Positions 1-64,000 of a stretch of 64,000 nucleotides of DNA are shown in pieces (the stretch's first letter is position 1; each line of letters starts with the position of its first letter). Where the stretch lies: assembly GCA_026225565.1 (NCBI GenBank), contig JAMFTA010000022.1, positions 1-64,000 of the forward strand, written 5' to 3'. The stretch comes from Caulobacter sp. GTDB lineage: Bacteria; Pseudomonadota; Alphaproteobacteria; Caulobacterales; Caulobacteraceae. A model generated the notes under the pieces. The model was not told where the DNA came from, ran no database searches, and worked only from the letters and a program-made list of their open reading frames with translations. Position numbers and translations under genes: made by a program.

Positions 1-987
<987 letters not shown>

Positions 988-1033
988 TCACGACAGCGAT
1001 GGGTTGGGCGGCGCCGGGATATCGTGGCGCCCG

Positions 1034-1120
1034 CGTCCCTCTCCCTTCGCCGGCATGACCCGGATCAGGTTCGGCGGGTTGCGGCCATTTTGCCGCCTCT
1101 CAGCCCCTCAGCAGGGACGC
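1034..1120 (-). promoter_or_regulatory. TPP riboswitch (THI element) controlling thiC
   Basis: On the minus strand, closing stem P1 pairs 1113-1120 (agggacgc) with 1034-1041 (gcgtccct) without mismatch. Between them are the two conserved thi-box parts: CTGAGA (complement of 1098-1103) and the CCTGATCCGGGTCATGCCGG region (complement of about 1053-1072). The aptamer ends about 70 bases before the thiC start. A GGCGCC inverted repeat (1010-1015 with 1026-1031) lies in that interval and has no T-run, so control may be translational rather than by termination; that last point is inference. Confidence 0.95.
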
Positions 1121-1327
1121 CCCGGAGAACGCGGGAACGATAGACCGATGGGGGCGGGGGTTCAAGCGCGGCGAGGAGACGGGATTTGCGCGGGCGGGGC
1201 GGCAAGCCATCCCCTTGGCGCCGAGCATCTGCGGGGGTTCGATCACGCCAGCCCTTGAAAACCGGCCGGCAATCCTGCGGTATGCCGACGCTTCAGTTCG
1301 ACCCCTTCGTCTCCGGAACCTACGCCT

Positions 1328-2113
1328 ATGATCGATCGCCGCGCACTCTCCCTGTTGTTCATTGGCGGGGCGGCCAGTCTTGTTTCCGCCTGCGCGAGCG
1401 AGGACGGCCCGCCGTCCCACGGCGGTCGCGAAGGGGGCCGGGGCGGCGGCCCGGGCGATGAAGGGGGCCCCGAGATGCTGTTCATCAGCCCCATGGGCGA
1501 GCCCTTCCGCGCCAAGCCCCCCGCCCCCTATCCGGTGGACCTGTGGTTCAAGGGGGCCGACAAGGACGGCGACGGCAAGCTCGACCTAGCGGAATTCCAG
1601 GCCGACGCCGAACGCTTCTTCCATGTGCTCGACATCACCAAGGATGGGATGATCGACCACAGGGAGATCTATTATTACGAGCATACCCTGGTGCCGGAAA
1701 TGCTGGGCCAGCAGTATGGGGCCCTCAGCCGCTCCCCTCGCCAGCCGAACTATTTCCAGCTGGCCCAATATGGCGGGAGCGGCGGCGGTGGAATGGGCGG
1801 CATGGGCGGCGGCAGTCCGTCGATCAGCGGCGACGGCATGGCCGCGCCGGACGGCAAGCGCTTGAACGATCAGCCCCTGGTAGGCGGCGCGGCCTTCGGT
1901 CTGCTCGCCGATCCAGAGCCGGTGCAGGGGGCGGATATTCGCCTGACCGGGGTGATCACCCTGGCGGATTTCAAAACCCGCGCCGAGCAGCGGTTCCGCG
2001 TGCTGGACGCCGACAACAAGGGCTATCTGACCCTGGCCGGCCTGCCGGAAACCGAGGCCCAGCGCATGATCCCCCGCCATCGCGGTCGCCGCGGTCCGCC
2101 TCGGGGCGTCTGA
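1328..2113 (+). CDS. EF-hand calcium-binding lipoprotein
   Basis: The 261-residue product starts with a signal sequence ending in a lipobox-like LVSAC near residue 22, so an envelope lipoprotein is likely. Two adjacent EF-hand loops are visible, DKDGDGKLDLAEF around residue 79 and DITKDGMIDHREI around residue 99. A weaker loop, DADNKGYLTLAG, lies near the C-terminus. The linkers are glycine-rich (residues 28-48, and a GGSGGGGMGGMGGG stretch near the middle). The C-terminus is basic. It converges on the methyltransferase gene with a 6-base gap. Calcium binding is inferred from the loops; the biological role is unknown. Confidence 0.8.
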   Translation: MIDRRALSLLFIGGAASLVSACASEDGPPSHGGREGGRGGGPGDEGGPEMLFISPMGEPFRAKPPAPYPVDLWFKGADKDGDGKLDLAEFQADAERFFHVLDITKDGMIDHREIYYYEHTLVPEMLGQQYGALSRSPRQPNYFQLAQYGGSGGGGMGGMGGGSPSISGDGMAAPDGKRLNDQPLVGGAAFGLLADPEPVQGADIRLTGVITLADFKTRAEQRFRVLDADNKGYLTLAGLPETEAQRMIPRHRGRRGPPRGV

Positions 2114-2119
2114 CCCGGT

Positions 2120-2785
2120 TCAGCGCACCCGGGCGATGAGGAAGCCGTCATGGCCCTTGTCGCCCACGGTCTGGATCGCCGTGGCGTCCACCCGAGGCTC
2201 GTGGGCGATCAGATCGGCCAGGCGGCGCACGCCAAGCACATTCAGGTCGGCGCTGTCGGGATCGGCGACGGCGCCCCCGCGCGCCACATTGTCGACGACG
2301 ATCAGGCCGCCCGGCCGGGTCAGCTTCAGGGCCCAGGCGAAATAGTCGGGGTTGGAGGGCTTGTCGGCGTCGATGAACACCAGGTCGAACGGGCCGGCGC
2401 CTTCGGCCTCAAGAGTCGGCAGGCTGTCGATCCCCCGCCCCACCCGCACCTCGGCTATGGCGGAAAGGCCGGCGCGCTGCAGATTGGCCCGGGCCACTTC
2501 CGCGTGCTTGGGATCGAGCTCCAGGGAGATCAGCCGCCCGTCGGCCGGCAGGGCCCGCGCCAGCCAGATGGTGGAATAGCCGCCCAGCGTCCCGACCTCC
2601 AGAATGCGCCGCGCGCCCAGGGTCTGGGCCAGCAGCATCAGGAGCTTGCCCTGGTTGGCGGCCACGGCGATGGCCGGCAGGCCGGCGGCGGCGCTGGCAT
2701 CGAGGGCGGCCTCCAGCACCGGGTCGGGCGGGCTGAGCCGGCCGTTGAAATAGGCGTCGACGGCGGTCCATTGGGCTTGGGTCAT
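2120..2785 (-). CDS. SAM-dependent O-methyltransferase (Methyltransf_3 family)
   Basis: The 221-residue product has the layout of the catechol/caffeoyl-CoA O-methyltransferase family. It shows an N-terminal helical part, the SAM-binding motif ILEVGTLGGYST around residue 80, the acidic ribose-binding ISLELDPKHAE strand, and the metal-site motif DLVFIDADKPSN followed by VVDNVARGG. The length is normal for bacterial members. The natural substrate cannot be read from sequence. It is a lone gene, with the palindrome-bearing gap upstream. Confidence 0.88.
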   Translation of the reverse strand: MTQAQWTAVDAYFNGRLSPPDPVLEAALDASAAAGLPAIAVAANQGKLLMLLAQTLGARRILEVGTLGGYSTIWLARALPADGRLISLELDPKHAEVARANLQRAGLSAIAEVRVGRGIDSLPTLEAEGAGPFDLVFIDADKPSNPDYFAWALKLTRPGGLIVVDNVARGGAVADPDSADLNVLGVRRLADLIAHEPRVDATAIQTVGDKGHDGFLIARVR

Positions 2786-2881
2786 GGGGCGCTCCGGGGC
2801 GGTCTGGTCGGTCTCGGAATATCAGCCGAGGCGGTGATCCGTCATCCGCTATCCCCCAGCCTATCCCCGCATTCCCCTCCC

Positions 2882-2979
2882 TGTCATCCCGGACGGCGCA
2901 GCCGATCCGGGACCCAGGCTGAGGGCGCAAAGTAAAGCGCTGGGTCCCGGATAGCTGCTCCGCAGCTTCCGGGATGACA
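2882..2979. repeat. Compound cloverleaf-like intergenic palindrome
   Basis: The outer arms tgtcatcccgga (2882-2893) and tccgggatgaca (2968-2979) are perfect complements. Inside, atccgggacccag (2905-2917) pairs perfectly with ctgggtcccggat (2940-2952). Two small hairpins sit at the junctions: cggc-gca-gccg (2894-2904) and agctgc-tcc-gcagct (2954-2968). The element can fold as a four-way structure on either strand. Sequences of the GTCATCCCGG...CCGGGATGAC type are known to me as dispersed intergenic palindromes in alphaproteobacteria. I see only one copy in this window. Confidence 0.85.
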
Positions 2980-3131
2980 GCGTGGGAGGATGAGGGGATA
3001 GGAGCGTCACGCTCTTCTCCCCACCCTTATCCAACCCCGCAAAAACACCCCCATAATGCTCTCATCCTCCTCATGGAGAGGGCGCGTGATCGGCGTTCCT
3101 GCGCGAGGGGGCTGTGACTGAGACGGGTCAG

Positions 3132-3317
3132 CGGCCGGGGGGTTACCGGCCGGGTCCGGGGCGCGCCTCCGCCGAGGCGCCCCGCCGTCCTTGGGCGTGT
3201 CGGAGTAAGCGTTAAGAGCGCTGCCTGCCCGACGCTCTCGCACCGAACGGTCACGCGGAGCGTCTGCCTTTGTCGAAAACGGTTACTTCCACTTCCCTAC
3301 TCCGGGCGAAGGCCCGG
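3132..3317. other. Cluster of strong hairpins, possible structured leader or ncRNA
   Basis: Perfect stems occur at 3132-3138/3146-3152 (cggccgg/ccggccg, loop ggggtta) and 3302-3307/3312-3317 (ccgggc/gcccgg, GAAG loop). A bulged stem at about 3158-3183 (ggggcg..cctc/gaggcgcccc) lies between them, as does a gagcg/cgctc pair near 3219-3240. The strand of any transcript is unknown. This could be a structured 5' leader for the PBP gene or an independent RNA. In DNA this GC-rich some stems arise by chance, so confidence is low. Confidence 0.3.
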
Positions 3318-3485
3318 CGCTCCGCACCTCTCCACCTCGCGCGCCCAGCGTAGAGAACGCGAACCTGTGCCTGACCCCTCTCGCCCCTCGCGAAAAGTTG
3401 AAGGGCGGGCTAAAAGCCGCTTACATTGGGCTGTAACGCCCTAAGGTCGGCGAGCGACGTTGCGCGCGGTTCGGAGCTTTGATTG

Positions 3486-5471
3486 ATGACGAACGCCGAA
3501 CGTCGGGGCGGAGGGGGCTGGGGCAGCTTCAATTTTGGCGGCCCGGGCGGTCGCGGCACGCTGATGACCATCCTCTATTGGGCGGCGGTGGCGGCTGTTT
3601 GGGTGGCGATCTTCTTCGTCGGCCTGGTGTTCGTATTTTCCCGCGATTTGCCGGACACCTCCAAGCTCTACGACATCCACAAGCAGCCCTCGATCACCTA
3701 TCTGGACCGCTCGGGCGCGCTCTTGGGCGTGCGCGGCAGCCAGTACGCGCCGCCGGTGGATATCGACAAGCTGCCGGTCTATGTGCCCGCCGCTTTCGTG
3801 GCTATCGAAGACCGGCGCTTCTATCACCACTGGGGTTTCGACACCTGGGGCATCATGCGGGCGCTGAGCGCCGACCTGCGCCACGGCCACGCGGTGGAGG
3901 GCGCCTCCACCATCACCCAGCAGTTGGCGCGAAACCTCTTCCTCACCCCCGACCAGAACATCAAGCGCAAGGTGCAGGAGGTGATGCTCGCCGTCTGGCT
4001 GGAGCATAAGTACAGCAAAAAGCAGATCCTCGCCCTCTATCTGAACCGGGTCTATTTCGGCGGCGGGGCTTACGGGATCGAGGCGGCGGCCCAGCGCTTC
4101 TTCAACAAGCCCGCGGCACAGCTTTCGGTGGGCGAGGCGGCCATGCTCGCGGGCCTGCTCAAATCCCCCACCCACTATAGCCCCGTCGGCGACGCCGAAC
4201 GTTCCGCCAGCCGCGCCACCATCGTGCTCGACAAGATGGTGGAGACCCACGCCATCACCCCGGAACAAAGGGCCGAAGCCTTCGCCCACCCGGTGAAGGT
4301 CTCCAAGACCCTCGCCTCGGCCTATATCCAGTATTTCGTCGACTGGGTGGACGGGCAGACCCGCCAGCTCGTGGGCCAGCCCCAGCAGGACCTGGTGGTG
4401 GAGACCACCCTCGACCTGCCCCTGGACGGCCTCGCCGCCAACGCCGTGCGCGCCACCATCGCCAAGGACTACAATCAGGGGGTACAGCAGGCGGCGCTCG
4501 TCTCCGTCGATGGGGTCGGCCGGGTGCGGGCGCTGATCGGCGGGCTGGACTACGGCGAGAGCCAGTTCAACCGGGCGGTGGATGCGCGCCGCCAGGCCGG
4601 CTCATCGTGGAAGCCCTTCGTCTATCTGGCGGCCATGGAGGCGGGACGCACGCCGGATGTGGTGGTGGTGGACGAGCCTCTGACCATCGGCAACTGGTCG
4701 CCCCACAATTACACCAACAGGTTCCTCGGCGCGATGACCCTGCAGCAGGCCCTGGCTCAGTCCATCAACACCGTCGCCGCCCGCCTGGCCGACGAGGTCG
4801 GGCGGGACAACGTCGCCCACGTGGCTCATCGCCTGGGCATCATGTCGACCGTCAACACCGATCCGGCCATGGCGCTCGGCACCACCCAGGTCAGTCCGCT
4901 GGAGATGGCCCAGGCCTACATGCCCTTTGGCAACGGCGGGGATTTGGCCGCCGCCTATGGCATCGAGCAGATCCGCACCACCAATGGCCAGGTGCTCTAT
5001 CAGCACAAGGCGGACGCCAAGGTGAATGTGATCGGCAACCCGCCGCTGACCTATATGGACCAGATGATGCGGGCGGTGATCGCCGGCGGCACCGGCACCA
5101 AGGCGGCGATTCCCGGCTACGACCTGGCCGGCAAGACCGGCACCACGTCCGACTATAAGGACGCCTGGTTCTGCGGCTTCACCGGCGGCTTCACCACCGT
5201 GGTCTGGGTCGGCAAGGACGACAACACCGCCATGAAGAAGGTCACCGGCGGCGGCGCCCCGGCGGAGCTGTGGAAAAGCTACATGGCCTCGGCCCTGCCG
5301 CATCTTCAGGTGCAGAAAATTCCCGCAGGGCCCGCCGCGCCGGCAGGCGCCGTCTATGGCGACCCGATCGGCGATCTGCTTTCCCACACCGAGGCCGCCC
5401 CGCCGCCGACCCCCGAAACCCCGGACGAAGACGATACACGCCACAAGGCGGGCAATCCGCCGCAGGAGTGA
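3486..5471 (+). CDS. Bifunctional class A penicillin-binding protein (GT51 glycosyltransferase and transpeptidase)
   Basis: This protein polymerises lipid II and cross-links peptide stems at the inner-membrane outer face. A glycine-rich cytoplasmic start (residues 1-25) is followed by one membrane segment (about 27-51). The GT51 domain carries the catalytic EDRRFYHHWGFD (108-119) and EGASTITQQLARN. The transpeptidase has all three motifs: S373-S-W-K376, S426-I-N428 and K550-T-G552. At 661 residues it is shorter than classical PBP1A of about 800, closer to the smaller PBP1 paralogues of Caulobacter. A TTG at 3483 is an alternative start, but the ATG at 3486 with GGAG at 3473 is preferred. The C-terminus is a Pro/Asp-rich tail. 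Confidence 0.95.
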   Translation: MTNAERRGGGGWGSFNFGGPGGRGTLMTILYWAAVAAVWVAIFFVGLVFVFSRDLPDTSKLYDIHKQPSITYLDRSGALLGVRGSQYAPPVDIDKLPVYVPAAFVAIEDRRFYHHWGFDTWGIMRALSADLRHGHAVEGASTITQQLARNLFLTPDQNIKRKVQEVMLAVWLEHKYSKKQILALYLNRVYFGGGAYGIEAAAQRFFNKPAAQLSVGEAAMLAGLLKSPTHYSPVGDAERSASRATIVLDKMVETHAITPEQRAEAFAHPVKVSKTLASAYIQYFVDWVDGQTRQLVGQPQQDLVVETTLDLPLDGLAANAVRATIAKDYNQGVQQAALVSVDGVGRVRALIGGLDYGESQFNRAVDARRQAGSSWKPFVYLAAMEAGRTPDVVVVDEPLTIGNWSPHNYTNRFLGAMTLQQALAQSINTVAARLADEVGRDNVAHVAHRLGIMSTVNTDPAMALGTTQVSPLEMAQAYMPFGNGGDLAAAYGIEQIRTTNGQVLYQHKADAKVNVIGNPPLTYMDQMMRAVIAGGTGTKAAIPGYDLAGKTGTTSDYKDAWFCGFTGGFTTVVWVGKDDNTAMKKVTGGGAPAELWKSYMASALPHLQVQKIPAGPAAPAGAVYGDPIGDLLSHTEAAPPPTPETPDEDDTRHKAGNPPQE

Positions 5472-5514
5472 TCCGATGAGAGACAGGGCTTGGCGGATCG
5501 GCTAGGACGCCCCT

Positions 5515-5910
5515 ATGTTCGGGGCGAAGATCCATCGGCGAGCGGCGTGGCGGGGGGCGTTTCTGACGCTCGCCTTCCTGGCGCTTGTGATGAAGGTGGC
5601 CGCGCCCCCCGGCTTCATGGTCGCCGCCACGGGCGCGCCCGGCGCCTTTCCCCTGGTCATCTGCACCGGCCATGGTCCGCTCACCCCGCTGGGACAGGAC
5701 TCCAAGGGCGGCGAGAGCAAGAGCAGGAGCGACGCTCCTTGCGCCTTCGCCGGCCACGGGGCGCCCCCCACGCCGGCGGCGGGCCTCCCCATCGCCCGCC
5801 CGGCCTTTGCGCAGGCGGCGGACGTATCGCCCCTCCCCCTGGACTTGGTTCCCGGTCGCGGCCTCGCCGCGCCGCCGCCGCCCTCCCACGCCCCGCCCAT
5901 CGACCTCTGA
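5515..5910 (+). CDS. DUF2946-like small membrane/secreted protein
   Basis: The 131-residue product has an N-terminal hydrophobic segment (about residues 14-26) and a KVAAPPGFMV turn. It then has a VICTGHGP motif and, further on, CAFAGHG. This layout of two Cys/His-containing patches after a membrane anchor matches the DUF2946 family, often found next to copper or TonB-receptor genes. It is first in a same-strand run with a beta-barrel candidate, a TlpA thioredoxin and a PCuAC copper chaperone. A metal-linked role is inferred from motifs and context only. Confidence 0.65.
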   Translation: MFGAKIHRRAAWRGAFLTLAFLALVMKVAAPPGFMVAATGAPGAFPLVICTGHGPLTPLGQDSKGGESKSRSDAPCAFAGHGAPPTPAAGLPIARPAFAQAADVSPLPLDLVPGRGLAAPPPPSHAPPIDL

Positions 5911-5992
5911 TCAATCCGCCGCCCGCGTCTGAGCCCTAGGCACAGGCGGGCACCGCCGCGTCCGCGCGGCCTTGATGATCGAGGATCGCCCT

Positions 5993-6940
5993 ATGAAAGC
6001 CTTTTCCCCACCGCGCCGGCTGACCGCCGCGTTTTGCTTCGCCGCCACCGCCCTCACCACCCTGTCAGCGGCCTCGTCCGCCCTGGCCTGCGCCTGCGGA
6101 TGTGGGGTGTTCGGCGTCGGCACCGCCTCGCTCCTGCCCTCGGGCTCCGGCGGCCAAGCCTTCGTCGAATACGACTACATGGACCAGAAGGACAACCGTA
6201 GCGGGACCGCCAGGGCCCCCGCCGCCGACAACGACGACAAGGATATCGAGACCAGCTTCTTCACCGTCGGCGGACAATATATGTTCAACCGCAGCTGGGG
6301 CGTCACCGTCTCCGCCCCCTACTGGGCGCGCACCTTCAAGACCGACGACGGCGGAGGAGTCGGAACCTTCAAACACTCGGCCTTCGGCGACGTGCGGTTG
6401 ACGGGGACATACACCGGCTTCTCCGCCGACATGTCCACCGGGCTGATCTTCGGCCTGAAGCTGCCCACGGGGGATTTCAAGGCCGCCAACTTCGACCGGG
6501 ATACGCAGATCGGGACGGGCAGCACCGACCTCCTGCTCGGCGGCTATCACCTGGGCCCGCTCACCGCCGACCGCGCCTTCACCTATTTCGCCCAAGGCAT
6601 GTGGGACCATCCGGTCGCCAGCCAGGGCGGCTATAAGCCGGGGCAGGAGGTGAACGCCTCTCTCGGCGTCTACTATAACGGGGTGGAGGTTCCAGGCGGC
6701 CAGGTGAAAATCTCCCCGGTGCTGCAGCTGATCGCCTCGGCCCGCGCCCGCGACACGGGCCCCGAAGCCAATCCGACCGGCAGCGGCTATAGCCGGACGC
6801 TCATCTCCCCCGGGGTGGAGCTCAGCAGCGGGGAGTGGAAACTCTATGGCGATGTGGGCTTTCCCATCTATCAGCACGTCAATGGCGATCAGCTGACGGC
6901 GCCCGTGCTATTCAAGCTGATCCTCAGCCGGGGGTTTTGA
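5993..6940 (+). CDS. Outer-membrane beta-barrel candidate with CACGCG motif, copper cassette
   Basis: The chosen ATG has GAGG eight bases upstream; in-frame TTG/ATG codons at 5972/5975 would only lengthen the leader. A cleavable signal peptide (about residues 1-31) ends before CACGCGVFGVGT, so three cysteines lie at the mature N-terminus. The remainder has alternating aromatic/polar strands and glycine turns typical of outer-membrane barrels, ending in SRGF. Its stop overlaps the TlpA start (TGATG), so the two are co-translated. I do not recognise a named family. Metal binding by the Cys cluster is inference. Confidence 0.6.
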   Translation: MKAFSPPRRLTAAFCFAATALTTLSAASSALACACGCGVFGVGTASLLPSGSGGQAFVEYDYMDQKDNRSGTARAPAADNDDKDIETSFFTVGGQYMFNRSWGVTVSAPYWARTFKTDDGGGVGTFKHSAFGDVRLTGTYTGFSADMSTGLIFGLKLPTGDFKAANFDRDTQIGTGSTDLLLGGYHLGPLTADRAFTYFAQGMWDHPVASQGGYKPGQEVNASLGVYYNGVEVPGGQVKISPVLQLIASARARDTGPEANPTGSGYSRTLISPGVELSSGEWKLYGDVGFPIYQHVNGDQLTAPVLFKLILSRGF

Positions 6941-7479
6941 TGAGAGTTTCCATGACGCTCGCCACACGCGCCCTGGCGCCCATGCTCGCCGCCGCCGTCA
7001 TCGCCATGGGCTGGAGCCCGGCGGCGGCCGCTCCCACGGTGGGACAGCCGGCGCCGCCCCTGGTGGTCCGAACCCTCGACGGGCGCGCTCTGGACCTGGC
7101 CAGCCTGCGCGGAGGGGTGGCGGTGGTCAATCTCTGGGCCACCTGGTGCGCCCCTTGCCGGGAGGAAATGCCGGCCCTGGACGCCTTCGCCCGCCGCTAT
7201 GCCTCGCGGGGGGTGGCGGTGATCGGGCTCAGCGCCGACCGGCCCCGCGATCTGGGCGACGTGCAGCGGGTGATGAGCGTCTTCAGCTATCCCGCCGCCC
7301 TCCTGGCCACGGCCCCGGTCAACGGGTTCGGCGCACCCAGGTCCTTGCCGCAGACCCTGGTGATCGGGCCGGACGGAGTGGTGCGGGCGATGATCGGCGG
7401 CGAGGGGGGCCTGCTGACCGAGGCGCGCCTGGCCGCCCTGGTCGAACCGCTGTTGTCGACGGCGGGAGGCCGGTCATGA
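6940..7479 (+). CDS. TlpA-family periplasmic thioredoxin-like protein
   Basis: The 179-residue product has a signal peptide (about residues 1-30, ending SPAAAA). A TlpA/ResA-like thioredoxin fold follows, with the redox motif WATWCAPCREEMPAL (CAPC), a PQTLVIGPDG cis-proline strand and a final helix. Such proteins reduce disulphides in the periplasm, for example on apocytochromes, on Cu-A sites or on copper chaperones. It overlaps its neighbours at both ends: TGATG with the barrel gene and ATGA with the PCuAC gene. That argues for a shared copper-delivery job. Confidence 0.9.
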   Translation: MRVSMTLATRALAPMLAAAVIAMGWSPAAAAPTVGQPAPPLVVRTLDGRALDLASLRGGVAVVNLWATWCAPCREEMPALDAFARRYASRGVAVIGLSADRPRDLGDVQRVMSVFSYPAALLATAPVNGFGAPRSLPQTLVIGPDGVVRAMIGGEGGLLTEARLAALVEPLLSTAGGRS

Positions 7480-7952
7480 TCCGTCGAAGGGTTTTCCGCG
7501 CCGCCTTGCTGACGGCCTTGGCTTTGGCGACGCCCGCCCTAGCGCAAGGCCCGGCGTCGGCCGTGCAGATCGTCCATGCCTGGATCGCGCCGCCGCCCGT
7601 GGGCGCGCCGACGGCGGCCGGCTATCTGACCCTGAAAAATACGGGCCCCACGCCGGACATCTTCCTGGGCGGCGCCACGCCTGCGGCCCAGGCGCTGGAG
7701 GTGCATTCCATGTCGACCACGGGCGGGATCATGCGGATGCGGCGGGTGGAGGCAGGCTTGCCCATCGCCCCCGGCCAGACCCTGGTGCTGGCGCCCGGCG
7801 ACGGCGATCACCTGATGCTGATCCATCTGGCCCACCCTCTGAAAGCCGGGGACCGCGTTCCCGCCGTGCTCAACTTCGCCAAGGCGGGGGCGGTGAAGAC
7901 GGTGTTCGTGGTCGAGGCGGCGCCGATGGCGGGCGCCATGCCCATGCCCTGA
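7476..7952 (+). CDS. PCuAC-type periplasmic copper chaperone
   Basis: The 158-residue product carries a signal peptide ending ATPALA. The PCuAC (DUF461) copper motif, H(M)X10MX21HXM, is seen as EVHSMSTTGGIMRMRR followed by GDHLMLIHL. Family members carry Cu(I) in the periplasm and help load the Cu-A site of cytochrome oxidase. The methionine- and proline-rich end (APMAGAMPMP) could add copper ligands. The start overlaps the TlpA stop as ATGA, so it is the last gene of a coupled cassette. Confidence 0.9.
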   Translation: MIRRRVFRAALLTALALATPALAQGPASAVQIVHAWIAPPPVGAPTAAGYLTLKNTGPTPDIFLGGATPAAQALEVHSMSTTGGIMRMRRVEAGLPIAPGQTLVLAPGDGDHLMLIHLAHPLKAGDRVPAVLNFAKAGAVKTVFVVEAAPMAGAMPMP

Positions 7953-7994
7953 CCCCTCGGGGCAAACTCCCTTCTGGCGCGAATTCTGCTCTCA

Positions 7995-8012
7995 CCGGGA
8001 TGACCGTCCCGG
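7995..8012 (+). terminator. Hairpin after the copper cassette
   Basis: A perfect 6-bp stem, ccggga (7995-8000) with tcccgg (8007-8012), lies 42 bases after the PCuAC stop and 25 bases before the acyltransferase start. There is no T-run, so an intrinsic terminator is only possible. It could also be an operator. Confidence 0.35.
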
Positions 8013-8037
8013 AGGGGGACCGCAGGAGATCGCGATC

Positions 8038-9153
8038 GTGCCACAGGATCTGAAACAGCTGACCGCCCTGCGCTTTTTCGCGGCCCTGTGGGTGGTGCTG
8101 TATCATTTCTGGCCGAGCCTCGGCGCGGCCATGCCGGCGCTGGTGGGCAAGGGCTATCTGGGGGTGGAGCTGTTCTTCACCCTCTCGGGCTTTATCCTGT
8201 GCCACGTCTATCTGGCGCGCTTCGGCCAGGGCGGGTTCAAGTACCGCGAGTTTCTCTGGGCCCGCCTGGCGCGGGTCTATCCGATGCATCTGGTCACCCT
8301 TCTGGGCCTGGGCGCCCTGGCTTTGGCGGCAACGGCGGCGGGCGTCCCCTCGGCCGGGAGCAAGCTATTGATCTGGCCCTCCCTGATTCCTAACCTGCTC
8401 CTGGTGCAGGCGTGGGGCTTCGCCCCCGGCGGCGGCTGGAACCACCCCTCCTGGTCGATCTCGGCGGAATGGTTCGCCTATCTGAGCTTTCCCCTGTTCG
8501 CCGCCGCCGCCTGGGCGATGCGCGACCGGCCGAGACTGGCCATGGGCGCGGCCGTCGCCCTGCTCATCGGGCTTTATGAAGGCTTCCAGCGCCTGGCGGG
8601 CTTCCCCCTGACCGAGGCGACCATCGCCTGGGGCGCCTTGCGCATCGTGCCCTGCTTCGCGCTGGGGTGCGCCGCCCATCTGTTGTGGCGGGCCGGGGTG
8701 CTGAAGAGCGTCAGGGCGGCCACGGGGGCGGCCTTGGGCGGCCTTCTCGCCGCCGCGCTGTTCGCAGTGCTCGGCGCGCCAGACTGGGCCAGCGTCACGG
8801 CGTTCAGCGTGATGATCCTCGGTCTCGCCGCCATGTCCGCCACCGGATCCCGCCGCCTGACCGCGCCGGTCTGGGTCTATCTGGGCGAGGTCAGCTTCGC
8901 CATCTATATGGTCTGCATTCCCTGGATGCTGGTCTTCCACAACGGCTCCCAGAAGCTGTTCCACCTGCAAGGCGACAGCCTGCCCCTCATCCTGTGGATT
9001 CCCATGCTGGCGGGGGTGATTCCGGCGGCCATGGTCCTGCACCACGGGGTGGAGCGTCCCGCGCGAGAGCTGATGCGTCGATACGGGGCTCCCTTCGCCC
9101 GGAGCCGCGACCGAGCGACCCCTCACGCCGGCGAGCCGATCTTCCAGAGCTGA
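8038..9153 (+). CDS. Acyltransferase 3 family membrane protein
   Basis: The 371-residue product has the acyltransferase-3 (OafA/YrhL-like) layout. The opening QLTALRFFAALWVVLYHF contains the catalytic His region, followed by GYLGVELFFTLSGFILCH, and about ten hydrophobic segments fill the rest. These proteins move acyl groups (often acetyl) onto sugars of LPS, capsule or peptidoglycan. The start is GTG at 8038 with AGGAG about nine bases upstream. No glycan cluster is adjacent, so the acceptor is unknown. Confidence 0.9.
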   Translation: MPQDLKQLTALRFFAALWVVLYHFWPSLGAAMPALVGKGYLGVELFFTLSGFILCHVYLARFGQGGFKYREFLWARLARVYPMHLVTLLGLGALALAATAAGVPSAGSKLLIWPSLIPNLLLVQAWGFAPGGGWNHPSWSISAEWFAYLSFPLFAAAAWAMRDRPRLAMGAAVALLIGLYEGFQRLAGFPLTEATIAWGALRIVPCFALGCAAHLLWRAGVLKSVRAATGAALGGLLAAALFAVLGAPDWASVTAFSVMILGLAAMSATGSRRLTAPVWVYLGEVSFAIYMVCIPWMLVFHNGSQKLFHLQGDSLPLILWIPMLAGVIPAAMVLHHGVERPARELMRRYGAPFARSRDRATPHAGEPIFQS

Positions 9154-9181
9154 TCGCGATGTTCTAACCTTCCCAGCAGCA

Positions 9182-9201
9182 CCCGCCCATGTAGGGGCGG
9201 G
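9182..9201 (+). terminator. GC hairpin between acyltransferase and carboxypeptidase genes
   Basis: A perfect 7-bp stem, cccgccc (9182-9188) with gggcggg (9195-9201), loop atgtag, lies 28 bases after the acyltransferase stop. No T-run follows, so termination is only possible. Confidence 0.4.
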
Positions 9202-9219
9202 CGACGGGGGATTGAGTTC

Positions 9220-10746
9220 ATGGGTCACCGCTTCAAGGCCGCCGTGCTGGCGACCATCCTGGCTTCTTGCAGCCTCGGCCACGCCGCCCTCGCCGACGAT
9301 CCCAAGCCCGACGCCGCGTCCAAGGACAAGAAGCCCGACAAGCCCGACAAGCCCGATCTGCCGCCCTTCCCCGCCGACGCCTCGATCAAGCAGTCCACCG
9401 TGGTGGGCGGCAAGACCGTCAACTACACCGCCACCGTCGGCTCCTTGCCGGTGCGCGACGGCGACGGCAAGAAGATCGCCGAGGTGGTGTTCACCGCCTA
9501 CACCCTGGACGGGCCCCGCGACCTGCGCCGGCCGGTGACCTTCGCCTTCAATGGCGGGCCGGGCGCCGCCTCGGTCTATCTGAACATGGGCGCCATCGGC
9601 CCCAAGCGCATCCAGTTCGGCGCGGCGGGGGACAGCGCCTCCGATCCCGTGATCCTGCACGACAATCCCGGCACCTGGCTCGACTTCACCGACCTGGTGT
9701 TCATCGACCCGGTGGGCACCGGCTTCTCCCGCTCGCTGCTGAAGCAGGAGGAGACGGACAAGCAATTCTTCACCATCGACAGTGACATCAAATATCTGTC
9801 GCGCATCGTCTACGACTGGCTGCAGAAGAACGGCCGCATGGCCTCGCCCAAGTTCGTGGTGGGCGAGAGCTATGGCGGCTATCGCGCCCCGGCCCTGGCC
9901 CACGCCCTGCAGACCCAGATGGGCGTCGGGGTGTCGGGGGTGGTGATGGTCTCCCCGGCGCTGGACGGGCGCAACGCCGCCGATCCGGACACCTCGCCCC
10001 TATCCTGGGTGGTCACCCTGCCCTCCATGGCGGCGGCCAATTACGAGCGCCAGGGCAAGGCCCTGAACCCGACTCAGATGGCCGAGGTGGAGACCTATGC
10101 CCGCACCGACTTCGCGGTCGACCTGATGCGCGGCCGAGGCGATCCGGCGGCGGTGGAGCGTCTGGTCAAGCGAGTGACCGCCTATACCGGGCTGAACGAG
10201 ACGGACGTGCGCCACATGGGCGGACGGATCGACAGCCGCGCCTTCCTGCGCGACCTCTATCGCGACGAGGGCAAGATCGGCTCCTGGTACGACAGCAATG
10301 TCACCGCCTACGATCCCTTCCCCTGGTCGCCCGAGCAGCGCGCCGGCGATCCGATCCTGGACGGGATCTTGGCGCCCACCACCTCGGCCATGGTGGATTT
10401 CGTCACCCGCCAGGTGGGCTGGAAGATCGAGGCCCACTACGAGCCCCTGAACTACGAAGTGAACCAGCACTGGGAGAAGCACTGGTTCACCAGCATCGAG
10501 AGCGCCTCGGACCTGCGCCAGGCCCTGGCCATCGACCCGAAGATGCGGGCCCTGATCGTGCACGGCTACGACGACCTGTCCTGCCCCTATTTCGGCTCGG
10601 AACTGGTGGTCTCCCAGATCCCCTCCATGGGCGATCCTGGCCGGCTGCAGGTGAAGGTCTATCCCGGCGGCCACATGTTCTACTCGCGGCCGGACAGTCA
10701 GGCGGCGCTCCGGCGCGACGTGATAGCCCTCTACGCCGCCCGCTGA
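9220..10746 (+). CDS. Peptidase S10 family serine carboxypeptidase
   Basis: The 508-residue product has a signal peptide (about residues 1-24) and a Lys/Pro/Asp-rich linker (KDKKPDKPDKPD). The S10 fold follows, with the oxyanion region TFAFNGGPGAASVYLNMGAI, the nucleophile motif VGESYGGYRAP, the acid in GYDDLSCPYFG and the histidine in GGHMFYSRP. All three catalytic residues are therefore present. Secreted S10 enzymes remove C-terminal residues from peptides, so a role in periplasmic or external peptide use is likely. It stands alone. Confidence 0.92.
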   Translation: MGHRFKAAVLATILASCSLGHAALADDPKPDAASKDKKPDKPDKPDLPPFPADASIKQSTVVGGKTVNYTATVGSLPVRDGDGKKIAEVVFTAYTLDGPRDLRRPVTFAFNGGPGAASVYLNMGAIGPKRIQFGAAGDSASDPVILHDNPGTWLDFTDLVFIDPVGTGFSRSLLKQEETDKQFFTIDSDIKYLSRIVYDWLQKNGRMASPKFVVGESYGGYRAPALAHALQTQMGVGVSGVVMVSPALDGRNAADPDTSPLSWVVTLPSMAAANYERQGKALNPTQMAEVETYARTDFAVDLMRGRGDPAAVERLVKRVTAYTGLNETDVRHMGGRIDSRAFLRDLYRDEGKIGSWYDSNVTAYDPFPWSPEQRAGDPILDGILAPTTSAMVDFVTRQVGWKIEAHYEPLNYEVNQHWEKHWFTSIESASDLRQALAIDPKMRALIVHGYDDLSCPYFGSELVVSQIPSMGDPGRLQVKVYPGGHMFYSRPDSQAALRRDVIALYAAR

Positions 10747-10761
10747 CGGGGGCCCAATAAC

Positions 10762-10785
10762 CCCTCTCCCCCGGAAGGGAGAGGG
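10762..10785. terminator. Bidirectional hairpin between convergent genes
   Basis: The perfect 9-bp stem ccctctccc (10762-10770) / gggagaggg (10777-10785), loop ccggaa, lies in the 48-bp gap between the convergent carboxypeptidase and mdh genes. Its position and strength fit a two-way terminator, although no T-run is present. Confidence 0.6.
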
Positions 10786-10794
10786 ACAGAAGGG

Positions 10795-11757
<963 letters not shown>

Positions 11758-11839
11758 CTAGGGTCTCCAAGGGGAAGGAATGCTGGCGGGCGGTCTAGAC
11801 CCGGCGCGCGCCGCTCGCAAGGCGCCGGCGCGGTTTCTG

Positions 11840-12595
11840 CTATCCGAGCTTGACGGTCAGCCAGTCGAGGCAGCCCTGGGCCACCGCCTCCCAGCCCTGT
11901 TCGCCGATCAGCCAATGGCTCATGCCTTCGAACACCGCCACATCCGCGTCCAGCTTGGCGGCGGTCTGGCGCACGGTGAAGGGCGGATGGACGGCGTCCT
12001 TGGCCCCGGTGGCGACATAGACCGGGCCGCGGATGCGGGCGGCGTCCACCTGGGTGGTCATGAAGGGGTCGAGCCACCAGTTGAGGGTCTCGAACAGCGC
12101 CCGGCCGCTCTCAGCGGTCATGCGGCGGGCGATGGCGTCGCGCTCGGGCGCGTCCATCTTGTCGAGACTGTAGAGGTGGGCTGTGGCCTGGTCGGGCTGC
12201 ACCGCCTGGGCCCAAAAGGGGCCGAGGGCGTAGAGGCCGAAGGCGGCGGCAGTCTCCTCCAGGCTTCCGCCCGCCACGCCCCAGGGCGCGGACGGCGCCA
12301 GGAGGAGGAGCGCGGCCACTTGGGCTTTCGCGGCGGCCATCTGGGCCACGAGGCCGCCCAGGGAATGGCCGATCAGCACCGGCGGCTGGGCCTCTGCGCG
12401 GATCAGTTCGGCGATATCGGATGCGTATTCGCTCATCGAGGCGCCAGCCACATCGGACGCGCGCGACCGCTCGCCGTGGCCGCGCAGGGTCGGGGTCAGG
12501 CAAGGATAGCCGTTCGCCTCGAACGGCTGGCGAAACGCATCGAACGCCCAACCGCCGCAAAAGGCGCCGTGGATCATGATCAGGGTAGGTTTCAC
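11840..12595 (-). CDS. Alpha/beta hydrolase, paralogue of the fused domain upstream
   Basis: The 251-residue product shows the alpha/beta-hydrolase signature: an oxyanion HG in LIMIHGAFCGGW, the nucleophile elbow VLIGHSLGGLVAQ with Ser78, an acid-loop candidate GAKDAVHPP, and histidine in MSHWLIGEQGW. Its ATG overlaps the stop of the RppH fusion gene (ATGA), so it is translated in the same operon. The block around VLIGHS(L/M)GGL and the following LLLAP(S/A)AP closely match the hydrolase part of that fusion. Substrate unknown. Confidence 0.85.
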   Translation of the reverse strand: MKPTLIMIHGAFCGGWAFDAFRQPFEANGYPCLTPTLRGHGERSRASDVAGASMSEYASDIAELIRAEAQPPVLIGHSLGGLVAQMAAAKAQVAALLLLAPSAPWGVAGGSLEETAAAFGLYALGPFWAQAVQPDQATAHLYSLDKMDAPERDAIARRMTAESGRALFETLNWWLDPFMTTQVDAARIRGPVYVATGAKDAVHPPFTVRQTAAKLDADVAVFEGMSHWLIGEQGWEAVAQGCLDWLTVKLG

Positions 12596-13893
12596 CCGAG
12601 CGTGGCGGCGAGCCAGGCGTCGATGTCGGCGATCACCTCCTCCGTCCCCGGCTCGTCGATGATCCAGTGGGCGTGGTCGGGATACTGCAGATATTGGCCG
12701 CCAACGTCCGCATATTTGGCGGCGGTGGCGGCGACGCAGGCCAAGGGCGCGGCCCGATCCCGGCCGCCGGCGATGGTCAGGACCGGGACGGTGATCCGCC
12801 CTGCATCGACGAAGGTGGCGCGCTGGGGATCGGCGTGGGGCCGGCCCAGGGCCTCAAACACCCGCCCGGAATCGTAGACCGCATCGGCGTAGATGGCGTC
12901 GCGCCGGACCTTGGGCACGCAATTGAGCACCCCCCAATGGAAGCCGGTTCGCCAGACCTTGTGCGGCTTGGTTTGGGCCTTGGGCGTGAGCAGGATGTTG
13001 GCGAAGGTGAAGGCCACGCTGAGCTTGACCCTTCCCTTCACCCCGGCCGGCGCGGCGGGCGCGAGCAAGACTCCAGCGCGGCCGATCCCGTGCTCCAAGA
13101 GCTTTTGCACGATCAGCCCGCCCATGGAGTGGCCGATCAGCACCGGCGGGAAGCCGGTGGCGGCTTCGATCTCCCGCGCCCAGCCCTGCGCCTCATCCAC
13201 GTAGTCGTGGAGGGTCAAGGCGGCCAGAGCCGCCGTCGGGCGGTCTTTCACCCTGAGGTCGGCCTTCAGGGTCGGGGCGCTCACCGCCCAGCCGCGGCCG
13301 CGGAAATCGGCCGCCATGCGCGCCCAGCCGTCGCCGGCGCCGCCGAACCCATGGATCATCAGCATACCGCCGCGCGGGTTGACGCTGTCGGGCGGGCTCG
13401 GAGCGTCGGCGCGGGCGATGGGGGCGAAAGCCTCGACCACCTTCAGATAGGCCTCGCGCTTGAAGGGCACGACCAGGTCGGGCGCCTCGGCGAGGTCGGC
13501 CCAACGCCAGGCGTCGAACTCGATCTGGTGGTGGGCGGCGAGGTCGATCTCGCTATCCTCCCCCTCAAAGCGAAAGGCGAACCAGGCCTGGGTCTGGCCG
13601 GCGAACCCCTTCATGGCCTTGGAGCCAGTGAAGCCCTCGGGAAAGTCGTAGGTGATCCAACCCGGCGCCCGGGCGATCAGACTGGCCGAGCGGATGCCGG
13701 TTTCTTCCAAGAGTTCGCGCTGGGCGGCGACCAATATGTTCTCGCCGCTATCGACGCCGCCTTGGGGGAACTGCCAAATCTGCGGGCCTTTACTGTTTGC
13801 ACGCCGGCCCAGCCACACCTTGCCCTCGGCGTTGAACACCACGACGCCGACGTTCAACCGGTAGCGCCTGGCGTTGAGATAGATGTCGGTCAT
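12592..13893 (-). CDS. RppH-like RNA pyrophosphohydrolase fused to an alpha/beta hydrolase
   Basis: Residues 1-160 form an RppH-type Nudix enzyme: RYRLNVGVVVFN, GPQIWQFPQGGVDSGE, the Nudix box GGVDSGEN...REL.EETG at 45-67, and TQAWFAF. RppH removes pyrophosphate from 5'-triphosphate RNA or cleaves dinucleoside polyphosphates. Residues 177-433 form an alpha/beta hydrolase with HGFGGAGDGW, GHSMGG (Ser256), GGRDRAAP and DHAHWIID. No stop separates the parts; a short Pro/Ser linker (about 161-176) joins them. Free RppH is about 160-175 residues. ATG at 13893 overlaps the deacetylase stop (ATGA); an upstream in-frame start at 13956 is less likely. Confidence 0.85.
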   Translation of the reverse strand: MTDIYLNARRYRLNVGVVVFNAEGKVWLGRRANSKGPQIWQFPQGGVDSGENILVAAQRELLEETGIRSASLIARAPGWITYDFPEGFTGSKAMKGFAGQTQAWFAFRFEGEDSEIDLAAHHQIEFDAWRWADLAEAPDLVVPFKREAYLKVVEAFAPIARADAPSPPDSVNPRGGMLMIHGFGGAGDGWARMAADFRGRGWAVSAPTLKADLRVKDRPTAALAALTLHDYVDEAQGWAREIEAATGFPPVLIGHSMGGLIVQKLLEHGIGRAGVLLAPAAPAGVKGRVKLSVAFTFANILLTPKAQTKPHKVWRTGFHWGVLNCVPKVRRDAIYADAVYDSGRVFEALGRPHADPQRATFVDAGRITVPVLTIAGGRDRAAPLACVAATAAKYADVGGQYLQYPDHAHWIIDEPGTEEVIADIDAWLAATLG

Positions 13894-15191
13894 CGCCTCG
13901 CGATAGCGGACGCCGGCGCCAGTTGATAGCCCCGTCCGGCCAAACCTTGAGCCCAATGCACCACTTCATTGATGGTGACCGGATAGGCGAAGCCGGCACC
14001 CAAGGCCTGACCATGTTGCAGGGCGCTGGTCTCCAGCCCGAGGAGCTGACGGTCGATGGAATCGGCGGCCAGCTGCTCGTCGACCACCGCGTCCGCCGAG
14101 GCGCGGGGCAGGCCCGTCATGCCCTTGTGGGCCGCGGACCCGTCGTCGAGGAAGCCGAGGCCCCGCGCCTTCAGGGCGCCGGTGAAGACGTTCATGGCCG
14201 GATCGGAGGTGACGAAGCGCCCGCCCAGATAGTTGGTGACGCCGAAATAGCCCGAGGCCCGGGACAACAGCCATTCCAGCCGCTTGGTGGTCTCTTCGCG
14301 CGAGGCGTTGGCCATCAGGGTGGAGGGACCGGGATCGTTGTTGGGATAGTCCAAGGGCTCCATGGGGATTTCCAGCAGCACCTCGTGGCCGTCGGCCCGC
14401 GCCAGGTCCACCCAGCCCTGCAAGCCGTCGGCGTAGGGAACGAAGCTTAAGGTCACTTCGGGCGGCAGACGCTCGATGGCCGCGCGGGTCGCGGCGGCGT
14501 TCAGGCCGAGGCCGCCGACCACCAGCGCCACCTTGGGCTTGCCAGTGTCATGGAAGGGCCGAGCGTAGCCCTGGAAGGGCGTCCTGCCATCCTTGCCGAT
14601 GACGGGGATCGGTCCACCGGGACCTTGCGCCGAGAGGCCGGCGATGGGGGCGGGAGGCAGGGGGGATACGTTGGCGCGCGGCGCCATGGGCGGGCCTTGC
14701 GGCGACGCGGACACCCCTTGGGCGGCGCCCAGGGTCGCGCCTTGCGGCAGGGTGATGATGGCTTGGCCGGACGGGGCTTGTCCCGTGGCGGCGCCGCCGG
14801 CGATCTGCGCCGACAAGGGGTCCGTCGCGCCGGGCATGGATACGTCCTGGCCGGGCGGCAGGGCGGCGAGGGTGGGGGTCAGGGGCTGTCCGTCCGGCCC
14901 CAGCCGGATGCGCAGGGCGCCCGAGACACTGCCGGGCCCGTGAGGCGCCTCCAGCGACATCTTAACCTTGGGGGCGCCGGCGTGGGGGTCGCCGATGACC
15001 GAGATCAAGACGGCGCCGGCGACCAGGAACAGCAGGGCCGCCCCGCCCGCGCTGACCGCAGGATGGGCCAACGGATTGGACGCCGCCGGAGCGGGCGCGG
15101 GGCCGGCTGCGGCCGTCGCCGGCGGTCTAGCGAAGGTGGGCGCTTTCAACATGGGAGCTGGGCGTGACCATAGGAATGCTAAGGCGGCCAT
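13890..15191 (-). CDS. YibQ-like divergent polysaccharide deacetylase family protein
   Basis: The 433-residue product has an Ala/Pro-rich start, one membrane segment (about 48-66) and a long low-complexity linker. A C-terminal divergent polysaccharide-deacetylase domain (COG2861, YibQ/DUF610) then shows KVALVVGGLGLN, VTLSFVPYADGLQGWVD, LLEIPMEPLDYPNNDPGP and GYFGVTNYLGGRF. In Caulobacterales the gene normally sits with an envC-like gene and ctpA upstream and rppH downstream, and is linked to peptidoglycan turnover at division. The start is uncertain: ATG at 15191 has no clear ribosome site, and ATG at 15152 is an alternative. Confidence 0.82.
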   Translation of the reverse strand: MAALAFLWSRPAPMLKAPTFARPPATAAAGPAPAPAASNPLAHPAVSAGGAALLFLVAGAVLISVIGDPHAGAPKVKMSLEAPHGPGSVSGALRIRLGPDGQPLTPTLAALPPGQDVSMPGATDPLSAQIAGGAATGQAPSGQAIITLPQGATLGAAQGVSASPQGPPMAPRANVSPLPPAPIAGLSAQGPGGPIPVIGKDGRTPFQGYARPFHDTGKPKVALVVGGLGLNAAATRAAIERLPPEVTLSFVPYADGLQGWVDLARADGHEVLLEIPMEPLDYPNNDPGPSTLMANASREETTKRLEWLLSRASGYFGVTNYLGGRFVTSDPAMNVFTGALKARGLGFLDDGSAAHKGMTGLPRASADAVVDEQLAADSIDRQLLGLETSALQHGQALGAGFAYPVTINEVVHWAQGLAGRGYQLAPASAIARR

Positions 15192-15290
15192 TGATGAACA
15201 GATACAGTTAAGAAGGGGGAAACGTCCGCGCCGATGCGTCAGTTCTTCGCGCGCCCCGGATTGCGGATTTCCTCAGGTCTTCGCCCGCCC

Positions 15291-15800
15291 TCAACTCTTC
15301 GCGCGAACGAACTCCAGGTGTTGCGCGACCGACTTGCCCGAGGGCGAGGTCAGGGTCTCCTCGATGGCGAGGGCGCCGGTGTCGCGCAGTTGCAGGTGGA
15401 TGGTCTGACTGGCGCCGCCGCCGAGGACGGAGATCAGCTCCACCGCATGGGGGCCCGTCCGTTTCACCGTCACCGGGGCGAACACCCCGTCGACGACGAT
15501 CCGCGAAGGCGTGCCGTCCAGGGGGCTGTCGCCGAACTCGCTGGCCTCCACCGTCGCGCCGTCTCGCTCCACTAGGGTCCAGGCGAGGGCGGCGCCGTCG
15601 TCCTTGGTCACATCCAGGTCGGCGGCGCTGGGGGCGGGGCCGGTCACCGCCTCGGCAAAGTGCGATTGCGCCGCGACCATCGACCAGCGCCCGGCGAACC
15701 CCAGGGGCTGCGCCGGTTCAGCCGAGGCGGGGGATGCTGCGCTAAGGCCCAGGAGCGCGAGCGTCGTCCGGGCCAAGCCCCGCGCGAATGGATTCGCCAT
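15291..15800 (-). CDS. Secreted hypothetical protein
   Basis: The 169-residue product has a classic signal peptide (ARGLARTTLALLGLSAASPASA, cleavage near residue 28). The mature part begins GFAGRWSMVAAQSHFAEAV and is rich in beta-strand-like segments ending EETLTSPSGKSVAQHLEFVR. This resembles small lipocalin-like periplasmic proteins, but I cannot name a family. It lies upstream of the deacetylase gene on the same strand with a 99-bp gap, and divergent from the helicase gene. Confidence 0.6.
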   Translation of the reverse strand: MANPFARGLARTTLALLGLSAASPASAEPAQPLGFAGRWSMVAAQSHFAEAVTGPAPSAADLDVTKDDGAALAWTLVERDGATVEASEFGDSPLDGTPSRIVVDGVFAPVTVKRTGPHAVELISVLGGGASQTIHLQLRDTGALAIEETLTSPSGKSVAQHLEFVRAKS

Positions 15801-15966
15801 CTATCATCTCCCCAAGGGCCTGGCGCTGAAGACAAGGCGTCGTCGCCTCCGTCATATCGCGCGGCCCGAGCTTGCGGCCAGGGCCTTGCATCGTCAAATG
15901 CTTCCGCGGCGCCGATCACACCGGCGTTCCTATTTCGTTTCACGCTGGACCCGGTACAACAGTCCG

Positions 15967-18813
15967 ATGTCGGTCGACTCAGTTCCTGCCGTAGCGGCGG
16001 CGCCCAGCGATGCGGCGGCCGACCTGCCTCTGCCCCACGCCCTGGCTGTGGTCCCGGGCCCGCGCGCGGGGCTTGCTGACGCTGCGGGCGAGCACGACCT
16101 CGCGCCTGGCCCCGCCCGCCAGCTGATGCAGAAATCGCCGGTGATCGTCGCCCACGCCTCCCTATCGGCCCGGCGGCTCGGCCTCAGCCCGCCGGCGCGG
16201 TCGAAGAATCTATTCGACGCCCTGGAGCTCTTCGCCTTCGTGCGGCCGGCGCGCTTCAGCGCGCCATCGGCGGTCGGGTTGGCGCGAGCCCTGGGCCTGC
16301 CCGAACCGAAAGGCGCCCCCGCCCAGGCCGCCACCCTGCGCAGCGTCTGCGAGAGCCTCTTGGCCGAACTGGCCGATCGTCCCTGGCCCAGCCGCGACGA
16401 GGCCCTGGCCCTGGCCGAGACCCTGGATCGGGCCGGCTGGGCGTGGGGGCCGCTGACCCTGACCGCCCTGCGCTCAAAGCCCCTGGGTCGGCCCTGGCGG
16501 GGCAATGGGCTGGACGTCTGGTCGCGCCTGCCCGAATGGGAGGAGTCCGCCCCCATGGGCGAGCCGGGCTCGGAGCCGGTGAGCGCTGAGGCCGCCCAGA
16601 CCCGCCTGGCCGAGATCCTCGTCCGCGCCGGCCTGGATGAGGCCCGCCCCACCCAGGCCGCCTTCGCCGCCGAGGCCGCCTTCGCCTTCGAACCGCGGGA
16701 GCGGGAAGGTGCGCCGCGACTGATGCTGGCCGAAGCCGGCACGGGGGTCGGCAAGACCCTGGGCTATCTGGCGCCCGCATCCCTGTGGGCCGAGGCTAAT
16801 GGCCCATCGGTGTGGATATCCACCTATACTCGCGCCCTGCAGCGCCAGATCGAGCGCGAGAGCCACGCCATCTTCCCCGATCCGGATGTGCGGGCGAGGA
16901 AGGCGGTGGTGCGGAAGGGGCGGGAGAACTACCTCTGCCTGCTCAATCTGCAGGACGTGGCCCAGGGGGCGAGCCTCGGGGCTGGAGACCTGATCGGCGC
17001 GGGCCTGGTCGGCCGCTGGGTGCGCGCCACCCGCGACGGGGACATGACCGGCGGCGACTTCCCCGCCTGGCTGCCGAGCCTCTTTGCCATCGCCCCCGCC
17101 GCCCAGGCCGGGCCGATCAACCTGATCGACCGGCGGGGCGAGTGCGTGCACGCCGCCTGCCCCCACTATCGCACCTGTTTCGTGGAAAAGGCGATCCGGG
17201 CCTCGCGCAAGGCCGACATCGTCATCGCCAACCACGCCCTGGTGCTGACCCAAGCCGCCTTCGACGGCGCCCGCACGGCGCGAGGCAAGGGGGCGGACGT
17301 GGAGTCCGCCAGCCTGAAGCGGCTGGTCTTCGACGAAGGCCACCACCTGTTCGACGCCGCCGATTCCGCCTTCTCCGCCTGTCTCTCGGGGCAGGAGGCG
17401 GCGGAGCTGCGCCGCTGGATCCGCGGGCCCGAAGGGCGGCGGCGCGGCCGGGGGCTGGATCAGCGCCTGGGCGACCTGTTGTCAGAAAACGAGACCGCCT
17501 ACGCCGCCCTCACCAGCGTGATCCACGCCGCCGCCGCCCTGCCGGGCGAGGGATGGTCGGGGCGCATCTCCCCCCTGCCGGATATGGACGGTTATGACCT
17601 GCCGCCCCAGCCCATCGGCCCGGTGGAGGCCTTCCTGGCCGCCGTGCTGGCCCAGTGCCGGGCGCGTGCCGACGCCAAGACCGACAGCGGCATGGAGTGC
17701 GCGGCCCGCCCCACCCTGGAAGCGGCGAAGGAGGCCGCCGCCCAGGCCGCGCGGGCGCTGCACGCGGTGGAGACGCCGCTTCTGGCCCTGTCGCGCGCTC
17801 TGGAAGACCTGCTCGACGACGAGGCCGACGAGTTGGTCACCGGCGACCGGGCGCGGATCGAGGGCGCGCTTCGGGGGCTCGACCGCCGCGCGCGGATGCA
17901 GCTGCCCGCCTGGCGCGCCATGCTGCAGGGCCTGCAGGACGAGGCGAACGATCCCCTCTATGTGGACTGGTTCGAGGCGGTCTTCGCCCACAACCGGGTG
18001 GCCGACGCCGCCTATCGCCGCCACTGGGTCGATCCCACCGAGCCGCTTGAGGCGGTGGTGCTGCGCCCCGCACACGGGGTCTTGGTGACCAGCGCCACCC
18101 TGGCCGACATGTCCCACGACAGCCCCTTCGCCCTGGCGGAGATGCGGACGGGCGCAGCGCGGCTGGCGGAAATGCCCAAGACCCTGCGCCTGGCCTCGCC
18201 CTTCGACTATGCCGCCAACGCCCGCGCCATCGTGGTCACCGACATCGCCCGCGACGATCCGCGCCAGGTCGCCGCCGCCATGCGCGAGCTGTTTTTGGCC
18301 GCCGGGGGCGGGGGCGTCGGCCTGTTCACCGCCATCAAGCGGCTGCGCGCCGTCTATGACAAGATCACAGCGCCCTTGGCGGAAAATGGCCTCGCCCTCT
18401 ACGCCCAGCACGTGGATCCGCTGGAGATCGGGGCCCTGGTAGATATCTTCCGCGCCGAAGAGGACGCCTGTCTCTTAGGCACCGACGCCGTTCGCGACGG
18501 GGTGGACGTGCCCGGCCGTTCGCTCCGCCTCCTGGCCTTCGACCGCATCCCCTGGCCGCGCCCGGATTTGCTGCACAAAGCCCGGCGCGAGCGGTTCGGC
18601 GGCCGGGGCTATGACGACGCCATAGCCAGGGCCCGCATCGCCCAGGCCTTCGGCCGGCTGATCCGCCGCGCCGACGACAAGGGGGTGTTCGTCATGCTCG
18701 ACGCCGCCGCCCCCACCCGCCTCTTCTCCAGCCTGCCCGAAGGGGTGGCCCTGCAGCGCATGGGCCTGGTGGAGGCCATCGAATCCGTAGCCGAATTCCT
18801 CCGCCAGGCTTAG
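15967..18813 (+). CDS. DinG/XPD-type Fe-S ATP-dependent DNA helicase
   Basis: The 948-residue product is a superfamily-2 helicase. Walker A is GTGVGKT (about 258-264) and the DEAH-box variant is D456-E-G-H459. Four cysteines between them, C324, C393, C398 and C404, match the 4Fe-4S site of DinG/XPD helicases. The C-terminal half has GVLVTSATLAD, DAVRDGVDVPG and QAFGRLIRRADDKG (motif VI). The first 220 residues are a less conserved extension with no motif I recognise. Such helicases work 5'-3' and resolve R-loops or damaged DNA. The ATG at 15967 is the first plausible start; the frame is open further upstream. Confidence 0.93.
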   Translation: MSVDSVPAVAAAPSDAAADLPLPHALAVVPGPRAGLADAAGEHDLAPGPARQLMQKSPVIVAHASLSARRLGLSPPARSKNLFDALELFAFVRPARFSAPSAVGLARALGLPEPKGAPAQAATLRSVCESLLAELADRPWPSRDEALALAETLDRAGWAWGPLTLTALRSKPLGRPWRGNGLDVWSRLPEWEESAPMGEPGSEPVSAEAAQTRLAEILVRAGLDEARPTQAAFAAEAAFAFEPREREGAPRLMLAEAGTGVGKTLGYLAPASLWAEANGPSVWISTYTRALQRQIERESHAIFPDPDVRARKAVVRKGRENYLCLLNLQDVAQGASLGAGDLIGAGLVGRWVRATRDGDMTGGDFPAWLPSLFAIAPAAQAGPINLIDRRGECVHAACPHYRTCFVEKAIRASRKADIVIANHALVLTQAAFDGARTARGKGADVESASLKRLVFDEGHHLFDAADSAFSACLSGQEAAELRRWIRGPEGRRRGRGLDQRLGDLLSENETAYAALTSVIHAAAALPGEGWSGRISPLPDMDGYDLPPQPIGPVEAFLAAVLAQCRARADAKTDSGMECAARPTLEAAKEAAAQAARALHAVETPLLALSRALEDLLDDEADELVTGDRARIEGALRGLDRRARMQLPAWRAMLQGLQDEANDPLYVDWFEAVFAHNRVADAAYRRHWVDPTEPLEAVVLRPAHGVLVTSATLADMSHDSPFALAEMRTGAARLAEMPKTLRLASPFDYAANARAIVVTDIARDDPRQVAAAMRELFLAAGGGGVGLFTAIKRLRAVYDKITAPLAENGLALYAQHVDPLEIGALVDIFRAEEDACLLGTDAVRDGVDVPGRSLRLLAFDRIPWPRPDLLHKARRERFGGRGYDDAIARARIAQAFGRLIRRADDKGVFVMLDAAAPTRLFSSLPEGVALQRMGLVEAIESVAEFLRQA

Positions 18814-18834
18814 AAGCTGATGAGGGGAGGCCCT

Positions 18835-19332
18835 ATGCAACGACTGATCCTGTTTCGCCACGGCAAGACCGAGCGCCACGCGCCGTCGGGCGACGATTTC
18901 GACCGCCGTCTCACCGTGCGAGGCACAGAGGATTCCCACCTGATGGGCAAGGTCTTGGCCGACGCCGGCTTCGTCCCCGATCTGGTCTTGGTCTCCAGCG
19001 CCGCGCGCGCCCAGGAGACCTGGCAGGCGGCCAAGTCGGCCTTCCCGGGCGTCGCCTGCGACATTCGCCCCACGCTTTATAATTCCGACGCCAAAGACCT
19101 GATGCGCGCCGCCCGCGCTGCAACCGCCGACACGGTGATGATCGTCGCTCATAACCCCGGTATGCAGGAGCTGACCGATTCGCTGGCGCAGGAGAGCGCA
19201 AACGCCGCCATCCAGGAAAAGCTGAGCGAAGGATTCCCGACCGCCGCCATCTCGGTGTTCGATCTTGCGGACGGGGTGAAGACGCTGGGCGTCTTCTGCC
19301 CCAAGGACCACGGCGGCGGCGGCCGTGACTGA
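18835..19332 (+). CDS. SixA-like phosphohistidine phosphatase
   Basis: The 165-residue product opens LILFRHGKT with the RHG catalytic motif (His9). It carries a second basic site LVSSAARAQETW and the late histidine in VMIVAHNPGMQEL, the pattern of the SixA branch of histidine phosphatases. SixA removes phosphate from His-containing phosphotransfer proteins or PTS-Ntr components. The start at 18835 has GGGAGG close upstream; an in-frame ATG at 18820 is the alternative. It lies 21 bases after the helicase gene and overlaps the DUF952 gene by 8 bases. Confidence 0.88.
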   Translation: MQRLILFRHGKTERHAPSGDDFDRRLTVRGTEDSHLMGKVLADAGFVPDLVLVSSAARAQETWQAAKSAFPGVACDIRPTLYNSDAKDLMRAARAATADTVMIVAHNPGMQELTDSLAQESANAAIQEKLSEGFPTAAISVFDLADGVKTLGVFCPKDHGGGGRD

Positions 19333-19675
19333 GGTGTTCAAGATCCTCTCCCGTGCGGAATGGCAGGCCGCTCAAGCGGCGGGCAAGTTCACCGGCAGCG
19401 CCGTCGACCGACAAGACGGCTACATCCACCTCTCCACCGCCGCCCAGGCCGCCGATACCGCGCGCCTGCACTTTGAGGGCCAGGCCGGCCTGGTGCTGCT
19501 GACCCTCGACGCTGAGGCGCTCGGTGAAGCGCTCAGGTGGGAGCCCTCGCGCGGCGGCCAGCTGTTTCCCCACCTTTACGGCCCCTTGCCCACCGCTGAC
19601 GTAAAGGCCGTGCGCGACCTGCCCCTGAACGCCGAGGGATGGCCCGACCCCGGTCTGCCCCCGGCCGAGGCCTAA
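19325..19675 (+). CDS. DUF952 family protein
   Basis: The 116-residue product has the DUF952 signatures FKILSRAEWQAAQAAG, DGYIHLSTAAQAADTA, LVLLTLD and RGGQLFPHLYGPLP. The family is related in fold to ADP-ribosyltransferase-like proteins, but its activity is unproven. Its pairing with pyrD is common in alphaproteobacteria. The start is GTG at 19325, inside the end of sixA (8-base overlap), which suggests coupled translation. Confidence 0.88.
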   Translation: MTEVFKILSRAEWQAAQAAGKFTGSAVDRQDGYIHLSTAAQAADTARLHFEGQAGLVLLTLDAEALGEALRWEPSRGGQLFPHLYGPLPTADVKAVRDLPLNAEGWPDPGLPPAEA

Positions 19676-19680
19676 CGCCC

Positions 19681-20718
19681 ATGAACCTCTCCGATGCGAT
19701 CGTCGCCGGGCTCCGCCATCTCGATCCCGAAACCGCCCATAGCTGGGCGATCCGGGGGCTGAAGGCGGGGCTGGGTCCCCATGACCAAGGGCCCGACGAT
19801 CCGGTGCTGGCTGTCACTCTGGCGGGGCTTCCCCTGCCCAACTGCCTGGGACTCGCCGCCGGATTCGACAAGGACGCCGAGGTGGCCAATCCTATGCTCT
19901 CCGCCGGCTTCGGCTTTGTGGAGTGCGGGACGGTGACCCCCCTGCCCCAAGCCGGCAACCCGCGCCCGCGCCTGTTCCGCCTGACCGCCGACCAGGCGGT
20001 GATCAACCGCATGGGCTTTAACAACCAGGGGCTGGAGGCTTTCGCCGCGCGGCTCAGCGGGCGCTCGCGCACCGGCGTGGTGGGCGCCAATCTCGGCGCC
20101 AACAAGGACGCGACCGACCGGGCCGCAGACTATGTGGCGGGGCTGCGGCGGCTGTCGGGCCTTTGCGACTATTTCACCGTCAATGTCTCGTCCCCCAATA
20201 CGCCGGGGCTGCGTGACCTGCAGGCCAAGGACGCCCTGGACGAGCTGCTCGGCCGCCTGGCCGAGGCGCGCTCACCCCTGCCGGCCGCGCCCATGTTCCT
20301 GAAGGCAGCCCCGGACCTGAACGACTGGGAGATCGCCGACATCGCCTCGGCCACGAGGCGTCATGGCCTCAACGGGATCATCGTCTCCAACACCACCCTG
20401 GCCAGGCCGGAGGGTCTGATCTCGCGGGACAGGGGCGAGGTGGGCGGATTGTCAGGTCGGCCGCTGATGGCGCCCTCCACCCACATTCTGCGCAAATTTC
20501 GCGAAGCGGCGCCCGACCTGACCCTGATCGGCGCCGGCGGGGTTGAGGCCGGCGACGACGCCTACGCCAAGATCAAGGCCGGGGCGACAGCGGTGCAGCT
20601 CTATAGCGCCCTGGTCTACAAGGGGCCGGGGCTGATCGGGCGGATCAAGCGCGACCTGGCTGACCTGCTCCGCGCCGACGGCTACGCCTCGGTGGAAGAG
20701 GCGCGTGGGACAGAGTAG
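19681..20718 (+). CDS. pyrD: Dihydroorotate dehydrogenase (quinone), class 2
   Basis: The enzyme catalyses the fourth step of UMP synthesis, passing electrons to membrane quinone. The 345-residue product has the class-2 N-terminal helical part and LGLAAGFDKDAE. It also has GFVECGTVTPLPQAGNPRPR, the substrate segment NRMGFNNQGLE, VNVSSPNTPGLR with the catalytic Ser, IIVSNTTLARP and the FMN-binding IGAGGVEAGDDAYAKIKAGA. The start is 5 bases after the DUF952 stop, so they form one operon. Confidence 0.97.
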   Translation: MNLSDAIVAGLRHLDPETAHSWAIRGLKAGLGPHDQGPDDPVLAVTLAGLPLPNCLGLAAGFDKDAEVANPMLSAGFGFVECGTVTPLPQAGNPRPRLFRLTADQAVINRMGFNNQGLEAFAARLSGRSRTGVVGANLGANKDATDRAADYVAGLRRLSGLCDYFTVNVSSPNTPGLRDLQAKDALDELLGRLAEARSPLPAAPMFLKAAPDLNDWEIADIASATRRHGLNGIIVSNTTLARPEGLISRDRGEVGGLSGRPLMAPSTHILRKFREAAPDLTLIGAGGVEAGDDAYAKIKAGATAVQLYSALVYKGPGLIGRIKRDLADLLRADGYASVEEARGTE

Positions 20719-20748
20719 GTGTCAGCCGCCCGCTTATAGGAGCCGCCC

Positions 20749-21678
20749 TTGGCCATCGCACCTGTGTCGTTCCACGCCTATGGGCGCGATTTCGACGGTT
20801 TCGCCCGCGATCTTGGCCAATCGTTCGAACGCTACGGCTTTGCAGTGGTGGCCGACCACGACCTCGACCCGGCCCTGATCGCGCGGGCGGCGGCGGCGGC
20901 CAAGGCCTTCTTCGCCCTGCCCGAGGCGATCAAGCTGCACTACAAAATCCCTGGCGGCGGGGGGCAGCGGGGCTACACCCCGTTCGGCATTGAGACCGCC
21001 AAGGGGGCCGAGCACTTCGATCTGAAGGAGTTCTGGCACGCCGGGCGGGACCTGCCGGACGGCCACCCCTATGGCGGCGTCATGCCGGGCAATGTCTGGC
21101 CGGTGGAGATCGCCGATTTTCACGCCGCCGTCGGGGGACTCTACGACGGTCTAGACCGACTGGGCGCCCGCCTGCTGCACGCCATCGCCCGACATCTGGG
21201 TTTGGCGGACGACTATTTCGCCGCCCCCACCCATCTCGGCAACAGCATCCTTCGCCTGTTGCACTATCCGCCCGCGCCCTTCGACGGGCCGAACGTGCGC
21301 GCTGGCGCCCATGAGGACATCAACGCCATCACCCTGCTCCTCGGCGCGGAAGAGGCGGGACTGGAGTTAAAGGACCGGGACGGGCGCTGGCTGGCGGTGG
21401 ATCCGCCTGAGGGGTCGGTGGTCTGCAATATCGGCGACATGCTGCAGCGGCTGACCAACCACGTCCTGCCCTCGACCACCCACCGGGTGGTCAATCCGGC
21501 GCCGGAGCGGCGGGGCGTCGCCCGCTACTCCATGCCCTTCTTCCTGCACTTCGCCCCGGACTTCGAGATCGAGACCCTGCCCGGCTGCATGTCGGCCGAG
21601 CGCCCCGACCGCTACCCGCAGCCGATCACCGCCCAAGCCTACCTCGATCGGCGCCTGCGCGAGATCAAGCTGGCCTGA
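20749..21678 (+). CDS. Isopenicillin-N-synthase-like 2-oxoglutarate/Fe(II) dioxygenase
   Basis: The 309-residue product has the DIOX_N start (GFARDLGQSFERYGFAVVAD) and a 2OG-FeII_Oxy core. Iron ligands His188 and Asp190 lie in GAHEDINAITLLLG, and His245 in PSTTHRVVNP. The 2OG-binding RxS motif is present in GVARYSMPFF. The family is large and the substrate cannot be told. The start codon is TTG, backed by an AGGAG seven bases upstream. It follows pyrD by 30 bases, so co-transcription is likely. Confidence 0.88.
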   Translation: MAIAPVSFHAYGRDFDGFARDLGQSFERYGFAVVADHDLDPALIARAAAAAKAFFALPEAIKLHYKIPGGGGQRGYTPFGIETAKGAEHFDLKEFWHAGRDLPDGHPYGGVMPGNVWPVEIADFHAAVGGLYDGLDRLGARLLHAIARHLGLADDYFAAPTHLGNSILRLLHYPPAPFDGPNVRAGAHEDINAITLLLGAEEAGLELKDRDGRWLAVDPPEGSVVCNIGDMLQRLTNHVLPSTTHRVVNPAPERRGVARYSMPFFLHFAPDFEIETLPGCMSAERPDRYPQPITAQAYLDRRLREIKLA

Positions 21679-21686
21679 ACCGCTCC

Positions 21687-23282
21687 CTACTGGGCGAGGC
21701 GCAGGTGGCCGATGGAGCCGGCGATGTTGGCGAAGGCGGCGGCGAGCTGGCTGGAAGCGGTGACGTCGATATAGTTGGAGGCCGACGAGGCGCAGTTCTG
21801 CAACAGCGTCTTGATGCCCGTATCGGTCACCTCCACCGGCACGGTATAGATGACGATGTTCTGCGCCTTCATATTGGTGCAGAGCTTGGCCAGGCGGTCG
21901 TTCAGGGCGCTGGCCGGATCGGTGAAGCTGCCGGCGTCCGTGGAAATCCGGTTCTGCCAGATATAGCCCAGGGCGGTGTAGGCGGAGTCGTCCTGTCCGT
22001 TGACGCCGGTGCCATAGGTGTTCTGGCCGTCGGTGACCAGGACGGCGATCTTGGTGGTGCCGACCGTGCCATAAGCGACGCCGTCGGCGAACGGGGCGTT
22101 GGGCGACAACAGGTGCCAGCCCCAGACTAGGCCCACCGGAATTTCCGTGTCACCGCTGGCGATCATCGCTTTCAGTTCCGTCTTCACTGCTGTCATGTCC
22201 GTGGTCATACGCAGCAGCGCCGCGGTCTGGCAGCCCGCGTTCGGGCCAATCGCGCCGCCCCAATAGCCGTGGGTGCCGCTCGCGGGAGCCTTGGTGTACT
22301 TCGAAGGATAGCCCTGGCGTGTGCTCCAAGTGCTGCTGGTGCTTACGTCCGCCTCATAGTTGTTATAAAAATCGTAGTAGGTCTTACCATTTTTGGTCGC
22401 CGTGGCGCCGCCATAGCCGGATGTCGTCTTGATCGAATAGTCGTCCGGCTCATCCGGCGCGAAGAAGGGCACGAACATGCTGGCGGGCACCGCCGGATTG
22501 GGCGCCGTGTCCTGAATGTCGTAGGGCATGGGCCGGTCTTCCACGCAGCCGCCCCAGGTCACGCCCATCTGGCTCAACAGGGTGAAGCGGTCGGTTGAGC
22601 TGGTGAATATGTCGGGCCCATAGGCGCTGGGCTGGGTCCCGGTGATCCACGAGGCGTTCGCATAGGTCGAGCCCACGTTCACCGCCATCGAGAAAGGCAC
22701 CACGCCGATCTTCAGCGCCGTCGGGTCGCTGGTGGAGACCTGGCTGGACAAGGTGTTCACCAAGGTGGTCGCCGCGCTGGTCAGATCGGTCAGCTTGTTG
22801 TCTTGGGACATGGAGCCGGTGTTGTCGAGCACCAGGGCCAGCTCGATATGGCTCAGCCCCCACTTCACCGTGGTGTTGGCGGTGATCGGCACCTGGGTAA
22901 TCCCGGCCAGGCCGCCGATGGTGGTGGTCACCGAGGCGGTGGCCGTCAGAACGACGGCTTGGGTCGAGGTGCTGACCGACACCGTATAGTTGGGGCCGAT
23001 GCTGCCGTCGTGCATGTTGGCCTTCATCCAGGCGTTGACGGCGGTCTGTATCTGGGCCGTGGTCGAGCTCGCGGACATGTGAGAGATGGCCAGGCCCGCG
23101 GCGTCCAGGGCGTCCTGCAGGTTGTTGCGGCTGGTGGTGGCGCGTCCCACATCGATGGCCACGCCCACACCCAGCACCATGGGAATGGCGAGGAGGCCGA
23201 ACATTGGCGCAATGGCGCCCGAACGCGACCGGCCGAAGAGCCGCGCGCCGGCCCACAGTCGCCTTGTCCACTCCAGCGCCAT
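21687..23282 (-). CDS. TadG-like pilus-assembly protein with VWA domain
   Basis: The 531-residue product has a basic start, then a TadE/TadG-type membrane segment (SGAIAPMFGLLAIPMVLGVG, about 21-40) and DVGRATTSRNNLQDALDAA. A von Willebrand A domain follows, with the MIDAS-type motif D153-N-T-G-S157 and later AVLVTDGQNTYGTG. Family members are envelope proteins of the Flp/Tad pilus system. No other tad genes are adjacent. ATG at 23282 with AAGAGGAA upstream is preferred to the GTG at 23366. The gene converges on the dioxygenase gene with 8 bases between. Confidence 0.85.
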   Translation of the reverse strand: MALEWTRRLWAGARLFGRSRSGAIAPMFGLLAIPMVLGVGVAIDVGRATTSRNNLQDALDAAGLAISHMSASSTTAQIQTAVNAWMKANMHDGSIGPNYTVSVSTSTQAVVLTATASVTTTIGGLAGITQVPITANTTVKWGLSHIELALVLDNTGSMSQDNKLTDLTSAATTLVNTLSSQVSTSDPTALKIGVVPFSMAVNVGSTYANASWITGTQPSAYGPDIFTSSTDRFTLLSQMGVTWGGCVEDRPMPYDIQDTAPNPAVPASMFVPFFAPDEPDDYSIKTTSGYGGATATKNGKTYYDFYNNYEADVSTSSTWSTRQGYPSKYTKAPASGTHGYWGGAIGPNAGCQTAALLRMTTDMTAVKTELKAMIASGDTEIPVGLVWGWHLLSPNAPFADGVAYGTVGTTKIAVLVTDGQNTYGTGVNGQDDSAYTALGYIWQNRISTDAGSFTDPASALNDRLAKLCTNMKAQNIVIYTVPVEVTDTGIKTLLQNCASSASNYIDVTASSQLAAAFANIAGSIGHLRLAQ

Positions 23283-23466
23283 CGCCCAATATTCCTCTTG
23301 CAGAAAATCCGAGATATCCCGCCTACGAAGCGCAAGAATGAACGGTTCCGGTAAATAACTCTTCACAAAGAACGGTTAGCGAATATTCATCATGCTTTTT
23401 GTCCGAGGTTTAACTGTTCAGGAACGGCAGTTGCTTTAAGGGGGACCGATAGCGCCAGAGGTTCCC

Positions 23467-24621
23467 ATCGCGTTCGATCCCGCCATCGCCGCCGCCTATA
23501 TCGACGCGATCCCCAGGGCCGCCCGCGCGCTCGCCGCCGCCCGCACCGCGGCCGATCACTGGCGTCTGGGATTTGGCTGGGCGGCCGCTGGCGTCGCTCT
23601 GCTTCTCATTGTGAAAAGCCGCCTGCTTGTGCGGGTGCGTGAGCGCGTGGCGGCGATGACGACGCGGGCCTGGCTCGTTCGCCTGATCTGCGCCTTCGCC
23701 TTCGTGATCGTCTTGGAGATGCTGCGGTTCTCCGCCGCCGTCGTAGCGGATCTGGCCTGGCCAGCCGGCGGCGATCTGGCGTCGCAGCTAAGATCGGCGC
23801 TGTTGGAGACGCCCTGGCGGCTGCTCTATGAGGGGCTTGGCCTCTGGCTGCTCATCGGCGTGATCGGGCGTTGGCCTCGATGGGGCTGGGCGGGGCTGAG
23901 CGCCGTCGCCAGCCTGGCCATCTTTTGCGTCGTGCTGCTTCCCCCCGTCTTGCTGGCGCCCCAGGGACGGGGCGACGTCGTGGCCGCCGGCCCGCAGGCC
24001 CAGCCCATCCTCGCCTTCGTTCGCCGAGGGGGGCTGGACGTCCATGTCCTTTACGCCTTCGAAAGCGCCGACCCTCTCGCCGCAGATATGGAGGGATGGG
24101 GGGGCATCGCGAAGGTCGACAGCGGCGCCCATGCCGCCGTCAGCCGCGCCGCCCTGGCCGCGCCGAGCGCCCAAACCTACGCGGCCATCGGGCATTTGCT
24201 CGGCCATTACCGACACGGCGACCTGTGGTCGATGGCCCTTTTGTGGTCGCTAATGGGCGCCGGATTTTTCCTGGCGGTCGCCCTCCTCAGCCGCCCGATC
24301 GCCCGCGCGTTCGGGCAAGGCGAGGCGAGCGGGGCGCTGGATGCATCAGGACCGCCGGTGGTCGGACTGATCGCTTGGGCGTCGCTTTTGATCGCCGTCC
24401 CGGTGTTCAATCGCTTCGATCAGGCGATCGACTATCGCGCCGACGACTACGCCATGGCGCTGACCGAGGATCCGGACGCGCTTTGCCGTTGGCTAGTGGC
24501 GACCGAACAGACCGACAAGGTCGATCCATCGCCGCTTGAGACGTTGATCTTCTACGACCATCCGCCGCTCAAGGCCCGCCTGCTCCACGCCATGCAATGG
24601 AAGGCGAACCACGGGTTTTAA
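23467..24621 (+). pseudogene. M48 (Ste24-like) peptidase homologue lacking catalytic residues and a normal start codon
   Basis: The open frame matches CAAX-prenyl-protease-like M48 membrane enzymes: FDPAIAAAYIDAIP start, LLVRVRERV, several membrane segments, and an end reading DPSPLETLIFYDHPP and AMQWKANHGF. The zinc motif HExxH is HLLGH (243-247), so the catalytic Glu is Leu. The ExxD-type third ligand is replaced (YRADDY, Arg324). The expected start position reads ATC, six bases after an AGAGG site; the first GTG is at 23611, which would cut off 48 residues. No internal stop is present. It may be an expressed pseudoenzyme or an early pseudogene. Confidence 0.7.
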
Positions 24622-24625
24622 CCCG

Positions 24626-25393
24626 ATGTTTGCGCTCGGGCGCCACACTCCACCCATGGTCAGCGCCATCTTCTGGGAAATCGTCGCCTTCGCCGTTTTC
24701 GGCGCCCTGTCGTTCGCGTTTCACGATCGCCAAGATCAGCCTCTGATCCGTCGCGACTTCATCCTCGACGCCATCTATTTCCTCGCCGGCCTCCTGGTCT
24801 ACACTCAGTTCCTCGGCTGGCTGTTCGCCCATGTGTCGCCGCCCGCCGCCGTCCGCATCGTCGGCCGCTGGCCCCTCTGGGTGCAGGCGGTCGTGCTGCT
24901 GGTGGTCTACGACGGCCTGCAATATGGGCTGCACCGCTGGTTCCATGGCGCCTGGTTCTGGCCCTATCACGCGGTGCATCACAGCGCTGAGGAGATCGAC
25001 ATCCTCACCGGCAACCGCAATCATCCGCTGAATTTTCTGCTCGGCGTCGGCGCTCCCACCGCCCTTTTGCTGCTGGTGGGATTTTCGCCCGAGGCCTTCG
25101 CCGTCCTCGCCCCGATCAATTTCGTCATGGCCTGCCTGGTTCACGCCAACCTCAACTGGACCTACGGCCCCTTTCGTTATGTGATTTCCAGCCCGATGTT
25201 CCATCGCTGGCACCACGCCATCGTCGCGGGCAGCCAGTCGCGCAACTATGCGCCCAACTTTCCCGTCTGGGACCTGATGTTCGGCAGCTTCTACATGCCA
25301 GTGGGGGAAAAGCCCCTGGCCTATGGCGCCCCCGAAGTGCCCGGCCATTTCATCGGCCAGCTGATCCATCCGTTCCGCAGGTCTAACGCCTGA
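24626..25393 (+). CDS. Fatty acid hydroxylase / sterol desaturase family protein
   Basis: The 255-residue integral membrane protein has the di-iron histidine boxes of this family: HRWFH, HAVHHS and HRWHH, with a further H in NHPLNF. Four to five hydrophobic segments surround them. Such enzymes insert oxygen or double bonds into lipids; the exact lipid is unknown. The nearest alternative start is MVSAIFW at residue 11. The last 11 bases overlap the end of the convergent mtgA gene. Confidence 0.9.
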
Positions 25394-26300
25394 CACATCC
25401 GGCCAGATCGTCTTCGCGCACGGTGACGGCGGCGGCCCCGATGCGGGCGGAACGACGCTGCACATAGGCGCCGGGATCCACCGCCTTCCACTTTAAGGGA
25501 CTGGGCAGGATGGCGGCCAGGCGCGCCGCCTCGCCGGGAGATAGGTCGCGAGCATCCTTGTGGAAATAGCGCTGCGCCGCCGCCTCGGCGCCATAGGTCC
25601 CAGGACCCCATTCCACCACATTCAGATAGACCTCCAGGATGCGGCGCTTGCCCCAGATCGCCTCCTCCAAGACGGTGAAGCCAGCCTCCAGCCCCTTCCT
25701 CAGATAGTCCCGGCCGGGCCACAGGAAGACGTTCTTCGCGGTCTGCTGACTGATCGTGGAGCCGCCGCGCACCTTGCCGGGGCGGCGCTCGTTATGGATG
25801 GCCGCCTTGCGCATGGCCTGAAAGTCAAAGCCGCGGTGGGTGCAGAACCGCGCATCCTCCGCCGCGATCACCGCCTGGGGCAGGGCCGGGGCGATATCGC
25901 CAAGGCCGCGCCAGGATTTGGCCAAGCCTTGGCCTTGCGCCAGCCGCTCGACCATCAACAGGGTGATCGGGGGCGGGAGCCACTTGTAGATCAGCGTCAG
26001 CGCCGGCGGTGCGGCGAAGAGCAGGAGCATGATAGCCAAGAGGATCGATCCGATCGGCGACCGCCCGGCAGGCAGGGTGCGCGCCGGCGCGCCGGCGGGC
26101 TCAGGCTCTGGGCCGAGATCCGGCGCAGCGGACTCCGAAGGCGGCGGCGGTTCAGGGGCGGTCGCCAAATCATCCGGCGGCGCTTGGGTCGGCTCAGGCG
26201 CCAGCTCTGGAAGCTCCGGCCACATCGTCGGTTCGGGTAGATTCGGCGTCTCGTCTGGGCTTGCGGTCGCGATCGGCATGTCGTCTTCGGTGTCGCTCAC
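25383..26300 (-). CDS. mtgA: Monofunctional peptidoglycan glycosyltransferase with acidic N-terminal tail
   Basis: MtgA polymerises lipid II into glycan strands without a transpeptidase domain. The GT51 motifs are clear: [17 protein letters not shown] with the catalytic Glu, [34 protein letters not shown], and [16 protein letters not shown] single membrane segment lies at about residues 85-107. Before it is an unusual cytoplasmic tail of about 80 residues, rich in Pro, Glu and Asp. E. coli MtgA has only a short tail (about 242 residues in total against 305 here). Confidence 0.93.
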
Positions 26301-26384
26301 GCCAACTTGCCCTTGCCTTGACCCTGGGTGGCGATGCTAGCACGCCGTCTTGCCCCGCACGCCCTTTTGGATGTGAGAGACCCC

Positions 26385-27050
26385 ATGCACCTCGCTGAAG
26401 CCGTCGCCAAACGCATCTCGGTGCGCGCCTTCCGCCCCGATCCGGTGCCCGCCGAAACGGTGCGGGCGATCCTGGAGGCCGCCCAGCGCGCGCCCTCGGG
26501 CGGAAATCTTCAGCCTTGGCGGGTGCACGCCCTGGCGGGCGAGCCCCTGACGGCGCTGAAGGCCGCGGCCATGGCCAAGATGGCCGAGGGCAGCGAGGAG
26601 CCGGAATACGACGTCTATCCGCCCAATCTCTGGGAGCCTCTGCGCACCCGGCGCTTTGAGTGCGGCGAGGACCTCTACGCCACGATCGGCGTGCCCCGCG
26701 AAGACAAGCCGGCGCGCCTGCGCCAGTTGGCCAAGAACGTCGAGCTGTTCGGCGCGCCGGTGGGCCTGTTCTTCACCCTCGACCGCAAGGTGGGACGGCC
26801 TCAGTGGGCGGACGTGGGCATGTTCATGCAGACCATCATGCTCTTGGCCGTCGAGGCGGGCTTGGACACGTGCGCTCAGGAATTCTGGGCCCGCCTGCCA
26901 CAGACGGTGAGCGCGGCGCTGAACCTGCCGGCGCACGAGATGCTGTTCTGCGGCATGGCGCTGGGCTGGCGCGACACCGACGCCCCCATCAACACCCTGC
27001 GCACCCGTCGCGACCCGTTCGAGGCGTTCGCGACCATGCGGGGGTTTTGA
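26385..27050 (+). CDS. Nitroreductase family flavoprotein
   Basis: The 221-residue product has the nitroreductase pattern: VAKRISVRAFRPDPVPAETV with the FMN-contacting R-S-x-R-type start, ILEAAQRAPSGGNLQPWRVH, an FMQTIMLLAVEAGLDTCAQEFW helix region, and FCGMALGWRDTDAPINTLRTRR. These FMN enzymes reduce nitro-aromatics, quinones or flavins with NAD(P)H. ATG at 26385 (after GAGAG) is preferred over the upstream ATG at 26328. It is a single gene, divergent from mtgA. Confidence 0.9.
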   Translation: MHLAEAVAKRISVRAFRPDPVPAETVRAILEAAQRAPSGGNLQPWRVHALAGEPLTALKAAAMAKMAEGSEEPEYDVYPPNLWEPLRTRRFECGEDLYATIGVPREDKPARLRQLAKNVELFGAPVGLFFTLDRKVGRPQWADVGMFMQTIMLLAVEAGLDTCAQEFWARLPQTVSAALNLPAHEMLFCGMALGWRDTDAPINTLRTRRDPFEAFATMRGF

Positions 27051-27202
27051 ACGCCTAGTCATTCTTGGAGCATGAACTCGTGGGGCGAAGCCGATCCGGG
27101 GACGCAGGGATCGCCCAACCCTCGTCCAAGCCCCGACATCTCTCGACGGGGCGGAGATATGCTGTAGCTTTCGCCCGCAAACAGAGGACGAAGGCCACCA
27201 TC

Positions 27203-27799
27203 ATGAGGCGCCACGCTCTGAAACTCGCCGTCCTGGCGACGCTGACCGCCCTTCCCGCCCTGGCGCAAATTCCCGCCGAAAACATTCGCGGCAAGGTCAG
27301 GGCGCTGGAGGGGGACAGGCTGACCGTCGCCACCCGCGAGGGCCGGACCGCTATCGTCACCCTCTCTCAGGACTGGAGCGTGGCGGTGACCAGGCCTTTG
27401 GACATCAGGGCCATCAAGCCGGGCGACGTCATCGGCGTCGCCGAGATCGAAACTTCCGGCGGCGGCCAGTGCCTGGAAGCGCACCTGTTTCCCCCCGGGA
27501 CGAAGACGAGTCAGGGCCACTATCCGTGGGATCTGAAGCCTGGCGCCAGCATGACCAGGGGCGCCGTCATCCGCGTGGCCGCGGCCCCCCGGGGCCGCGC
27601 CTTGGAGATCGGCTATCCCGCCGGAACGCGCCATATCGTGGTGCCGCCGACCGCGCCCGTGGTGGCGATCGGCGCGGGCGACCGAATGATGTTGAAGCCA
27701 GGCGTGTCCCTGTTCATTCAGCCGATCAGGACCCCAGACGGCGGCTGGGCGGCGGATCGGGTGCTGATCGGCGAAAAGGACCAGGCCCCGCCGATGTAG
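27203..27799 (+). CDS. Secreted hypothetical protein, DUF5666-like N-terminal part
   Basis: The 198-residue product has a signal peptide ending ALPALAQ (cleavage near residue 22). The mature part opens IRGKVRALEGDRLTVATREG, like the small beta-barrel repeats of DUF5666-type proteins. A conserved-looking HLFPPGTK, YPWDLKPGASMTRGAVI stretch and an IVVPPTAPVV segment follow. I cannot assign a function. It lies alone between the nitroreductase and a convergent TetR gene. Confidence 0.65.
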   Translation: MRRHALKLAVLATLTALPALAQIPAENIRGKVRALEGDRLTVATREGRTAIVTLSQDWSVAVTRPLDIRAIKPGDVIGVAEIETSGGGQCLEAHLFPPGTKTSQGHYPWDLKPGASMTRGAVIRVAAAPRGRALEIGYPAGTRHIVVPPTAPVVAIGAGDRMMLKPGVSLFIQPIRTPDGGWAADRVLIGEKDQAPPM

Positions 27800-27823
27800 G
27801 CCTGCGTCCCCATGCGTGCGCGG

Positions 27824-28480
27824 TCAGTCGGGCCAAAGATCCTGCACCGAGCCCTTGCGGTTCAACATGCGCGCCGCGCGCTTGACCACCGCCAACAAAC
27901 GCTCGGTGCGGCCCTCGCTGTCGTAGGCGAGGCGCGCGCGGGAAAGCCCCTCCAGCATGAAGCGGGCGAGGTCGCGACCGGCCTGGAGCCTGGGACTCTG
28001 GCCGCCCTGCACCAGATCGAACAGGCGGCTTCCCACTTCGGCCCGGTCGAAGGCGTCCTGGGCGGGCGCCAGATATTTGCGGACCAGGGCGTCCGTGCGC
28101 GCCGCCCGCTCCAGCTCGGCGAAGGCGACGAAGGGGGGTTCCTGAAGCAGTCGCCAATAGCTGTCGATGGCGTAGTCGGTGCGGTCGGCCCCGCGGGGCG
28201 CCTGGTCCACCGCCGCCTGCAACAGCTTCTCCCGCGCCGCCTGGATGTGGGGCACGACCGCCTCCATCAGCGCCTCGCGATCGGGGACGTGATAGAGCAT
28301 GGCGCCGCGGGTCAGCGTCGCCGCCTCCGCGACCTGGGCATGGCCAGACGCCTGGTAGCCGCCGTCGGCATAAAGCCGCATGGCGGCGTCCAAAATTCGA
28401 GCCCGTGTACGCCGGCTCTTGGGACTGTCGGGAACCTCGCGCGGGGCAAGGTCTTTAATTTTCAAGGGCTCGCTCGCCAT
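27824..28480 (-). CDS. TetR family transcriptional regulator
   Basis: The 218-residue product has an N-terminal TetR helix-turn-helix: TRARILDAAMRLYADGGYQA followed by QVAEAATLTRGAMLYHVPDREALMEAV (residues about 25-75). The C-terminal ligand domain is not assignable. The nearest divergent neighbour is a glycosyltransferase gene 200 bases away; whether it is the target is unknown. Confidence 0.9.
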   Translation of the reverse strand: MASEPLKIKDLAPREVPDSPKSRRTRARILDAAMRLYADGGYQASGHAQVAEAATLTRGAMLYHVPDREALMEAVVPHIQAAREKLLQAAVDQAPRGADRTDYAIDSYWRLLQEPPFVAFAELERAARTDALVRKYLAPAQDAFDRAEVGSRLFDLVQGGQSPRLQAGRDLARFMLEGLSRARLAYDSEGRTERLLAVVKRAARMLNRKGSVQDLWPD

Positions 28481-28684
28481 TGCAGCCTTTGTGTTGCACT
28501 GCGAAACCCTGCAGATAATCGACCCTTGCCCCGGACGCCAGCGTTTAGAATACTGGAAACCGCTCGCCTCGACCGCAGATTGGCTCTATGACCGCTGGGT
28601 GCGCAGACTGCTCAACGAACAGTTTCGTCTATTCCCGTTGCGGGGCCCGCGCGCGACGGCGCGTCGGGGCGAGGGCGCGCGTTG

Positions 28685-29827
28685 ATGCGGGTGCTGATCG
28701 CCACAGACGCCTGGGAGCCCCAGGTCAACGGGGTCGTCCGCACCCTGACCCGCACCATCGCCGAACTGCGCGCCATGGGGCACGAGGTGGAGGTGGTCTC
28801 TCCCGACCAGTTCACCACCCTGCCCATGCCCACCTACCCGGAAATCCGCCTGGCCATGGGCGCCTATGAGCCCATGCAGGAACGTTTCAAGGCCTTCGAG
28901 CCCGAAGCCATCCACATCGCCACCGAGGGCCCGGTGGGGCTGGCGGCGCGGCGCCTGTGCATCGAGTGGAAGCTGCCCTTCACCACCAGCTATCACACTC
29001 GCTTTCCCGAATATCTGTCCGCCCGCATCCCAGCGCCCATCGCGGCGGGCTATGCCTATGTGCGCTGGTTCCACCGTCCCTCGGGCCGGGTGATGGTGGC
29101 CACCCCGACCATGCGCGAGGAGCTGGACAAGCGCGGTTTTCGCAACCTCTCCCAATGGTCCAGGGGCGTGGACACTGACATCTTCAAACCCCGTGACCCC
29201 AGCGGCCCCTATGCCCATATCTTCGACGGTCTGGCTCGGCCGATCTTCCTCAACGTCGGGCGGGTGGCGGTGGAGAAGAACATCGAGGCCTTCCTGGAGC
29301 TGGATCTGCCTGGCTCCAAGGTGGTGGTGGGGGACGGGCCCCAGCGGGAAGCGCTGATCGAGAAGCACCCCGACGTCTTCTTCGCCGGCGCCCGGTTTGG
29401 CGATGAGCTGGCGGCGTTTTTCGCCGAGGCCGATGTGTTTGTGTTCCCCTCGCTCACCGACACCTTCGGCCTGGTTCTACTGGAGGCCATGGCCACGGGC
29501 ACCCCGGTGGCCGGCTATCCCGCGCCGGGTCCAGTGGATATCGTGCCCGGGTCGGGGGCGGGCTTCGTCGACGAGGATTTGCGACAAGCCTGCCTGGATT
29601 GCCTGACCCTGGATCGAGCCGCCGTGCGCGCCTACGCCATGAAATTCTCTTGGCGCGCCTCGGCCGAGGAGTTCTTCCGCAACCTGCAGCCCTACCCCGA
29701 GCCGGAGAAGACCCGTTTTTGGAAGCGTCTGCGGCGATTGACGCGCCTGCGCCGCCGTCGGGAGGCGGCGCCCAGGTCGGTCGCGCCCCGCGCCGAGGCG
29801 GCTGACGCTCTAGCGATCGACCTCTGA
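28685..29827 (+). CDS. GT4 family glycosyltransferase (mannosyl/glucosyl type)
   Basis: The 380-residue product has the two-domain GT-B layout: LIATDAWEPQVNGVVRTLTR start, TSYHTRFPEYLSARI, RGVDTDIFKPR, ILNVGRVAVEKN-like FLNVGRVAVEKNIEAFLEL, and the donor-site motif FPSLTDTFGLVLLEAMATG. This resembles GDP-mannose-dependent alpha-mannosyltransferases and glycolipid glucosyltransferases. The C-terminus is an Arg-rich tail (KRLRRLTRLRRRR), which suggests membrane-surface attachment. A TTG at 28682 is an alternative start. Confidence 0.9.
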   Translation: MRVLIATDAWEPQVNGVVRTLTRTIAELRAMGHEVEVVSPDQFTTLPMPTYPEIRLAMGAYEPMQERFKAFEPEAIHIATEGPVGLAARRLCIEWKLPFTTSYHTRFPEYLSARIPAPIAAGYAYVRWFHRPSGRVMVATPTMREELDKRGFRNLSQWSRGVDTDIFKPRDPSGPYAHIFDGLARPIFLNVGRVAVEKNIEAFLELDLPGSKVVVGDGPQREALIEKHPDVFFAGARFGDELAAFFAEADVFVFPSLTDTFGLVLLEAMATGTPVAGYPAPGPVDIVPGSGAGFVDEDLRQACLDCLTLDRAAVRAYAMKFSWRASAEEFFRNLQPYPEPEKTRFWKRLRRLTRLRRRREAAPRSVAPRAEAADALAIDL

Positions 29828-29830
29828 CGC

Positions 29831-29859
29831 TTGAGTTCTATGGCTTCAAAGTCTTAAAT
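29831..29859 (+). promoter_or_regulatory. Sigma-70-like promoter placing the start site at the monooxygenase ATG
   Basis: TTGAGT (29831-29836), a 17-bp spacer, then TTAAAT (29854-29859) sit in a short AT-rich island. Transcription would begin near 29865-29867, which is the ATG of the next gene, and there is no Shine-Dalgarno sequence. The boxes match the consensus at 4 of 6 positions each, so this is a moderate prediction. Confidence 0.45.
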
Positions 29860-29864
29860 TAAAA

Positions 29865-30167
29865 ATGATCGTCTTCATCAATGTTTTCCACGTCGATCCC
29901 GCTAACCAGCAACGGGTTGTCGATATATTGACCCAGGTTACGGAAGAGATCGTCAGCAAGGCGACGGGTTTCGTCTCCTCCACACTTCACCGCAGCACGG
30001 ACGGCGCCAAGGTCACCATGTACGCCCGCTGGAGCAGCCTCGCCGATTACGAAGCCATGCGGCAGGATCCGGCGCCGCGCCCATTTCTCGAAGCGGCGCT
30101 TTCCATCGCCAGGTTCGATCCCGGCATGTACGAGGTGGTTCAGGAATTCAGGCCGCCCAATCCGTAA
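29865..30167 (+). CDS. Antibiotic biosynthesis monooxygenase (ABM) domain protein
   Basis: The 100-residue product has the dimeric ferredoxin-like ABM fold: VFINVFHVDPANQQRVVDIL, GFVSSTLHRSTDGAKVTMYARW and DYEAMRQDP. ABM proteins act as cofactor-free oxygenases on quinol-like substrates or as small enzyme partners. No ribosome site precedes the ATG, and the upstream 30 bases are unusually AT-rich (cttaaattaaaa). Codon use also looks softer than in the neighbours, so transfer is possible. Confidence 0.85.
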   Translation: MIVFINVFHVDPANQQRVVDILTQVTEEIVSKATGFVSSTLHRSTDGAKVTMYARWSSLADYEAMRQDPAPRPFLEAALSIARFDPGMYEVVQEFRPPNP

Positions 30168-30176
30168 GCGGCGGGC

Positions 30177-31415
30177 TCAGAGCCCCAGGGCCTGCGGCGC
30201 GCGCAGCTGCCCTTCCCACTTGGCCACGGCGCTGGCCGCCACCGAATTGCCCAGCACATTGGTGGCGGTGCGACCCATATCCAGGAAGTGGTCCACCGCC
30301 AGGATCAACACCAGGCCGGACTCGGGTATCTTGAAATAGGCCAGGGTGGCGGCGATCACCACCAGGGAGGCGCGGGGCACCCCGGCTATGCCCTTTGAGG
30401 TGACCATCAGGATCAGCATCATGCTCATCAATTGCGAGAGGGTCAGGTGAACCCCATAGGCCTGCGCGATGAACAGGGTGGCGAAGGTGCAATAGATCAT
30501 CGAGCCGTCGAGATTGAACGAATAGCCCAAAGGCAGGACGAAACTGGCCACCCGGTTGGAGACGCCAAATTCCTCCAGCCGCTCCAGGGTCAGGGGATAG
30601 GCGGCCTCGGACGTGGCGGTGGAGAAGGCCAGGAGCAGGGGCTCGCGCAGCGACTTCACCAGGGCGAAGACCCTGGGGCCGATCACGAGGAACCCGGCGA
30701 GGACGATCACTGTCCATAAAAAACCCAAGGCGGAATAGAACTCTCCCACGAAAACGGCGTAGGTGGCGAGAATCCCCAGACCCTGGGTGGTCACCGTGGC
30801 GGCGATGGCCCCAAACACCGCCAGGGGTGCGAACAGCATCACATAGTTGGTGACCTTCAGCATCAGGTGGCCGACCTGCTCGACGAGGGTCAGGAGGCCC
30901 CGCACCCGCTCGCCGAGGGCTCCCATGGCCACCCCGGCGAACACCGAGAAGACGACGATCTGCAAGATCTCGTTCTTGCCCATGGCGTCGATCACCGAGG
31001 TCGGGAAGACGTGGGCCACAAAGTCCTTCAGGGACAGGCTCGACTGCACATCGCTCGCCGCCGCCGCGCCGGCCGCCAGATGCAGCCCCGAGCCGGGGTG
31101 CAGGAGGCTCGCCAAAACCAAGCCGATCAAGAGGGAGGCGAAGGAGGCGGTGAGGAACCAGGCCATGGTCTTCAGCCCCACCCGCCCCACCGACGCCGCA
31201 TCTCCCATGTGGGCGATGCCGCCGATCAAGGTGGCGATCACCAGGGGGGCGATGATCATCTTGATCAGGCGCAGGAAGACGTCGGTGATCAGGGAGAAAT
31301 AGCCGGCGGCGTCCTTGACGGCCACCGGATCGTGGATCGCCCCATGGCAGAGCCACCCCGCAACCAGGCCCAAGACCATCCCGAGCAATATATAGAGGGT
31401 GAATCGGCGCGGCAT
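30177..31415 (-). CDS. Dicarboxylate/amino acid:cation symporter (DAACS/GltP-DctA family)
   Basis: The 412-residue product is an SLC1-type transporter. It has about eight hydrophobic segments and two re-entrant loops, with the family motifs AFSTATSEAAYPLTLE (serine-rich loop HP1), SFNLDGSMIYCTFATLF (TM7) and VDHFLDMGRTATNVLGN (TM8, Asp and Arg substrate contacts). It imports glutamate, aspartate or C4-dicarboxylates with cations. It converges on the ABM gene and is divergent from the OprB-type porin gene; a shared nutrient theme is possible. Confidence 0.93.
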   Translation of the reverse strand: MPRRFTLYILLGMVLGLVAGWLCHGAIHDPVAVKDAAGYFSLITDVFLRLIKMIIAPLVIATLIGGIAHMGDAASVGRVGLKTMAWFLTASFASLLIGLVLASLLHPGSGLHLAAGAAAASDVQSSLSLKDFVAHVFPTSVIDAMGKNEILQIVVFSVFAGVAMGALGERVRGLLTLVEQVGHLMLKVTNYVMLFAPLAVFGAIAATVTTQGLGILATYAVFVGEFYSALGFLWTVIVLAGFLVIGPRVFALVKSLREPLLLAFSTATSEAAYPLTLERLEEFGVSNRVASFVLPLGYSFNLDGSMIYCTFATLFIAQAYGVHLTLSQLMSMMLILMVTSKGIAGVPRASLVVIAATLAYFKIPESGLVLILAVDHFLDMGRTATNVLGNSVAASAVAKWEGQLRAPQALGL

Positions 31416-31560
31416 CGAGCATCCTCGGCGGTCAAGCTTTGCTCCTTCGCCCGAAGCGGGTATGGGCGCAAGCCGCGCGCCGATTATCGAGCGTCAAGGC
31501 GAAGCTGGGATCATTTGTCATGGACGGTCGTTAGACCTCGTGACCACGGGGGCGACGATC

Positions 31561-32898
31561 ATGAACGGCATCTATCCACTCGCCGCTGCGGCGGTTTTCG
31601 CCCTGGCCCCCGCCGCGGCCCTGGCCGACGACCCCAGCGCGATCGTCGGCGGCGGCGCGGACGATGCGTTCGCCGTGCATGGCCAAGCCACCCTGGTCGA
31701 GCAATATCACCCAAGGTTCGCCTCCCCCTATCGCGGCGCCCAGAGCCTGGATCCCGGCCAGCGGGGAGAGGAGACGACGGACCTCACCGCCTATCTGGGG
31801 GTGCGCCCTTGGCGCGGCGCCGAGCTGTGGTTCGATCCCGAGATCGACCAGGGGTTCGGCCTCAGCGACACCCTGGGCGTCGACGGCTTCACCAGCGCGG
31901 AGGCCTATAAGGTTGGCAAGAGCTCACCCTATCCCAAGATTCAGCGCCTGTTCCTGCGCCAGACCATCGATCTCGGCGGTCCCTCGGAAAAGGTCGAGGC
32001 GGACATGAACCAGTTCGCCGGAACGCAGACCCAGAATCACCTTGTGTTGACGGTCGGCAAGATGAGCGTGGTGGATATCTTCGACACCAACAAATACGCC
32101 CACGACTCCAAGAACGACTTCCTCAACTGGGCGCTCGTGGACACCGGCACCTTCGACTACGCGGCCGACGCCTGGGGCTATACCTATGGCGGCGCGGCGG
32201 AGTGGTATCGGGGCCCCTGGACCCTGCGCGTCGGGGCGTTCGACCTTTCGGGCGTGCCCAACAACAAAAACCTCGACAAGACCTTCCACCAGTACCAGCT
32301 CGAAGGGGAGGTGGAGCGGCGTTTCAGCCTGTTCGGCCGTCCGGGGGCGGTGCGGATCACCGGCTTTCTGACCCGCGGCCGCATGGCGCTTTATGACGAC
32401 GCTGTCGCCGCTGCGGCCGCCACGGGCGATGCGGCCGCCCTGGCCCCGGTTCGCCACTATCACAGCCGCACCGGGCTTTCCTTCAACGCTGAGCAGGAGG
32501 TCGCCGACGATCTGGGCCTGTTCGCCCGCGGCGGCCATGCGGATGGAAAGTACGAGGGCTATGAGTTCACCGACATGTCCGACACCTTCGCGGCCGGCCT
32601 GTCGCTGAAGGGGACGCGCTGGGGCCGCAAGGACGATGTGGTGGGCTTGGCCGGCATCCTGGATGGGGCGTCCAGCGAGGCGAAGGCCTATTTCAACGCG
32701 GGCGGTCTGGGGATTTTAGCCGGCGACGGAGCCCTGCCCCACCCTGGCGTGGAGAAGATCATCGAGACCTATTACAGCCTGCCGGTGGCGAAATTCACCC
32801 ACGTGACCCTGGATTATCAGTTCGTTGACAATCCCGCTTTCAACCGCGATCGCGGTCCGGTCTCGGTGTTCGCCCTGCGTCTGCACAGCCAACTCTGA
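31561..32898 (+). CDS. OprB-family carbohydrate-selective porin
   Basis: The 445-residue product has a signal peptide ending PAAALA and a beta-barrel pattern. OprB signatures are seen: HGQATLVEQYHPRF, the TDLTAYLGVRPWRGAELWFDPE stretch, QRLFLRQTIDLGG, TVGKMSVVDIFDTNKYAHD, DFLNWALVDTGTFDYA and the C-terminal HVTLDYQFVDNPAFNRDRG. It should form an outer-membrane channel for sugars or small organic acids. The ATG at 31561 gives a good signal peptide; the upstream open frame is not needed. Confidence 0.88.
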   Translation: MNGIYPLAAAAVFALAPAAALADDPSAIVGGGADDAFAVHGQATLVEQYHPRFASPYRGAQSLDPGQRGEETTDLTAYLGVRPWRGAELWFDPEIDQGFGLSDTLGVDGFTSAEAYKVGKSSPYPKIQRLFLRQTIDLGGPSEKVEADMNQFAGTQTQNHLVLTVGKMSVVDIFDTNKYAHDSKNDFLNWALVDTGTFDYAADAWGYTYGGAAEWYRGPWTLRVGAFDLSGVPNNKNLDKTFHQYQLEGEVERRFSLFGRPGAVRITGFLTRGRMALYDDAVAAAAATGDAAALAPVRHYHSRTGLSFNAEQEVADDLGLFARGGHADGKYEGYEFTDMSDTFAAGLSLKGTRWGRKDDVVGLAGILDGASSEAKAYFNAGGLGILAGDGALPHPGVEKIIETYYSLPVAKFTHVTLDYQFVDNPAFNRDRGPVSVFALRLHSQL

Positions 32899-32909
32899 GG
32901 CCGATGGCC

Positions 32910-32936
32910 AAAAAGGCGTGAAAAAAGCTGAAAAAA
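32910..32936 (+). promoter_or_regulatory. Three phased A-tracts upstream of the HU gene (curved DNA)
   Basis: A-runs at 32910-32914, 32921-32926 and 32931-32936 start 11 and 10 bases apart, i.e. one helical turn. Such phasing bends DNA. The site lies about 85 bp before the HU start, just after the porin gene stop. A GTCAC-agc-GTGAC inverted repeat follows at 32952-32964. Confidence 0.6.
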
Positions 32937-33019
32937 GCCTTCCCGCGCTGCGTCACAGCGTGACAGGGCTTGAGCTTTTCGCCAAGGTGGCCGCTTGAAT
33001 CACTGATTGGAGCTACCCC

Positions 33020-33298
33020 ATGAACACCGCTGAGCTCGTCGATCTTCTCGCCGCCAAGGACGAAAAGATCACCAAGGCCCAAGCCAAGGCCCTGGTTGAC
33101 GGCGTCTTCACCGCGATCCGCGACGCGGCGGTCAAGGGCGAAGAAGTAAGCCTGCCGGGCTTTGGCAAGTTTAAGGTTCAGGACAAGCCGGCCCGCACCG
33201 GCCGCAATCCCCGCACTGGCGAGACCGTGGACATCGCCGCCAGCAAGAAGCTCGCCTTCCAGCCGGCCAAGGCTCTGAAAGACGCCCTCGCCGCCTAA
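33020..33298 (+). CDS. HU-type histone-like DNA-binding protein
   Basis: The 92-residue product is a full HU/IHF-fold subunit: NTAELVDLLAAKDEKITKAQ start, the LPGFGKFKVQDKPARTGRNP arm with the DNA-intercalating Pro in RNPRTGE, and FQPAKALKDALA at the end. HU dimers bend and compact the chromosome. Its own upstream region has phased A-tracts and an inverted repeat, and a 10-bp hairpin follows the gene, so it is likely a single-gene unit. Confidence 0.96.
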   Translation: MNTAELVDLLAAKDEKITKAQAKALVDGVFTAIRDAAVKGEEVSLPGFGKFKVQDKPARTGRNPRTGETVDIAASKKLAFQPAKALKDALAA

Positions 33299-33333
33299 TC
33301 GGCGCCGAGGCGCGCTCTCATTGAAAAATTGTG

Positions 33334-33363
33334 ATCGGCGAGTGCGGCTTCGGACTCGCCGAT
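33334..33363 (+). terminator. Terminator hairpin after the HU gene
   Basis: A perfect 10-bp stem, atcggcgagt (33334-33343) with actcgccgat (33354-33363), loop gcggcttcgg, is followed by tgcattt. It lies 36 bases after the HU stop. The rest of 33364-33573 is GC-rich without visible genes or tRNA. Confidence 0.65.
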
Positions 33364-33573
33364 TGCATTTCAGCCCCTCGTCTGCGCGACCGCGCCTCGG
33401 CTTTTTTGCAGGCGCCGCCACAAAAAGAACCGCGCCCGCCGCGCCCGCCGCGAACGGCGAAAGCGACGGACGCGAGGGACTTTGGACCTCCATCCAAGAA
33501 CTGCACATTGCCCCCACCGGGCAAAGGATTCTAATCACTAGGGCGTGAGAACGGCTCATCGAGCTGTGAGAGG

Positions 33574-34749
33574 ATGTCGCACCCCTTGAAAACTTTCCAT
33601 CCGCCCGTCCGTGTGCTGATGGGCCCAGGCCCCTCCGACGTCTCCGCCCGGGTGCTCTTGGCCCAGGCGCGGCCCACTATCGGCCACCTGGATCCGGCCT
33701 TCCAGGATCTGATGGAAGAGGTGAAGGGCGGCCTCGCCCGCCTGTTCCACGCCCCCGAGCACGCCTGCGTGCCCCTGCCCGGCCCCGGCACCTGCGCCAT
33801 GGAGGCGGGGATCATGAATATGCTGGAGCCCGGCGATGTGGCGGTGGTGGCCGTCAACGGCGTCTTCGGCGGCCGCATGGCCGACATGGCCGAGCGCGCC
33901 GGGGCCGAGGTGGTGCGGGTCGAGCAGGCCTGGGGCCAGCCGGTGGATCCGGAAAAGGTCGAGGCGGCGCTGTGGGCGCGGGGCGCCAAGGTCCTGGCCT
34001 TTGTCCACGCAGAGACCTCCACCGGGGTGATGAGCGATCCCGGGCCGCTGTGCGCCCTGGCTCGCGAGCACGGGGCGATGACCATCGTCGATTGCGTCAC
34101 ATCCCTGGGCGGCATCCCCGTCAACGCCGCAGAATGGAGGGCGGACGTGATCTACGCCGGCACGCAGAAGTGCCTCTCCGCACCGCCGGGCCTGGCCCCC
34201 TTCGCCATCTCCCCGCGGGCCCTGGAAGCAGTGCTGGCGCGCAAGACTAAGCCGCGCACCTGGCTCTACGATCTGCGACTGCTCATGAGCTATTGGGGCG
34301 AAGGCAAGGGAGGGCGCGCCTATCACCACACCGCTCCGGTCAACGCCGTCTACGGCCTGCACGAAGCCATGGTCGCCTATTTCGAGGAAGGGGAGGCGGC
34401 CGCCTTCGCCCGACACCAGAAGACCCACGAACAGCTGGCCTCCGGCCTCGCCGCCCTGGGCCTGGATTTCCACGTGGCCCGAGAGCATCGCCTGCCCCAG
34501 CTCAACACCGTCATCGTTCCCGAGGGGATCGACGAGGCCAAGGTGCGCGGGCACCTCCTGGAGCACTTTTCCCTGGAGATCGGAGCGGGGCTCGGCCCCT
34601 TAAAGGGCAAGGTCTGGCGCATCGGGCTGATGGGCGGCTCGGCCAGCGAGCGGCACGTGATGATCTGCCTCGCCGCCCTCGGCGACGCCCTCGCCTCCCA
34701 GGGCAGCAACGTCTCGGTGCGCGACGCCCTGAAGGCCGCCAGCCGCTAA
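33574..34749 (+). CDS. Class V aminotransferase, alanine/serine-glyoxylate aminotransferase family
   Basis: The 391-residue PLP enzyme shows the AGT-family features: VLMGPGPSDVSARVL at the start, PGPGTCAMEAGIMNML, HAETSTGVMSDP, the PLP-aspartate strand TIVDCVTSLGGIPVN and the Schiff-base lysine in YAGTQKCLSAPPGLAPF. It then has YHHTAPVNAVYGLHEA and a C-terminal RIGLMGGSAS. It should pass an amino group between alanine or serine and glyoxylate or a related oxo-acid. The following gene is AMP nucleosidase, so a ureidoglycine-glyoxylate (purine) role is possible but unproven. Confidence 0.9.
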   Translation: MSHPLKTFHPPVRVLMGPGPSDVSARVLLAQARPTIGHLDPAFQDLMEEVKGGLARLFHAPEHACVPLPGPGTCAMEAGIMNMLEPGDVAVVAVNGVFGGRMADMAERAGAEVVRVEQAWGQPVDPEKVEAALWARGAKVLAFVHAETSTGVMSDPGPLCALAREHGAMTIVDCVTSLGGIPVNAAEWRADVIYAGTQKCLSAPPGLAPFAISPRALEAVLARKTKPRTWLYDLRLLMSYWGEGKGGRAYHHTAPVNAVYGLHEAMVAYFEEGEAAAFARHQKTHEQLASGLAALGLDFHVAREHRLPQLNTVIVPEGIDEAKVRGHLLEHFSLEIGAGLGPLKGKVWRIGLMGGSASERHVMICLAALGDALASQGSNVSVRDALKAASR

Positions 34750-34796
34750 GGCGATCGGCGTCTCGCGCCGGTTACACAGCATGGCTATGCTAGGCC

Positions 34797-36248
34797 ATGA
34801 CCCAGCTCGACCAGCTTCCCGCCATCCTCGACGATATCGAGGCCCTCTACGATCAATCGGTGGCCAATCTGCGCACCGGTCTCGCCGCCTATCTGAACGG
34901 CGGGGCGCGGCCCACAGCCAAGGACCGGGCCGCCGGCGTCTTCGCCTATCCGGAGCTGCGCCTCCACTATGCCCCCAGCGGCCCCGCCCCCCGGGTCGGC
35001 CGCGCCTTTGCTTTGATCCGCAACGCCGGCGATTACGCCATCAGCCTGACCCGCCCGGCCTTGTTCCGCGACTATCTGATCGAGCAACTGCGCTATCTGG
35101 TCAGCGACTACGGGGTGTCCATCTCGGTGGGGCGCTCGGCTCAGGAGATTCCCTACCCCTATATCCTCGACGGCGCCCAGGACCTGCGGCTGACCGGCGC
35201 CGAGACCGAAGAGATCGCCCGCTGGTTCCCCACCACCCAGCTGGCCAATATCGGCGACGAGGTGGTGGACGGGGTGTGGTCGCCCGCGCTGGAAGCGGCG
35301 CGGCCGCTGGCCCTGTTCGACGCCCCGCGGGTGGACTTCTCCCTCGCCCGGCTTCGTCACTATACCGGCGCCCCGGCCGAACACGTGCAGGACTATGTCC
35401 TCTTCACCAACTATACCCGTTATGTGGACGAGTTCATCCGCTGGGGCGTCGATCAGATCCAGGCGGATGGACCCTATACCGCCCTGTCCCTCGCCGGCAA
35501 TGTGACCATCACGAGGGACACCCCCGACCCCGAGCGGGTGGTGGCCGAGGCCGCCTGGCGCAAGCATCAGATGCCCGCCTATCATCTGATGGCCGAGGGC
35601 GGGTCGGGCATAACCCTGGTCAACATCGGGGTGGGCCCCTCCAACGCCAAGACCATCACCGACCATATGGCGGTGTTGCGGCCCCAGGCCTGGCTGATGA
35701 TCGGCCACTGCGGCGGCCTTCGCCCCAGCCAGACCATCGGCGACTACGTCCTGGCCCACGCCTATCTGCGGGACGACCACGTGCTGGACGATGTCCTGCC
35801 GGTGGAAATCCCCATCCCGCCCATCGCCGAGGTGCAGCAGGCGCTTTATCGGGCGGCCGAGATCGTCTCGGGCGAGAACGGCGAGACTTTGAAGCGGCGG
35901 CTTCGCACCGGCACCATCGTCACCACCGACGACCGCAATTGGGAGCTGCGCTACACCTCCTCCGCCCTGCGCTTCAGCCAATCGCGGGCCGTGGGCATCG
36001 ACATGGAAAGCGCCACCATCGCCGCCCAGGGCTATCGCTTCCGCGTGCCTTACGGCACCCTGCTATGCGTCTCCGACAAACCCCTGCACGGGGAGATCAA
36101 GCTGCCGGGCCAGGCCAACCTCTTCTATGAACAGGCCATCTCCCAGCATCTGATGATCGGCATCCAGGCCATCGAAGAGCTGCGCCACGAGGGCGCCCGC
36201 CTGCATTCCAGAAAGCTGCGCGCCTTCGACGAACCGCCGTTCCGATAG
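34797..36248 (+). CDS. amn: AMP nucleosidase
   Basis: Amn splits AMP to adenine and ribose-5-phosphate and so tunes adenylate levels. The 483-residue length is normal. There is an N-terminal regulatory domain (LRLHYAPSGPAPRVGRAFA, DYAISLTRPALFRDYLIEQL). The C-terminal nucleoside-phosphorylase-like domain has GGSGITLVNIGVGPSNAKT, MIGHCGGLRPSQTIGDYVLA, VGIDMESATIAAQGYRFRVP and TLLCVSDKPLHGEIKLPGQAN. The ATG at 34797 has only a weak upstream ribosome site. Confidence 0.95.
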   Translation: MTQLDQLPAILDDIEALYDQSVANLRTGLAAYLNGGARPTAKDRAAGVFAYPELRLHYAPSGPAPRVGRAFALIRNAGDYAISLTRPALFRDYLIEQLRYLVSDYGVSISVGRSAQEIPYPYILDGAQDLRLTGAETEEIARWFPTTQLANIGDEVVDGVWSPALEAARPLALFDAPRVDFSLARLRHYTGAPAEHVQDYVLFTNYTRYVDEFIRWGVDQIQADGPYTALSLAGNVTITRDTPDPERVVAEAAWRKHQMPAYHLMAEGGSGITLVNIGVGPSNAKTITDHMAVLRPQAWLMIGHCGGLRPSQTIGDYVLAHAYLRDDHVLDDVLPVEIPIPPIAEVQQALYRAAEIVSGENGETLKRRLRTGTIVTTDDRNWELRYTSSALRFSQSRAVGIDMESATIAAQGYRFRVPYGTLLCVSDKPLHGEIKLPGQANLFYEQAISQHLMIGIQAIEELRHEGARLHSRKLRAFDEPPFR

Positions 36249-36385
36249 GCGGCGCGACGCCAGCCTGTTCGGCGGTGTGGGCCATGGCGGTCTGTGGACC
36301 GGATGCTGTTCGCCTGAGAATATGGGCGCTGGCCAGGCGTCGCGGCAACGCCCATCCGGGCGCTTCGGTGCGGCGATTGTCCGTC

Positions 36386-37240
36386 CTAGGTGACGATCTC
36401 GACGATGAGGAACAGGGCGCCCGCCCCCATGCAATAATAGGCGAAGGGATCGAAGGCCTTGATCTCGTGGTTCTTGAACCAGCGCATGATGGCCCAGAGG
36501 CTGGCGTAGGCGCACAGGCCCGCCAAAACCCCGGCGATGATGGCCAGGTGCAGCATGTTGGAGGGATCGAAGCCCTTTTGCGCGCCGACCCCGTGCTTCA
36601 AGAGCTTGGGGGCCTCCAGCACCGTGGCGCCGAGGATGATCGGGGTGGCGGTGAGGAAGGAGAAGCGCGCCGCATCCTTGTGCTCCAGGCCCGCGCGAAA
36701 ACCGCCGACCATGGTCACGCCGGAACGGGAGATGCCTGGGATCAAGGCGAAGCATTGAAAGACGCCGATGACCAGAGCGTCGATCAACGTCAAGGCGTCC
36801 AGGCTCTTGTTGGCGGGGCGCTTCATCCGTTCGGCGGCGAACAGGATCACCCCGTTGACGATCAGGAAGAAGGAGGCGACGCCGGGCAGGCCGAAGGCGA
36901 AGGTCTTCAGCATCTTCTCGAACACCACGCCGACGATCACCGCCGGGATAGTGGCGATCACCACCCGCCAGAACAGGCGTCGCTCCTCCGCCGGCCGGGG
37001 ACCGCGATTGAACGCCACCGCCATGCCGAAATCGTACCAGTCGCGCCAAAAATAGATCAGAAGCGCGATGGCGGTGCCAAGGTGCATCACCACCAGGAAG
37101 GGCAGGAACCAATCGGACTGCTGGTCGAGGTTCCAGTTCAAAATGTCGGGAATGATGACGGCGTGGCCGAGACTGGAGATGGGAAATAGCTCGGTGACGC
37201 CCTGGATGATCGCGAGCACGACGACCTGAAGCAGAGTCAT
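36386..37240 (-). CDS. uppP: Undecaprenyl-diphosphatase UppP (BacA)
   Basis: UppP removes a phosphate from C55-PP so that the lipid carrier can be reused for peptidoglycan and other glycans; it also gives bacitracin resistance. The 284-residue membrane protein carries both signature motifs: QGVTELFPISSLGH near the start and PGISRSGVTMVGG in the middle, with FLTATPIILGA after it. It is a single gene; the 137-bp gap to amn has no visible gene. Confidence 0.96.
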   Translation of the reverse strand: MTLLQVVVLAIIQGVTELFPISSLGHAVIIPDILNWNLDQQSDWFLPFLVVMHLGTAIALLIYFWRDWYDFGMAVAFNRGPRPAEERRLFWRVVIATIPAVIVGVVFEKMLKTFAFGLPGVASFFLIVNGVILFAAERMKRPANKSLDALTLIDALVIGVFQCFALIPGISRSGVTMVGGFRAGLEHKDAARFSFLTATPIILGATVLEAPKLLKHGVGAQKGFDPSNMLHLAIIAGVLAGLCAYASLWAIMRWFKNHEIKAFDPFAYYCMGAGALFLIVEIVT

Positions 37241-37376
37241 ACGAAGTCCTTGTCCCCAACCCCGCTGCGGCGGCGCTTTTTTGGCAAGCCCTCTATCGCG
37301 ATTTGCAAACCGTTGCGCCAGAGGAAAGCGCGCGAGACGCCGCCAATGCGCGTTTTTAATGAGCCGCCGCGAGCAT

Positions 37377-38858
37377 TCAGGGCGAAACCACGGGCAGGGT
37401 CAACTCAAAGATCGCGCCGCCAGGGCCGGATTTGACGAGTTCCAGGTCGCCCCCGTGGCCCCGCGCCAATTCTCGGGCGATGGCGAGCCCGAGGCCGGCG
37501 CCGCCGGGACGGCCCGATCCCATGAAGGGCTGAAACAGCTTCTCTCGCACGCGATCGGGCACGCCGGGCCCGTTGTCGGCGATGCGGATCAGGCTGCGCC
37601 CGTCCGAAATTACGGCGTCGAGCCGCACCAGACGCCCTTCCACCGGCTCGACCGTTTCCAAGGCCTGGCCGGCGTTGCGAAAGAGGTTGACCAGAATGCG
37701 GTGCAGCTGGTCCGGATCGGCGGCGACCTCGAACCTTTCGGGCAAGGCTAACTGCAGGCGCACCCCCTCCGGCGAGAGCCCCGCGTCCTCGGCCGCCGCC
37801 TCCGCCGCCGCCGTCAGGGGGATCGGCTGCAGTTGCGGCGGCGCCTCGTCGCTGCGGCCATAGGCAAGCACGTCCTGAGCCAGCCTCACCGCCCGATCCA
37901 GCGCCCGCTCCAACCGGGGCATGGCCTGGGCCACCTTGGGATCGCCCGACGTCGCCAGGCGATCCGACGCCATCTGGGCGCTGGTCAGCATGTTGCGCAG
38001 GTCATGATTGATCTTGGCCACCGCCGAGCCCAGCGCCGCCAGCCGCGCCTGGGACTGCAGGGCGAGCAGCAAATCTTCCTGCATCCGCGTCAGCTCCACC
38101 TCCGCCCGGCCGATCTCGTCTCGGCGGCCGGAGGGCGAGAGGCGCGCGGCGGGGTCTTCCGGCCGGGCGCGGAAGCGCTCCATGGAGACGGTGATGCGCC
38201 GGATCGGCGCCACCAGAAAGGCCGCGAGCAAGAGATAGACGCCGCCGCCGGCGACCAGGGAGACCAGCACGGAAATCAGCAGGGTTCGAGCCAGATAGGC
38301 TTCGAGCGCTGTGGCCAGGGGCGCTGAGGGGGCGACGATCTCAATAAAGTCGCCGCTGCGGAACTGGGGCCGCGCCACGACCCGCAGCATACGTGGGGCG
38401 GCGGGGCCGAGCGCCCAAAACGGCTCGGCGAGAAAATCGGCCAAGCCTTGCTGACGTAGGTCGATCAGGGCGGGGGCCCGCTCCATACGCGGCGCGGCCA
38501 GAAGCAGACGGCGCGAGCCCTCGCTCTGCACCGCCACGGACACCACGCCCGCGCCCTTCAGAAGGCGGCCCGACAACTGGTCGGACACCACGCCCGCCGG
38601 GGCTGCCTCTACGGCCAGGGAGGCCAGCTCGGCGGCGCGCACTCGATCGGTCAGCCAACCGACCTCGAAACTGCCCAGGGAGGGGAGGAGGATGAACAGT
38701 TCGGCAACCAACACGAACAGGGCGGTCAGCAACAGCAGCCGCGCCGACAAGCCCACGGGCCAGGGCAACCGACGCGGCTTCGCCCTCGCCGCCGCCGTGG
38801 TTTTCAGCGCGGTGGTTTCGCCCTCGGCGATCTGAGGCCCGTCGGGGCTTTCGACCAT
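37377..38858 (-). CDS. Orphan sensor histidine kinase
   Basis: The 493-residue product has a membrane segment near residues 40-60, a periplasmic loop of about 130 residues and a second segment near residue 210. A HAMP-like PIRRITVSMERFRARP follows, then AKINHDLRNMLTSAQ with phosphoryl His285. The ATPase domain has the N box NLFRNAGQAL, DNGPGVP and GLGLAIAREL. No response regulator or other partner adjoins. ATG at 38858, after a GGAG/GGGGG ribosome site, is preferred to 38921. The signal sensed is unknown. Confidence 0.92.
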   Translation of the reverse strand: MVESPDGPQIAEGETTALKTTAAARAKPRRLPWPVGLSARLLLLTALFVLVAELFILLPSLGSFEVGWLTDRVRAAELASLAVEAAPAGVVSDQLSGRLLKGAGVVSVAVQSEGSRRLLLAAPRMERAPALIDLRQQGLADFLAEPFWALGPAAPRMLRVVARPQFRSGDFIEIVAPSAPLATALEAYLARTLLISVLVSLVAGGGVYLLLAAFLVAPIRRITVSMERFRARPEDPAARLSPSGRRDEIGRAEVELTRMQEDLLLALQSQARLAALGSAVAKINHDLRNMLTSAQMASDRLATSGDPKVAQAMPRLERALDRAVRLAQDVLAYGRSDEAPPQLQPIPLTAAAEAAAEDAGLSPEGVRLQLALPERFEVAADPDQLHRILVNLFRNAGQALETVEPVEGRLVRLDAVISDGRSLIRIADNGPGVPDRVREKLFQPFMGSGRPGGAGLGLAIARELARGHGGDLELVKSGPGGAIFELTLPVVSP

Positions 38859-38946
38859 TCGCCCCCTTCTCCAATAGGGCCGGCCGCCATGCAGTCGGTC
38901 GCTTTGGGTTACTGCACCCACGGGCTTTGAGCAACGCGGCGATGCG

Positions 38947-39699
38947 TTAGCGGACCCGTCGCCAGGCTTGATACCCCAAGGGAACCAACCCCAGAATCCC
39001 CAAGGCGACCAGGGGCAGGATCACCCGCAGATGCATCAGCCCGTCCAGCGTCGGCGCCCCGCCGGCGGCGAACACCTGATCCAGCCCAGCCCCGATCGAC
39101 GCATAGATGAAGCAGGACGGAGCGATGCCCAACAGCGTCGCCGATCCGTAGATCCAAATAGGCGTCTTCACAAAGGCAGCGGCGATATTGACCATCCAGA
39201 TCGGAAGGCCCGGCATCAGCCGCAGGCAAAAGATATAGAGAAAGGCATGTTGGCGCACCCCCGCCTCCATCCTAGCGATAAGGCCGCCGGGCGCCGCCCG
39301 CCGACGGATCAGGTCGCCGACCGCCGTGTGGGCGATGATGAACATCAATACAGCGCCGGAGGAGACGCCGGTCGCCGCCGCGGCTCCGCCCACCAGCGTG
39401 CCGAAGAGGAACCCTCCGGCCAGGGTCATGATCAGGGCGCCGGGAATGGAAAGGGCCACCACCGCGCAATATATGCCTATATAGAGCGCCACGCTCTGAG
39501 CCGGATGCAGATGCACAAAGCCCTTCAGCAGCTCCCGCTTGGCCTTCAGCTCATCCAGGGAAAGATGCTTCCAGATCCCGCTGGCGAACACCAGCATCAG
39601 GATCACCGCCACCGCCGTCACAGGAAGCAGCTTCAGCGTCCGTTTGCCGAGAGACGGCCCGCCGCCCTTGCCGGCTTCCCTCGCCACCCCGTCGATCAT
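38947..39699 (-). CDS. TVP38/TMEM64 (VTT/DedA-like) membrane protein
   Basis: The 250-residue product has about six membrane segments and the VTT-domain core: ALSIPGALIMTLAGGFLFGT, the ATGVSSGAVLMFIIAHTA stretch, RLMPGLPIWMVNIAAAFVKT and PSCFIYASIGAGLDQVF. Family members are linked to lipid scrambling or membrane homeostasis, with function mostly unproven. The start is uncertain; ATG at 39699 avoids an implausible N-terminal stretch, and ATG at 39735 is an alternative. It is divergent from rpmH. Confidence 0.85.
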   Translation of the reverse strand: MIDGVAREAGKGGGPSLGKRTLKLLPVTAVAVILMLVFASGIWKHLSLDELKAKRELLKGFVHLHPAQSVALYIGIYCAVVALSIPGALIMTLAGGFLFGTLVGGAAAATGVSSGAVLMFIIAHTAVGDLIRRRAAPGGLIARMEAGVRQHAFLYIFCLRLMPGLPIWMVNIAAAFVKTPIWIYGSATLLGIAPSCFIYASIGAGLDQVFAAGGAPTLDGLMHLRVILPLVALGILGLVPLGYQAWRRVR

Positions 39700-39778
39700 T
39701 GCGTTTCCCGCCGCGCTCAGGGCGCCACAAACCATGGCGCAATGATGAGGGCCAGCCCGATCGGATGCGCTGGTTCGG

Positions 39779-39806
39779 TTGACAGGTCTAGAGCTTTCCC
39801 CTAAGC
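39779..39806 (+). promoter_or_regulatory. Likely promoter of the rpmH operon
   Basis: TTGACA (39779-39784), then a 16-bp spacer and CTAAGC (39801-39806), resembling the Caulobacter housekeeping -35 and GCTA-type -10 elements. It sits about 60 bp before the rpmH start and faces the ribosomal gene. The -10 box is only a partial match. Confidence 0.5.
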
Positions 39807-39863
39807 ACGCGCGCTCATTAAACAGTCGCCTCAGCGGCAAATCTATAGACCCTGGAGCCTCCC

Positions 39864-39998
39864 GTGAAGCGCACTTTTCAGCCGAGCCTTCTTGTGCGCG
39901 CACGCCGCCATGGCTTCCGTCTGCGCATGTCCACCAAGAACGGCCGCAAGATCATCGCCCGTCGCCGTTCGCAAGGCCGCAAGAAGCTGACCGCCTAA
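39864..39998 (+). CDS. rpmH: 50S ribosomal protein L34
   Basis: The 44-residue product begins [18 protein letters not shown] and ends [12 protein letters not shown], the full L34 family pattern. The start is GTG at 39864 with GGAG upstream. It opens the conserved block rpmH-rnpA-yidC-engB, 44 bases before rnpA. Confidence 0.97.
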
Positions 39999-40042
39999 AG
40001 GGGCGCCGCTCATCGGCCCTCCTTTTTGGGGTTGGGGCGGAC

Positions 40043-40471
40043 GTGACCGACAAAACCATCTTCCTTAGACGGCTCAAAAAGCGCGCGGAGTTTCTCGCCG
40101 CTGCTCAAGGGCCGTCCTGCGCCCGAGGCGGGGTGGTGATTCAGCGCCTTGAGCAGCCGGCGCGCCCGGATGTGGGCATGGGCTTCACCGCCACCAAGAA
40201 GATCGGCGGCGCTGTGGAGCGCAATCGCGCCAAGCGGCGTATGCGCGAGGCGGCTCGCCAGCTTTTGCCCCTACACGGGGAGCCCCAACATGACTATGTA
40301 TTCGTCGCCCGCGCGGGACTGATCGCCCGGCCATGGGCGCGTCTGCTTGACGATGTGAAAAGCGCACTGATAAGCCTCGCCGCCGGCCGCGCCGACGCGC
40401 CGAGGCCCGCACGGCCCCATCCCTCCAAGCGCCGGCCCAAAAGCCCGGCGCTGAAGCCCCCCGCCCGGTAA
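40043..40471 (+). CDS. rnpA: Ribonuclease P protein component
   Basis: RnpA binds RNase P RNA and helps mature tRNA 5' ends. The 142-residue product has the family's FLRRLKKRAEFLAAA start, VGMGFTATKKIGGAVERNRA and the RNR motif in ERNRAKRRMREAAR, then DYVFVARAGL. A Pro/Lys/Arg tail of about 30 residues ends it. The start is GTG at 40043. The same frame stays open upstream to 39779, across the whole of rpmH, so a longer form cannot be excluded. Confidence 0.93.
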   Translation: MTDKTIFLRRLKKRAEFLAAAQGPSCARGGVVIQRLEQPARPDVGMGFTATKKIGGAVERNRAKRRMREAARQLLPLHGEPQHDYVFVARAGLIARPWARLLDDVKSALISLAAGRADAPRPARPHPSKRRPKSPALKPPAR

Positions 40472-40480
40472 GACCTTCCC

Positions 40481-42262
40481 ATGGACAAAGACAACGCCCG
40501 CAACACCATCGTGTTCACGGTGTGCGCCGTGGCGCTTCTGCTGCTCTATCAGGTGTTCGTGATGGGCCCGATCGCCAAGAAGCGCGAACTCGAAGCGCAG
40601 CAACACGCCGCCGCCGTGGCCGCGGCCCCCGTGGCCATGGCCGAGCCGGGATCGTCCATCTTCGTCAGCCGCGAGCAGGCTTTGGGGCAATCCCCTCGCA
40701 TCAAGATCGACACCCCGGCCCTGCAAGGCTCGGTGGCGCTGAAAGGCGGGCGGCTGGATGATCTCTATCTGAAGGATTACCGCGAGACCCTGGCCAAGAA
40801 TTCCCCCCCGGTGGAGCTGTTCCGCCCCGAGGGCGCCAAGAACGCCTACTTCTCCGACTCCGGCTGGACCGGCCCGATCGCCGCGCCCGGCCCGACCACC
40901 GTGTGGACCGCCCCCGCCGACGCGGCCCTTTCTCCCGACCACCCGGCGGTGCTGACCTATGACAATGGTCAGGGCCTGATCTTCACCCGCACCCTCTCGG
41001 TGGATGCGCGCAACATGTTCACTGTGGTGAACACAGTCGCTAACCGCAGCGCCGCGCCGGTGAAGTTGGCCGCCTACGCCTCGGTGCAGCGCCAGGGCAC
41101 CCCGACCCTGACCCCCAACTGGCTGGTCAACGAAGGCGCCGTCGGCTCCATCGGCGGCGTGCTGAAACAGATCGCCTTCAAGAGCTGGAAGAAGAACGGC
41201 GACCAGGGCGCCGACACCACCGGCGGCTATATGGGCATCACCGACAAATATTGGCTCGCCGCCGTGGTTCCCGAGCAGAAGGAGACGGTGAAGGGCGAGT
41301 TCAAGGTGCTGACCGTCAACGGCGCCGACGTCTATGAGGCCGACTATGTGGGCGCCCCGCGCACCCTGGCGCCGGGCCAAGAAACCTCAGAGACCACCCA
41401 CGTCTTCGCCGGCGCCAAGAAGGTATCTATCCTGCAGGACTATGAGAAGTCCCTTGGCATCCCCCACTTCGACGATGCGGTGGACTGGGGCTGGCTGTGG
41501 TTTCTCACCCGGCCGATGTTCTTCGTACTGGAGATATTCTTCCACCTGTTCGGCAACTTCGGCCTGGCGATCTTAGGGCTCACCGTGGTGGTGAAGGCCC
41601 TGATGTTCCCCCTGGCCAACAAGTCCTACGAATCCATGTCGAAGATGAAGAAGCTGCAACCGCAGATCGAGGCGATCAAGAAGCGCTTCCCTGACGATGC
41701 GGCCAAGCAGCAGCAAGAGACCATGGCCTTCTATAAGCAGGAGCGGGTCAATCCTCTGGCGGGCTGCATCACCATGCTGCCGACCATTCCGGTCTTCTAT
41801 TCCCTCTACACCGTCTTGACCGTGACCATCGAGATGCGCCAGGCGCCCTTCTTTGGCTGGATTCACGACCTTTCCGCCGGCGATCCCAGCACCTTCGTCA
41901 ACCTATTCGGCCTGATCCCCTGGAATCCGGCCACCACTCCGCTGATCGGCGGGATTTTGGACGGCCCCCTGCACCTGGGCGTCTGGCCGCTGCTCTATGG
42001 TTTCGCCATGTGGCTGAACACGGCGATGACGCCCCAGCAGACCACCGATCCGACCCAGAAGATCATGATGCAGATCATGCCGGTGATGTTCGTCTTCATC
42101 ATGGGCCGCTACCCGGCGGGCCTGCTCATCTACTGGACCTGGTCGACCCTGCTCGGCGTCGCCCAGCAGTATCTGATTATGCACCGCTATAAGGCTGAGA
42201 ACCCCATCGACGGCCTGATCGACCGTCTGCGCGGCCGCCGCTCAACCCCGGCGAACGTATGA
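40481..42262 (+). CDS. yidC: Membrane protein insertase YidC
   Basis: YidC inserts and folds inner-membrane proteins with or without SecYEG. The 593-residue product has a first membrane helix ([20 protein letters not shown]), the large periplasmic beta-domain typical of Gram-negative YidC, and the conserved C-terminal insertase domain. That domain has [58 protein letters not shown] and a final [20 protein letters not shown] helix. No yidD was seen between it and rnpA (10-bp gap). The stop overlaps the engB start (ATGA). Confidence 0.97.
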
Positions 42263-42912
42263 GCCTGGCCGCCGCCGACACCTTCACGCCTGAGGAGATG
42301 GAGGCGGCGCGGGTGATGTTCGCCCACCCGGTGGACTTCGTCATGGGCTGCGCCAAGATCGAGCAGTTGCCCGAGCCCAACCTGCCCGAGGTGGCCTTCG
42401 CCGGCCGTTCCAATGTGGGCAAGTCGAGCCTGATCAACGCCCTGACCGGCCAGAACCACCTGGCCCGCGCCTCCACCGAGCCCGGCCGCACTCGCGAAGT
42501 GAACTTCTTCTCCATGGAGGAGAAGGCCCGCCTGGTGGACCTTCCGGGCTATGGCTTCGCCGTGGCCGGCAAGAAGACCACCGCCATGTTCCAGAACCTC
42601 GGCCGCGATTACCTGCGCGGGCGGGTGAACCTGAAGCGGGTCTACCTGTTGATTGACTCCCGCCACGGATTGAAGCCGGTGGATGGCGAGGCGCTTGATG
42701 CGCTCGATCTGGCCGCCGTCTCCTATCAGGTCGTGCTCACCAAGGCCGACAAGCTGCGTGATCCCGCCGAAGCCGAAGCCCTGCGCGAAGCCACCGCCAA
42801 GGCCATCGCCAAGCGCCCCGCCGCCTTCCCCCGCGTCGCCCTCACCTCGTCGGAGAAGGGCCGGGGCGTCCCGGAATTGCGGGCGGAGATCGCCTTCGCC
42901 CTCGCCCATTAG
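42259..42912 (+). CDS. engB: Ribosome biogenesis GTPase YihA/EngB
   Basis: This GTPase aids 50S subunit assembly. The 217-residue product has G1 [13 protein letters not shown]2 [13 protein letters not shown]3 DLPGYGF and G4 TKADKL, with G5 TSSEKGRG. The ATG overlaps the yidC stop, so the two are translationally coupled. In related genomes argB follows directly; here a minus-strand gene intervenes. Confidence 0.96.
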
Positions 42913-42982
42913 TGACAAGCGGTGCGGCGGCTTTCCTCGCTTCGCTTTGCATTGGTACAGAAGCGCCTGGGAATCCCGAAGC

Positions 42983-43879
42983 TTAGGGCCCAGGTGGCGG
43001 CGGCGATTGGGAGGCAAGGTCTATTGCCTGACCGGCCGGAAGTTGGCGTGACCCTGGCTGGGGAGGCGTCAATTTCAACGGCGGAGGTTCAAAGACGGCC
43101 AAATGCTGCGTCGGGACCATCTTCTCCAATTCGCCCGGCGGCACTTGCGCGATCATGCCCTTTACCAAGCCGACGGCTAAGCTCTGCGTCGGCGCCGTGG
43201 GGCCCTTGGGTTTGAAGCTTTCACAAACGATCTTGGTCTTGAGCTGGCCCACGGCGCCCTCATCGGACGGTTCGGCGACACCGCCATAGTTTCCCTCATC
43301 AACCGGTTGTCCATTTTCTCCGAAATTTATTCGCGACCCGAGCTTCACGATCCGATGCTCGCAGTCGAAAAGGTCGCCGTCCAATGACGATGCTACGGCG
43401 TGTCCTAAATTTTCGCGCGGCGTCGTGTAGGCTGAGAGAACAAAAACAACTCTACTCAAGTCCTTAGTTCGAGAGCGCTCGCCTTGTATGAACAGCCATC
43501 GATCAGGCAGGCGCGCCAGAAGTTCCCAATCCTCGTCCTTAGCGGCCTTTCCTGCTGCACTAGGATTTACAGCGCCGTCCGTCGGCTGATCATCATTTTT
43601 GAAGACAATGCGGGTGGTAAAGAAGCCGCCGGCCCGCATGGCCTTATCGACAGCGTCGGGCGTCAGCTTGATCAATTTCGCCATCATGAGCGCGTTTTGG
43701 CCCGTTGGCCCGTCCTTCGGCTCCTGAGAAACAAGCTGGCAGTCCGCCAGAGTCCCGTCGAGGTTGGCCTTGCATCTAATGACCGCTGATTCCCGGTGCC
43801 CCGGGGAAGCCGCAAGCGCGCCTCCGCTGAAAGCACCCAAAAGCGCCAACGTGAACACGGCAGAAGTTAAGGTACGCAT
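42983..43879 (-). CDS. Secreted protein with TonB-C-like and surface-adhesin-E-like parts
   Basis: The 298-residue product has a signal peptide (RTLTSAVFTLALLGAFSGGA). Its first mature part, AVIRCKANLDGTLADCQLVS with a GQNALMMAKLIKLTP follow-on, resembles the TonB C-terminal domain. A second part, with DWELLARLPDRWLFIQGERS, FDCEHRIVKLGS and KTKIVCESF, looks like the surface-adhesin E fold with two conserved Cys. A Pro-rich tail ends it. The start at 43879 has a G-rich ribosome site. The gene is opposite in strand to the conserved engB-argB block and is lower in GC, which suggests insertion. Function unknown. Confidence 0.6.
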   Translation of the reverse strand: MRTLTSAVFTLALLGAFSGGALAASPGHRESAVIRCKANLDGTLADCQLVSQEPKDGPTGQNALMMAKLIKLTPDAVDKAMRAGGFFTTRIVFKNDDQPTDGAVNPSAAGKAAKDEDWELLARLPDRWLFIQGERSRTKDLSRVVFVLSAYTTPRENLGHAVASSLDGDLFDCEHRIVKLGSRINFGENGQPVDEGNYGGVAEPSDEGAVGQLKTKIVCESFKPKGPTAPTQSLAVGLVKGMIAQVPPGELEKMVPTQHLAVFEPPPLKLTPPQPGSRQLPAGQAIDLASQSPPPPGP

Positions 43880-44077
43880 TGCCCCCCCCGAGACGACTGA
43901 TGACATCAAACACTACCGGCTTTGTCGCGTGTTGCTAGAGAGGTCAAAGAGAACAATCCAGGCGGGTCATGCTGCCGGAACGTGGGGAACCTGAGGTCCC
44001 CCAATAGTGACAATGGCCTCCATCGCCGCTATCTCACCCCGCATCACGCCCATGGCCGCCTCGGGAACCGCTTTTCT

Positions 44078-44992
44078 ATGACTGACGATCTAGAGGCGGG
44101 CTGGGCCACCGCGAAGACCCTGGCCGAGGCCCTGCCCTATATCCAGATCTACGACCGCACCACGGTGGTGATCAAATACGGCGGCCACGCCATGGGCGAG
44201 GAGAGCGTGGCGCAAAAGTTCGCCGCCGACGCCGTCTTGCTGAAGCTGCTGGGCGTCCACCCGGTGGTGGTGCATGGGGGCGGACCGCAGATCAGCCGCA
44301 TGTTGGAAAAGGCCGGGGTGAAGTCCACCTTCATCGACGGCCTGCGCGTCACCGACGAAGCCACCATGGAAGTGGCCGAGATGGTGCTGTCGGGCTCCAT
44401 CAACAAGGAGATCGTCCACTGGATCAACCGCGCGGGGGCCGAGGCCGACGTGCGCGGTGTTGGGCTTTCGGGTAAGGACGCTCGGCTGATCACCGTCACC
44501 AAGGCCCGCCGCACCAAGATCGACCCGGATTCCCGCATCGAGCAGGTGATCGATCTCGGTCTCGTCGGCGAACCCAGCCGCGTCGATCCGCAGATCCTGG
44601 AGGCGCTGATCCGCGCCGAGCAGGACTATGTGCCGGTGATCGCCCCCATCGGCGTCTCCGAGAGCGGCCAGACCTACAATATCAACGCCGACACCGTGGC
44701 CGGCGCCGTGGCCGGGGCCCTGAAGGCCAAGCGCATGTTGCTGCTCACCGACGTGCGGGGGGTGCTCGACAGAGATGGCGAACTGATCCGCCAGATGACG
44801 GTCACCCAGGCCTTCGAGGCCATCCGCGACGGCGTCGCCACCGGCGGCATGATCCCCAAGCTGGAAACCGCCATCGCCGCCGTGGACGCGGGCGTGGAGG
44901 CCGTGGTCATCATGGACGGCCGCCGCCCCCACGCCATGCTGGTGGAGCTGTTCACCGAGCACGGGGCGGGAACATTGGTGTGCAAGGGGTGA
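44078..44992 (+). CDS. argB: Acetylglutamate kinase
   Basis: ArgB phosphorylates N-acetylglutamate, the second step of arginine synthesis. The 304-residue product shows [28 protein letters not shown], the [20 protein letters not shown] block, [25 protein letters not shown] and [15 protein letters not shown]. The N-terminal helix ([20 protein letters not shown]) is of the arginine-sensitive hexameric type, which implies feedback inhibition. The stop overlaps the HAD gene start as TGATG. A gggga/tcccc hairpin (43984-44001) lies in the new leader. Confidence 0.97.
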
Positions 44993-45653
44993 TGGGGGCG
45001 GACCTCACCCATATCGACACCTGGCTGTTCGATCTCGACGATACCCTCTATCCGCCCGAGATCGGCTATCTGAGGCTGATCGAAGCCAAGATCCGCGCCT
45101 ATTTCATCCGCCTGACCGGCCTGCCCTCGGATGAGGCCTGGGCGCTGCAGAAGCGTTATCTTGACCAGCATGGCACGGCGACGGCGGGGCTGGTGCTTCA
45201 CCACGGCGCCGATCCCCACGCCTTCATGGCCGATGTGCATGACGTGCCGTTGGACAGCCTCAGCCCCGACCCAAGCCTGCGCGCCGCCATCGCCCGGCTG
45301 CCCGGCCGCAAGCTGGTCTTCACCAATGGCTCGGCGTGGCACGCGGAGCGGGTGCTGAAACACCTGAACCTCGCCGACCTGTTCGAAGGGGTGTTCCACG
45401 CCGAGGCCGCCGACCTGATCGCCAAACCCGATCCGCGCGCCTTCGCCGCCCTAATCCGCGCTCACGCCGTCGTTCCCGCCACGACCGCCTTTTTCGAGGA
45501 TCGGGCGGTGAACCTCGCCCCCGCCGCCCTGCTCGGCATGACCACCATCCTGGTGGGACCGCAAGCCGCATCCTCGACCGACGCTTTTGTCCAGCATAGA
45601 ACCCCCACGCTCGCGCCCTTCCTCGACGCCGCGCGGGTGAAGGAGCCCGTACC

Positions 45654-45657
<4 letters not shown>
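44992..45657 (+). CDS. HAD-family pyrimidine 5'-nucleotidase-like hydrolase
   Basis: The 221-residue product carries the HAD motifs: I in [13 protein letters not shown] (catalytic Asp pair), II in [25 protein letters not shown] and [19 protein letters not shown]. It belongs to the pyrimidine 5'-nucleotidase branch (YjjG/Sdt1-like). The start shares one base with argB's stop, and its own stop overlaps dapD's GTG start (GTGA), so the three genes form a tightly coupled unit. Substrate unproven. Confidence 0.9.
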
Positions 45658-46481
<824 letters not shown>

Positions 46482-47066
46482 TCAGCCGAACTGGCGCAGG
46501 GTGAAACTTAGCGCCGGCTCGAACGGCAGGGTCAGCACCGCTTCGGGGCCAAGCTCCGCCACCTCTGCATAGCCGGCCTCGCTAGGCCCGGTATGGACGA
46601 ACGGCCGTTCCTTCTCCGCATCGAGCACCCAATAGTGACGCACCCCGAACCGAGCGTAGACTTGCGCCTTTAGGTTCAGATCGTAGCGTAGGGTGGTGTC
46701 GGAAATTTCGATGGCCAGGAGCACGTCCCCGCCGCGCACATCCGAGGGAAGGATCCTGGTCGGCCGGATCAGGATATCTGGTTCTACGAAGGTAGAATCG
46801 TCGAGATAAAGCGTCGGCTCAACCGAGGCGGCGATGTGATCGGGCAGGCCCCGTTGCAAAAACCTATCCAGCCAATGCTTCCACAGTTCATGCGGATTGT
46901 TCTTGGAGGCCATCTTCGGAATCAGCTCTCCCTCGACCAGCTCATAGGGCCATTTCTGGTCGATCAGGCCGGCGCGTTGCATGGCCTGGATCTCGGCCAC
47001 GGTCCAAGCCTTGCGGTCGTAGCCTTCGGCGGCGCGGGTGATGGAAACGGGCGCGTTCATGGGCAA
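46482..47066 (-). CDS. Uma2 family (DUF820) restriction-endonuclease-fold protein
   Basis: The 194-residue product shows the Uma2 pattern: WTVAEIQAMQRAGLID, YELVEGELIPKM, the nuclease-like core FVEPDILIRP with LLAIEISDTTLRYDLNLKAQ, and YARFGVRHYWVLDAE. The PD-(D/E)XK-like residues Asp in EPDI and Glu in IEIS are present. The family is abundant in cyanobacteria and scattered elsewhere, with unclear function. Its stop directly abuts dapD's stop, opposite in strand. A start at 47060 (second Met) is equally possible. Confidence 0.88.
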   Translation of the reverse strand: MPMNAPVSITRAAEGYDRKAWTVAEIQAMQRAGLIDQKWPYELVEGELIPKMASKNNPHELWKHWLDRFLQRGLPDHIAASVEPTLYLDDSTFVEPDILIRPTRILPSDVRGGDVLLAIEISDTTLRYDLNLKAQVYARFGVRHYWVLDAEKERPFVHTGPSEAGYAEVAELGPEAVLTLPFEPALSFTLRQFG

Positions 47067-47091
47067 AGTTTAACACGAATTTTCGCGGCTA

Positions 47092-47934
47092 TCACCGGTC
47101 GCGGAACGGATCCGCCGGAAACACGCCCAAGACCTCCATCCGCTCGGAGAAAAACGCCAGCTCCTCGAACGCCAAGGCCAGGCCCCGGTCTTCCGGCCGG
47201 CCGTCCACCTCGGCGTAGAAGGTGGTGGCGGTGAAGCTGCCGCCCTCCATGTAGCTTTCCAGCTTGGTCATGTTGACGCCATTGGTGGCGAAACCACCCA
47301 TCACCTTATAGAGGGCCGCCGGCACGTTCCTGACCTCAAAGACGAAGCTGGTGACGCAGCGCGAGGTGAAGGGCGGCGGCGGCGGATCGCGGTCGGCGGT
47401 CATCACCAAAAAGCGGGTGGTGTTGTGGTGCTCGTCCTCGATGCCGCGCAAGAGGATCTCCAGGCCGTAAAGCTCCGCGGCCAGGGCCGGGGCGATGGCG
47501 GCGCGGGTGGGATTGGGGCTGTCGGCCAGCTGGCGGGCGGCGCCGGCGGTGTCCGAAGCGATCTCCGTGTTGAGCTTCAGGCGGCGGATCACTTTTCGGC
47601 ATTGGCCCAGCGCCATCACATGGCTGGCCACCGTCTTGACGTCCTCCACCTTGGTCCCAGGATTGGCCATCAGGTGGAAGTTGATCGGCTTGAAACGCTC
47701 ACCGATGATCCTCAACCCCGAGCGCGGCAGCAGGTGATGCACGTCCCCCACCCGCCCGGCGATGGAGTTTTCCACCGGGATCATGCCCAGCGCCGCCGTT
47801 CCCAGCTTCACCGCGTCGAAGGCGTCCTCGAAGGTGGCGCAAGGCAAGGGATCGTAGTTTGGGAAATAGGTCCGGCAGGCCTCGTCGGAATTGGCGCCGG
47901 GCTCGCCCTGGAAGGCGATCTTCAACTTGGTCAT
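47092..47934 (-). CDS. pheA: Prephenate dehydratase
   Basis: This enzyme makes phenylpyruvate from prephenate in phenylalanine synthesis. The 280-residue product has the PDT domain (IAFQGEPGANSDEACRTYFP, LGMIPVENSIAGRVGDVHHLL, ASDTAGAARQLAD) and the HNTTRFLVMTAD segment. A C-terminal ACT domain (GVNMTKLESYMEGGSFTATTFYAEVDG, split here by motif) allows Phe feedback. No chorismate mutase domain is fused. The ATG overlaps the kdsB stop (ATGA). Confidence 0.96.
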   Translation of the reverse strand: MTKLKIAFQGEPGANSDEACRTYFPNYDPLPCATFEDAFDAVKLGTAALGMIPVENSIAGRVGDVHHLLPRSGLRIIGERFKPINFHLMANPGTKVEDVKTVASHVMALGQCRKVIRRLKLNTEIASDTAGAARQLADSPNPTRAAIAPALAAELYGLEILLRGIEDEHHNTTRFLVMTADRDPPPPPFTSRCVTSFVFEVRNVPAALYKVMGGFATNGVNMTKLESYMEGGSFTATTFYAEVDGRPEDRGLALAFEELAFFSERMEVLGVFPADPFRDR

Positions 47935-48668
47935 GCGGGGCGGCTTTCGGCATAGCGACGGGCGGCGGCGAGGTCTTGCGGGTTGTCGACGGAGATCGGC
48001 GGGTGGGGCAGCACGGCCGCCCAGATCGACAGGCCCAGCTCCATGGCGCGAAGCTGCTCCAGCTTTTCCCGCTGTTCCAGGGGCGAGGGGGGCGCGGCGG
48101 TGAACCGCTCCAGCGCGGCGCGGCGGTAGGCGTAGACGCCGAAATGATGCCAGATCGGTCCATCGCCAAAGAGGACCGAGCGGGTGAAATAGAGCGCCCG
48201 TCCCCGATGTTCGCCGCGCATGGCCAGCACGGCCTTGACCACGTCCGGGTCGCTACGCTCGGCGACTGAGCCTTCGGGGGCCACGGTGGTGGCGATGTCG
48301 CAGCCGGGCTCGTCGGTCAAAAGCTGCACGCAGACCCTGATCGCTAAAGGATCGATGAAGGGCATGTCGCCCTGCACATTGACGACGATGTCATAGGTGC
48401 GTGCAGGGTCGATCGCCGCCAGCGCCGCCAAGACCCGGTCAGAGCCTGACGGCAGCGCTGGATCGGTGAGCACCGCCCGCCCGCCCGCCGCCTCCACCGC
48501 TCGGGCGATCTCCACGTCCCCTGCGGCGACCACCACGGGCCCAACGCCGGCCTGCTCAGCCTGGCGCAGCACACGGACGATCATGGGCGCGCCGCCGATG
48601 TCAGCCAGCGGCTTGCCCGGCAGGCGGGCGGCCGAAAGGCGCGCCGGGATCAGCACGATGGCGCTCAT
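47931..48668 (-). CDS. kdsB: 3-deoxy-manno-octulosonate (Kdo) cytidylyltransferase
   Basis: KdsB activates Kdo as CMP-Kdo for lipopolysaccharide inner core synthesis. The 245-residue product opens IVLIPARLSAARLPGKPLAD, then has MIVRVLRQAE, AVLTDPALPSGSDRVLAAL and VVNVQGDMPFIDP, and HHFGVYAYRRAALERF near the end. It is the first gene of the kdsB-pheA pair and divergent from a cytochrome c gene, an arrangement common in Caulobacterales. Confidence 0.96.
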   Translation of the reverse strand: MSAIVLIPARLSAARLPGKPLADIGGAPMIVRVLRQAEQAGVGPVVVAAGDVEIARAVEAAGGRAVLTDPALPSGSDRVLAALAAIDPARTYDIVVNVQGDMPFIDPLAIRVCVQLLTDEPGCDIATTVAPEGSVAERSDPDVVKAVLAMRGEHRGRALYFTRSVLFGDGPIWHHFGVYAYRRAALERFTAAPPSPLEQREKLEQLRAMELGLSIWAAVLPHPPISVDNPQDLAAARRYAESRPA

Positions 48669-48830
48669 AGGCGATGCGATCTCCTTTTTCCGGGCACAGT
48701 TGACGTATCGGCCGGTTGCGCGAGGGGCGGTAGCGTGTCAGAGACGCCCACGCAAGATTGGGTGGGCCGGGCTAAGCCGTGCATCGCCCATTGCGGGTGG
48801 ATTAGCTACCGCACGAGGGCTCTAGGCGGC

Positions 48831-49421
48831 ATGAACGACGATCTCCGGTGGAATAAGATCTTCGGCGCGATCCTGGCGACGCTGTTGGTGATTTTTGCGC
48901 TGCGCCAAGCGGCCGAGATGGTGTTCGCCACGCACCCCCCCGCCAAACCCGGCGACGCCATAGCCGTGCAGATCGCCTCGGCCGGCGGCGAGAGCGCCGC
49001 GCCGGACGTGCCGCCCGACTGGGGCACAGTCCTGCCCAAGGCGGATGTGGCCGCCGGTCAGATGCAATCGGCCAAGTGCGCCTCTTGCCACACCTTCACC
49101 AATGGCGGCGCCAACGGCACGGGCCCCAACAACTGGGGCGTGATCGGCCGCGCGCCGGGCAGCCATGCGGGCTTTGTCTATTCTACGGCGATGACGGATT
49201 TCGGCAAGAAGACGCCGGCGTGGGACTACGACCACCTCTATATGTTCCTGGCCAATCCCCAGAGCTATATCGCTGGCACCAAGATGACCTTCGTCGGGTT
49301 GAAGCAGCCCCAGGACCGGATCAATCTGATCGCCTGGTTGCGTCAGCAAAGCGCCAGTCCCGCCGCCATCCCCGCCCCCAATCCCAAGGCCGCCGCTGCG
49401 GCTGCGGCCGCGCCGAAATAG
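48831..49421 (+). CDS. Membrane-anchored cytochrome c (CycM/c552-like)
   Basis: The 196-residue product has an uncleaved N-terminal membrane anchor (about residues 9-30), a short linker and one class I c-type haem domain. The haem site is C83-A-S-C86-H87 and the distal ligand is Met152 in GTKMTFVG. It likely carries electrons between the bc1 complex and a terminal oxidase in the periplasm. An Ala/Pro-rich tail ends it. An upstream in-frame ATG-like start (48735) is less likely because the anchor begins soon after 48831. Confidence 0.92.
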   Translation: MNDDLRWNKIFGAILATLLVIFALRQAAEMVFATHPPAKPGDAIAVQIASAGGESAAPDVPPDWGTVLPKADVAAGQMQSAKCASCHTFTNGGANGTGPNNWGVIGRAPGSHAGFVYSTAMTDFGKKTPAWDYDHLYMFLANPQSYIAGTKMTFVGLKQPQDRINLIAWLRQQSASPAAIPAPNPKAAAAAAAAPK

Positions 49422-49428
49422 CTTTCGC

Positions 49429-50256
49429 CTAGAGGCGGCGGACGGCGCTCGGCGGCCCCGAGCCCGCCGCTTCGATCCGGGCGATCGCCTCGCCGATCGG
49501 CTCGATCGAGACGCACATGGCGTGAGCATTGGCGTGAAGCAGGCGCGCGCCGTCGAGCATGACGCCTACGTGCCCCGGCCAGAACACCAGATCGTTGCGG
49601 GCTGCATCGGCCAGGGCCACTTTCCGCCCCAGGCCCGATTGCTGGTCGCTGTCGCGGGGGCAGGCAAACCCGCAGGCGTAGAGCGCCTGCTGCACCAGAC
49701 CCGAACAGTCCAGTCCGTCGCTGCTGCGCCCGCCCCAGAGGTAGGGCGCGCCCAGGAACTGCAGCGCCACGGCGGCGGGATCGTCCGCAAACACTCCCAT
49801 GGGCGCCAAGTGAGTCTCCACCACCCAGCCGGAGCCGTGTAGTTTGAGGAACCGGCCTTCGCGCGCCTCCACCGAGGCGAGGGCGTTCATCGACAGGCGG
49901 TGCACCACGGGCGCCTTGATCGACGGCTCGTCGAAGGCGAGCGCAGCCAGGGCCAGGACCCTGTGGGTCGGCGGCGGCCCGGGATCGCCCAAGAGCGCCT
50001 CCTCCACCCAACCCACATAGCCGTCGCGGACGGCCTGGCCGAAGACGAAATCGCTGTCGGTCGCCAAAACCGCGAAGGCTTCGCCGAACAACAGTTCGTC
50101 CACCTGTTCGGCGTCGAAGGCGGGGGCTTTCTGGATCGGCGCCCGGGCGGCGGTGGCTTGCATCGGCGTCGGCGCGCGATAGCGAACCGCAGGGATCACC
50201 CCTTCCAGCGCCGCGTCGGCCAGGTCGCCGAGCATCGGGGTCAAACGGGGGTCCAT
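49429..50256 (-). CDS. NlpC/P60 family peptidoglycan endopeptidase
   Basis: The 275-residue product has bacterial-SH3-like regions (FGEAFAVLATDSDFVFGQAV, ASVEAREGRFLKLHGSGWVV) before a C-terminal NlpC/P60 domain. That domain has FLGAPYLWGGRSSDGLDCSG (Cys184) and FWPGHVGVMLD (His), the catalytic pair for cutting gamma-D-Glu-DAP-type bonds. No signal peptide is seen, so it may act on recycled cytoplasmic muropeptides; this is inference. The start overlaps the stop of the M17 peptidase gene (TGATG), giving a two-gene operon. Confidence 0.92.
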   Translation of the reverse strand: MDPRLTPMLGDLADAALEGVIPAVRYRAPTPMQATAARAPIQKAPAFDAEQVDELLFGEAFAVLATDSDFVFGQAVRDGYVGWVEEALLGDPGPPPTHRVLALAALAFDEPSIKAPVVHRLSMNALASVEAREGRFLKLHGSGWVVETHLAPMGVFADDPAAVALQFLGAPYLWGGRSSDGLDCSGLVQQALYACGFACPRDSDQQSGLGRKVALADAARNDLVFWPGHVGVMLDGARLLHANAHAMCVSIEPIGEAIARIEAAGSGPPSAVRRL

Positions 50257-51671
50257 CAGAGGTAGCGGGCCTTCAGCACGGCGTAGAGGGCGCGAATGGC
50301 CTGGGCCTCGGCCCCGGCGGGCCAGCCGGGGCGGCCGCGCGAACTCCAGGCATAGATGTCTAGATGCATCCAGGCGCCTGACTTGGGGGCGAAGCGTTGC
50401 AGAAAGAGAGCCGCCGTCACCGAACCGGCCTGGGCCCATCCGTCCGGATCGTTCTTCAGGTCGGCGATGTCGCTGTCGAGGGACGGCTCATAGCCGGCCC
50501 AAAGCGGCATCCGCCACAGGGGATCGCAAAGCGCATCGGCGGCCTTGGTCGTCTCGGCCGCCAGGACGTCGTCCGTGGTGTAGAAGGGGATCACCTCGGG
50601 CCCCAGGGCCACGCGCGCCGCGCCGGTGAGGGTGGCGAGGTCTATGGTCAGGGCGGGCTCCAGCTCGGCGGCGCGGGCGAGGGCGTCGGCCAGGATCAGC
50701 CGACCCTCGGCGTCCGTATTGCCGACCTCAATGGTCAGGCCGAGGCGGGAATTCAGCACGTCGCCCGGGCGCATGGCGTCGCCGGCGATGGCGTTCTCCA
50801 CCGCCGGGACCAGCACCGCCAGGCGCACCGCCAGGTCGGCTCCCATCACCAACCGCGCCAGGGCCAGGGCGTGGGCGGCGCCGCCCATATCCTTCTTCAT
50901 CCAGCGCATTCCGGCCGAAGGCTTGATGTCGAGCCCCCCCGTATCGAACACCACCCCCTTGCCGACCAAGACGATCAACGGCGCGGCTTCGGAGGCGCGC
51001 GAACCGGTCCAGCGGATCTCGATCATGCGCGGGGCGCGATGGGGAACGGCGGCGCGACCGACGGCGTGGATGGCGGGGTAGTTGGCCTCCAAGAGGGCGT
51101 CCCCGGTCACCACGGTTATGGTCGCGCCATGGGCCTGGGCGATCTCGCGGGCGATAGTCTCGATCTGCAGCGGCCCCATGTCGTTGGCCGGGGTGTTGAC
51201 CATGTCGCGGGCCAGCGCCGTCGCCTGGGCGATGCGGCGGACTTCAGCCAATACCGCGGCGTCCGAAACCATCAGCCGGGGGCGAGGTTGGCCGTGTTCC
51301 TGCTTGTAGCGGTCGAAGCGGTAGCCCCCGAGGGCGAAGGCCAGGGCCACAGCTTCGATCCCATAGGGGGATGCGGCGAGGGCGTAGTCGCCGGCGGCCA
51401 GCTTTGCGGGCAGGGCGCGCAAGGCCATGGGATCGGCGCCCGCCTGGCCGAGCCCCGCCAGCACTTTTCGGGTGCGCCCCTCGCCGTCTGGGATGAGCAG
51501 AAGCTGGCCGGCCTTGCCCTTAAACCCCGCGCTCTCCGCCAGCCCCCGCGCCAGGGAGCCCGCCGTCGCCAGGGCGGCGTCCAGATCGCCCTCCGCTGTC
51601 AGATGGATGGGAATCGGGGTCCCCACGGCTTCCGCCGCAGAAATCAGCACGTCAGAATGATGCTCAGCCAC
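50256..51671 (-). CDS. Leucyl aminopeptidase family (M17) protein
   Basis: The 471-residue product has a variable N-terminal domain and the M17 catalytic domain. Metal and catalytic residues are in VGKGVVFDTGGLDIKPSAGM, MKKDMGGAAHALALARLVM and the signature NTDAEGRLILADAL. It removes N-terminal residues from peptides in the cytoplasm. It is directly upstream of, and coupled to, the NlpC/P60 gene, a pairing that fits stepwise degradation of cell-wall peptides. Confidence 0.95.
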   Translation of the reverse strand: MAEHHSDVLISAAEAVGTPIPIHLTAEGDLDAALATAGSLARGLAESAGFKGKAGQLLLIPDGEGRTRKVLAGLGQAGADPMALRALPAKLAAGDYALAASPYGIEAVALAFALGGYRFDRYKQEHGQPRPRLMVSDAAVLAEVRRIAQATALARDMVNTPANDMGPLQIETIAREIAQAHGATITVVTGDALLEANYPAIHAVGRAAVPHRAPRMIEIRWTGSRASEAAPLIVLVGKGVVFDTGGLDIKPSAGMRWMKKDMGGAAHALALARLVMGADLAVRLAVLVPAVENAIAGDAMRPGDVLNSRLGLTIEVGNTDAEGRLILADALARAAELEPALTIDLATLTGAARVALGPEVIPFYTTDDVLAAETTKAADALCDPLWRMPLWAGYEPSLDSDIADLKNDPDGWAQAGSVTAALFLQRFAPKSGAWMHLDIYAWSSRGRPGWPAGAEAQAIRALYAVLKARYL

Positions 51672-51772
51672 ACGGGTCTCCCAAGGCCCCTGCTTCGGGC
51701 CCTCATGCTTAACGCTTCATTGACGCGGAGGAGCGACACTGGATGCGTCGTCATACCTAGAGGCGCCGCTCC

Positions 51773-52660
51773 ATGTCCCGCAACCCCGCACGCAGCCTGG
51801 CCGCCGCCGCCTCGGCGCTCGCCCTGATCGCCCTCGCCGGCGCGCCGGAGCCCGCCGCCGCCTGGCCCTTCAGCGCCCCCAAGCCCGCCGCCGCCAAACC
51901 TGACCCGAACGCTCCCCACAAGGCCTCCCCCGAGCAGAGAGCCGCCGCCGCGCGCATGGAACCCCTAGTTCGCGCCGCCTTCTGGCAGCGGGAAGTGAGC
52001 CAGGATCCCACCGACGCCGAGGCCGCCATCGGTCTTTCCGCGGCTCTGCGCGCCCTTGGAAAGTACGACGAAGCCGCCGATGTCGCCGATCGTATGGCGA
52101 TGGTCGCGCCCAAGAACGTGGACGTCCTCTTGGAGTCGGCCCGCGACCACATCGCGGCTGGGCACGGCTTCTACGCCATCCAACCCCTGAAGGACGCCTC
52201 GACCCTCGCGCCGAAAGACTGGCGCCCCCTCTCCCTGATGGGCGTCGCCCTGGAACAGAGCGAGCGGCCGGACGAGGCCCTGGTCGCCTATAACCGCGCC
52301 CTGTCTCTCTCGCCCAACAATCCGGCGGCTCTGTCGAACCTGGCTTTGTTCCACGCCACCCGGGGGGATACTGCCCAGGCGGAGACCTTGCTGCGGCGGG
52401 CGGTGGCCCAGCCCGGAACCACCGCCCAGGAGCGCCAGAACCTGGCCTTGGTGCTGGGCCTGGAAGGCAAGACCGCCGAGGCCGAGCATCTGATGCGCCA
52501 GGACCTTCCCCCCGAAGCCGCTGACGCCAACCTAGCCTACTTCAAAACCTCCGGCGGCCAAAGAGGCGCCCAGACCCAGCCAGCGCCGACCGCCAAGCCT
52601 CAGCCCGCGCCGGATCGCACCTGGGGCTCGGTGGAACGCTCGGACGCCAAGGGCGGGTAA
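51773..52660 (+). CDS. Secreted TPR protein, TadD-like
   Basis: The 295-residue product has a signal peptide ending PEPAAA, then a Pro/Lys linker and about four tetratricopeptide repeats (EAAIGLSAALRALGKYDEAA through ALSNLALFHATRGDTAQAET). A Pro/Gln-rich tail ends it. It resembles TadD lipoprotein-type TPR proteins of Flp pilus systems, but no lipobox Cys is visible and no tad gene adjoins, so that link is weak. A general protein-interaction role is safe. Confidence 0.75.
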   Translation: MSRNPARSLAAAASALALIALAGAPEPAAAWPFSAPKPAAAKPDPNAPHKASPEQRAAAARMEPLVRAAFWQREVSQDPTDAEAAIGLSAALRALGKYDEAADVADRMAMVAPKNVDVLLESARDHIAAGHGFYAIQPLKDASTLAPKDWRPLSLMGVALEQSERPDEALVAYNRALSLSPNNPAALSNLALFHATRGDTAQAETLLRRAVAQPGTTAQERQNLALVLGLEGKTAEAEHLMRQDLPPEAADANLAYFKTSGGQRGAQTQPAPTAKPQPAPDRTWGSVERSDAKGG

Positions 52661-52708
52661 GCCGCCCTGCTGCATGACCATGGTTTGGGCGGCCGACCGC
52701 CCCCGACA

Positions 52709-52737
52709 TTGACCTTTGCCCCCCATCCGCGTAAACG
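52709..52737 (+). promoter_or_regulatory. Possible promoter for ffh-rpsP-rimM
   Basis: TTGACC (52709-52714) with a 17-bp spacer and TAAACG (52732-52737) lie in the 222-bp gap before ffh. The -35 is close to consensus and the -10 weaker. The rest of the gap shows no RNA gene I can recognise. Confidence 0.4.
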
Positions 52738-52882
52738 GCCCGTCTCCGGCGCCTTGTAAATCGCGCCCTCCACCGCCACGACCCCGCTTTTTGGAGCGGA
52801 CGAGGGCGGCGAGGCCCCCCGTCGACGTTATCGTCCACGGGGGCGATTTGCGTTGTGTCGATGTGAGGGTTTTGAGAATTCT

Positions 52883-54442
52883 ATGTTTGAGAGCTTAGGC
52901 GATCGTCTGACAGGGGTGTTCGACCGGCTGACCGGTCGCGGCGTCCTGTCGGAAAAGGATGTGGACGAGGCCCTGCGGGAAGTCCGCCTGGCCTTGCTGG
53001 ATGCTGACGTCGCCCTCCCGGTGGTGCGCGACTTCATCGCCAAGGCTCGCGAAGGCGCCACCGGCGAGGCGGTGATCCGCTCGGTCCGCCCCGCCGACCA
53101 GGTGATCAAGATCGTCCACGACGGCTTGGTCGATATGCTCGGCGGCGATCAGGTGGTGGGACTGAATACGTCGGTCACGCCGCCGATGGTGATCATGATG
53201 GCCGGGCTTCAGGGCTCGGGCAAGACCACCACCGCCGCCAAGCTGGCGCTGCGCCTCACCAAGTTCGACCGCAAGCGCGTACTGATGGCCTCCCTAGATA
53301 CCCGTCGCCCGGCGGCGATGGAGCAGCTGGCGACGCTCGGCAAGCAGGCCGAGGTCGAGACCCTGCCGATCGTGGCCGGCCAATCGGCGCCCGATATCGC
53401 CCGCCGGGCGCTGAGCGCCGCCCGTCTTGGCGGCTTCGATGTCTTGATCCTGGACACCGCCGGCCGCACCACGCTCGATGAAGCGATGATGAGCGAGGCG
53501 GCGGACATCGCCCGCATCGCCTCCCCCAATGAGATAGTGCTAGTCGCGGACAGCCTGACCGGCCAGGACGCGGTGAAGACCGCCAAGGCCTTCCACGAGC
53601 GCCTGCCGCTGACCGGCCTGGTGCTGACCCGCACCGACGGCGACGGCCGCGGCGGCGCGGCGCTCTCCATGCGCCACGTCACGGGGCTCCCGATCAAATT
53701 CCTCGGCGCCGGGGAAAAGATCGACGCTCTGGAAGTGTTCGACGCCCAGCGGGTGGCCGGCCGCATCCTGGGGCAAGGCGATGTGGTGGCCCTGGTGGAG
53801 AAGGCCTCCCAAGAGGTCGATCACGCCCAGGCCGAAAAGATGGCCAAGAAGCTGGCCAAGGGCCAGTTCGATCTCGACGACCTCGCCAACCAGCTGCGCC
53901 AGATGCAGAAGATGGGCGGGATGCAAGGCATCATCGGCATGTTGCCCGGCGTGGCCAAGGTGAAGAAGCAGATCGCCGAAAGCGGCGTCGACGACCGCAT
54001 GTTCCGCCGCCAGGAAGCCATCATCAGCGCCATGACCAAGGTCGAGCGCAAGAAGCCCGATCTGCTCAATGCCTCCCGCAAGCGCCGCATCGCCGCCGGA
54101 TCGGGGGTGGACGTGCAGGACGTCAACCGCCTGCTCAAACAGCACCGCCAGATGGCCGACATGGTGAAATCCATGAGCCGCGGCGGCGGCAAGGGCATGG
54201 CCGGCATGATGGCCGCGCTCGGCGGCGGCATGGGTGGCGGCGGGATGCCCCCCGGCATGACCCCGCCCGGCGGCGGCATGGGCGGAATGGGCGGCGGCAT
54301 GAACCTATCCAAGCTGCGGGCGCTGGGCGGCGGCAAGCCGCCCGGCGGCGACGCCCCCGGCGGGCTCCCCGGTCTACCGAGCGGCTTCCCCGGCCTCGCC
54401 TCCAATTTTCCAGGCCTCCCCGGCCTGCCGAAAAAGAAATAA
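52883..54442 (+). CDS. ffh: Signal recognition particle protein Ffh (SRP54)
   Basis: Ffh binds 4.5S RNA and delivers ribosomes making membrane proteins to FtsY. The 519-residue product has the N domain (FESLGDRLTGVFDRLTGRGV), the G domain with GLQGSGKTTTAAKLALRL, DTRRPAAMEQL, LILDTAGRTTLDEAMM, LTRTDGDGRGGAAL and PIKFLGAGEKIDALEVF, and the M domain (MGGMQGIIGMLPGVAKV). After the M domain there is an extra tail of about 80 residues made of Gly, Met and Pro. ATG at 52883 is the standard start. Confidence 0.97.
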   Translation: MFESLGDRLTGVFDRLTGRGVLSEKDVDEALREVRLALLDADVALPVVRDFIAKAREGATGEAVIRSVRPADQVIKIVHDGLVDMLGGDQVVGLNTSVTPPMVIMMAGLQGSGKTTTAAKLALRLTKFDRKRVLMASLDTRRPAAMEQLATLGKQAEVETLPIVAGQSAPDIARRALSAARLGGFDVLILDTAGRTTLDEAMMSEAADIARIASPNEIVLVADSLTGQDAVKTAKAFHERLPLTGLVLTRTDGDGRGGAALSMRHVTGLPIKFLGAGEKIDALEVFDAQRVAGRILGQGDVVALVEKASQEVDHAQAEKMAKKLAKGQFDLDDLANQLRQMQKMGGMQGIIGMLPGVAKVKKQIAESGVDDRMFRRQEAIISAMTKVERKKPDLLNASRKRRIAAGSGVDVQDVNRLLKQHRQMADMVKSMSRGGGKGMAGMMAALGGGMGGGGMPPGMTPPGGGMGGMGGGMNLSKLRALGGGKPPGGDAPGGLPGLPSGFPGLASNFPGLPGLPKKK

Positions 54443-54479
54443 CCCCCCTTAAACGCTTGAATTTCCAAGGATAAGAAAA

Positions 54480-55058
54480 ATGCTGAAGATCAGACTCGCC
54501 CGCGGCGGCGCCAAGAAGCGCCCCTACTACTCCATCGTCATCGCCGACAGCCACTCGCCCCGCGACGGCCGCTTCATCGAGAAGGTCGGCGCCTACGATC
54601 CCCTGATCGCCAAGGGCGCCCCGGGCCGCACCGTGCTGAAAATCGAGCGCATCCAGGAATGGCTGGCCAAGGGCGCCCAGCCTACCGAGCGCGTGGCGCG
54701 CTTCCTGGCCGCCGAGGGCCTGGCCAAGTGGGAACACGGCAACAACCCCAACAAGGGCAAGCCCGGCAAGAAGTCCGAAGAACGCGCCGCCGAACGGGCT
54801 CAGAAGGAGGAAGACCGCAAGGCCGCCGCCGCCGAAGCCGCCGCCAACCCGCCCGCGCCGGAACCCGTCGCCGAGCCGGAGCCTGAAGTTGTGGCCGAGC
54901 CGGTCGCTACCGAAGCCGAAGCCGCCCCGGCTGCCGAACCTGCCGCCGCTGCTGAGCCCGTGATCGAGGCTCCGGCGGAAGGCGCTGCGGAAGCGCCCGT
55001 CGCCGCTGAGGAGGCCTCGGCCGCCGCTGAAGCCGAGCCGGCGCCGACCGAAGGCTGA
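54480..55058 (+). CDS. rpsP: 30S ribosomal protein S16 with long Ala/Glu-rich tail
   Basis: Residues 1-80 are a normal S16: [59 protein letters not shown]. Beyond residue 100 the protein has a basic/acidic helix ([20 protein letters not shown]) and then about 75 residues of Ala, Glu, Pro and Val, for 192 residues in all. Many alphaproteobacteria extend S16 but this tail is long. It follows ffh by 37 bases. Confidence 0.96.
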
Positions 55059-55088
55059 TGATATCCGCTCATCCTCGCATCCGTGGGG

Positions 55089-55607
55089 ATGAGCGATTAT
55101 CCGGCCATGGATAAGCTCGTTCTGATCGGCCGCGTCGCCGGCGCCTTCGGCGTCAAGGGCGAGGTGCGCATCGCCGCCTATGGGGACGATCCCATGGCCC
55201 TGCTTGCCTATGGGGAGCTGAGGCGCAAAGACGGCGCCTCAGCCTTCACCCTGCTGTCCGGCCGCGCCGCCAAGGGCGAGCTGATCGCCAAGACCACCGC
55301 TGCGCTGCAAAAGGAAGAGATCGACGCCCTGCGCGGCCTTGAGCTCTACGTCCCGCGCGCCGCCCTGCCCCCCCCGGACGAGGATGAATTCTACCTCACC
55401 GACCTGATCGGCCTTCGCGCCGAGACCCCCGGAGGCGAGGTCTTGGGCCTGGTGCGCGCGGTGCAGAACTTCGGCGCCGGCGATCTCCTGGAGATCGAGC
55501 CCGCCGCCGGCGCCCCCTTCTACCTGCCCTTCACCCGCGACGCGGTGCCGCAGGTGTGCATCGCCGAGGGATTGATCGTCGCCGTCCCGCCCATCGACGT
55601 GGAGTAG
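55089..55607 (+). CDS. rimM: Ribosome maturation factor RimM
   Basis: RimM helps mature the 30S head and binds S19. The 172-residue product has the N-terminal barrel (LVLIGRVAGAFGVKGEVRIA, LLSGRAAKGELIAK, GLELYVPRAALP) and the PRC-like half (EFYLTDLIGLRAETPGGEVL, DLLEIEPAAGAPFYLPFTRD). Start choice is open between GTG 55083, ATG 55089 and ATG 55107. trmD and rplS, which normally follow, are absent here. Confidence 0.95.
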   Translation: MSDYPAMDKLVLIGRVAGAFGVKGEVRIAAYGDDPMALLAYGELRRKDGASAFTLLSGRAAKGELIAKTTAALQKEEIDALRGLELYVPRAALPPPDEDEFYLTDLIGLRAETPGGEVLGLVRAVQNFGAGDLLEIEPAAGAPFYLPFTRDAVPQVCIAEGLIVAVPPIDVE

Positions 55608-55636
55608 CGATCCCTTACCCTTGTTATGAGAGATCC

Positions 55637-56155
55637 ATGATCCCGCCCCAGGTCCGCCTTGCCCGCCCCGAAGACGCCGCAGCCCTCGCCCGGCTGGCGG
55701 AGGACACCTTTGTCGAGGCCTTTGTGGCCGGCTTCAAGCTCGGCTATCCCAAAAAGGATCTGAACGCCTTCCTTCAGTCGAGCTATGGGCTGGAGCGGGT
55801 GGCCGCCTGGATCGACGATCCCGCCGCCCAGGTGCTGCTCGCCGAGCTGGACGGCCAACTCATCGGCTACGCCCAGGCCGGCGACAACGCCCTGCCCTAC
55901 CCGGCCGCCAAGCCCGGCGACGGCGAACTGAAGCGGATCTATGTGCGCAAAGCCGCCCAGGGGACCGGCCTTGGCCGCACCCTGTTGGAACGCTCCCTCG
56001 ACTGGCTGGGCGCCCGCCCGATCTATATCGGCGTCTGGAGCGGCAACCACAAAGCGCAACGCCTCTATGGCCACTATGGCTTCACCCAGGTGGGGCAATA
56101 TCAGTTCGCGGTGGGCGAGGTTCTCGACGATGAAATCATCATGGGGCGAGGCTAG
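55637..56155 (+). CDS. GNAT family N-acetyltransferase
   Basis: The 172-residue product has the GNAT core: VRLARPEDAAALARLAEDTF, QLIGYAQAGDN, the acetyl-CoA-binding LKRIYVRKAAQGTGLGRTLL (motif A, Q/RxxGxG/A) and the YIGVWSGNHKAQRLYGHYGF motif B region. Substrate unknown. It occupies the place where trmD would be expected after rimM. It ends only 3 bases from the convergent zwf stop. Confidence 0.9.
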   Translation: MIPPQVRLARPEDAAALARLAEDTFVEAFVAGFKLGYPKKDLNAFLQSSYGLERVAAWIDDPAAQVLLAELDGQLIGYAQAGDNALPYPAAKPGDGELKRIYVRKAAQGTGLGRTLLERSLDWLGARPIYIGVWSGNHKAQRLYGHYGFTQVGQYQFAVGEVLDDEIIMGRG

Positions 56156-56158
56156 GTC

Positions 56159-57616
56159 TCACTCGAACCAGGAGTGCCCGTTGCGCTCGGTCAGGGCGAA
56201 GGCGCCGGCCGGACCCCAGCTGCCCGCCGCATAGGGGGTGGGGGCGGAGCCGGAGCGGTTCCAGGCGTCGACGATGCCGTCGATCCAGGTCCAGGCCGCC
56301 TCGGATTCGTCGCGCCGCACAAACAGCGTCGAGTTGTTGTTCAAGGCCTCCAGCAGGAGGCGCTCATAGGCGATGCGGCGGCGGCGCTGCTCGCCGAAGG
56401 CGTCGTCCAGGGACAGGTTCAGCCCCAGGGGGCGCAGCTCCAGCCCGCCCAGGCTCGGGGTCTTGTTCATCAACAGGAGCCCGATCTCCTCTTCCGGCTG
56501 CAGGCGGATGGTCAGGCGGTTGGCCTTCAGTTCGGCGCCTGGGAAGATCGAGTGGGGCACCTGGCGAAACTGGATGACGATCTCGGATTCCCTGGACGGC
56601 AGCCGCTTGCCGGTGCGCAGATAGAAGGGCACGCCGGCCCAGCGCCAATTGTCGATATTGGCCTGGATGGCGACGAAGGTCTCGGTCTTGCTGGCCTCGC
56701 CCCCAGCCTCTGCGGTGTAGCCGGGCGCGGCCTGGCCCTCGCCGATCCCCTTGCCGTACTGACCGCGCACGGTGCGCTTGTCGATCTCGGCGGAGGTGAT
56801 GGGCCGCAAGGAGCGCAGCACCTTCACCTTCTCATTGCGCACCGAATCCGGATCGAGATTGGCGGGCGGCTCCATGGCCACTAGGCAGAGCAGCTGAAGC
56901 AGGTGGTTCTGCACCATGTCGCGGATGGCGCCGTATTCATCGTAGTAGGACCAGCGCCCCTCCACCCCGACGGTTTCGGCGATGGTGATCTGCACCTGCT
57001 CGATCGAGCCATGATTCCAAAGGGGCTCGAAAAAGGTGTTGGCGAAGCGCAGCGCGATGAGGTTCTGCACCGCCTCCTTTCCGAGATAATGGTCGATGCG
57101 GAAAATGCGGTCTTCGGAGAAGGCCTCCTGCAGCTGATCGTTGATGGCGCGGCAGGAGGCCAGGTCGCGCCCGATCGGCTTTTCCACAACGATGCGGGTG
57201 TTGGCGTGGGCCAGGCCCGCCGTCTTCAGATTGGCGCAGATCGAGCCATAGATGCTGGGCGAGGTGGAGAGGTAGAAGACCGTCTCGCCCACCCCCTGCA
57301 ACAGCGCTGTCAACTGGGCGAAAGCCGAGGCGTCGGCGGCGTCGATGCCGGCGTAGCGCACGCGCTTGGCGAAGCGGCTCCAGACGGCGGGATCGAAATC
57401 CCCGTCCGCCCGCTTCTTCACGTCCTCTTCGATGCGGGCGATGAAGGCCGCGTCGGAATAGTCGCTGCGGGCCGAGCCGATGACCAGCAGGTCGTCTGAG
57501 AGCAGGCCCTCACTCTCCAGAAAGTACAGGGACGGGAACAGCATCCGTAGGGCCAGGTCGCCCGTGGCGCCGAAGATAACGATGGCGCGGGAGGGGGCGC
57601 GGCTTTTGTCGATCAT
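56159..57616 (-). CDS. zwf: Glucose-6-phosphate 1-dehydrogenase
   Basis: Zwf oxidises glucose-6-phosphate to 6-phosphogluconolactone with NAD(P), feeding the Entner-Doudoroff and pentose phosphate routes. The 485-residue product has the coenzyme motif FGATGDLALRML, RIVVEKPIGRDLASC, the active-site signature RIDHYLGKEAVQNL and the YYDEYGAIRDMVQNHLLQLL segment. The first motif reads GATGDL, a small change from the usual GASGDL. pgl, edd and glk, common partners, are not adjacent. Confidence 0.97.
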   Translation of the reverse strand: MIDKSRAPSRAIVIFGATGDLALRMLFPSLYFLESEGLLSDDLLVIGSARSDYSDAAFIARIEEDVKKRADGDFDPAVWSRFAKRVRYAGIDAADASAFAQLTALLQGVGETVFYLSTSPSIYGSICANLKTAGLAHANTRIVVEKPIGRDLASCRAINDQLQEAFSEDRIFRIDHYLGKEAVQNLIALRFANTFFEPLWNHGSIEQVQITIAETVGVEGRWSYYDEYGAIRDMVQNHLLQLLCLVAMEPPANLDPDSVRNEKVKVLRSLRPITSAEIDKRTVRGQYGKGIGEGQAAPGYTAEAGGEASKTETFVAIQANIDNWRWAGVPFYLRTGKRLPSRESEIVIQFRQVPHSIFPGAELKANRLTIRLQPEEEIGLLLMNKTPSLGGLELRPLGLNLSLDDAFGEQRRRRIAYERLLLEALNNNSTLFVRRDESEAAWTWIDGIVDAWNRSGSAPTPYAAGSWGPAGAFALTERNGHSWFE

Positions 57617-57678
57617 GGACGGACGTTCAAAATGACTGGAGGAGCCTTGGTCTTAGCGCCTCTCGCCGCGCCCGTCGA

Positions 57679-59682
57679 TCACCTTGGCCTTGGCGTGCGG
57701 GCCACCCGGGCGCAAAACACATAGAGGGCCGCCACCACCGCGATGGAGCCGACGGCGCCCAGGATCGCTCCGGTATGGGCGAAGGCGTCGCCGACCAGAG
57801 CCAAAGGCTCGCCCTTGTTGCTGGCCACGATCAGGCCCGCCAGGGCGACGTTGAACAGGCTCTCGCCCACGATCAGCCCCGACGCCATCAATATGCCCAT
57901 GCGCTGGGCGGCCTCGCGCCCAGGGTTGGAGGCGCGCCCGACCCACTTGTCGTAGAGCCAGCCGATCAGCGCACCCACCACGATGGGTGCAGTCACGGCG
58001 CTCGGCAGATAGATGCCCATGCCGACCCCCAGGGGCGGCAGGCTGAAGCGGCCGGTCAGCCGCAACCCCTCGTCGATGGCCACCAGCACACCGCCGATCA
58101 GGACGCCGACGCCGATCAGGCCCCAGTCCAGCTGTCCCTCGATCACCCCCTTGGCGAGGGCGGAGATCAGGGTGGCCTGAGGCGCTGGCAGGGGGGTGTT
58201 GGCGATGGCGTGGCTGTTGGGCGCGCCGGCGAATCCATAGGCGTGGTTCAAAAGATCGAGGATGGGCGGAATCACCACCGCGCCCGCCACCACGCCGATC
58301 AACAGAGCCACCTGTTGACGCCAGGGGGTGGCGTCCACCAGCTGACCGGTCTTCAAGTCCTGCAGGTTGTCGTTGGCGATGGTGGCGACGGTGATCAGGA
58401 TGGAGGTGACGAAGAGGGCGAAGGCCACTAGCGCCGCCTCGCCCGCCTTGCCCACGGCGTTGCGCGCAAGCACGGTCAGCAAGAGGGCCGCGCCGATCAC
58501 CGCCAATATGGCCAGGCCCGAGACCGGGCTGTTGGACGATCCGATCAGCCCCGCCATGTAGCCGCACACCGCAGCGACCAAAAAGCCGGCGAAGACGATG
58601 TAGAGGATCGAGCCAAAGGTGAGCTGGGTGGCCAAGGGGGCCAGCGGCGTGCCGTGGATGAAGCTTTGGATCAGCCCGGCCATGGGCGCCAAGGTGATCA
58701 TGGAGATCACGGCCACGATCCAGATCGGCAGGTCCCGTTCCGTGCGCGGAAGGATGTCGTACTCACCCTGGCTGGAGCGGATCGAGGCGCGCACGGCGGA
58801 GACGACGCCGCCCCACACGGGCGCGGCCAGGCGCCAGAGGGTCCAAACCGCGGCGGCGGCGATGGCCCCCGCCCCGATGAAGCGCACCTTGGTCTTCCAA
58901 ATCGCCGCAGCCACGTCAGCCGCCGGCCCCACCGCCGGATGCAGGGCGCTGAGGATGGGGATCAGGACGCCCCAGGCGATGAACAAGCCCGCGCCCATGG
59001 CCACGCCGACAGCGATGCCCATGAGGTGGCCCGCGCCCAGCAAGGCCAAAGAGAGGGATCCGCTCATTCCGCTGACGGTGGTGGCCGTGGGCCGAAAATA
59101 GACCCCAAGTTCGCTGGCGAACAGCTTGGCGGCGACGACGCCAGCATAGAGGGCGGAGACGACCGAGCCGACAAGGATGGTCAAAAGGCCCGCCTTACCC
59201 TCGGTATCGGCGAGATCGCCGCGGGCGCCGGCGCCCACCTTCAACACCTCGGCGGCGGCGACGCCCTCCGGGTAGGGCAGGTCGGAATCGGTCACCAGGG
59301 CCCGGCGCAGGGGGATGGTGTACATCACCCCGAGGACCCCGCCGACCACACAGATGCCGAACGACATCCAGAACGGAAAGCCCGTCCACCAGCCGACCAT
59401 CACCAGACCCGGCAGGACGAAGATGATCGAGGACAAGGTGCCCGCAGCCGAGGCGACTGTCTGAACGATGTTGTTTTCCCAGATGGTGGAGGTCTTGAAC
59501 ACCTTCAACACCGCCATGGAGATCACCGCCGCCGGAATGGAGGAGGCGAAGGTCAGTCCCACCCGAAGGCCGAGATAGACGTTGGCGGCGGTGAAGACGA
59601 CGGTGATCAGCATTCCGAGGATCACGCCCCGCACCGTCAACTCGATGCGGCTCGGTTCAATTTGTTCTGATACGCCGGTCAT
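57679..59682 (-). CDS. OPT family oligopeptide transporter
   Basis: The 667-residue product has about 14-16 hydrophobic segments and the OPT-family opening ELTVRGVILGMLITVVFTAA with NVYLGLRVGLTFASSIPAAV. It also has NNIVQTVASAAGTLSSIIFV, YPEGVAAAEVLKVG and AGLIGSSNSPVSGLAILAVI. OPT proteins move peptides or metal chelates with protons. It is 62 bases upstream of zwf on the same strand; joint transcription is possible but no functional link is evident. Confidence 0.93.
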   Translation of the reverse strand: MTGVSEQIEPSRIELTVRGVILGMLITVVFTAANVYLGLRVGLTFASSIPAAVISMAVLKVFKTSTIWENNIVQTVASAAGTLSSIIFVLPGLVMVGWWTGFPFWMSFGICVVGGVLGVMYTIPLRRALVTDSDLPYPEGVAAAEVLKVGAGARGDLADTEGKAGLLTILVGSVVSALYAGVVAAKLFASELGVYFRPTATTVSGMSGSLSLALLGAGHLMGIAVGVAMGAGLFIAWGVLIPILSALHPAVGPAADVAAAIWKTKVRFIGAGAIAAAAVWTLWRLAAPVWGGVVSAVRASIRSSQGEYDILPRTERDLPIWIVAVISMITLAPMAGLIQSFIHGTPLAPLATQLTFGSILYIVFAGFLVAAVCGYMAGLIGSSNSPVSGLAILAVIGAALLLTVLARNAVGKAGEAALVAFALFVTSILITVATIANDNLQDLKTGQLVDATPWRQQVALLIGVVAGAVVIPPILDLLNHAYGFAGAPNSHAIANTPLPAPQATLISALAKGVIEGQLDWGLIGVGVLIGGVLVAIDEGLRLTGRFSLPPLGVGMGIYLPSAVTAPIVVGALIGWLYDKWVGRASNPGREAAQRMGILMASGLIVGESLFNVALAGLIVASNKGEPLALVGDAFAHTGAILGAVGSIAVVAALYVFCARVARTPRPR

Positions 59683-59913
59683 TGGGCACTAATCGCCGCA
59701 TTCGGCCCACTCGGGAAGGTTCGATTTTGCGACAAAGCCATCTCCACACGCGAAACTATGCGTGAGTGCAGAGCACAAGATTAGAAATCGGTAAAGACCA
59801 TCCCGCATCGCAACACGAAGCATCAGAAATTTCAGGCACGGCCACAGGAGGCAGGCGCCGCGCCTGATCATATGTCGCAGCGAGGCGCGCAATTCTAAAG
59901 TCCCGAGGCGCGC
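59683..59913. other. 231-bp gap between the efflux operon and the OPT transporter
   Basis: This stretch is visibly less GC-rich than the genes on both sides. A 67-codon minus-strand frame (59689-59892) exists but has several internal Mets, no ribosome site and no recognisable motif, so I do not call it. It likely holds the OPT gene promoter. Confidence 0.5.
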
Positions 59914-61359
59914 TCAGGCCGGCTTCGACCAGTCGGCGCCGGCGGCGATGAAAAGCTGGATGGCGTCCAGGTAACGCTGCGCCTGCGCGGCGGTCAGTCG
60001 ACGTAGGGCCATGTTGTAGTCGCGCTCCGCGTCCACCGCTGGCAGGAGGGAGAGACCGCCCTCCCTGTAGCCGGCGCGGGCGAGGGTCAGGCTGGCCCCA
60101 GCCGCATTGGCGGCGCGGCCTTGGGCGGCGATGGTCTCATCGTCGTGGGCCAGAGCCTGCAGGAGGTCGGCCACCTGACCGAAGGCGCGCAGCACGGTTT
60201 CCTGATAGGTGGCGAAAGCGGCTGCGCGAGCGGCGACGGTCGCCTTGCGCTCAGCCCGCAGGCGTCCGCCGTCGAAGACGGGCTGGCTGAGGCCGAGACC
60301 CAGGGTGTAGGCGGTGGCGGGAAAGTCGAAAATCTTTTCCGGCGAGAGGGCGCTCTGAGTCAGGGAGGCGGTCAGATTGAGGCTGGGATAGAGCTTGGCT
60401 GTCGCCACCCCGATGTCGGCTGTGGCGGCATGGAGTTGCGCCTCCGCCGCCAGGATGTCCGGGCGCCTGCGCACCAGGGTGGAGGGCAGACTGACCGGGA
60501 TGCTCAAGGGCGCCTTCAGGGTGGCTAGGTCGAAATCGGGCGCGGACCAGTCGGCCGGCGCCTTGCCCACCAGGAGCGCCAAGGCATGGCGGGCGGCGGC
60601 GAGCTGTTGGCGCAGGGCCGGCAGATAGGCCTCGTCGATCGCCAGCTGACTCTGGGCGCCCACCCTCTGGCCCTCGGCTGAGCCGCCCGCCTGAACGGCC
60701 TTGCGGGCCAGATCCAGATTTTGCTCGTCGTTGGCGACAATGGCCTGTTCCGTGGCGATCTGGGCCCGCAGCGCGGCGATGGTAGCCGCCTGGGTGGCGA
60801 CCTGGCCGGTCAGGGTGAGGGCCGCAGCGTCCGCCCGATGCCGCTGGGCCTCGGCCCGGGCGCCGGCCCCTTCCACCTGGCGCTTGGTCCCGCCGGCGGT
60901 CGGCAGGGCGTAGCTGGCCGTCGCCCCCACCGAATAGAGGCTGAACTCAGGATTGGTCGACACGCCTGGAAAGCTGGAGAAGCCAAAGGAGGTGAGGTTC
61001 AGCCGCTCACGCTCAACTCCCGCATTGGCGTCGATCTCTGGATAAAGACCGCCCCGCGCCGCCGCCAAGGCCGAGCGGGCCTGGGCGAGATTGGCGTCCG
61101 CGACGGCCAGGGTCGGATTGCCCGCCAGGGCCAGATCCATGGTCTGGTCGAGCTGCGGCGAGCCGAAGGCCTTCCACCAAGGGCCGCTCGTCGGAGCGCC
61201 CAGCACCACGTCCGGGGAGGCGGGCTGGTCGCCGCCCATGGCGTAGTCGCCCTGGCCCGCCGCGTCGGGTCGGGTGAAATTGGGCCCGACCACACAGCCG
61301 GCCAGGGCGACGGCGGACACGCTTAGAGCCAGGCAAAGAGGACGGTTCATGGGATTCAT
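59914..61359 (-). CDS. NodT-family outer-membrane efflux lipoprotein
   Basis: The 481-residue product has a lipoprotein signal with lipobox LAGC (residues 19-22) and the NodT/OprM-type start CVVGPNFTRPDA. Two outer-membrane-efflux-protein repeats follow (LAVADANLAQARSALAAARG in the first half, RRRPDILAAEAQLHAATADIG and LTASLTQSAL in the second). As a trimeric TolC-like duct it should complete the EmrAB-type pump encoded just upstream. Its ATG overlaps the stop of the MFS gene (TGATG). Confidence 0.94.
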   Translation of the reverse strand: MNPMNRPLCLALSVSAVALAGCVVGPNFTRPDAAGQGDYAMGGDQPASPDVVLGAPTSGPWWKAFGSPQLDQTMDLALAGNPTLAVADANLAQARSALAAARGGLYPEIDANAGVERERLNLTSFGFSSFPGVSTNPEFSLYSVGATASYALPTAGGTKRQVEGAGARAEAQRHRADAAALTLTGQVATQAATIAALRAQIATEQAIVANDEQNLDLARKAVQAGGSAEGQRVGAQSQLAIDEAYLPALRQQLAAARHALALLVGKAPADWSAPDFDLATLKAPLSIPVSLPSTLVRRRPDILAAEAQLHAATADIGVATAKLYPSLNLTASLTQSALSPEKIFDFPATAYTLGLGLSQPVFDGGRLRAERKATVAARAAAFATYQETVLRAFGQVADLLQALAHDDETIAAQGRAANAAGASLTLARAGYREGGLSLLPAVDAERDYNMALRRLTAAQAQRYLDAIQLFIAAGADWSKPA

Positions 61360-62921
61360 CAGTCAAACGCCACGTGAATGTCGGCGCTTTGGGTTTGCGG
61401 ACCCTTTCGCCGTTTCGGCGGACGCATCAGCAGCAGCATGGGAATCGACAGGAGGGTGATCCACAACATCAGCCTGAAGTCGTCGATGTAGGCGATGATC
61501 GCGGCTTGCTGGTTAGCCAAGGCGTCGAACAGCGCCAAACTCCTCTGGCTGGCGAAATTCAGGGCGGCGGATACGAACGGGGGATGAGCCAGAGGGTTGT
61601 CGGGCCGGATATGGTTCACCAGACCCGAGTGGACGATGCTCATGTTGCGCGACAACAGCGCCGTCATGATGGAGACGCCAGCACTCGAGCCGATATTGCG
61701 CACCAGGGTGAACAGACCCGCCGCCTCGCTCCGCTGCTCCGGCGTAATGCTGGCGAAGGCCAGGGTGGAGAGCGGCACAAAGATCAGGCCGGTGCCGAGG
61801 CCGGAGGTCACCCCCGCCCACATGATCGGCGTTGCGTCCATGACGATGGTGAAGTGGCACATCTGCCAGGCGGAGAAGCTCATCAGCGACAGACCGGCCA
61901 GAAGGACCAGCCGAACGTCCACGCGGCCCACCAGCTGTCCCACGATGAACATGGCGATAAAGCTGCCGAGACCGCGCGGAACTGAAACCAGACCTGTGGT
62001 CATCACGGAATAGCCCAGCAGGTTCTCCATGAGCGGCGGCAGCAGAGCTAGGGTGGAGAACAGCAGTATGCCCAGGAAGAAACCGAAAATGGTGGCGGTG
62101 ACGAAGTTGGCGTCCTTGAACAGGGCGGCGTCCAGGAAGGGTCGCTTGGCAGTGGCCATCTGCACGATGAACAGAAACAGGGCCAAGCCCGTCAAGGCGC
62201 ATTCGATCTGCACCTCGGTGGAGCTGAACCAGTCTTGGGTCTGACCGCGATCAAGGAAGAGCTGGAAACTGCCGATAGCGACGGCCAGCGTGGCGAATCC
62301 GAAAAAGTCGAATGGCCTTCGGTTGGTCAGCTTGTGCTCGCGAATAAACAGGAAGATGCCGGTGAAGGCCGCGATTCCCACCGGCAGGTTTATGAAGAAG
62401 ACCCAGCGCCAGCTCAGATTGTCGGTCAGGAAACCGCCCAGGGCCGGTCCCAGGATAGGTCCGAGAATGGCGCCGGCGCCCCACATCGCCATGGCCTCGC
62501 CGTGCTTTTCCGGCGGGTTGATGTCGAGCAGCACCGCCTGTGACAAGGGGATCAGCGCCGCGCCAAAAACCCCCTGCAACAGGCGAAACAGGACGATCCC
62601 CACCAGGGAGCCGGCGAGGCCGCACAGGGCGGAGGCGAAGGTGAAGCCCCCCACCGAAACCATGAACACCAGCTTTCGCCCGAACCGCCCCGCCAGCCAC
62701 CCGGTCAAGGGGGTCATGATCGCCGCCGCCACGATATAGGAGGTGAGGACCCAGGTGATCTGGTCCTGGGAGGCGGAGACGCTGCCCTGGATGTGCGGCA
62801 GGGCGACGTTGGCGATGGTGGTGTCGAGAGAACTCATCACCGTCGCCAGCATGATCGAAACGGTGATCATGGTGCGGTTGGTCGCTTCCCCGCGGCTAGG
62901 TTGGGCGAAGACGGCGGCCAT
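61359..62921 (-). CDS. DHA2-family MFS multidrug transporter (EmrB/QacA type)
   Basis: The 520-residue product has 14 predicted membrane segments and the DHA2 motifs: LATVMSSLDTTIANVALPHI (TM1), WVLTSYIVAAAIMTPLTGWL, the A-motif GRFGRKLVFM and the antiporter C-motif GAILGPILGPALGGFL followed by SWRWVFFINLPVG. It exports drugs or lipophilic toxins by proton antiport. Starts and stops interlock with both neighbours (TGATG each), so adaptor, pump and duct are one translationally coupled operon. Confidence 0.95.
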   Translation of the reverse strand: MAAVFAQPSRGEATNRTMITVSIMLATVMSSLDTTIANVALPHIQGSVSASQDQITWVLTSYIVAAAIMTPLTGWLAGRFGRKLVFMVSVGGFTFASALCGLAGSLVGIVLFRLLQGVFGAALIPLSQAVLLDINPPEKHGEAMAMWGAGAILGPILGPALGGFLTDNLSWRWVFFINLPVGIAAFTGIFLFIREHKLTNRRPFDFFGFATLAVAIGSFQLFLDRGQTQDWFSSTEVQIECALTGLALFLFIVQMATAKRPFLDAALFKDANFVTATIFGFFLGILLFSTLALLPPLMENLLGYSVMTTGLVSVPRGLGSFIAMFIVGQLVGRVDVRLVLLAGLSLMSFSAWQMCHFTIVMDATPIMWAGVTSGLGTGLIFVPLSTLAFASITPEQRSEAAGLFTLVRNIGSSAGVSIMTALLSRNMSIVHSGLVNHIRPDNPLAHPPFVSAALNFASQRSLALFDALANQQAAIIAYIDDFRLMLWITLLSIPMLLLMRPPKRRKGPQTQSADIHVAFD

Positions 62922-64000
62922 CAGCGCGCGCCCGGCTCCGGACTTTTCTCCCGGCTCTGCGCCTGACCGCCGCCAAACAGGTGACGACGGTGGGCCGTGT
63001 CCACCTTGACGGTGACGCTGAGGCCGGCGTGCAGCGGCAAGTCCGCCGGCGGGTTGTCGATGGCGATGCGCACGGGCAGGCGTTGCACCACCTTCACCCA
63101 GTTGCCGGTGGCGTTTTCCGCCGGCAGCAGCGCAAAGCTGGAGCCCGTGCCGGGGGACAGGCTCTCCACCCGCCCATGGAACACCACGCCGGGATAGGCG
63201 TCGATCTTGAAAGTCGCCGGCTGACCGGGGCGCATGTAGGTAAGCTGGTTTTCCTTGAAGTTGGCCTCCACCCAGACCCGGGGCGCCACCAGGGAGAAGA
63301 CCGGCTGGGCCGCATTGATATAGTCGCCGACCTGCAACTGATCGACCTTGGTCACTGTGCCGTCCTGAGCCGCGCGCACCACGGTGTAGGATTGATTGAG
63401 CTTGGCGCGGTCCAACGCCGCCTGTGCTTGCCGGACGGCTGGATTATCGGCGGCGGCGCCGTTGGGGCGCCCGCCCAGGGTGGCCAGCGCATTGGCCTGG
63501 GCCTGTCCGGCGGCGGCCACATTGGCTTTCGCCACGGCTGCGGCCTGCGCCTGAGCGTCGAGTTGCGCCTGAGAGGAGACGCCCGAGGCGGCCAACGCCT
63601 GTTGCCGCGCCAGCTCCTTTTGCTGATAGGTCAAGGTGACCTGGGCGGCGCTCAGCTCCACTGTGCGCTGTGCATAGGTGGCCGAGGCCCCGGTGAGGGT
63701 CTGCCGGGCGGAGGCCAGCTCGGCGGCGGCCTGGGCGGCGGCCGTGTCGATGGGAGCGGGATCCAGGCGAAACAGCACCTCGCCCTGCTTCACCCACTGG
63801 TTCTCACGCACCGGCAAGGCCGCCACCCGGCCGGCGACATTGGCGCTGACGTCGACCCGCGCCGACTGGATGTAGGCGTCATCGGTGGACTGATAGCGGC
63901 CGCCGGTCAGATAGGTGAAAAACGCGATGACCAGCACGATCGCCGGCGCGCCGATCAGCAGCGGCAGCCGCAGGCGACGGGCCAAGGATGACGTGCCGGA
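62921..64000 (-). CDS. HlyD/EmrA-type periplasmic adaptor (5' end outside window)
   Basis: The visible 359 codons begin with a membrane anchor (LPLLIGAPAIVLVIAFFTYL). The biotinyl-lipoyl-like half GRYQSTDDAYIQSARVDVSA and NQWVKQGEVLFRLDPAP follows, then a long Ala/Gln-rich coiled-coil hairpin and the second lipoyl half VRAAQDGTVTKVDQLQVGDYI, and the beta-barrel part ends it. It bridges the MFS pump to the NodT duct. The frame stays open to base 64000, so the start is probably beyond the window, though a TTG at 63985 could serve. Confidence 0.93.
   Translation of the reverse strand, partial: SGTSSLARRLRLPLLIGAPAIVLVIAFFTYLTGGRYQSTDDAYIQSARVDVSANVAGRVAALPVRENQWVKQGEVLFRLDPAPIDTAAAQAAAELASARQTLTGASATYAQRTVELSAAQVTLTYQQKELARQQALAASGVSSQAQLDAQAQAAAVAKANVAAAGQAQANALATLGGRPNGAAADNPAVRQAQAALDRAKLNQSYTVVRAAQDGTVTKVDQLQVGDYINAAQPVFSLVAPRVWVEANFKENQLTYMRPGQPATFKIDAYPGVVFHGRVESLSPGTGSSFALLPAENATGNWVKVVQRLPVRIAIDNPPADLPLHAGLSVTVKVDTAHRRHLFGGGQAQSREKSPEPGAR

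Follow-up and report, generated by a model that had tools for sequence, protein, structure and literature searches.

The window analysed here, a stretch of 64,000 nucleotides from a Caulobacter sp. assembly (242 contigs, 3.69 Mb), contains a gene for a Ste24-like membrane protein of peptidase family M48 that has lost the catalytic glutamate and belongs to a small, rare family of Caulobacteraceae proteins encoded directly beside a hydroxylase. We propose, at an even chance of being right, that these proteins are a dead M48A membrane-protein family which forms a two-gene unit with the hydroxylase and acts as its non-proteolytic partner. The finding is a family of bacterial pseudopeptidases that is conserved and has a hydroxylase gene as its constant neighbour; the open literature searched contained no report of a bacterial M48/Ste24 family of this naturally dead, conserved kind. 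The two genes of the window are as follows.

23467 to 24621, plus strand: pseudo-M48 (Ste24-like) membrane protein with 384 codons and a stop when counted from the ATC, recognized by its PF01435 match and the four-member alignment
24626 to 25393, plus strand: fatty-acid-hydroxylase-superfamily protein (PF04116), starting after a 4-base gap from the pseudo-M48 stop

The assignment of the intact frame to the M48/Ste24-like proteins, made in a preliminary description of this DNA, was confirmed. The open frame extends from 23440 to 24618, is closed by TAA at 24619–24621 and contains no internal stops, and its product matches PF01435 (Peptidase_M48) with 28.3 bits (cut-off 20.3). The three other members identified below score 38.6–44.8 bits against the same model, and a profile of all four matches Ste24p (PDB 4il3, E 4.6e-8). 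An ordinary catalytic M48A paralogue (HEMGH; L002, G000:C108:2834-3997), 31% identical, is encoded on another contig of the window genome. The hydrophobic segments of the window protein lie at positions similar to those of the catalytic paralogue; the AlphaFold model is poor (mean pLDDT 40.7), so that retention of the substrate chamber is deduced from homology only.

The residue changes were established by aligning the four members to 43 catalytic relatives and Ste24p, and the positions concerned are listed here.

24193 to 24207, plus strand: H243-L-L-G-H247, both zinc His kept and catalytic Glu replaced by Leu (numbering from ATC)
24085 to 24087, plus strand: Asp207, Asn in 43/43 catalytic relatives and Asp in 4/4 members
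24220 to 24222, plus strand: Asp252, His in 40/43 catalytic relatives and Asp in 4/4 members
24430 to 24444, plus strand: D322-Y-R-A-D326, with Asp322 at the third zinc-ligand position and Arg324 member-specific
24586 to 24588, plus strand: His374, R/M/K/N in relatives and His in 4/4 members

The catalytic Glu (position 244) is present in all 43 catalytic relatives and in none of the four members, in agreement with the preliminary description, in which the HExxH motif was read as HLLGH. The third-ligand Glu of E-x-x-A-D, likewise found in 43/43 relatives, corresponds to Asp322 in the window protein and to Asn in the other three members. The earlier suggestion that Arg had replaced the Glu of an EAD-type motif resulted from a register slip: Arg324 lies at +2 from the ligand column, where relatives have D/E/A and Ste24p has Q, and the alignment to these proteins rules it out as the lost third ligand. 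The comparison with M48 homologues that had been proposed at that stage thus upheld the loss of the catalytic Glu but not the role given to Arg. Because the ligand column is occupied by Asp322, the third ligand of the window protein is altered conservatively, while Glu 244 is the clear loss. With both the HExxH Glu and the third-ligand Glu that mark active M48 peptidases absent, the pseudo-M48 proteins are presumably unable to cleave peptides.

H243, G246, H247, A325, D326, H365, P366 and R371 are retained in 4/4 members. A second set of invariant residues (D207, D252, R324 and H374) is specific to the clade, being absent or nearly so in catalytic relatives. All four members lack the substrate-side strand Q-x-N-x-Y-T-x-N. 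Of the 122 positions that are conserved among catalytic relatives, only 23 are unchanged throughout the four, which indicates fast evolution of the pseudo-M48 proteins. The invariance of H243, H247, H250, D252 and H374 in all members, and the novelty of D207, D252 and H374 to the family, could reflect a re-tooled metal site in which the two His together with Asp207, Asp252 or Asp322 and His374 support a different reaction or a structural metal. We consider this quite unlikely, as the third ligand is Asn in three members and the spatial meeting of these residues is conjectural; moreover, we know of no activity for such a site.

Three further members came from 390 Caulobacteraceae genomes, which were searched with the window protein and with the relative identified first; they are designated by their genomes as G010 (HLIGH), G066 (HLAGH) and G068 (HVIGH). 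These fall in genera g9 and g21, the window in g1, and at least one of the four known members comes from a metagenome-assembled genome (G010, JANWHQ010000143.1, MAG CRAIB_MAG19). The four proteins are 25–45% identical (34% between the G010 member and the window protein); the G066 member was matched with 297 bits, catalytic relatives with at most 217. The G068 member was found via a high-scoring neighbour hydroxylase with an M48 match beside it. The existence of three further members rules out a lone pseudogene. An order-wide profile search, together with class- and order-wide hydroxylase searches, all on samples, revealed no members outside Caulobacteraceae, and more distant ones may exist beyond the sampled genomes.

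In a maximum-likelihood tree, the four members form one group (99/99; 100% of bootstrap trees), and the sequences thus indicate shared ancestry, with the reservation that the member branches are very long (1.4 to 3.95, the window branch being 3.95), which elicited a warning from the tree program. Long-branch attraction could aid such a grouping; however, the shared residues and the tree of the neighbouring hydroxylases argue against an artefact and provide independent support. The loss of the catalytic Glu is old and common to the family; if it happened once, as this tree indicates, conservation between members was held after the loss.

Since synonymous sites are saturated, codon positions were compared in place of a numeric dN/dS. 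Between the window and G066 genes, agreement at four-fold sites is at chance level (0.395, expected 0.430), whereas the values are 0.523 (expected 0.261) for second codon positions and 0.317 (expected 0.087) for amino-acid identity; the G066 and G010 proteins reach an identity of 0.454. Saturated synonymous sites combined with conserved second positions indicate that purifying selection has acted on the protein since catalysis was lost. The preliminary description had leaned to selection on the basis of the intact 385-codon frame; the frame stands, but is by itself weak evidence, since the opposite strand of this GC-rich DNA carries unrelated ORFs of ~300 codons, and the weight is carried by the comparative data. 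The non-catalytic role of a retained pseudoenzyme, as favoured there, is supported across the family by the three additional members with the same catalytic loss, their single tree group, the saturated synonymous sites with conserved second positions and the shared neighbour. A young pseudogene, the other option named, is very unlikely as an account of the Glu loss, which is old and shared, and is possible for the ATC start, a feature of the window copy only.

The hydroxylase gene adjoins the pseudo-M48 gene on the same strand in 4/4 loci (window 23467–25393; L049 4657-6678 in G066; L050 7405-9356 in G010; L065 1983-3973 in G068). It lies downstream in the window, where the preliminary description had overlooked it, and upstream in the other three genomes, where the junction is a 3-base gap (G066) or a start/stop overlap (G010 and G068). 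That the pairing was retained while the gene order was swapped points to a functional connection more than to a merely inherited neighbourhood. The window hydroxylase matches PF04116 with 92 bits (cut-off 31) and has intact His boxes (HRWFH, HAVHH and HRWHH), which are invariant in the four neighbours. With a hydroxylase profile built from three of them, the four neighbours were the best four matches among the 390 genomes (525, 512, 425 and about 370 bits); the next match, at 269 bits, has no adjacent M48 gene. A further 30 hydroxylase loci of the family, order and class were examined, and all lacked an M48 neighbour within about 1.5 kb. The hydroxylase tree unites the four (99/95) and places the window copy on the first branch, an order that agrees with the M48 tree if the latter is rooted on catalytic relatives. 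Adjacency in all loci is thus accompanied by matching trees, and these two features suggest a partnership between the products. The NCBIfam equivalog model for the ornithine lipid hydroxylase OlsE gave 95.7 bits for the window protein (cut-off 475), which rules out the assignment of the neighbour as OlsE.

Genes related to Tad pili were observed around the pair in each genome. A TadG-like gene lies next to it in the window (21687–23366, minus strand), and another about 8 kb from the G066 pair (L069 429-2138); the G010 pair is about 3.4 kb from pil_N and two TadE genes (L050 2340-4042), and the G068 pair sits between pil_N and cpaA-cpaC-cpaD-like genes (L065 1482-1928 and 4985-8792). A gene for a 2-oxoglutarate Fe(II) dioxygenase (DIOX_N + 2OG-FeII_Oxy) is also found near the TadG-like gene in the window (20749–21678) and in G066 (L069 5624-6616). 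The presence of Tad-related genes near 4/4 loci could mean that the pair is part of the Tad/Flp pilus machinery, which we judge distinctly improbable: an inherited neighbourhood would look alike, several housekeeping genes intervene in G066, and to our knowledge no functional link between this machinery and the pair has been described.

Under the preferred reading, a non-proteolytic partnership, the pseudo-M48 protein would be an inner-membrane subunit, accessory or substrate-holding, of the hydroxylase encoded beside it, which would be a membrane enzyme of the di-iron type. The old substrate-binding chamber might bind a lipid or a lipidated substrate, stabilize the hydroxylase or control it. 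One could instead imagine that it acts on a live M48 paralogue as a dominant-negative or regulatory partner, in the manner of an inactive subunit, and the window genome does encode the catalytic paralogue described above. This seems very improbable, because that paralogue is on another contig while the conserved neighbour is the hydroxylase, and because the dead copy is the only one in G010 and the sole match in G068. Indeed, G010 has no other match to the M48 family of the pseudo-M48 protein, which suggests that the dead protein needs no live paralogue of that type.

The start of the window gene requires separate consideration, and involves two codons.

23467 to 23469, plus strand: ATC in place of the ATG of G066, with CAGAGG 5 bases before it (CAGAGG-TTCCC)
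23611 to 23613, plus strand: GTG, the earliest ordinary start codon in frame (scan for ATG/GTG/TTG)

Two earlier observations hold here: ATC occupies the natural start position at a suitable distance from AGAGG, and no ATG, GTG or TTG lies between the upstream stop (TAA, 23437–23439) and GTG 23611. In the alignment with the intact G066 relative, (I)AFDP... faces MAAFDP..., so that ATC falls at the position of the ATG, and the residues past it still resemble those of relatives (AFDPAIAAAYIDAIP versus FDPAAATAAYLAQLP), which implies that translation of this region continues or ceased only recently. With initiation at GTG 23611, part of the first predicted membrane helix (residues 39–57) would be missing. 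Starts in the other genomes are a standard ATG at the corresponding position (G066), probably TTG (G068) and an ATG overlapping the hydroxylase stop (G010). The G010 copy carries an in-frame TAA at codon 13 (L048 4437-4439), its remaining frame being intact. Defects of the start region, within the first 13 codons, therefore affect two of the four copies, those of the window and G010, and these frames have none elsewhere.

A rival reading is that the family is functional but the window copy was recently silenced by a change of ATG to ATC, with no further decay yet. The ATC lies exactly at the G066 ATG position and is followed by 144 bases with no ordinary start, no obvious ribosome-binding sequence precedes GTG 23611, the window branch is long, and the G010 copy also has a start-region lesion. 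Silencing nevertheless appears unlikely to us, given that the 384 codons are free of any other lesion, that indels relative to the other members, including a 6-codon insertion, are all in frame, that the codon-position GC (0.72/0.51/0.82) is like that of adjacent genes, and that all clade-specific invariant residues are present. Across the 384 codons no stops, frameshifts or lost coding constraint of the kind that marks a pseudogene were found, and the ATC start is the single defect. A separate observation is that infC of the window genome (L099, G000:C46:3524-3733) seems to begin with ATT (ATTCGTCGTCCCATG after AGAGAGG). Such a start is probable for infC, and implies that AUN starts can exist in this genome, nothing more. 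In a reconstituted system, IF3 was found to disfavour weak third-base pairs at initiation, AUC mismatches included (PMC10158994), so that initiation at AUC would be weak. Assembly error, weak use of AUC, use of GTG 23611 and recent silencing are all possible explanations of the window start; most likely, production of the protein continues, be it through weak initiation at AUC or because the ATC is an error of the assembly. A bolder version of our proposal, that a Ste24-type intramembrane protease was turned into a dedicated non-proteolytic subunit of a membrane lipid hydroxylase (or into a new metal site), with the two start defects reflecting a non-standard or downstream start, is tentative and somewhat doubtful.

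The best-known pseudoproteases are those of animals (iRhoms and similar proteins). A bacterial M48/Ste24 family that is naturally dead, conserved and accompanied by one fixed neighbour gene would offer a simple genetic system for studying what the Ste24 scaffold does once proteolysis is lost. Human ZMPSTE24, with its protease-independent role, raises that question (PMC9601121).

With respect to known systems, the pseudo-M48 proteins are homologous to M48A enzymes (Ste24p, ZMPSTE24 and bacterial CAAX prenyl protease 1-like proteins, PF01435) across the membrane and catalytic domains, and share with them the zinc His pair, the second-shell AD and the HP...R motifs. They differ from M48A in the replacement of the catalytic Glu by Leu/Val and of the ligand Glu by Asp/Asn, in the loss of Q-x-N-x-Y-T-x-N, and in having a fixed hydroxylase neighbour. 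The neighbour has the His boxes and domain of the PF04116 superfamily, to which OlsE belongs, but scores far below the equivalog cut-off of that enzyme. The closest functional parallel is the catalytically dead ZMPSTE24 E336A, which is still antiviral and whose binding to IFITM3 is stronger than that of the active enzyme (PMC9601121). The same Glu is lost in both cases, and the mutant demonstrates that a Ste24 scaffold works without proteolysis and binds a small membrane protein; by analogy, the pseudo-M48 protein may serve as a scaffold for its hydroxylase. However, E336A is a laboratory mutant of an active enzyme with a eukaryotic partner, whereas the loss in the pseudo-M48 proteins is natural, old and family-wide.
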